Of a DNA stretch of 32,869 bases, positions 1 to 32,869 are shown in pieces (the stretch's first letter is position 1; every line of letters begins with the position of its first letter). The DNA comes from Deltaproteobacteria bacterium (lineage in GTDB: Bacteria; Desulfobacterota; Syntrophia; Syntrophales; UBA2210). Below the pieces are notes generated by a model, which worked only from the letters and a program-made list of their open reading frames with translations, was not told where the DNA came from and searched no databases. The stretch covers positions 1 through 32,869 of the forward strand of contig JAFGBH010000046.1 in assembly GCA_016933215.1 (NCBI GenBank), given 5' to 3'. Made by a program: the position numbers and the translations under genes.

Positions 1-889
1 CCTCTTCAGGGACAAAGAACTTCTCTTTTGCGGGCCAGCCGAGGTTTTCCTTGGCGGCGATAATCTCTTCCGAACCCAGGGGGGAACCGTGACATTTGTA
101 CGTGCCCTCCTTGTTCGGCGAACCGTACCCTATGATTGTCCGCACACAGATAATCGATGGCCGGGTGAGATCCCTTTTTGCCTCCGATAAGGCGTCATCA
201 ATTGCCTTGGTATCGTTGCCGTCAGCTATATGCTGCACATGCCATCCATAGGCCTCAAAGCGTTTTCCCACATCTTCCGCAAAGCAGAGCGATGTGGAGC
301 CTGCAAGAGAAATCCTGTTATCGTCGTAGAGGACTATCAATTTCCCCAGGCCCAAGTGACCTGCCAGTGAACAGGCCTCGGCAGAGACCCCTTCCATAAG
401 ATCTCCGTCGCTCGCGATAACGTAGGTATTATGATCAATAATTGTCTGGTCGCTCCTGTTATACCGTGCGGAGAGATATGCCTCGGCGATTGCCATACCG
501 ACCGCGTTAGATATTCCCTGACCAAGGGGTCCCGTCGTGACCTCAACACCGGGAGTATCGCCATACTCGGGATGCCCCGGGGCCTTGCTTCCCCATTGGC
601 GAAACTTCTTTATCTCATCAAGGGAAAGATCATATCCCGTAAGATGGAGAAGGGCATAGAGGAGCATGGAACCATGCCCCGCCGAGAGGACAAAGCGGTC
701 CCTGTCAACCCATCGGGGATTGGCGGGATTGTGTTTCAGGTGTCTCATCCAGAGCACATATGCCATTGCAGCGCTACCCATGGGGAGCCCCGGGTGGCCT
801 GATCCCACGTTTTGTATGGCATCAACGGCAAGAAAGCGAATCGTATTTATTGCGAGTTCAGCCAATCGTATTTCATCTTTTTTCATCAT
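1..889 (-). CDS. tkt: Transketolase, N-terminal part (gene continues beyond the left edge)
   Basis: Reverse-strand translation from ATG near 889: [55 protein letters not shown]..., later [19 protein letters not shown] and GDGDLMEG-like/DDN motifs typical of transketolase. Absent from the ORF track because it runs off the window. Confidence 0.93.
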
Positions 890-907
890 CAATCCCCTAG
901 AATTATT

Positions 908-3900
908 TTAAATAATAGCATTATAGACGTTTCCTTTTTTCTGCAGCTTTTCTTCATACATAAGGTTATCGGCCCTTCTCTGAACATTGGCAAGGAGGTC
1001 TCCCTTTTCCCCCTCTGCACTACCGAGAGACAGGCTGAGCGGAAAGTCGGGATAATCTGCATTATGCTCAGTGATGGATTCTCTCACTCGTCCAATAATC
1101 CTTTCCACCACCCTGATATCTGCGCCCGGTAGAATCACAGCAAATTCATCGCCTCCGATTCTTGCTACAATATCGTCGGCACGAAATGCCTCACGCAATA
1201 CCTGGGCGGCACGCTTCAGCAGGTCATCTCCCGCTTTGTGACCTCTGGTGTCATTGACCATCTTCAGCCCGTCCACATCCGCCATGACGATACTGACCGG
1301 GAACACCCTGCCGCGTTCGAATCGTGCCATTTCAACTTCAAAGAAGGCCCTGTTATAGAGATCGGTCAGGGAGTCATGGGTAGACATGTACCGCAATTCA
1401 TCCTCCATCTCCTTGCGCTCCGTTATATCCATAAGAGATACCACGCTTCTATCCGTTCCCGGTATCACGGAGATGGCAAGGAAAATATCCCTCACATGAT
1501 TTCTTCCATCGGTTATACGAAATTCATAGCTCGACGGTGTCGATTCAGGATCCACTCTCCTCATGCGATGATACTCCATCATTCTTTCCAGATCACTCTC
1601 CACAACAAAGTCTATCCATTTTCGCTTACCAACAATCTTGTCAGCCGGATAGTGCACCATCTGTTCAAATTCATCGTTCACCATGGAAATGGTCATATCA
1701 TCCTCTATGATCATCATTGCGGTGCCGGTATTTTCAAAGATCGCCCTATACCGAACCTCCGATTGACTCAGTTCATCTTCGATTTTTTTACGTTCCGTAA
1801 TGTCCATTGAATTTCCCAGAACCGCACGGTCTCCGCCAAAAAGAATCGGCGTGACCGTCTCAATAATCCATCGTATCTCTCCGTCTTTTGTAACCATCCT
1901 GTATTCATAGGGTGATTTCCTCACCCCTTTGAGCATCTCCCGGGCATGCTCCTTCAATATTTCCCGGTCGTCGGGATGCACGATACTCATGCCTTCTGTT
2001 CCCACAAGCTCTTCCGGCGTACGTCCCGAGTAGGCGGCGGCATTGGAATTGATATACTGGAATAGTCCGTTTTGAATTACATACACCCCGGCGAAGGATT
2101 GTTCCGCTACTGTCTGATAGAGTTTTTCAGCACGCCTCTTCTCTGTTAAATCCCGGGCAATACCACAGAACCCGACAGGGTTCCCCGCTGCATCCCTTTT
2201 CAATGTAGTCGATAATTCACAGATTCTTACAGTCCCGTCTTTCCTTATAATGTCATAGTCCTTTACCATCGCGGGTTTCCCGGTCCGGTATATCTCACTA
2301 AAAACAGTATACATATCCTTTGCCGTCTCCGAAGAGGTATATTCAAGATTATTCATACCCATTAATTCATCTCTGGATAATGCCGCTATCGTGAGAAGAG
2401 AATCGTTGAAAAAGGTAAAGTTGCCGGCAAGGTCAACCTCAAAGTAGGCATCCTGAATATTGTCAAGAATGGTCCTGTACCGTTCCTCACTCTTTCTGAG
2501 CCGTTCCTCCGCCTCTTTGCGCTCCGTTACATCCCTGACAAGACCGCGGAATCCAATCGGCTTCCCTTCTTCACTAAGGATAAGAGAACTGGAGGCCGCG
2601 AGAAACCCCTTGGTCTTATCTTTTCGTATAAATTCCCAGTCAAACCCCTTGGCCGGCTCTCCCGTCTCATATACCTTCTTAAAGGTAGTGAAAACTCTCT
2701 TCGCATTTTCCTTATCCATCAGATCCTGGTTATTCATTGTCAGCATTTCATCATTTGTATATCCAAAGATTCTGCAGATCGGGTCATTCAAAAAGGTGAA
2801 ATTTCCCGCCAGGTCCACTTCGTAGTACCCCTCTTCAATACTCTCAAGTATGTTCCGGTATTTCTCCTCACTTTGCCGCAGTTCTTTTTCTTTTCGTTTG
2901 CGTTCCGTCACATCCCTGGCAACCGCCCTGAATCCGACAGGCTTCCCCTCTTTATCTCTTATGAGGGATGCCGACATTTCAGCACTCACGATGCTTCCGT
3001 CTTTTGTGATAATATCGTAGTCAACTATGCCCGAGGGCTTCCCCGTCTGGTATAGCTCGCCAAAGACCGTTAGTAGAGTCTCCATGCTTTCAGGCGTTAC
3101 ATACTCCTGGCTGTTCATATTCAGTAATTCATCGCGTGAATAGCCCGAAAAAGTGCAGAGGATATCATTGAAAAAGGTCAGCTTTCCGGCAAGATCAACC
3201 TCAAAGTATCCTTCCTGGATATTTTCGAGAACAGACCGGTATTTCTCCTCACTCTCCCTCAGAATACCTTCCCATTTCTTTCGTTCCGTTACATCCCTGG
3301 CAATACCGCGAAAACCTGTGGGGGTACCCTCCTTATCGCGCATAAGAGACGCTGAAAGCTCGAGGGTTTTCTTCATCCCGTCCTTCCCCACCACTTCGTA
3401 ATCCTTCAGTATCCCGGGTTTACCGGTCACATATATTTCATGAAAAACCCTGTACATCTCTTTTGCCGTTTCTGGAGTTGCATAATCCCTGTTATTCATT
3501 CCCATCAATTCATCGGGAGGTAATCTCGCAATTCTGGCCATGGAATTATTGAGAAAGGTCATATTCCCCTCGAGATCAACCTCGAAGTACCCATCTTCAA
3601 TATTCTCGAGAATTGCCCGATATTTTTCTTCGCTCTTCAGGAGTTTCTCATCGGCGTCCCTGCTCTCGGTAACATTGCGCCCCACGCCAAAGAAACCGAT
3701 TGCCACTCCTTCGGAATCACGCATCAGCGAAGCGGAAAGATCGAGAATTCTCCTGCTCCCGTCCTTGACCGTTATTTCATAATCCCTTATATGTGCGGTT
3801 TTCCCTGTACGATATATTTCCTTAAAAATCTCATACATACGGCGGGCCGTCTCGGGCGTGGTATACTCCCGGTTATTTAAACCGAGCATTTCTTCACGCG

Positions 3901-4168
3901 AACTACCCGCTATCTCGCACATCGAATCATTGACAAAGGTGAGGTCGCCTGCGAGGTCGAGCTCGAAATAACATTCTGACATGTTCTCAAGTACGCTTCG
4001 AAACCTGTCTTCGCCCCCAAACCTTTTTTCTGTCTCTTCTTTGCCCGACTTTTTTTCCTCTGACTTGGAGACCATCGCCCGAAGTTTTTCCAACTCATCG
4101 ACAAGTTGCTTATTCGTTTTCACTTCATCGTTCATCGTGTCTTTACTCCCCCCTGAGAAAGTCAACAA
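908..4168 (-). CDS. Multi-PAS (about 7) diguanylate cyclase; likely start ATG at 4135
   Basis: C-terminal GGDEF domain with intact ARIGGDEFAVILPGAD and an RxxD I-site (RADD) five residues upstream; repeated PAS/PAC units ending in DVTERK. TTG start at 4168 is less likely than ATG 4135, which has a GGGGGGAG Shine-Dalgarno. Confidence 0.93.
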   Translation of the reverse strand: MLTFSGGSKDTMNDEVKTNKQLVDELEKLRAMVSKSEEKKSGKEETEKRFGGEDRFRSVLENMSECYFELDLAGDLTFVNDSMCEIAGSSREEMLGLNNREYTTPETARRMYEIFKEIYRTGKTAHIRDYEITVKDGSRRILDLSASLMRDSEGVAIGFFGVGRNVTESRDADEKLLKSEEKYRAILENIEDGYFEVDLEGNMTFLNNSMARIARLPPDELMGMNNRDYATPETAKEMYRVFHEIYVTGKPGILKDYEVVGKDGMKKTLELSASLMRDKEGTPTGFRGIARDVTERKKWEGILRESEEKYRSVLENIQEGYFEVDLAGKLTFFNDILCTFSGYSRDELLNMNSQEYVTPESMETLLTVFGELYQTGKPSGIVDYDIITKDGSIVSAEMSASLIRDKEGKPVGFRAVARDVTERKRKEKELRQSEEKYRNILESIEEGYYEVDLAGNFTFLNDPICRIFGYTNDEMLTMNNQDLMDKENAKRVFTTFKKVYETGEPAKGFDWEFIRKDKTKGFLAASSSLILSEEGKPIGFRGLVRDVTERKEAEERLRKSEERYRTILDNIQDAYFEVDLAGNFTFFNDSLLTIAALSRDELMGMNNLEYTSSETAKDMYTVFSEIYRTGKPAMVKDYDIIRKDGTVRICELSTTLKRDAAGNPVGFCGIARDLTEKRRAEKLYQTVAEQSFAGVYVIQNGLFQYINSNAAAYSGRTPEELVGTEGMSIVHPDDREILKEHAREMLKGVRKSPYEYRMVTKDGEIRWIIETVTPILFGGDRAVLGNSMDITERKKIEDELSQSEVRYRAIFENTGTAMMIIEDDMTISMVNDEFEQMVHYPADKIVGKRKWIDFVVESDLERMMEYHRMRRVDPESTPSSYEFRITDGRNHVRDIFLAISVIPGTDRSVVSLMDITERKEMEDELRYMSTHDSLTDLYNRAFFEVEMARFERGRVFPVSIVMADVDGLKMVNDTRGHKAGDDLLKRAAQVLREAFRADDIVARIGGDEFAVILPGADIRVVERIIGRVRESITEHNADYPDFPLSLSLGSAEGEKGDLLANVQRRADNLMYEEKLQKKGNVYNAII

Positions 4169-4288
4169 CTATTCGATTATATTTACTTGAAATTTAGGAA
4201 TATATGACACCTTCGGCTACTCGATGCTACAAACTACTTACTTTAAAAATAATTGGCAAGAAAAAAAACGGGATTGCGGCGCGACACT

Positions 4289-5209
4289 CTATGGAATGCC
4301 ACGCAAGAATTCACCAATACTAAATTCTTCTCTGCGGACACAATTCTTCCCCTCTTCAATGGCTTCTTCGGCACGATAGAATTCGAGAAGACCGAGATGC
4401 TCGAGATGCGGTATAAGCACTAGATCGGGCGGATCACCAGCCATGCGGCTGCGGGTTATGCGATCCTGCATGATGTTAATGGAACCCGCTATCACATCGA
4501 AGAGGCCGGGCCGATTGCTCTCACCTCTCCAGACCTGCGACAGAACCAGATCCATACCACCCTTGAGTCCTTTCTTTATGCGATTTGCAAGATAGCCGAC
4601 ACGGGGTCCCTCACTTCTCTGATCTTTTCTCTGGTTCTCCTCAAAATGCCGGCCCACAAGACCGCTGTTTAAATTGACAGCTATCACAACATCGGCCCCC
4701 ATAGCCCTGCAAACCGAAACGGGAACGGGATTTACGATTCCCCCGTCAACCAGCCATTTGCCGTTTATCTGAACCGGAGCCAGTACCCCCGGCAGGGAGA
4801 TCGATGCCCGAACGGCATCAACGAGAGGACCTGATCTGAACCAGACTTCACGACCTGTTACCAGTTCCGTCGCTACAGACGCAAAGGGAACGGGAAGAGT
4901 TTCAATGTGAACATTACCGATCTGCTCGCCAAAGAAATTGATGAAACGCTCACCGGCTATCACGCCACCGCTCAAGAGACTGACATCAAGAAACCCGATC
5001 ACGGCCTTTCTGGTGAGTGATCGCACCCATTCCTCAAGAGTATCAAGATACCCTGCCGCATAGGCGCCCCCGACCACAGCACCGGCAGAACAGCCACAGA
5101 CTATATCGGGCCGTATCCCCATATCATGAAGTGCTTTAATGATTCCGATGTGAGCGAGACCTCGGGCAGCGCCACTCCCCAGTGCAAGTCCGATTCTTAT
5201 ATCTTTCAT
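4289..5209 (-). CDS. Patatin-like phospholipase (RssA/YchK-like)
   Basis: LALGSGAARGLAHIGIIKAL oxyanion-hole motif, GCSAGAVVGG (GxSxG) and DGG motif (LVDGGIVNPVPV). Confidence 0.92.
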   Translation of the reverse strand: MKDIRIGLALGSGAARGLAHIGIIKALHDMGIRPDIVCGCSAGAVVGGAYAAGYLDTLEEWVRSLTRKAVIGFLDVSLLSGGVIAGERFINFFGEQIGNVHIETLPVPFASVATELVTGREVWFRSGPLVDAVRASISLPGVLAPVQINGKWLVDGGIVNPVPVSVCRAMGADVVIAVNLNSGLVGRHFEENQRKDQRSEGPRVGYLANRIKKGLKGGMDLVLSQVWRGESNRPGLFDVIAGSINIMQDRITRSRMAGDPPDLVLIPHLEHLGLLEFYRAEEAIEEGKNCVRREEFSIGEFLRGIP

Positions 5210-5303
5210 AGTCCATCACTCTCTCTCAGGTATTTTATATGCAACTCCCGAATTGAAGAGGAAGTGCATACAACGAGAAACTTCATCAACAGCCGGAAAC
5301 CAC

Positions 5304-6107
5304 CTACAACGTGGTACGGGGAGCTTCAAATTCGGCAACCATGACCGTATGATCCGACGGCTTTTCCGCACGTCTCGGCTCCACGTCGATGAAGGCCCCG
5401 AGTGATCGATCGGCAAGTGGTCTGGTGACAAGTATGTGGTCAACACGCCAGCCCAAACCCCGTTCCAGTGCCTTCGGAACCCGGTAGTCAAAGAAGGCAT
5501 AGAGCCCCGGTTCATCGGGATGATGTTTCCTGAAGACATCGACAAGTCCCCAGGATTTCAACTGATCGAAGGCCTCCCAAACCTCGGGAGTAAAATCGAC
5601 ATGACCGAGAAGCCTTTTCGGATCGTGGACATCGATCGGTTCTCTCGCCACATTCATGTCACCACAGCAGATGAGAGGTTCGTCAGGTGAAAAATGTCCG
5701 GCAATGTATCCCCGAATCCTCTCAAACCATTGCAGTTTATAGTGAAACTGCGGATCATCCATTCCACGCCCCTGAGGAACATAGCAATTCACCACTGAAA
5801 GGTTGGAGAACCTGCACATGATTAGGCGATCGGAATCGGGAGGATCATCGTCCAGTCCCCAGGACACCTTCATCGGTTCTTCAAGGGATGCAACCGCTAC
5901 GCCGTTATACCGCTTGCCCCCTTTGAAACTCACGTGGTACCCGGCCTTTTCTAATTCCTCTCTCGGAAACTTATCGTCTTCCACCTTGGTTTCCTGCATG
6001 CAGAAAACGTCCGGACGATTTTCGCGAAGCCAGGGGATAACGATGTGCAGCCGGGAACGGATGGAGTTGACATTATAGGTTGCAATCTTGAAGGTCTTCA
6101 TCGGCAC
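5304..6107 (-). CDS. xthA: Exodeoxyribonuclease III
   Basis: [72 protein letters not shown] motifs. Confidence 0.95.
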
Positions 6108-6191
6108 GCATTCTCTCCGGGTAAAGAAATAACATACTACCGGTCCATTTCACCACGTTATTTTCATCACGATGAGATGACCTCAGGATCC

Positions 6192-6752
6192 TCAGGAAAA
6201 AAAGGGCTGTTTAAATCTATCACGGTGGACAAAATTCTCGAGATTTTTTCTTATAGCAGCCCTGCTCCCTCCTGCTGCCGGCCTTCCCACAGGGATAGAA
6301 ACAACAGCCTCGTAACCCTCCGGAAGTTCAATCATATCCTTGCATGCATCGTGGTCCATTAATCCCACGATGACAGTACCCAATCCAAGTTCATGCGCCC
6401 TGAGACTGAGGTTCTGAACGGCCATCCCGAGATCGAACATAAACCAGTTGGAAAATTTTGTAGATTCTTTCCCTCCCTTTATCCCCGAAACACCCGTCTT
6501 TGCGCAGCCGATAATCAGGGCAGACGCCGATAATGAACATTGGATGGCAGGATTCACTTTCCCATATGTCCCCGTTATCTTACGAATCAGGTCGCTCGCT
6601 CTCACAACGACAAATTCCCAGACCTGCGTATTTCCCCATGAAGGTGCCCATCGCGCCGCTTCTACAAGTTCTTTTATCTCATCATCCGAGACATAATAGT
6701 CGGTAAACCTTCGGACACTTCGTCGCTCAACTATTGCTTTGGTAAGTTCCAC
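6192..6752 (-). CDS. Nitroreductase family protein
   Basis: ERRSVRRFTDYYVSDDEIKELVEAARWAPSWGNTQVWEFVVV and GMAVQNLSLRAHELGLGTVIVG, typical of FMN nitroreductases. Confidence 0.9.
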   Translation of the reverse strand: MELTKAIVERRSVRRFTDYYVSDDEIKELVEAARWAPSWGNTQVWEFVVVRASDLIRKITGTYGKVNPAIQCSLSASALIIGCAKTGVSGIKGGKESTKFSNWFMFDLGMAVQNLSLRAHELGLGTVIVGLMDHDACKDMIELPEGYEAVVSIPVGRPAAGGSRAAIRKNLENFVHRDRFKQPFFS

Positions 6753-6870
6753 GGATGCCTCCTCGCTGTCTGTCCTGGCGAGCGGAACACTCGCTGAAAT
6801 GATACCCTTACCGATACCTGCTATATTGAATGAGAAATCATCCCCGATAAGGCGAAGCTTTCGTGTGCCT

Positions 6871-7434
6871 TCATTCCCCGTACTTCGGCAAAAACTCCTC
6901 TTTTACCTTTGACAACTCCGGATTCCGGCTGTCTTTCCCGGAAAGCACGACATCTTCACAAGGCCAGTCAATGCCTACCTCGGGATCAGACCAGAGTATG
7001 CCGTATTCATCACCGGGGGCATAAAAATCGGTGCATTTATAGACGACATCCGCCGTTTCGCTGAGTACACAGAATCCGTGGGCAAAGCCCTTCGGGACAA
7101 ATATCTGACGCCCGTTTTCGGCTGACAGATAATCGCCCACCCAGCGGCCGAATGTGGGTGAACCGAGGCGTATATCAACGGCCACATCAAATATCTCACC
7201 GGTTGCAACGTATATCAGTTTGTCCTGCCCATGAAGGAGTTGATAGTGGAGTCCCCTAAGAATCCCCCGCCCTGAGTGAGAACGGTTGTCCTGCACAAAG
7301 ACTTTGTCAATTCCCGCCTTCGAATATCGATTCTGATGATAGGTCTCCATGAAAAACCCCCGCTCATCCCTGAAGATATCCGGTTCAACCAGAAAAACTC
7401 CCGAAAGTTCAGTTTCAGTACATTTCATCGGCAT
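6871..7434 (-). CDS. rmlC: dTDP-4-dehydrorhamnose 3,5-epimerase (ORF 6871..7506, likely start at 7428 or 7434)
   Basis: [62 protein letters not shown] motifs; N-terminal ORF extension overlaps rmlA and is unlikely to be coding. Confidence 0.93.
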
Positions 7435-8311
7435 TATTATTCGCCTCTTCTCCGAGGATGTCCATGAGATATTTGCCATACTCATTGTTAAGCATCGGCC
7501 TGGCAAGGTCTTTCACGCCTTCCCTGTCGATGTAGCCCAGGACAAAGGCGATTTCTTCAATGCAGGCAATCTTCAATCCCTGTCTCGTCTGAATAGCACG
7601 GACATAATTCGCGGCCTGCTGCATCGATTCGTGGGTCCCCGTGTCGAGCCAGGCAAGCCCCCTTCCCAGGAGTTCCACCCTGAGTTTTCCTCGTCTCAGA
7701 TACTCCATGTTAAGATCGGTTATTTCGAGCTCGCCGCGGGCAGATCGTTTCAACCCTTCGGCAATCTCTACAACATCGTTGTCATAGAAATAGAGACCGG
7801 GAACGGCATATTTCGATTTCGGTTTTTCAGGCTTTTCTTCTATTGCCGTCACGGTATTATTGTCGTCAAAATCAACCACACCATAGTGCTCGGGATCACT
7901 GACGGGATACCCGAAGATTACCGCGCCATCCTCAAGACCGGCACACCTGACAAGCACCTCGCGCAGTCCCCGACCATAAAATATATTATCTCCCAGAACC
8001 AGCGCCACCGTATCTGAACCGATGAATTCCTTTCCTATTATAAAGGACTGCGCAATACCCTCGGGATTGGCCTGCTCGGCATAGGAAAAAGAAAGGCCTA
8101 AATGAGAACCGTCGCCGAAGAGCTTCCTGAATTGCGGGAGATCATGGGGTGTCGAAATGATCAGAATATCCCGGATACCGGCGAGCATCAGAACCGACAG
8201 GGGATAATAGACCATCGGTTTATCATAGACGGGTATCAGCTGTTTGCTCACCGCCCTCGTTATGGGAAAAAGACGCGTACCGGACCCTCCAGCCAGAATA
8301 ATACCTTGCAC
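7415..8311 (-). CDS. rmlA: Glucose-1-phosphate thymidylyltransferase
   Basis: [39 protein letters not shown], nucleotidyltransferase signature. Confidence 0.96.
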
Positions 8312-8400
8312 AATTATTCATCCTTTCGTTAGATTATTATTGAGCTGTCACCGTTCCAACCGTAAAAAAAAGCGAATCGCGCCGCCGCAAATCCTGTACC

Positions 8401-9285
8401 TTACTTATCAATTTTTAACTCATCCATCAGACGCCCCTTGAATCGGCTGATATAGAGATCCATATCGCTTTTCCAGTACGGCATACTATTTATGTTATCT
8501 TCCTGTAATCGAGCATTCTTCAAGATGGAATTTTTCGGCCTCGCGGCGGGGGTGGGATACTCCTCGGTCGTACATGGCACTATGCTGTGCTCTACCCCCA
8601 TCTTTTCAAGGAAATATCTTGCCGCCTCGTACCAGGTGCAATACCCCTCAGAAGTCGTATGATAGATTCCCAGCCCCTTAACTTCAATCAGTTTTTTGAT
8701 CTGCCGGGCCAGAGAATATGACCATGTGGGAGAGCCAAACTGGTCATTGACCACTTTGATTTCTTTTGTGGGATTCCGACGGGCCAGGCGCAGCATCGTC
8801 TTGAAAAAATTGCCTCCATGAATGCCGTACATCCATGCCGGCCGCACAATTATATACCGATCGGCCGTTTCACTGACGGCACGTTCACCCTCCAGTTTTG
8901 TCACCCCATAATATGAAGTTGGATTCGGCGCATCAACTTCGACATAGGCATCGGGAACTTCTTTCCCTCCATCGAAGACATAATCGGTCGAGACGTGTAT
9001 GAAAAGACTGGCGAACTTGTTTGCCGATCTCGCCAGATTTCGTGGACCCTGCACATTCACCTGCCATGCCGTTTCCCTTTCGGTTTCGGCGGCATCCACA
9101 TTCGTATAGGCGGCACAGTTTACTATAACATCGGGTGCTACATTTCCTACTATCTCTATTACATCGGCGTAATCCGTAATATTGATTTCATCGATGTCAA
9201 CACCGACAACATTATTGTCTTTTGAAAAGAGAGACATGCAATCACTTCCCAGTTGACCTTTGGAGCCTGTTATGAGGACCTTCAT
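8401..9285 (-). CDS. rmlD: dTDP-4-dehydrorhamnose reductase
   Basis: MKVLITGSKGQLGSD, NCAAYTNVDAAE, VSTDYVFDG, YYGVTKLEGE, RPAWMYG motifs. Confidence 0.95.
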   Translation of the reverse strand: MKVLITGSKGQLGSDCMSLFSKDNNVVGVDIDEINITDYADVIEIVGNVAPDVIVNCAAYTNVDAAETERETAWQVNVQGPRNLARSANKFASLFIHVSTDYVFDGGKEVPDAYVEVDAPNPTSYYGVTKLEGERAVSETADRYIIVRPAWMYGIHGGNFFKTMLRLARRNPTKEIKVVNDQFGSPTWSYSLARQIKKLIEVKGLGIYHTTSEGYCTWYEAARYFLEKMGVEHSIVPCTTEEYPTPAARPKNSILKNARLQEDNINSMPYWKSDMDLYISRFKGRLMDELKIDK

Positions 9286-9425
9286 TCGTCTCTTCCGCCC
9301 GCCTGCTTTGGATTGCCCGGGAAAAAAGGGTGCTGCGAATTCGGGAATAACCTACCTGAATTTGTACAGGTTTTCAAGATGTTTCAATAATAAATGGCCA
9401 TCAGGAACTGCATGAGGGTGCTGAA

Positions 9426-9758
9426 GGTGAAGATCCCAGCCCTGTGGGCGGGGCTTCCCGGTAAGGAAATCGAAGATTGAAGCTCCCCGCAACACGTTGC
9501 GAGGAATCTCCGACTGTTTAGTAAGTTAGGATTTATTTTCTGTGTTTTCTAGCAGAAAATAAATTCGTTAACTCACTTATCCCGATTGTCGGGATTAAGG
9601 AAACTGCTTATTGTATATTCGCTCGCTAACCCCGCCGCAGAAAGCGGGGAATGCGCTCGCTGTTCAATTCATGAGCCGAAGGCTAATAATATATTCCTTT
9701 TTAATTGCGCCCCTTGACCCCGCTACAATGCGGGGCTTGCGGGTGCGTCGCCGGTCAT
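9426..9758. repeat. Cluster of GC-rich palindromic dispersed repeats (types a, c, b) plus AT-rich and small hairpins
   Basis: GGGCGGGGCTTCCCGGTAAGGAA (9446-9468), CCCCGCCGCAGAAAGCGGGGAATGCGCTCGCTGTTCAATTCAT (9630-9672), TGCGCCCCTTGACCCCGCTACAATGCGGGGCTTGCGGGTGCGTCGCCGGTCAT (9706-9758). Near-copies at 18497-18539, 28693-28743 and 32782-32869. Confidence 0.8.
9531..9564. repeat. Perfect 12-bp inverted repeat ATTTATTTTCTG/CAGAAAATAAAT (stem extends imperfectly outward), followed by small hairpin ATCCCGA-TTG-TCGGGAT (9579-9595)
   Basis: Read directly: arms 9531-9542 and 9553-9564, 10-nt loop. Confidence 0.85.
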
Positions 9759-10066
9759 ACATTTGAAAATAGGTATTGAAGAACTCCCGGAAAATGTTGA
9801 CGCCTCGCTGACGTAAACTTCCTCCGTAGCGATGATTTTTGGATATTGACAATAGCACATATTGCGCTTAAAGTGTAGCTATATATATTACGATATCATC
9901 AATAATATCATATTTTTAGTCCATAAGTATGTGACGAGTAATAACACTGGAGCCGCTGAAAATGGTGGTATCCGCTGTTACTTCTTACCTTCTGAAAATG
10001 GGGAAGATTAACCCATACAGCCGGGAGGTCTGAACCACAGAAAAATAAAGCAGAGGGAGGTGTATT

Positions 10067-10540
10067 ATGTCCGAAAAAATATTGATTCCATTGGATGGTT
10101 CTATATTTGGCGAGGCGGCCCTGCGCTACATTGAGAAACGCCTGTCTAGACTGGAAGAGGAAAAAAAGACAGAAGTTGTTCTCCTCCAAGTAATTACAAC
10201 ATTGGCTCATATTGTTCCTTCCGGAGAGGCAGCTGTCAAGGTTCCCTATACTGAGAGTGAGCTGGAGCAAATAAAGAAGCAGTCAATAGACTACCTTAAT
10301 GAGGCCGGTGAAGACCTCAAAAGTAAAGGGGTTGTGGTGAAATGTGAGGTGAAATTCGGTACATCCTCGGCTAACGAGATTATTAAGGCTGAAGAAGAAT
10401 TCGGAGCTGACCTGGTGGCCATGTCAACACATGGACGGCATGGTCTTTCCCGATGGGCTTTCGGTAGTGTCACTGATAAAGTACTGCGGGAAGGCAAGGT
10501 ACCTGTATTACTGGTTAGAATACCTAAGAAGGCTGAATAA
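10067..10540 (+). CDS. Universal stress protein (UspA family)
   Basis: MSEKILIPLDGSIFGEAALRYIEKRL..., C-terminal GADLVAMSTHGRHGLSRWAFGSVTDKVLREGKVPVLLVR (ATP-binding GxxG/GS motif); GGGAGG RBS upstream. Confidence 0.93.
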   Translation: MSEKILIPLDGSIFGEAALRYIEKRLSRLEEEKKTEVVLLQVITTLAHIVPSGEAAVKVPYTESELEQIKKQSIDYLNEAGEDLKSKGVVVKCEVKFGTSSANEIIKAEEEFGADLVAMSTHGRHGLSRWAFGSVTDKVLREGKVPVLLVRIPKKAE

Positions 10541-10565
10541 GGTTTGCAGAATACCGTTGTTCTCA

Positions 10566-10595
10566 TCGCGAGTCCCAATCCAGAGGGACTCGCGA
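10566..10595 (+). terminator. Hairpin downstream of usp (no strong U-tract)
   Basis: Perfect 11-bp inverted repeat TCGCGAGTCCC-aatccaga-GGGACTCGCGA 26 bp after the usp stop. Confidence 0.5.
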
Positions 10596-10896
10596 GCTTT
10601 CGGTTGTTGATAATAAAAAATAGGCCGCTTAGTCCCGCCATGCTTCGCCAGCAGCCAAGTGCTCACTTGCTCCCCGAAACGATCAGAAAAGTAGTTATGC
10701 AAAAGCTTTAGGTCCTGTTTTAAATAAATGAACCGAATCTCGTGAAGCGAATTGCTCTAGCACTTTTTTTCTAGTTTAATTTCCCAAATACATTTCGAAA
10801 GATTTTTTAGGCGAAACGTTTTTGATCGTTAAAGTATCAAAAACCATTACCCAGAGGTCATAACAAGAAGTATATTCTATTGATATAACTCAACAT

Positions 10897-10925
10897 ATTG
10901 GTGGAGGCGGCGGGAGTCGAACCCG
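10897..10925. repeat. attL-type direct repeat (copy of tmRNA 3' end)
   Basis: Identical 29 bp to 17531-17559; followed by ACTCATAG rather than tmRNA sequence. Confidence 0.92.
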
Positions 10926-10971
10926 ACTCATAGCCACTTAACTACATGATATTATTGATACTAAATTTAGC

Positions 10972-10993
10972 TTAGAGGTCATTTAGAGGTCAA
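10972..10993. repeat. TTAGAGGTCATTTAGAGGTCAA: 11-bp tandem motif, candidate integrase/excisionase arm site (left)
   Basis: Same 22 bp, same orientation, at 17474-17495, both just inside the att repeats. Confidence 0.7.
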
Positions 10994-11125
10994 ACCTTGC
11001 TGCTTTATGTCCTTTAATTTGACAGACTTCAATAATCATGCAAAATAGAAACGGCAATCGTGGGGTGAGGGCCTATATCGAAAAAACAGCCTTTACATAA
11101 TCGTAATGTTGTACCATCGGGAAAA

Positions 11126-11569
11126 ATGACTGATCATCTGGAAGTCAGAGAGCGAAGTTGGAACATGAGCCGGATTCGATCTAAAAATACCGGACCGGAG
11201 AGGCAGGTTCGCTCTCTTTTGCATTCCCTCGGTTTTCGCTTTCGCCTGCATAGACGTGACCTGCCCGGATCACCAGATATGGTTCTACCGAAGTACTCAA
11301 CGATCGTGTTTGTTCACGGTTGTTTCTGGCATCAGCATCCCGGATGTAAGGCCGCTTGCAAGCCTAAATCAAACACTGAGTACTGGTTACCAAAGCTTGC
11401 GAGGAACAAGCAACGCGATAGAGAAAACCAGAAAGCACTGAAAGCATTAGGCTGGAATGTCGTTGTTGTGTGGGAGTGCGAATTAAATGATCTTGACAGT
11501 CTCACAACGAAACTGTTAAAAGCTGTCGCTCGTCGCCACGTTTTTGGAAAAGCAGTTTGCAAAGGGTAG
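11126..11569 (+). CDS. vsr: Very short patch repair endonuclease (Vsr)
   Basis: RSWNMSRIRSKNTGPERQVRSLLHSLGFRFRLHRRDLPGSPDMVLPKYSTIVFVHGCFWHQHPGCKAACKPKSNTEYWLPKLARNKQRDRENQKALKALGWNVVVVWECEL, a full Vsr family pattern. Confidence 0.96.
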   Translation: MTDHLEVRERSWNMSRIRSKNTGPERQVRSLLHSLGFRFRLHRRDLPGSPDMVLPKYSTIVFVHGCFWHQHPGCKAACKPKSNTEYWLPKLARNKQRDRENQKALKALGWNVVVVWECELNDLDSLTTKLLKAVARRHVFGKAVCKG

Positions 11570-11579
11570 TCACTGTAAC

Positions 11580-13622
11580 ATGGATTACGTCGAAAAACTG
11601 AACACGATGTTAAAGCCAAAGAGGAATGGAAAACCACTTGTGGTTGACCTTTTTGCTGGCTGCGGCGGTTTAGCCTTAGGCTTTGAGGCACAGGGATTCC
11701 GCACCGTCGGGTTTGAGATGGAAGTTGTCTGTTGTGATACTTATTCGAGAAATCTCATGGGTCAGTGCCATTGCCTAACTCTTACTACGGAAACTGACTT
11801 ACCTACCGCAGCGGTACTGATAGGCGGCCCTCCTTGCCAACCTTTCAGCGTCATTGGAAGGCAAAACGGACTTGCCGATGATAGAGACGGGTTTCCAATT
11901 TTCATATCCGCTGTTAAGCGACTCAACCCAGACCTGTTCCTTTTCGAAAATGTACGTGGTTTGGTTTATCGAAGTAAAACTTATTTTAAGTCAATTCTTC
12001 AAGAACTTAAGGCCTTGAATTACATATTGGAGTTTCAGCTTCTTAATACAGTGCACTTCGGTGTTCCTCAAAAGAGGGAACGACTGATTGTCGTAGGGCA
12101 CAGGGGGAATTTTTCTTTTCCGCAACCTTCGTCGCAACAAATAACAGCAGGCGAGGCTCTTGGGGAGCTAGCGTTTCAGGCACCACCCGAATCGAAATTC
12201 TTGACAGCAAGCATGGACGAGTACATTGCCCGATATGAGAAAGCCTCACAATGCGTTAAACCACGAGACCTACACCTTGATGCCCCCGCCCGAACTCTGA
12301 CGTGCCGGAATCTGGCAGGAGCTACTTCTGATATGCATCGTATACGTCTCCCCAATGGAAGGAGGAGACGCATTCTGATTCGAGAGGCAGCAAGGCTTCA
12401 ATCTTTTCCAGACTGGTTTACATTCCATGGAACAGAAACGCAACAGTTCAACCAGATAGGAAATTCGGTTCCACCTCTTCTTGCTTACCATCTTGCCGGT
12501 GCCGTTCGAAATTACCTCGAAATTTCCGAGCGTTTGTCAACAGCGGAAATTACCTATCGTAATCTTCCAACCCAACTAGAACTTAATTTTGCAATGGAAC
12601 CAAAGGAGGTCTGCATGCCTAAGTTCGTATCACCGGAGAAGAAGCAACCTATAGTTAGAGTTATAAATGAGGCGTTATTCATTCTGTCATCCTTGGGGAT
12701 CCCCTTTGATGGCCTTACGAAACGTCGTCTCGAAAAAATGGCTATGGCTTTCTTAGCTGTCTGTGATGTAAAACTCCCAAAAGAGTGGGACAAGGTGAAA
12801 GATACGACCTCAGGTCGCGCTCTTACCACTCGCCAGATTATTGAATACATCAACCAACATTTTGAAGAGAGAATTTCCAGAGGGTCGTATGATGACATTC
12901 GTCGCAAGGATCTGAAACTGCCTGTTGCTGCCGGAATCATTTTTAGGAGCGCAAATGCTCCCGGAGCTGCAACTAACAACCCAACGCGAGCCTACGCATT
13001 GAACCCTCAATATACTGGGGCAGTATCCTCCTTCGGAACAGAAAACTGGGAAGAAGATATTGAGGAGTTCATGAACGAGCGAGAAACGTTGGCAGAAAGA
13101 TTGAGCAAGACTCGAGACATTGAGCATATACCCGTAGTTCTACCCTCAGGAGTGAAGCTGCAATTCAGCAAAGGAAAGCATAATGAGCTCCAGAAAGCCA
13201 TCATTGAGGAGTTTCTGCCACGCTATGGAGAAGGATGCGAGGTACTATACGTTGGAGATGCGGCGGACAAGTTTCTCCATGTTGCCACAGAGAAACTCAA
13301 AGCCCTTAACTTCTTCGAAATAGCTCATGATGAACTTCCCGATGTAGTAGCTTACAGTTCAGAAAAGAATTGGCTGTATCTAATCGAGGCTGTACATAGC
13401 TCTGGGCCTATTTCAAGCGTTCGGCATGAGGAGTTAATACAGCTAACAGTGAGCTGCACTGCGGAGATTGTCTATGTCACTGCTTTTCTAGACAGAAGTA
13501 CCTTCCGCAAATTTGCTCCCGACATTGCGTGGGAGACCGAGGTTTGGATCGCGGAGTCTCCGGACCACATCATCCACTTCGACGGTAAACGATTCTTGGG
13601 TCCTTACCCGCGGAACCAATAG
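11580..13622 (+). CDS. Fused C5-cytosine DNA methyltransferase (N-term) and BsuBI/PstI-family restriction endonuclease (C-term); ORF 11544..13622, ATG 11580 preferred over TTG 11544
   Basis: MTase motifs: DLFAGCGGLALGFE (I), GGPPCQPFS (IV), FENVRGL (VI), QKRERLIVVG (VIII), RTLTCRNLAG and GNSVPP (IX/X). C-term: GKHNELQKAIIEEFLPRYGEGCEVLYVGDAADK...LPDVVAYSSEKNWLYLIEAVHSSGP...EIVYVTAFLDRSTFRKFAPDIAWETEVWIAESPDHIIHFDGKRFLGP, recognised as BsuBI/PstI restriction endonuclease family. Confidence 0.92.
   Translation: MDYVEKLNTMLKPKRNGKPLVVDLFAGCGGLALGFEAQGFRTVGFEMEVVCCDTYSRNLMGQCHCLTLTTETDLPTAAVLIGGPPCQPFSVIGRQNGLADDRDGFPIFISAVKRLNPDLFLFENVRGLVYRSKTYFKSILQELKALNYILEFQLLNTVHFGVPQKRERLIVVGHRGNFSFPQPSSQQITAGEALGELAFQAPPESKFLTASMDEYIARYEKASQCVKPRDLHLDAPARTLTCRNLAGATSDMHRIRLPNGRRRRILIREAARLQSFPDWFTFHGTETQQFNQIGNSVPPLLAYHLAGAVRNYLEISERLSTAEITYRNLPTQLELNFAMEPKEVCMPKFVSPEKKQPIVRVINEALFILSSLGIPFDGLTKRRLEKMAMAFLAVCDVKLPKEWDKVKDTTSGRALTTRQIIEYINQHFEERISRGSYDDIRRKDLKLPVAAGIIFRSANAPGAATNNPTRAYALNPQYTGAVSSFGTENWEEDIEEFMNERETLAERLSKTRDIEHIPVVLPSGVKLQFSKGKHNELQKAIIEEFLPRYGEGCEVLYVGDAADKFLHVATEKLKALNFFEIAHDELPDVVAYSSEKNWLYLIEAVHSSGPISSVRHEELIQLTVSCTAEIVYVTAFLDRSTFRKFAPDIAWETEVWIAESPDHIIHFDGKRFLGPYPRNQ
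12615..13622 (+). CDS. Possible separately translated BsuBI/PstI-family REase (335 aa) by in-frame internal initiation
   Basis: AAAGGAGGT (12602-12610) 4-5 nt upstream of in-frame ATG 12615; the product MPKFVSPEKKQPIVRVINEAL... has the length expected for a stand-alone BsuBI/PstI-type enzyme. Confidence 0.6.
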   Translation: MPKFVSPEKKQPIVRVINEALFILSSLGIPFDGLTKRRLEKMAMAFLAVCDVKLPKEWDKVKDTTSGRALTTRQIIEYINQHFEERISRGSYDDIRRKDLKLPVAAGIIFRSANAPGAATNNPTRAYALNPQYTGAVSSFGTENWEEDIEEFMNERETLAERLSKTRDIEHIPVVLPSGVKLQFSKGKHNELQKAIIEEFLPRYGEGCEVLYVGDAADKFLHVATEKLKALNFFEIAHDELPDVVAYSSEKNWLYLIEAVHSSGPISSVRHEELIQLTVSCTAEIVYVTAFLDRSTFRKFAPDIAWETEVWIAESPDHIIHFDGKRFLGPYPRNQ

Positions 13623-13869
13623 ACTTTAAGTGGCGCAGCGATTCCCTTTATCATTTTTTGCATACAGCCGAGCTTATGCGGATATGAGCGTATGTTAAAG
13701 GAACCCGGAGCCTAAGTATTAAGAATTAAATAATTTAGTAAAAATCAGCAGGCGAGAGGACGTAATCTTAGTCCAAACATACTCCCCAAACGCCTCAGAA
13801 CGCAAAAATACAAACCCTCTTACGAGAGCCCATAAAGAGCCTACCCCCTCACCTTCACCTATGTATCAA

Positions 13870-13952
13870 ATAGCGATGAGCGCAAATAGTCTTGTCAAGG
13901 CCGACCAAAGTGAGCCGAAGGGTACCCTTGACTTGACTGGCGCTCATGCTAT
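13870..13952. repeat. Large imperfect inverted repeat with an internal palindrome; candidate replication/nicking origin
   Basis: Left arm ATAGCGATGAGCGCAAATAGTCTTGTCAAGG (13870-13900) pairs with CCTTGACTTGACTGGCGCTCATGCTAT (13926-13952); AAGGGTACCCTT palindrome at 13918-13929. Confidence 0.6.
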
Positions 13953-14025
13953 GGGTTTTTGGAAGCAGGGAGGCGGTGAGTATCGATAGATTTAAAAAAA
14001 AATAAAAATAAATCGAAAATAATGC

Positions 14026-14053
14026 TTGACAGCAGAATATATTCTGTTAACAT
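14026..14053 (+). promoter_or_regulatory. Promoter with overlapping operator-like palindrome upstream of RHH gene
   Basis: TTGACA (14026-14031), 16-nt spacer, TAACAT (14048-14053); perfect 14-bp palindrome CAGAATATATTCTG (14033-14046) in the spacer. Confidence 0.6.
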
Positions 14054-14112
14054 TGTTTGCACTTTAGAAATGCATTATGATTTTAATCCATAAACTGATA
14101 GAGGTATTGACC

Positions 14113-14379
14113 ATGAATGAAGACAAAAAATTACAAACAACGGTAGCCTTTCGTTGCCCCAAGGATCTGGCGGATAGGTTAGAAAAGATGGCTGAAAAGG
14201 GCGATATACCACGTTCAAAGCTTATTCTGAACATGGTTGAAACGATGCTTGGTTATTTAGAAGTAACTGAGAAGGTAGGGGTGTTGCACTTGGCAATGCT
14301 TATCCGTGACGCAGGGGATAACCTGAAGGATGTTGCAAAGAAATGGAGAAAAAAACAAAACATTAGTGATTTGACATAA
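14113..14379 (+). CDS. Ribbon-helix-helix (CopG/Arc-like) putative regulator; ORF track start 14077, likely ATG 14113
   Basis: MNEDKKLQTTVAFRCPKDLADRLEKMAEKGDIPRSKLILNMVETML: beta-strand then two-helix pattern typical of RHH proteins. Confidence 0.65.
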   Translation: MNEDKKLQTTVAFRCPKDLADRLEKMAEKGDIPRSKLILNMVETMLGYLEVTEKVGVLHLAMLIRDAGDNLKDVAKKWRKKQNISDLT

Positions 14380-14392
14380 AAAAAAAGAAACG

Positions 14393-14420
14393 CCCGGACT
14401 ATGTTGGAGCATAGCCCGGG
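14393..14420. promoter_or_regulatory. Leader hairpin 1 between RHH gene and rep operon
   Basis: CCCGG-a-CTATG ttggag CATAG-c-CCGGG, 10 bp with one internal mismatch. Confidence 0.6.
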
Positions 14421-14514
14421 ACAGTGATACGTTCAAGATAGACAATGTGATTGGCGTCGCATGCAACTCAAACGCATCGTGGATATTATAACATCATACC
14501 GATGCATGTCAACG

Positions 14515-14546
14515 GCCTCTCTTGAGCGTATCAAGGGAGGCTTTTT
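14515..14546 (+). terminator. Intrinsic terminator whose 3' arm contains the SD of the next gene (attenuator-like)
   Basis: GCCTCTCTTGA-gcgta-TCAAGGGAGGC + TTTTT (11-bp stem with one G.T), ATG follows at 14549; AAGGGAGG lies in the 3' arm. Confidence 0.7.
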
Positions 14547-14548
14547 CT

Positions 14549-14860
14549 ATGGAACAGGCATCATATCATGGTGCTCTGAGGGCCGAGGCGGGACGGTTAC
14601 GGGGCCGGACCGCCAAGGCCCCTAATGAAGCATCACACGAAAAAGATGATAGAAGCACATCTGAGCGTATAAAAGACGCTATTAAGAAGTCAAAATACCT
14701 TACCCCTGTACCTCAGATTGAAGCGGACAGGATTCTTCAAGAATACCGATTAAAAATCGCACAAGATGAAAGTTTAGTAAACGTCCTCTATCCGGTCTTG
14801 GGAAGAATTACGCACACCTACCGATTAGATAAGAAACTAAAGTCGGGGTGTGAGGAATGA
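14549..14860 (+). CDS. Hypothetical small protein preceding Rep (ORF track start 14522, ATG 14549 preferred)
   Basis: MEQASYHGALRAEAGRLRGRTAKAPNEASHEKDD...; stop overlaps the start of the Rep gene (ATGA region 14857-14860). Confidence 0.6.
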   Translation: MEQASYHGALRAEAGRLRGRTAKAPNEASHEKDDRSTSERIKDAIKKSKYLTPVPQIEADRILQEYRLKIAQDESLVNVLYPVLGRITHTYRLDKKLKSGCEE

Positions 14861-15879
14861 ATGCTGAACTAACCCCGATGGAGCGGATCGAAAGACGCAG
14901 AAAACATGTCACTGCTGCTTGTATAAGTGACATATTTTTACATTACCAAGAGGAACGAAGGAAGAAATTTAAAAAGAATATTTTAGACTATGTACGGGAA
15001 AAGAAACAATTTAAGTATGATTGCAAGGAGCTATTTATCATTCATCCCGATATGACCGAGATAAAACAGGTAAATAAGGCAGTTTGTTTCAATACAGAGG
15101 GAAGGAGTGAGGGTATACGGGGAAAAATAACGGAGTTCTCTTCGGGATCACGCCGAAACTTCATTAAGTTTTTCTGCAAGCTGAAAGATAAACCAAAGCT
15201 GTGGCAGGATTTTACCTTTGCAGATGATGTCATGGAGGGGGCATCGATAGGAGAACGACGTAATGTATCAAACAAGGCGTTAAACAGGTTCAGAAGGACC
15301 ATAAAAGAGAAATATCCGTCCTTGTGGATCGTGTACAAAAGGGAATGGGAGCCGCGAAAATCGGGAAAATTGAAGGGTGAATATATACCTCACTTTCACA
15401 TGTTCATAGGGGGGTTGTCAGACAGAGAAGACTATTTGGGATTGGCTGCCAAGTTGGCCGTGATTTGGGTCCATTCCACGAGAACAACGGAGATAGAAAA
15501 GTCATTAAGGGTATCACTCCATGAAAAGAGTTACAGACTTATAGAAAGTCAGGATCTGGCGATTAAATACGCTACCAAGTACGTGACCAAGGGAAATGGA
15601 TTCAAGACCGACGAAAGCATCGGGCGAAGTTGGGGTACGATAGGCGATGTTGTTTTAGGTGATCCTGTCGAAATCGAGGTAACACCGGATGAGGCTGTAA
15701 AAATTAGAAGACTTTTTAGAAAGAAAGTACCGAGAAATCACTATTTACAAAATCAGTTGAGAAACAAAGAAACATCAACTTTTGTCATTATAAAGGCAGA
15801 AGCCGTACTCAGATATTTAGAATATATAAGAATACAGCATGAGAACGAAGTACTGACCTACTTTAAAAAGGTGGCTTGA
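14857..15879 (+). CDS. HUH-superfamily rolling-circle replication initiator-like protein
   Basis: HUH-like PHFHMFIGG preceded by basic/aromatic strand, and Y-motif AIKYATKYVTKG (YxxKYxxK), the pattern of plasmid/phage Rep proteins. Confidence 0.75.
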   Translation: MNAELTPMERIERRRKHVTAACISDIFLHYQEERRKKFKKNILDYVREKKQFKYDCKELFIIHPDMTEIKQVNKAVCFNTEGRSEGIRGKITEFSSGSRRNFIKFFCKLKDKPKLWQDFTFADDVMEGASIGERRNVSNKALNRFRRTIKEKYPSLWIVYKREWEPRKSGKLKGEYIPHFHMFIGGLSDREDYLGLAAKLAVIWVHSTRTTEIEKSLRVSLHEKSYRLIESQDLAIKYATKYVTKGNGFKTDESIGRSWGTIGDVVLGDPVEIEVTPDEAVKIRRLFRKKVPRNHYLQNQLRNKETSTFVIIKAEAVLRYLEYIRIQHENEVLTYFKKVA

Positions 15880-15931
15880 TTTGAACTCGTCACTCGTACA
15901 TAATAACCCCCAATTTAGAGGGGGTGACTAT

Positions 15932-17014
15932 ATGGGCGGTTCTATATGCTACCACAAGCCGGCAAATCGTTGGTATATTCAACTTTATTGGCAGGGAAAG
16001 CGCTATAAGATATGGCGGTATAACGGTGACCCTATTTGGCATGAAAAGACGGCTGAGAAGCTTTTAAACAAGATAAGGGCTGAGATAGACAACGGAGATT
16101 TTCAACCTAAGACATACTTCCCTGATTCCCCTCTTTCAATTAACCAATATTCAAAACAATGGCTAAACGTTATAGACGTTAAGCCGAATACCCTCAAAGA
16201 TTATAAGTACTCTGTAAACAGCTTCATTATACCGTTTTTCAAGAACAAGGATCTTCGTCATATCCGATACAACGATATTGTAGAATTTCATAAGTGGATA
16301 CCACGATCCGAGAAAGGGAAATACAACGCAGTTTCATGCCTTCGGACAATGCTTAGATGGGCATGGAGAAACGAGGATATTTCGAAAGTACCACCCTTCC
16401 CCAGACTGAGCCAGGGTGAACCACCAGAGATAGAATATCTGACCTTAGAGCAACAGGAGATGGTTTTAAAACACATTCCTGAAAGGCACAGAGCCATATT
16501 CATGTTTGGGATGGAATACGGGGTAAGGATAGGAGAACTAAGGGCTATTCAATGGGATTGCGTTCAAAATGATGAACTGGTCATTAAAAGGGCGTTTGCC
16601 GATAATCAGTTGATGGAAAGTACCAAAACAAATAGGTCAAGGGTTCTTGGATTAACACCCTATGCAAAGAAAATATTGCAATCTTTGCCCATGACATCGA
16701 ATACCTTTGTTTTTGTAAGGGAAGATGGGAGGTCATATACGAATAAAAACCTCAACAAAATATGGTCTGAGGCGTGCAAAAAGGCCGAAATAAAGAAAAT
16801 CAAGTTATACAATGCCGTAAGACATTCCCTTGGATGCCAGTTACTGGATAAGGGCTTTGAATTTGATAAGGTGCAAAAGGTTCTCGGTCATACAAGACCG
16901 GAAATGACCCGAAGATATGCCAGACGGTCAAACGAGAGCATAACCGAAATGTTGGTTGATAGACGTGCCAAGGTTATTGAATTTAGTGTTAATGAAATGA
17001 ATAAGAACTCATAG
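15932..17014 (+). CDS. int: Tyrosine recombinase/integrase (ORF track start TTG 15881, ATG 15932 preferred)
   Basis: Core-binding SAM-like domain LSINQYSKQWLNVIDVKPNTLKDYKYSVNSFI; catalytic G-x-R (EYGVRIGELRAIQW), VRHSLG, LGHTRPEMTRRYARR. Confidence 0.93.
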   Translation: MGGSICYHKPANRWYIQLYWQGKRYKIWRYNGDPIWHEKTAEKLLNKIRAEIDNGDFQPKTYFPDSPLSINQYSKQWLNVIDVKPNTLKDYKYSVNSFIIPFFKNKDLRHIRYNDIVEFHKWIPRSEKGKYNAVSCLRTMLRWAWRNEDISKVPPFPRLSQGEPPEIEYLTLEQQEMVLKHIPERHRAIFMFGMEYGVRIGELRAIQWDCVQNDELVIKRAFADNQLMESTKTNRSRVLGLTPYAKKILQSLPMTSNTFVFVREDGRSYTNKNLNKIWSEACKKAEIKKIKLYNAVRHSLGCQLLDKGFEFDKVQKVLGHTRPEMTRRYARRSNESITEMLVDRRAKVIEFSVNEMNKNS

Positions 17015-17066
17015 TATTTTTGTCAAATCGGGCATTAGGTGCATGCAGTAAATGTTACTCTGTGTT

Positions 17067-17456
17067 TTATTTGTCTTCTATTGAAAATTCTATTTTTGTT
17101 ATTTTGGTTCTTTCAGTGGCTGTGGGAACTCTTTGAACGCTTGCCCCTACTGAGCCTCCATCAAGTTTTATTTCCCCATCTGCGGATATTCCCTGAAAAG
17201 CAAAGTCCCCTATCTTTGATATTTCACTTTCAGTCATTTTTATAACTATTTTGTCATTATTCTTATCATATTTATAATTTTCTTTTATAAGGTCAAAACA
17301 GGAGGTTAGAATGTTGGCATCTTGTTTTGTTACTAATGGGGCTACAAGACCTGATATTACGGAACTTTCTGTAGAGAGGGGAAATGTAAAAGATTTTGGC
17401 GTACCATCTGTTGGAGTTGCGATTACAGAGAATTCATCATCTTTATATTTTGACAT
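17067..17456 (-). CDS. Hypothetical protein (island end)
   Basis: 129-aa ORF convergent with integrase; coherent composition (MSKYKDDEFSVIATPTDGTPKSFTFPLSTES...), no family recognised. Confidence 0.5.
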   Translation of the reverse strand: MSKYKDDEFSVIATPTDGTPKSFTFPLSTESSVISGLVAPLVTKQDANILTSCFDLIKENYKYDKNNDKIVIKMTESEISKIGDFAFQGISADGEIKLDGGSVGASVQRVPTATERTKITKIEFSIEDK

Positions 17457-17473
17457 GACAGATTCGCTCCTTT

Positions 17474-17495
17474 TTAGAGGTCATTTAGAGGTCAA
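17474..17495. repeat. TTAGAGGTCATTTAGAGGTCAA, candidate arm site (right)
   Basis: Identical to 10972-10993. Confidence 0.7.
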
Positions 17496-17530
17496 TAATA
17501 AAAGTATAACTAATTAATATTATTGCATAA

Positions 17531-17559
17531 ATTGGTGGAGGCGGCGGGAGTCGAACCCG
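17531..17559. repeat. attR-type direct repeat, overlapping tmRNA 3' end
   Basis: Identical to 10897-10925. Confidence 0.92.
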
Positions 17560-17887
17560 CGTCCGGAAACATTCCACTGCAGCTTCTACGTGCGTATCCT
17601 CTGATTTAAATTCGCGCTTGAGAACTCCCAGGGGAAGGATTAATCACGCGCTATCTCGATAGGGTTTCACCTTTCTCCCCTCGAGAATGGAAGATCGGCA
17701 ATCCTGCCTCGTTGACGCCCTCATCTGACCCGACAGGCAAGATCAGGAGAACGGAAGCCGACTAAGCGGCTACAGCGTAATCGTAGTTGTCTGCGATTAA
17801 AGTTTTCCTACCTATTTAACGAGGCCTGTAGGAACCTCGGCACGCTTCTACAGCTTCAACTATCCCCGTCGAAACCGTATCGCCCCC
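17533..17887 (-). ncRNA. ssrA: tmRNA; tag ORF at 17762-17794 encodes ADNYDYAVAA
   Basis: Reverse strand 5' GGGGGCGATACGGTTTCGACGGGG ... GCAGACAACTACGATTACGCTGTAGCCGCTTAG ... GGACGCGGGTTCGACTCCCGCCGCCTCCACCA 3'. Confidence 0.97.
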
Positions 17888-17972
17888 AATAAATGAGGAG
17901 AATTATAAAAGACCTTGTGCCTATACTATAGACACTTACCACACTGAAGTCAAGGTGTATGGGGGGCTTATA

Positions 17973-18470
17973 TCAACTCCAATTCCTCGATTTGAATCCC
18001 CTCTCCATCTCACGCCGGTCTTCTTTTCTTTTTAAATCGGCCCGCTTGTCATAGAGTTTCTTGCCCTTTCCGAGCCCGAGCTCTATTTTTACCCTTCCTT
18101 TTACAAAGTATGCCTTCAGAGGAACCAGGGTAAGCCCCTTTTCCCGTGTCTTGCTGTAAAGTCTCTTGATCTCTCCCTTATGAAGGAGGAGCTTTTTTTT
18201 CCTCATCGGGTCATGGTTTGCAATGTTTCCGTGAGAATAGGGTCCGATATGCATATCATGGAGATATATCTCTCCATCCTTAATACGGGCATAACTGTCC
18301 TTCAGGTTTCCCATCCCTTCCCGGAGGGCCTTTACCTCGGTGCCAACCAGCACTATGCCTACTTCGTAGGCGTCCTCTATTGCATAGTTGCGACGTGCCA
18401 GCTTATTCTGACATATAATTTTCTCAGAGGATTTCTTTTTCGCCAACTTTTCCGTCTCTCTCCATATCAA
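17973..18470 (-). CDS. smpB: SsrA-binding protein SmpB (start codon uncertain; TTG at 18470)
   Basis: [62 protein letters not shown]..., followed by [21 protein letters not shown]. Confidence 0.96.
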
Positions 18471-19305
18471 GAGAAATCTCTTCGATATTGTGAATCTCCC
18501 CGCCTACAAGGCTGGGCTTGCGGGTGCGCTCTCGGTCATTATCCCCCGACACTGCCACGACCTCTTTCGTAAGGAGATACTCAGTCTTTACATGCGTCAT
18601 TGATTTAAATATATTCTCGCGGATATCTTTGTTATCCTTTTCCAGCTCATTCAGCAGATTTTTTATATACATTCTCTTGGAGATCCTGCTGGTGGGACAT
18701 CTGTTTTCCATGGTTGGAAAAAGCTGTTCCCTGGCATATTTCTTGACCAGTTCCTCCGTAATGTATGCGAGTGGACGGATAATATGAAATTTACCTCTGA
18801 ATATGGATTGGTTCGGAACCATAGTGCTGATTTCACGGGCATAAAACATGTTAAGCAGCAATGTTTCTATAATATCATCCTTATGGTGTGCAAAGGCGAT
18901 TTTGTTGCAGCCATAATCTTCGGCAATCTCTATTATTCTCTTCTTTCTCAACCGCGAGCATAAGAAACAGGGATTCTTCCTGTTTTTATCGCTGTGAGAG
19001 AAGGTCCCGATATCGGTTTTTTCCATCACATATTCGTATCCGCCCCCATTGAGGTATGTTTCCAAGGCTTTGTAGGTTTCATAATCCTCGTCAAAACCAA
19101 GATCAATGTTAACGGCCAGGACCGAGTAGGAAGGTAAAAAGAGCATCGGGGTCCGTATAAGATCAAGAAGCACAAGACTGTCAAGCCCCCCCGAAACACC
19201 GACAAGAACCCTGTCCCCCTCATCGATCATTCCATAATCGAGGGCCGCCTTTTCCAGCCACTTTTTCAGATGCAGATATAACTTTGTCTCCTTCTTTTCC
19301 ATCAA
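18424..19305 (-). CDS. TtcA/TilS-type PP-loop ATPase (tRNA thiolation family)
   Basis: PP-loop [26 protein letters not shown] (CxxC), [26 protein letters not shown]. Confidence 0.88.
18497..18539. repeat. Type-b dispersed palindromic repeat inside the 3' end of the TtcA-like CDS
   Basis: TCCCCGCCTACAAGGCTGGGCTTGCGGGTGCGCTCTCGGTCAT matches 9716-9758 and 32846-32869. Confidence 0.8.
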
Positions 19306-19882
19306 AACCCTGTCTTTCCCCTTAACTGACTGCTAACTGACTGCGTGCAGTTTTACTTTCGCCGTCCATATGAACGGCCCATTCTTACCATGAAGCTTTG
19401 ACCCTATGCAACGGAGAAAGTGGCCTCGATTGGCAGCTTTTCATATCACGAGAGTTTCTGAGTCTCAGGGTAAAAAGTGCAAAGCATCATTTACAACAAG
19501 TAGATCGGGTGCGCGCTGAGAGTCAATAATTACGAGTATTTCAGGGCAATTAAAAAATATTTTTTAAAAAATGTTTGCATTAAAATTTTTTTGTGTGTAT
19601 ACAAAATACAAATATTGGAGTAAAAGGGGGCGTTTTTTTAGATTTTCTTTTTCTCATTTTTCTTCATCCAAAGGTATTGACAGAAAGTTCATTACCTTAA
19701 AATTTACCGAATATCATCAGCTCTCCAAAATAGGTTAAATGGTACGGACTTTAAATGTTCATGCAGAATTGCCTGCAACTCGTAGACGGAAATATATCGG
19801 AATTACTACGGTATATTGAAAAACAATTGTATAGCGAAATCCATGCGTTTCTGATTTTCATTTTCGCCGGAGAGTACAACAA

Positions 19883-21886
19883 ATGATCCCTATTTTAATA
19901 AATTCATCTGAACCTATGCTCAGGGTCAGGGTCGTAACCGTCAAGGATTATTCCGATGCCGCCCTCAAGCGTCTGCAGGAAGCAGGAGTCCTTCATGTCG
20001 AGGAAGCAGAAGAGCTGAGTCCTATCGACAAAGAGGCCATCGAAAGAGAAAGAAACCTGACGAGGACGGCTCTCGGTCATATCAATGATATCCTTGATAA
20101 TATAGCAGACGAAAGGACCGTTTCCATACCGGCAGAACCGGTATCCCGTCCCCTCGATGAAATCATGACGGACGTAAAAAAGCTTCGAGGCATATTTTCT
20201 AAACTCACCGAAAGACAGGACGCCCTGAGAGCGGATATTGCGAATCTTGAAGCGATGGGAAAATATCTCGGCATTCTTGCAGGTGAGACAGAAGCAACTC
20301 TCAGAGATCTTCAATATTCCGGAAATTATCTCTTCACCAATGTGCTCGCCCTCTCCGAAGAATCCTATAAAATTTTTATCGACAGGACACATGAATATCT
20401 GCTCAACACCATCTCAGCCTCTCAGGAGGGTGAGGTGGTGATATATTTCATCGCCCGGACAAAAGATCGCACGGCAATAGAAAACGTCATACGGAGTCTC
20501 GGTATTACAGTCCTTTCGATACCTGACAAAGATATGACGCTGAAGGAATTCACCGAAAAGAATACCGAGATACTGGGCAGACAGAGAATTGCTCTTGAGG
20601 AAGCAGGGCGTGAATTACAGACGGCAATAGGAGACAATCTGGAAGAGATCGTCTCCATACGGGAAGTGCTTGAGGAAGAAAACGAACGATTCTCGGTTCT
20701 CGAACATGCCTGTGAGGCACAGTATGTGACACTGGTCGAAGGTTGGGTGCCCGAAAGCAGTGCGGCAACGATAACCTCGGGCCTGAAGGACATCCTCGAT
20801 TATTCCTTCGTGGAGATAAAAAAACCGACATCGACGGACGAACCACCCACAAAACTCAGAAACCCCAAGGGCATTCGGCCCTTCGAAGTTATCGTGAGTC
20901 TCTTCAGCCTGCCCAAATATGGAGACTGGGATCCAACGCCAAGCGTGGCTTATTTCTTCGCCTTCTTCTTCGGCCTCATGCTCAATGATATGGTCTACGC
21001 CCTGGGACTTCTCGTACTCGCCAGGTTTCTACTTGATAAACTGGTTGACGACCCGACAACGGAAGGCACCCGGTTGTTCAGACGGGTATTGTATACAAGC
21101 GGAGGGGTCGCCCTCGCCTTCGGAGTGATTTCAGGGACATATCTCGGTGATTTTCTCAGCATGTTTTTCGGCATCAGTCTGAAGAAACTGGCCCTGGTCG
21201 AAACAATTCAGACACAACTTTCCGATCCCATCTCATTTATCATCCTCTCCCTTATTATAGGCCTTATTCACCTGAATATCGCCCACATTCTCGGACTTGT
21301 AAAGGGAGTAAAAGAAAAAAGCCCGGGAATGGTATTGAGCAAAATCGGCCTCTTTCTCGTTCAGATTTTCGGCATTCCCTATCTCTTTAAATCGATGCTT
21401 GCCATTGAGCTCCTCACCATGAGTGCCGCCACCTATGCCATCTTCATCTATCCCCTTATACTCGGGGTGGTATTGATTATTGTGGGTGCATTCATGCAGA
21501 TGGGTGGTCTGGGTGCCGTTTTCTGGATATTCGATCTTACGGGCATACTGGGAGATGTCATGTCATACTCACGGCTGGCAGGGGTGGGTCTCGCTACTTT
21601 CTATCTCGCCTCGTCCTTCAATCTGCTTTCAGAATGGGTATCCTCCACCGTTTCCACGGCGGTACCAGGGATAGCTGGCATCGTCCTGGCCTTTATCATC
21701 GGCTCCATACTCCTTTTGATGTTCCATGTATTTAATCTGCTTTTGAGCAGCCTGGCTGCTTTTATTCACTCCCTCAGGTTGTGCTTTGTGGAATTCCTGT
21801 TGAAATTCTATGAAGGTGGCGGACGGGAATACGCCCCCTTTCACCTGAGACTTCGGAGAGAAATTGTCGTAGGTAAAAAATCTTAA
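19883..21886 (+). CDS. ntpI: V-type ATP synthase subunit I (a-subunit)
   Basis: N-term LRVRVVTVKDYSDAALKRLQEAGVLHVEE coiled-coil region; multi-TM C-terminus with DLTGILGDVMSYSRLAGVGLATFYLA and LRLCFVEFLLKFYEGGGREYAPF. Confidence 0.95.
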   Translation: MIPILINSSEPMLRVRVVTVKDYSDAALKRLQEAGVLHVEEAEELSPIDKEAIERERNLTRTALGHINDILDNIADERTVSIPAEPVSRPLDEIMTDVKKLRGIFSKLTERQDALRADIANLEAMGKYLGILAGETEATLRDLQYSGNYLFTNVLALSEESYKIFIDRTHEYLLNTISASQEGEVVIYFIARTKDRTAIENVIRSLGITVLSIPDKDMTLKEFTEKNTEILGRQRIALEEAGRELQTAIGDNLEEIVSIREVLEEENERFSVLEHACEAQYVTLVEGWVPESSAATITSGLKDILDYSFVEIKKPTSTDEPPTKLRNPKGIRPFEVIVSLFSLPKYGDWDPTPSVAYFFAFFFGLMLNDMVYALGLLVLARFLLDKLVDDPTTEGTRLFRRVLYTSGGVALAFGVISGTYLGDFLSMFFGISLKKLALVETIQTQLSDPISFIILSLIIGLIHLNIAHILGLVKGVKEKSPGMVLSKIGLFLVQIFGIPYLFKSMLAIELLTMSAATYAIFIYPLILGVVLIIVGAFMQMGGLGAVFWIFDLTGILGDVMSYSRLAGVGLATFYLASSFNLLSEWVSSTVSTAVPGIAGIVLAFIIGSILLLMFHVFNLLLSSLAAFIHSLRLCFVEFLLKFYEGGGREYAPFHLRLRREIVVGKKS

Positions 21887-21892
21887 AGAGAG

Positions 21893-22372
21893 GTGAAAAA
21901 TATGACTGTAATACAAGCTTTGGCCACGATAGGTGGTGCGATTGCACTAATAGGGGGTCTGGTCGGGTCGGCAGTGGGAATTGCCATGGCCGCATCCGCG
22001 GGGCTGGCTACTCTGTCTGAGGATTCCAGCCAGTTGAGGAATGTCATCGTGCTGGCATCCATGCCAATGACTCAGAGCTTTTATGGTCTTATTATCCTGA
22101 TCATCATACTCACCGTTGTCTTCCCGAAGGTTGCGGCTGCAGGGATCGGCGTCGGTATCGGGGTGCTCACTATCGGAATCATGGCGGGCTTCGCTGAGAT
22201 ATTTTCCGCAATGTATCAGGGATCGGTCTGCGCCTCCGGAATCGCACTCTTGCCGAAGACCAAGGGCCGGATCCTGACCGCGTCAATGATGCTCGCCGTT
22301 TTCGTGGAGCTGATCGGAGTGCTCGGTCTTGTCTTTACCATTATGGCACTCAGCATATTAAAGCTCATGTAG
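21893..22372 (+). CDS. ntpK: V-type ATP synthase subunit K (proteolipid ring)
   Basis: Four TM segments, SMPMTQSFYGLIILI, SAMYQGSVCASGI, FVELIGVLGLV. Confidence 0.93.
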   Translation: MKNMTVIQALATIGGAIALIGGLVGSAVGIAMAASAGLATLSEDSSQLRNVIVLASMPMTQSFYGLIILIIILTVVFPKVAAAGIGVGIGVLTIGIMAGFAEIFSAMYQGSVCASGIALLPKTKGRILTASMMLAVFVELIGVLGLVFTIMALSILKLM

Positions 22373-22385
22373 AAAACAGAAAAGG

Positions 22386-22985
22386 GTGACTGCTATGGAA
22401 ACTGATAAAATCAGGGAAGCTATCCTCGACAAGGCACGGGAGGAGGCGAAAGAGGTAATAGAAAACGCGGAGGAAAAGGCCCGGGAGATGCTCTCACAGG
22501 CGGAGAGCCAGAAGGACAAGCGGTATGAGGAGGAAAAGAAAAAGATCATCGCCGAGGCCAATCGTGAGTCGTCGAAAACCCTCGCCCAGGCCTCGCTGAA
22601 GGCCCTGCAACAGATCCTGCAGATAAAGGATGGCGTTGTCAAAGAAGTCCTCTCGAAAGTAAAGGAGGGGCTATCCAATGAAATAAAAGATAAATCCATG
22701 TTCGCCCGCCTGATAACAGAAACGGTCGATGCCTTTGAATCGGAAGAAAAACTGAGAATCCTTGCCGCTTCCAAGGACCTGAAGATTGTCGAGGAGGTAA
22801 TCGGGGAGAGCGAAACGCTGAAAGACAGGGTGGCGGAAGTAAAGGAAATTGAATGTCTCGGCGGCATACTTGGTGAAACGTTGAATGGCATGGTGAGTAT
22901 TGATAATACCTTCGATATGAGACTTGAGATGCTGATACCGAAAATCCTGCCGGAAATCGGCAAGAAACTCTTTGGGAGTTCATAA
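22386..22985 (+). CDS. ntpE: V-type ATP synthase subunit E
   Basis: Charged helical N-term and CLGGILGETLNGMVSIDNTFDMRLEMLIPKILPEIGKKLFG, plus operon position. Confidence 0.88.
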   Translation: MTAMETDKIREAILDKAREEAKEVIENAEEKAREMLSQAESQKDKRYEEEKKKIIAEANRESSKTLAQASLKALQQILQIKDGVVKEVLSKVKEGLSNEIKDKSMFARLITETVDAFESEEKLRILAASKDLKIVEEVIGESETLKDRVAEVKEIECLGGILGETLNGMVSIDNTFDMRLEMLIPKILPEIGKKLFGSS

Positions 22986-22987
22986 CT

Positions 22988-24037
22988 GTGAATCAGATCA
23001 ACACCCGCTACGCATTCACATCAGCCTACCTCAAGGGTGAGGAGGCCAGGAGCATATCGGCCGAGCATATCGACGGCATGTTTCAGAGGTCCATGTCCCT
23101 TCAGGATATCCTGGATTCCATACGAGAAACCGATATCGGAGCGTATCTTCTGGAATTTAACGTGGGAGGAACCAAGACCTTTGATGATACCGACGAGTTC
23201 CTCTGGGAATACTTTAGGGGGTGCCTGGAACGACTGAAGAGATTCGAGATACCGAGAGATATGGTTCGAATGCTGGATTCATACATAAAAAAATACGATA
23301 TCGCCAATATAAAGACGTCCCTCAGAGGCGTGTTGTCAGAAAAGACAGCCGAGATGTCTCCCCTGGGAACTCTCTACAGCGAGGGATATCTTGAGGCATT
23401 ATCAAATGCGAAGAGCATAGAGGAAATATCGGAAGTTCTCGAATCCTGCAAACTTGATGACTATTCAGCGATTGTCAAAGACATCAGGGAGAAGGAGGCA
23501 CGGTCTACCTTCGAAGGCGAGTTCAGGCTTGAAAGTCTGTACTATACAACGTTGCGCTCGTCACTTAAAGATATGAGTGACGGGGGTGTCCTTGCAAAGT
23601 CCCTCGGCATCATGATTGACCTTGCCAATCTTCAGGTGGTTTTTCGTTCGGCCCTCGGAAAAGGCAATCCCGGCATGGAAGATTTTATCCTTGATGGGGG
23701 GCATATGCTCTCCGCGAATACCATAAAGGAACTGTTGTCGCTCACTATGGCGGAAATAATCGGGAGACTTGAGGCCACCGAGTATCACCAGATGGCACGG
23801 GAAATCTCCAGAGGCTACGAAAAGGAGCAAACCATAGCGATCGTTGACAAGATAATGGGGGACTACAGATTCAGGCTCCTGAGAGACCTCCTCTCCCCCA
23901 GGGCATTGTCTCCCTGCAATCTGTTCTGGTATCTCATTATCAAAGAATCCGAGATACGCAACGTGAGAATAATCCTCAAATCACTTGAGGACGGAATACA
24001 GCTCTCGGACGTGAGAGACTATCTGGTAATCGCATAG
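22988..24037 (+). CDS. ntpC: V-type ATP synthase subunit C
   Basis: INTRYAFTSAYLKGEEARSIS..., NLFWYLIIKESEIRNVRIILKSLEDGI typical of V-ATPase C/d subunit. Confidence 0.9.
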   Translation: MNQINTRYAFTSAYLKGEEARSISAEHIDGMFQRSMSLQDILDSIRETDIGAYLLEFNVGGTKTFDDTDEFLWEYFRGCLERLKRFEIPRDMVRMLDSYIKKYDIANIKTSLRGVLSEKTAEMSPLGTLYSEGYLEALSNAKSIEEISEVLESCKLDDYSAIVKDIREKEARSTFEGEFRLESLYYTTLRSSLKDMSDGGVLAKSLGIMIDLANLQVVFRSALGKGNPGMEDFILDGGHMLSANTIKELLSLTMAEIIGRLEATEYHQMAREISRGYEKEQTIAIVDKIMGDYRFRLLRDLLSPRALSPCNLFWYLIIKESEIRNVRIILKSLEDGIQLSDVRDYLVIA

Positions 24038-24038
24038 C

Positions 24039-24395
24039 GTGAATAAAATGAAAGAAGTGGATATTGCCATAATAGGGACGAGAGATCAGACGGCACTCAT
24101 GAGGCTTGCCGGTGTCGAACGTTACCTGATCATTGATGACGATGATCCGGACATGAAGGAGAAGGTGCGGGGTGCATTAAAAGATTTTTCGGCCGACCCC
24201 TTGATCGGGATCATCATGATACCGGAGGACTGGAAAGAGCATGTCGAGGACATACTGAAATCGATACGGGGGAGTAAAAAGGTGTCGACCGTCGTAATTG
24301 GAATCCCGGCTGGATACACCACCGAAAAAGAGAATGTCAAAGAATACTACCAGGCATATACACGGCGTTTAATAGGCTTTAACATAGAAATATAA
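24039..24395 (+). CDS. ntpF: V-type ATP synthase subunit F
   Basis: Small Rossmann-like DIAIIGTRDQTALMRLAGV... IGIIMIPEDWKEHVEDIL; operon position. Confidence 0.88.
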   Translation: MNKMKEVDIAIIGTRDQTALMRLAGVERYLIIDDDDPDMKEKVRGALKDFSADPLIGIIMIPEDWKEHVEDILKSIRGSKKVSTVVIGIPAGYTTEKENVKEYYQAYTRRLIGFNIEI

Positions 24396-24414
24396 CAAAA
24401 GTGAGGCATGACCT

Positions 24415-26166
24415 ATGGGTAAAATCTGGAGGATTTCAGGGCCCGTCGTAATCGCTGAGGAAATGAGGGGATCACAGGTTTATGAAGTGGTCGATGTCGG
24501 CGATGACAGACTCACGGGAGAGATTATCGGACTTGAGCAGGATAAAGCCGTCATACAGGTCTATGAAGACACCACCGGTCTGAGGGTCGGCGAACCCGTC
24601 GTGGGAACGGGCGAAATCTTGATGGTGGAACTGGGCCCCGGCATTGTGGGAAACATCTATGATGGCGTACAGAGATCCCTGGTCACGATGATGGGCGATA
24701 TCGGAGATTTTCTTCTCAGGGGTGCCCGTACCGACGCACTTGACCGTGAGAAAAAGTGGCACTTTACACCCTCAGTCAAGGCAGGGGATGAAGTGAACGA
24801 GGGCGATATAATCGGCAGTGTGCCCGAGACAGGCCTCATCGAACACAGGATTATGGTACCCATCGGCATTCAGGGAAAGGTCCTGGAGATATCAGAGGGG
24901 GATTTTACCGTTGAAGACACGATCGCAATGCTCGAATATGATGGCCAGAAGAAACCCCTCACGATGATGCAGCGGTGGCCGGCAAGGAAACCGAGAATCT
25001 ATAAAGAAAGATTTCCTCCCGAAGACCTCCTCGTAACGGGAACACGGGTCATGGACTATCTCTTCCCCCTGGCACTGGGAGGAAAGGCCGCGATTCCCGG
25101 CGGATTCGGAACGGGGAAGACAGTGAATCTGCAGCAGATGGCCCGGTGGTCGCAGACGCACCTCAACATTTACGTGGGATGCGGTGAACGCGGAAACGAG
25201 ATGGCAGACGTCCTTTACAGCTTCAAAAAACTGAGGGATCCCGCCACCGACAGATTACTGCAGGAAAAGGAAATATTTATCGCCAACACCTCGAACATGC
25301 CCGTCGTGGCACGTGAAATAAGCATTTACACCGGCATCACCATGGCAGAATACTTCAGGGACATGGGATATGACGTCCTCCTCGTGGCAGACTCTACGTC
25401 AAGATGGGCGGAGGCGATGAGGGAAATAGGGGCAAGACTTGAAGAAACCCCGGGGGAAGAGGGATTCCCCACCTATCTCGGGTCCAGACTCGCCTCTTTC
25501 TACGAAAGATCGGGAAGGGTTCAATGTGTCGGCAAACCGGAGAGAATGGGCTCAGCTACGGTTATCGGCTCCGTGAGTCCTCCCGGGGCCGACTTCAGCG
25601 AACCCGTCACGCAGGCAACCCTCCGTATCGTTGACGCCCTTTATTCTCTCGATGTCGCCCTGGCAAACAAGCGACATTTTCCGACCATAAACTGGCTCCA
25701 GAGTTACAGCCTCTATTCGGAATCGGTGGACAAGTGGTGGAATAAAATCAGTCCCGATTATACCGACGTCAGGAACAGGACACTGATCATTCTGCAGAAC
25801 GAAGCGGAGCTTGAAGAAATCGTGCGGCTTGTAGGGCCTGAAGCACTGCCGGAGGATGATAAATTGCTCCTTCTGGTAGCGAGGATGATCAGGGAAGACT
25901 TTCTCATGCAGAGTGCATATCATCCTGTTGATACCTACTCGTCTCCCGAAAGATCTCATATGATGCTGAGCACAATCATAAAATTCTATGACTTGGCGAA
26001 GGAACTATCCGAGTCGGGAATGCTGGTGAGTGAGATATCCGCTCTGAAGCATGTGCAGAGAATATCCCGCATGAAGGATGTTCCTCATGAAGAGTTTGAA
26101 AAATACGTAAAGGATTTGCGGGCCGATATGGAAAAAATGACGATAGAGCAGGAAGGGGGGATGTAA
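24415..26166 (+). CDS. ntpA: V-type ATP synthase subunit A (catalytic)
   Basis: P-loop PGGFGTGKTVNLQQMARWSQ, YVGCGERGNEMADVL, DSTSRWAEAMREIGARLEETPGEEGFPTYLGSRLASFYERSG. Confidence 0.98.
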   Translation: MGKIWRISGPVVIAEEMRGSQVYEVVDVGDDRLTGEIIGLEQDKAVIQVYEDTTGLRVGEPVVGTGEILMVELGPGIVGNIYDGVQRSLVTMMGDIGDFLLRGARTDALDREKKWHFTPSVKAGDEVNEGDIIGSVPETGLIEHRIMVPIGIQGKVLEISEGDFTVEDTIAMLEYDGQKKPLTMMQRWPARKPRIYKERFPPEDLLVTGTRVMDYLFPLALGGKAAIPGGFGTGKTVNLQQMARWSQTHLNIYVGCGERGNEMADVLYSFKKLRDPATDRLLQEKEIFIANTSNMPVVAREISIYTGITMAEYFRDMGYDVLLVADSTSRWAEAMREIGARLEETPGEEGFPTYLGSRLASFYERSGRVQCVGKPERMGSATVIGSVSPPGADFSEPVTQATLRIVDALYSLDVALANKRHFPTINWLQSYSLYSESVDKWWNKISPDYTDVRNRTLIILQNEAELEEIVRLVGPEALPEDDKLLLLVARMIREDFLMQSAYHPVDTYSSPERSHMMLSTIIKFYDLAKELSESGMLVSEISALKHVQRISRMKDVPHEEFEKYVKDLRADMEKMTIEQEGGM

Positions 26167-27566
26167 TGGAATCTCTTCAACTCTTTACGAGACAGACAAA
26201 GGCAATCAGTACCGCCAGAAGATCGCTGCTTCTGATAGAGAGCATCCCTGGTATTAGATTTAACGAGATCGTTGAAGTTGAACTGGGCACCGGGGAAACG
26301 AGAACGGGGCAGGTCATCGAGGTGGGAAAAACGACGACCGTTGTACAGGTATTCGGCGGTGTCAGCGAGGTTGACCTCCTCAACAGTCAGGTCCGATACA
26401 AGGGTGAAACCCTTAAGCTTCCCGTCTCTCCCGATATTCTGGGAAGAATCTTCGACGGAAGCGGTAACCCCATAGACGGCGGGCCTCCGATAATAGCTGA
26501 CAGTTATCTGGATATTAACGGAATACCGGCAAATCCGGCATCCCGGATGCCCCCGGCGGAATTTATCGAGACGGGGATTTCCGCCATCGATGGCCTCAAC
26601 GTCCTTGTCAGAGGGCAGAAACTCCCTATATTCAGCGGTTCCGGACTGCCACACAATAAGATAGCCGCCCAGATACTGAGACAGGCTGCCCTTCGAGGGA
26701 AAGCCGAAGAGTTTGCCATAGTCTTCGGCGCCGTCGGCGTCAGCTACGACGATGCAGCCTATTTCATATCAAATCTTGAAGAAACGGGGGCTCTCAGCAG
26801 GGCCGTCGGGTTCATCAATACGGCATCGTCTCCCGTTATCGAGAGGCTATCAACGCCCAGGCTTGCACTCACCGCGGCAGAATACCTTGCATGGGAACAG
26901 GATCTTCACGTCCTCGTCATTTTAACGGATATTACCAATTACTGTGATGCACTCCGGGAACTTGCCGCCATGAGGGGCGAAATACCGAGCAGAAGGGGAT
27001 ATCCCGGATATATGTATACAGATCTCGCCTCCATGTATGAAAGGGCGGGCAGAATCGCGGGCCGGGAGGGATCGGTGACAATTCTCCCCATTTTGACCAT
27101 GCCTGACGATGACATAACCCATCCCATCGCAGACCTTACGGGGTATATCACAGAGGGACAGATCGTGCTTTCCAGGGCCCTGGAGAGGAAGAGAATCTAC
27201 CCACCCATTGATGTATTCCTTTCCCTCTCAAGGATGATGAAGGAGGGAATTGGAGAGGGAAACACGAGAGAAGACCACAATAACGTATTCATGCAATCAT
27301 ACGCAGTCTATGCGGAGGGCAACTATCTGAGAGAGATCTCAACGGTTATCGGCTCCGAAGCATTAAGCGACAGGGATAGAGTCTATCTGGATGCGGCAGA
27401 CAGATTTGAGCAGGAATTTATCTCACAGAACGAATTTACCAGGCGCTCCGTTGAGGAAACCCTGGGAACGGCGTGGAATATCTTTTCCATGCTCCCCCGG
27501 GAGGACCTCAAGCTGATCCAGGAAGAATACATTAAAAAATATCTGCCGGAGGCGCCGAAAGCGTGA
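26166..27566 (+). CDS. ntpB: V-type ATP synthase subunit B
   Basis: LPIFSGSGLPHNKIAAQILRQA, DITNYCDALRELAAMRGEIPSRRGYPGYMYTDLASMYERAGRI, ILTMPDDDITHPIADLTGYITEGQI. Confidence 0.98.
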   Translation: MESLQLFTRQTKAISTARRSLLLIESIPGIRFNEIVEVELGTGETRTGQVIEVGKTTTVVQVFGGVSEVDLLNSQVRYKGETLKLPVSPDILGRIFDGSGNPIDGGPPIIADSYLDINGIPANPASRMPPAEFIETGISAIDGLNVLVRGQKLPIFSGSGLPHNKIAAQILRQAALRGKAEEFAIVFGAVGVSYDDAAYFISNLEETGALSRAVGFINTASSPVIERLSTPRLALTAAEYLAWEQDLHVLVILTDITNYCDALRELAAMRGEIPSRRGYPGYMYTDLASMYERAGRIAGREGSVTILPILTMPDDDITHPIADLTGYITEGQIVLSRALERKRIYPPIDVFLSLSRMMKEGIGEGNTREDHNNVFMQSYAVYAEGNYLREISTVIGSEALSDRDRVYLDAADRFEQEFISQNEFTRRSVEETLGTAWNIFSMLPREDLKLIQEEYIKKYLPEAPKA

Positions 27567-27614
27567 GCCGGATAAGAAACTCTTAACGTTATAGTGATGC
27601 ACTGGAAATAGACT

Positions 27615-28265
27615 ATGGGAGTAAAAGTACAGGTAACGAGACCAACGAAGATGGAGCTCACGCGGCTCAAACGAAGGCTCAAGCTCGCCACGAGAATACA
27701 GAAAATCGTGAAAGACAGGCTCTCCATACTGGTCATGGAATTTATGCAGACGGTGAGGGAATGCGCCTCCATAAAGGAAAGCCTGCTCGATGAATTTGCA
27801 GAGGCCTACAAGGGTTTGTCTTTGTCTACCGGCTATCACGGTTATATGAATTTAGAACAGGAACTCATGGTATCGGAGAAGGACATCAGGATTAATGCCG
27901 GAACACGAAATGTGGCAGGGGTAAGGATGCCTATTTTCGAGATAGAAAAGTCCGAATCCCTGCAGGCAAAGTCGCGTCCTATGATCGACACCTCATCCAT
28001 ACTGGATCGCAGCATAGAGCTTTCACAAAAATGCCTCGAAACACTGATCCAGCTGGCAGAACTCCAAAACTCTCTCGACTTATTAGGGACAGAGATCAAC
28101 AAGGTAAAGAGGGTGAATAATGCGCTCGAGTTCATTGTAATACCGGGTATCGACGCAACGATAAAGTATCTTACCATGAAATTTGAAGAGCGAGACCGTG
28201 AAGAAGTGGCACGACTCAAATATGTGAAGCAGTTGATTGAAAAGAAGGAGGCCTATGCCTTCTGA
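27615..28265 (+). CDS. ntpD: V-type ATP synthase subunit D
   Basis: VTRPTKMELTRLKRRLKLATRIQKIVKDRL..., RVNALEFIVIPGI pattern (RVNNALEFIVIPGIDATIKYL). Confidence 0.95.
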   Translation: MGVKVQVTRPTKMELTRLKRRLKLATRIQKIVKDRLSILVMEFMQTVRECASIKESLLDEFAEAYKGLSLSTGYHGYMNLEQELMVSEKDIRINAGTRNVAGVRMPIFEIEKSESLQAKSRPMIDTSSILDRSIELSQKCLETLIQLAELQNSLDLLGTEINKVKRVNNALEFIVIPGIDATIKYLTMKFEERDREEVARLKYVKQLIEKKEAYAF

Positions 28266-28677
28266 TAAAGAGTCCGACGGTTTTATGTCAGACTATCTGA
28301 AAGGTGAACTCAGGACACTGAATGCTCAGTTGCCGCGCCGGCAAAAATCGCTCGGGGCACTCCGGAAAGAAGAGCATCCACATGTAGACTGCAATGACGG
28401 CAGTCCACACTATTTCAAGAAGGATGAGATCGAGTATCTTGCGGAGATATTGGATGAGAATGAACAAAGCTCCCTTCTGCTCCCGATTATCCTTGAAATA
28501 AAATCGGACGAAACGGGGATAATTATACGGTCGAAAGAGGGAATTGAGGCGAAAATATTTACAAAAATCCTCGGGATGGAAGTATCATGTAGGGACGACA
28601 CGGTAAGAATATTTAAACCGCAGTTAGGCATTATCAGGAAGACGTTAAAGACAACGACACAGTATGTTTTTCTTTAA
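28255..28677 (+). CDS. UPF0216/DUF61-like protein (ORF track start 28237, ATG 28255 preferred)
   Basis: LNAQLPRRQKSLGALRKEEHPHVDCNDGSPHYFKKDEIEYLAEIL...LLLPIILEIKSDETGIIIRSKEGIEAKIFTKILG resembles the archaeal UPF0216 pattern (LPxxRKxLxxLLxxExPxVxxRDGSxHxxKKxELxxL...LPI). Confidence 0.65.
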   Translation: MPSDKESDGFMSDYLKGELRTLNAQLPRRQKSLGALRKEEHPHVDCNDGSPHYFKKDEIEYLAEILDENEQSSLLLPIILEIKSDETGIIIRSKEGIEAKIFTKILGMEVSCRDDTVRIFKPQLGIIRKTLKTTTQYVFL

Positions 28678-28692
28678 CGAAATTCTCAAATA

Positions 28693-28743
28693 TTGAAGCT
28701 CCCCGCCGCATAAAGCGGGGAATGCGCTTGCTGTTCAGTTCAT
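28693..28743. repeat. Type-c dispersed palindromic repeat
   Basis: TGAAGCTCCCCGCCGCATAAAGCGGGGAATGCGCTTGCTGTTCAGTTCAT, near-identical to 9630-9672. Confidence 0.8.
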
Positions 28744-28778
28744 TGTATGAAAAAAAGCCGAGAAGAAGGAGGTGCGTC

Positions 28779-29231
28779 ATGAAAGTATTTGCCGACAAGC
28801 TCATCAACATTCTGGAAAGCCATAGAGAAGAAATTTCACAGCAGTGGTGCAAGGCCGTGAGATCGAATCCCCGAACACCTTCTTATCATCCCATGGAAAA
28901 AGAAAAGTGCGTTGTCCACGCAATAAATTTTTACAAAAACCTGAAGAAAATTTATTTCAGCGAAAAACCCTATGCCGAGCTGCGCGATTACTTTATAAAG
29001 TATGCCTCTGAAAGCTATAAAGAGGGCATTCCCCTCCATGAAAGCGTATATGCACTCATTATGATGAGGCGGCACATGTGGCTTTACGCCGACTTCCAGG
29101 CACCTTTCCTCACGTCGATAGAACACCATCAGGCTGTGGAGACCATAAACAAAACCATACGTATATTCGACCATGGAATATATCTGGTTATACAAAAATA
29201 TCTCGAATTAATTGAAGATAAAGAAAAATAA
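28779..29231 (+). CDS. RsbRD N-terminal-domain-like helical sensor protein (ORF track start 28722, ATG 28779 preferred)
   Basis: ADKLINILESHREEISQQWCKAVRSNPRTPSYHPMEKEK...ESYKEGIPLHESVYALIMMRRHMW; AGGAGGTG SD at 28767-28774. Confidence 0.65.
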   Translation: MKVFADKLINILESHREEISQQWCKAVRSNPRTPSYHPMEKEKCVVHAINFYKNLKKIYFSEKPYAELRDYFIKYASESYKEGIPLHESVYALIMMRRHMWLYADFQAPFLTSIEHHQAVETINKTIRIFDHGIYLVIQKYLELIEDKEK

Positions 29232-29250
29232 CGTGAAGGGAGATTCAACT

Positions 29251-29562
29251 ATGCCCGGAGATATGCAGACCACCATAAGGGAAATAGAAAGCGCTGCTGA
29301 AAAACTTATTGAAGAAGCCAGGGCCAAGGCAAGGACTATCCTTGAGGATGCACGGGTAAAGGCAAAGAGCATCCTTTCCTCAGAATTACCTGTTGACGAG
29401 GTGGAAGGCGAAAAAAACAAAATCATTTCCGAGGCCCAAGAGAAAGCGCGCAAGGTTATAGAGGAGTCTCAAAAGAAGGCATCCAAACTCAAGACAAGTT
29501 CATCCAAAATAGTAGACGAAATTGTAAAACAAATTTCAGGCAATATAAAAGGAGAGATGTAA
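29251..29562 (+). CDS. V-type ATP synthase peripheral stalk subunit G/H-like
   Basis: TTIREIESAAEKLIEEARAKARTILEDARVKAKSIL...EAQEKARKVIEESQKKASKL: short coiled coil with Ala/Glu/Lys repeats as in AhaH/NtpG; near V-ATPase operon. Confidence 0.75.
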   Translation: MPGDMQTTIREIESAAEKLIEEARAKARTILEDARVKAKSILSSELPVDEVEGEKNKIISEAQEKARKVIEESQKKASKLKTSSSKIVDEIVKQISGNIKGEM

Positions 29563-29575
29563 AAAAGGAGAGCTA

Positions 29576-29618
29576 TGCGAGGAGCCAAAGGCCGGTTTCC
29601 ACATTTTGGCTTCTCGCA
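29576..29618 (+). terminator. Stem-loop after the V-ATPase gene cluster
   Basis: TGCGAGGAGCCAAA / TTTGGCTTCTCGCA, 14-bp stem with one G.T; only a weak T-tract follows. Confidence 0.5.
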
Positions 29619-29862
29619 ACCTTTCATCCATACCGTGGTAAATCCCCGATTCTTTTCCTCTCGGGCAACTATCGTCTTGAAAATTCTCTTCCATAAGTAT
29701 AAAAGAATACCTCAGTTAAATTTATAGGATTTATCCTTCAGAATGAAGCTCTTCGAATCGGGGCTTCGAGGAAGCTCTGGGTTGTAAGCTACATTTTTAT
29801 ACTATGCGTTCGCTATTCGGTTCACGATAGAGATCATAACTATTCTTTTAAATCATCTATAA

Positions 29863-31161
<1,299 letters not shown>

Positions 31162-31162
31162 T

Positions 31163-31200
31163 TAAAAAGGGGCGGATCAATGATCCGCCCTTTTTATTTT
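31163..31200 (+). terminator. Rho-independent terminator after eno
   Basis: AAAAAGG GGCGGATC-aat-GATCCGCC CTTTTTATTTT. Confidence 0.92.
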
Positions 31201-31248
31201 CTAAGCATAAACTTGCGACATATCTAAATACAAGTTAACGCACCCCTG

Positions 31249-31662
31249 ATGAAAAAAGTTATCTTTATCTGCACCCACAATTCCGCGCGATCTCAGATGG
31301 CGGAAGGTTTGCTCCGTCATTTGTACGGCGATAAATATGAGGCCTTCAGCGCCGGCACTTCACCGACAGAGATACATCTCCTGGCCGTGCGTGTAATGGA
31401 CGAGATCGGCATCGATATCTCAGATTCCCGCTCAAAGAGCATCAACGAGTATCGAGATGAGATATTCGACTACGTCATTACCGTCTGCGACCATGCCAGG
31501 CAAACCTGCCCCTTCTTTCCCGCGGCGAAAGAAAATCTTCACGCAGGCTTTGAAGACCCGTCAGCCTTTGAGGGAACAGACGAGGCAAAACTGAGGAAAT
31601 TCCGCGAGGTCAGAGACGAGACAAAAAGGTGGATAGAGGATTATTTTGGCAGGAAAGATTGA
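31249..31662 (+). CDS. arsC: Low-molecular-weight PTPase-family arsenate reductase (ArsC)
   Basis: MKKVIFICTHNSARSQMAEGLLRHL (CxxNxxRSQMAEG), FDYVITVCDHARQTCPFFP, GFEDPSAFEGTDEAKLRKFREVRDE. Confidence 0.92.
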   Translation: MKKVIFICTHNSARSQMAEGLLRHLYGDKYEAFSAGTSPTEIHLLAVRVMDEIGIDISDSRSKSINEYRDEIFDYVITVCDHARQTCPFFPAAKENLHAGFEDPSAFEGTDEAKLRKFREVRDETKRWIEDYFGRKD

Positions 31663-31786
31663 CAGATTTTTAATAATAGCCGTTTCGGATTAGGCATTCC
31701 TCTCCGTAATGTATCCTGCATTGCCTAGTTCTTATTAGTTTTCTTATATCGTCCCGACACTCTTCTCAATCGGAAATATCTGTATC

Positions 31787-32680
31787 TCAAAAACAGAATG
31801 AATATTTGAACATTTCTGCCATCTGTTCGGAAAAATCGTGCTCTTCGCACATAAAAACACGTTCCCAAGGCACGAAGACATTATCGAAAAGACAGAGCAT
31901 CTTAGAATCTTGGTTAAGGAGTCTGACCCCGTCAATCATGCCACCGCCTAATTTTCGCGTATCACCTGATTCATCCCCCATGAGGTAAGTGATTCCTTCG
32001 GTATCACTCGGTAACGCGAAAGAAAGGGCATACTTCTTCTTATTCTTATCGAACGACGATGTGGGAACGATTATTATTTCATGGGAATTCAAGGCATCTA
32101 TTTCGCCAACCTTTGTCCCTCGTACAATAATCCCTTTTTCTCTTTTTTCGACCACATGCATGAGAAGATCGTCAGTACTGGGCCTCTCTGCCGGCAGATA
32201 ATCCTCCTCTCGCGGATCAGACAGTGTGCCATTGCATGTCAGGTCATTATCGTGAACATATTTAAGATATCTTTGAAAACGCATATGATAGTCGGTACCA
32301 TATTTGTCGTCAATTTCATCGGTTGTTAACGACAGGGCATTCAGTGCGTTCGCACTGATTGTACGGTGGAAGGAACTTCCGTTATTGCCGTTGAACAGTT
32401 TGTTCAGGCGGTCTTTTTTAATCAGATCCTCGATACACTGGCATATATGATTAAAGCGACTGATCTTTTCACCGGTAATGTGTGATGTGGCGGTTGCTAT
32501 GTCCACATATTCCGGTGTATGCGCCATCTCATATGTCATTGACAGTGTATTGAAAGATGGACTTACTACAGGATTGTCTGCACGATATTTTCCTCTCTTA
32601 CCCCACATATAAACGAGAAAGTTCAGGTCTCGTATACTCTCTTCATATTGCTCTTTCGTCTTCACGGCATACACCCCCAT
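31787..32680 (-). pseudogene. 4-hydroxyphenylacetate 3-hydroxylase/4-hydroxybutyryl-CoA dehydratase (HpaB/AbfD) family protein, C-terminally truncated (297 aa)
   Basis: KTKEQYEESIRDLNFLVYMWGKRGK..., SFNTLSMTYE, FNHICQCIEDLIKKDRLNKLF, LLNQDSKMLCLFDNVFVPWERVFMCEEHDFSEQMAEMF then stop; family members are normally about 480-500 aa. Confidence 0.75.
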
Positions 32681-32781
32681 GCTCTAGTAAATTATAGATG
32701 TTAGACTGTCCTAAAAGAAGGTTATGGAATCAGAATATCAAATCAAATACTGTCCCATAGTTCTTCACACGGTTATGTGAA

Positions 32782-32869
32782 CCTCCCCGCCCACAGGGCG
32801 GGGCTTCCCGGCAAGGAATAGCTTATTTATAGTGCGCCCCTTGACCCCGCCTACAAGGCGGGGCTTGCG
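32782..32869. repeat. Dispersed palindromic repeats, type a then type b, truncated by window end
   Basis: CCTCCCCGCCCACAGGGCGGGGCTTCCCGGCAAGGAAT (32782-32819) and TGCGCCCCTTGACCCCGCCTACAAGGCGGGGCTTGCG (32833-32869), matching 9446-9468 and 9706 onward. Confidence 0.85.

Follow-up and report, generated by a model that had tools for sequence, protein, structure and literature searches.

A cytosine C5 methyltransferase (MTase, M) and a BsuBI/PstI-type restriction endonuclease (REase, R) are fused in one gene of the window, i.e., the whole stretch of 32,869 nucleotides that was analyzed, and this gene probably represents a one-gene Type II (IIC-style) restriction–modification (R-M) system, which combines M with a PstI-like R and makes the fusion as well as free R. 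The gene is present in a single copy in its own genome, and an alternative upstream start (TTG 11544) would extend the product to 692 aa (features in Table 1). The original prediction, which described a single frame with C5-MTase motifs followed by a complete BsuBI/PstI REase, agrees with the Pfam domains and with motif conservation, both computed directly. In the profile search that it had proposed, the three Pfam domains were complete and scored far above the curated cut-offs. The C5 motifs PCQ (C86), ENV (123–125), QRR (Q164-R166-R168), and GN (294–295) occur in this order, which identifies a C5-cytosine MTase, and are at least 95% conserved among 68 relatives. The C-terminal half belongs to the BsuBI/PstI REase family by matches to PF17728 and PF06616 above cut-off and by its PD...E and WETEVW motifs. 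Loss of its catalytic residues had been named as a possible objection; D560, P587-D588, E603, and W651-E-T-E-V-W656 are conserved in the alignment, i.e., in 63 C5-partnered and 13 adenine-partnered relatives. Among solved proteins, phmmer matched residues 380–678 to SdaI (2ixs; 4e-49), and M.HaeIII and M.HhaI were nearest to the N-terminal half.

Table 1. Coordinates of the fused gene, its parts, and associated features. Positions refer to the window unless a locus is given.
Feature	Position	Strand	Details
Fused C5-cytosine MTase/BsuBI-PstI REase gene	11580..13622	+	680 aa, one open frame from ATG to stop
C5 MTase domain, residues 21-309	11640..12506	+	Pfam PF00145 DNA_methylase 2.2e-58; NCBIfam TIGR00675 dcm
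Disordered linker, residues 333-343	12576..12608	+	AlphaFold2 pLDDT <50 here only
Internal Shine-Dalgarno AAAGGAGGT	12602..12610	+	dG -12.3 with anti-SD
Predicted free 335-aa REase from internal ATG, codon 346	12615..13622	+	inferred from SD, size, and start position
REase N-terminal HTH domain BsuBI_PstI_RE_N, residues 361-506	12660..13097	+	Pfam PF17728 2.7e-29
REase catalytic domain BsuBI_PstI_RE, residues 517-669	13128..13586	+	Pfam PF06616 4.8e-61; D560, P587-D588, E603
Left attachment repeat, 28 nt, copy of tmRNA 3' end	10898..10925		exact repeat
vsr, T:G mismatch endonuclease	11126..11569	+	TIGR00632 1.9e-43; Pfam Vsr; 10 bp upstream of fusion
Replication-protein-like gene	14857..15879	+	weak REP_ORF2-G2P match, Pfam 0.0044, below cut-off
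Tyrosine integrase	15881..17014	+	Pfam PF00589 3.4e-23
Right attachment repeat, tmRNA gene 3' end	17532..17559		28-nt exact repeat
Related elements with vsr, HNH endonuclease, and other C5 MTase	L168 1353-6625; L167 1822-6780		rep and integrase homologues

Structure prediction bore out two well-folded halves with a disordered linker between them. The AlphaFold2 model of the fusion reached a mean pLDDT of 89.9, with most of both domains near or above 90; its pTM was low (0.53), so that the relative placement of the two halves is uncertain. Foldseek searches with the predicted model found SdaI, M.HaeIII, and M.HhaI. In split relatives, the end of M and the start of R coincide with the two ends of the window's linker. 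Split M proteins terminate in, e.g., NLPDQLVLEIP or IPVQLSLPF, whereas the window's protein runs NLPTQLELNF-AMEPKEVC-MPKFV, and the extra linker residues suggest that the gap which once separated M and R is now read through.

Single-frame fusions total 13 including that of the window; the other 12 are 48–71% identical to it and come from several phyla, and the sequence of one of the 13 (L025) stops at a contig end. Locus L002, from genome G110 of the same order and another family, carries a single-frame fusion with 70% identity, and further single-frame homologues are 60–71% (L013–L018) and 62–63% identical (L173 and L174). Because these full-length one-frame homologues exist in other genomes, a sequencing error that hides a stop codon or frameshift is ruled out. 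A unique fusion is likewise ruled out by the other one-frame and two-gene relatives. A C5 MTase adjoins the REase subfamily at no fewer than 74 loci (one genome per species; window and L002 included) in at least 13 named phyla, Bacteroidota being the commonest. M and R are encoded by two tandem genes at 63 or more of these loci, some of which are frameshifted, and share one frame at 11 or more, the counts of this main scan being lower bounds and not prevalence. The fusion is a minority state of a widespread, mostly two-gene system; the architecture, predicted to be unusual, is so among described Type IIC enzymes, but the pairing of a C5 MTase with a BsuBI/PstI REase is not. At the split loci L016, L019–L024, and L029, R lies in the frame of M with a single stop codon between them, and stop read-through is possible in these members. 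Directly downstream of the G110 fusion, a second BsuBI/PstI REase fragment was found (L002 1237-1488, minus strand), which is 55% identical to the C-terminus and possibly a relic of an earlier PstI-type system. Viral spread was rejected as an explanation: no relative was found in viral contigs with the two patterns used, and three phage records gave REase matches of 35–54%.

The fused gene contains a second candidate start. Positions 12602–12614 read AAAGGAGGTCTGC and are followed by ATG 12615, and the Shine-Dalgarno (SD) sequence ahead of this ATG is stronger, in terms of anti-SD duplex dG, than that of any other in-frame ATG/GTG in the ORF (16 in total). Free-standing relatives comprise ~330 aa and start at the place matching ATG 12615. 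An internal SD was also the strongest in the ORF of L002 (GGGAGG before GTG, dG −11.7), L013 (AAGGAG before ATG, dG −8.8), L173, and L174; it ranked second in L018 and L026 and third in L014. When sites elsewhere in the same ORFs were resampled (10 ORFs), not one of 20,000 draws equalled the internal SDs in strength. The gene probably yields the fusion and, in addition, a free REase of 335 aa, and the original prediction of a self-contained protein may be incomplete in that the strongest ribosome-binding site of the ORF coincides with the expected start of a separate REase. Dual expression does not extend to all fusions, because L015, L017, L027, and L028 were without a strong internal SD when their in-frame starts were scored. 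As these four fusions indicate that a fusion can stand alone, the fused ORF could also be the sole product of the gene, i.e., an obligate Type IIC enzyme with M and R at 1:1, restriction limited by dimer assembly, and the internal SD as a leftover. The engineered RM.Eco29kI, which retains both activities in one chain (PMC3039593), would fit such an enzyme. Nevertheless, we consider a sole product unlikely, since in the window and in four other fusions no in-frame start of the ORF has a stronger SD than the internal one, and since the three closest fusions keep it despite differing residues over it (KEV in the window, REE in L002, and KEK in L013).

For the preferred reading, a fusion accompanied by free R, the following course of events can be envisaged. 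The N-terminal half would methylate cytosine at C5 within a PstI-like site, most likely CTGCAG, and the C-terminal half, an REase of the PstI/SdaI type that has an HTH domain of its own for recognition, would cleave the unmethylated site. The two halves would fold and act independently of each other, joined by a flexible linker that arose by read-through of the old M/R gap, and the former ribosome-binding site and start of R would persist, giving free R in addition to the M-R fusion. M would be active as a monomer and R would have to pair, so that methylation would precede restriction. One-chain systems should pass through a stage of methylation without restriction, since REases usually must dimerise (PMC12707154). 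Free R from the internal start would then shift the balance between methylation and restriction, and the neighbouring Vsr would repair T:G mismatches that result from deaminated methylated cytosine. Going further, we tentatively suggest a 'leaky fusion', to which we give somewhat less than an even chance: one lost stop codon would have created a gene that yields the M-R fusion plus free R from the kept internal start, with three assembly states (MR-MR, MR-R, and R-R) and a built-in M:R setting, and members without the internal site would represent a step to an obligate one-protein system. If this holds true, the family would offer a snapshot of Type IIC enzymes evolving out of two-gene Type II systems.

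The phylogeny of the family points to a change of partner and to repeated fusion. REases with a C5 partner group in a single clade (100% support), the exceptions being L037 and L062, where a C5 MTase adjoins an adenine-type REase. Each of the 13 more remote BsuBI/PstI REases included in the tree adjoins or is fused to an MTase with an NPPY motif, and among plasmid-borne relatives the neighbours are Eco57I-type or other SAM-dependent MTases. As the C5-partnered REases form one clade, the C5 pairing probably arose by partner change early in one REase lineage. At L037 (4947-7931), an adenine-type BsuBI/PstI REase is flanked by two C5 MTases, and no NPPY MTase is found in 12.5 kb; this apparent partner swap suggests that the partners have a common site. 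Concerning the fusions, a tree of joined M and R sequences rejected a single clade of all fusions (p-AU 1.8e-54), which rules out a single origin for every one of them, and one origin for the ten fusions with a YRNLP-type linker was not rejected (p 0.23). Fusion therefore occurred at least three times, i.e., in the YRNLP-type group, in Lachnospiraceae (L026), and in Acidobacteriota (L027 and L028). This number rests solely on the clade test because the count of forced changes on the tree dropped from at least four with fewer members to three with more members.

The fusion is cargo of an integrative element of 6,634 bp (~6.6 kb) that is inserted at the 3' end of the tmRNA gene (element, 10898-17559; tmRNA gene, 17533-17887, minus strand). 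With an integrase beside the tmRNA gene and the 3' end of that gene directly repeated at the opposite border, the element qualifies as one integrated in the tmRNA gene, and a 22-nt repeat is located just inside each end (10972-10993 and 17474-17495). The element contains vsr, the fusion, an RHH gene, a replication-protein-like gene with homologues in three related genomes, the tyrosine integrase, and small ORFs. Vsr was assigned by TIGR00632 with 147.5 bits against a curated cut-off of 97.85. G110 has a broken vsr at the matching upstream place, and among the family loci listed, vsr lies near four only, one of which is decayed. Related elements with rep and integrase homologues occur in G043, G079, and G033, both element ends being seen in G043 and G033 only. 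The elements of G043 and G079 carry vsr (52–53% identical), a C5 MTase, and an HNH endonuclease in place of the fusion, and that of G033 (L169 1263-7140), whose integrase is 76% identical, carries a HicB-like gene. Carriage of a C5 R-M module together with vsr seems to recur in this type of element.

The recognition site was approached through Markov expectations with control genomes. Across the 756 kb that surround 72 carrier loci, no other of the 64 six-base palindromes was avoided as much as CTGCAG (108 seen, 229 expected). Its observed/expected ratio was 0.47 in carriers (bootstrap 0.37–0.57) versus 0.86 in non-carriers (0.71–1.00; controls not phylum-matched throughout), with a permutation p of 0.0005 for the difference. 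CAGCTG revealed no difference between carriers and non-carriers (p 0.47); the ratios of CTCGAG and GTCGAC also differed, which could be due to several R-M systems per carrier. The element lacks CTGCAG, and the rest of the window has 11 occurrences. Raw per-genome CTGCAG counts were dropped as evidence for the site, since they differ just as much among Spirosoma relatives. The avoidance in carriers suggests a PstI-like target, and CTGCAG is probably the site of the fusion by homology and avoidance.

The host genome itself shows no avoidance of CTGCAG (ratio 1.00), which fits a recent arrival and equally a weak or silent system. The latter would apply if the fusion impaired one activity and the gene persisted as element cargo or as methylase only, and the broken vsr and the REase fragment beside the G110 fusion would be in line with such decay. 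Arguing against it, both catalytic sets are intact and free of stops although the proteins differ by ~30% from one species to another, and avoidance of CTGCAG is strong in G110 (ratio 0.11, rank 1), which makes a decaying or silenced system rather improbable. PstI/SdaI-type REases cut unmodified DNA. The REase being of this type, and the family being a standard tandem M-R system with site avoidance in the phyla counted above, we give very little credence to a modification-dependent (Type IV-like) cutter of foreign methylated DNA or an epigenetic MTase with an idle REase.

With close relatives that span separate genes, same-frame genes one stop apart, fusions with an internal start, and fusions without one, the family is a natural test set for the origin of Type IIC by joining two-gene systems. 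It also shows PstI-type REases switching partner between adenine and C5 MTases, and supplies candidate enzymes for m5C marking of a site that is probably CTGCAG. In a survey of 2261 genomes, only 0.9% of Type IIC systems resembled two-gene systems, from which the authors judged fusions of this kind to be uncommon (Oliveira et al. 2014, PMC4176335), and engineering has shown that joining a two-gene system into one protein is feasible (Mokrishcheva et al., PMC3039593). No description of a natural C5-MTase/REase fusion was found in the papers searched; REBASE may well list such fusions as predictions. Judged from its sequence, the fusion would be a natural C5-MTase Type IIC enzyme, of which we otherwise found only the engineered RM.Eco29kI described.

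Compared with known systems, the fusion belongs by its domain content to Type IIC (combined), with REase and MTase domains in one polypeptide in several species, and not to Type IIG, as its MTase is of the C5 class (PF00145, TIGR00675) and its REase has its own HTH domain. The cytosine MTase of the Eco29kI system is of the C5 type. RM.Eco29kI was obtained by removing the stop between the MTase and REase of the two-gene system, and its authors placed the protein in Type IIC and considered that natural cases could exist (Mokrishcheva et al. 2011, PMC3039593). Unlike the window's fusion, it is man-made, has the order R-M and a GIY-YIG nuclease, and targets CCGCGG. The Type IIC/IIG enzymes Eco57I, MmeI, and BtgZI likewise combine endonuclease and MTase in one protein; the MTase of described Type IIC enzymes is nearly always gamma-class adenine-specific, with one alpha-class exception named, and most have an N-terminal nuclease, whereas the alpha-class MTase of BtgZI comes first (PMC4081073). 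In most of them, a single specificity module serves both functions and cleavage takes place at a distance (PMC4081073), whereas the fusion has a recognition part per half and its REase family cuts inside a palindrome. Closer in its nuclease is the adenine-MTase/BsuBI-PstI fusion PDLC03359 of PADLOC (840 aa), a single chain with a C-terminal REase of the same family, the MTase of which is of the NPPY adenine type and not C5; a genome of the same order as the window encodes a match to it nearly from end to end (L003 2-2437, minus strand). PstI, BsuBI, and SdaI/SbfI have the REase family and catalytic residues in common with the fusion, but are free proteins, and the relatives examined outside the C5 clade adjoin an adenine-type MTase.
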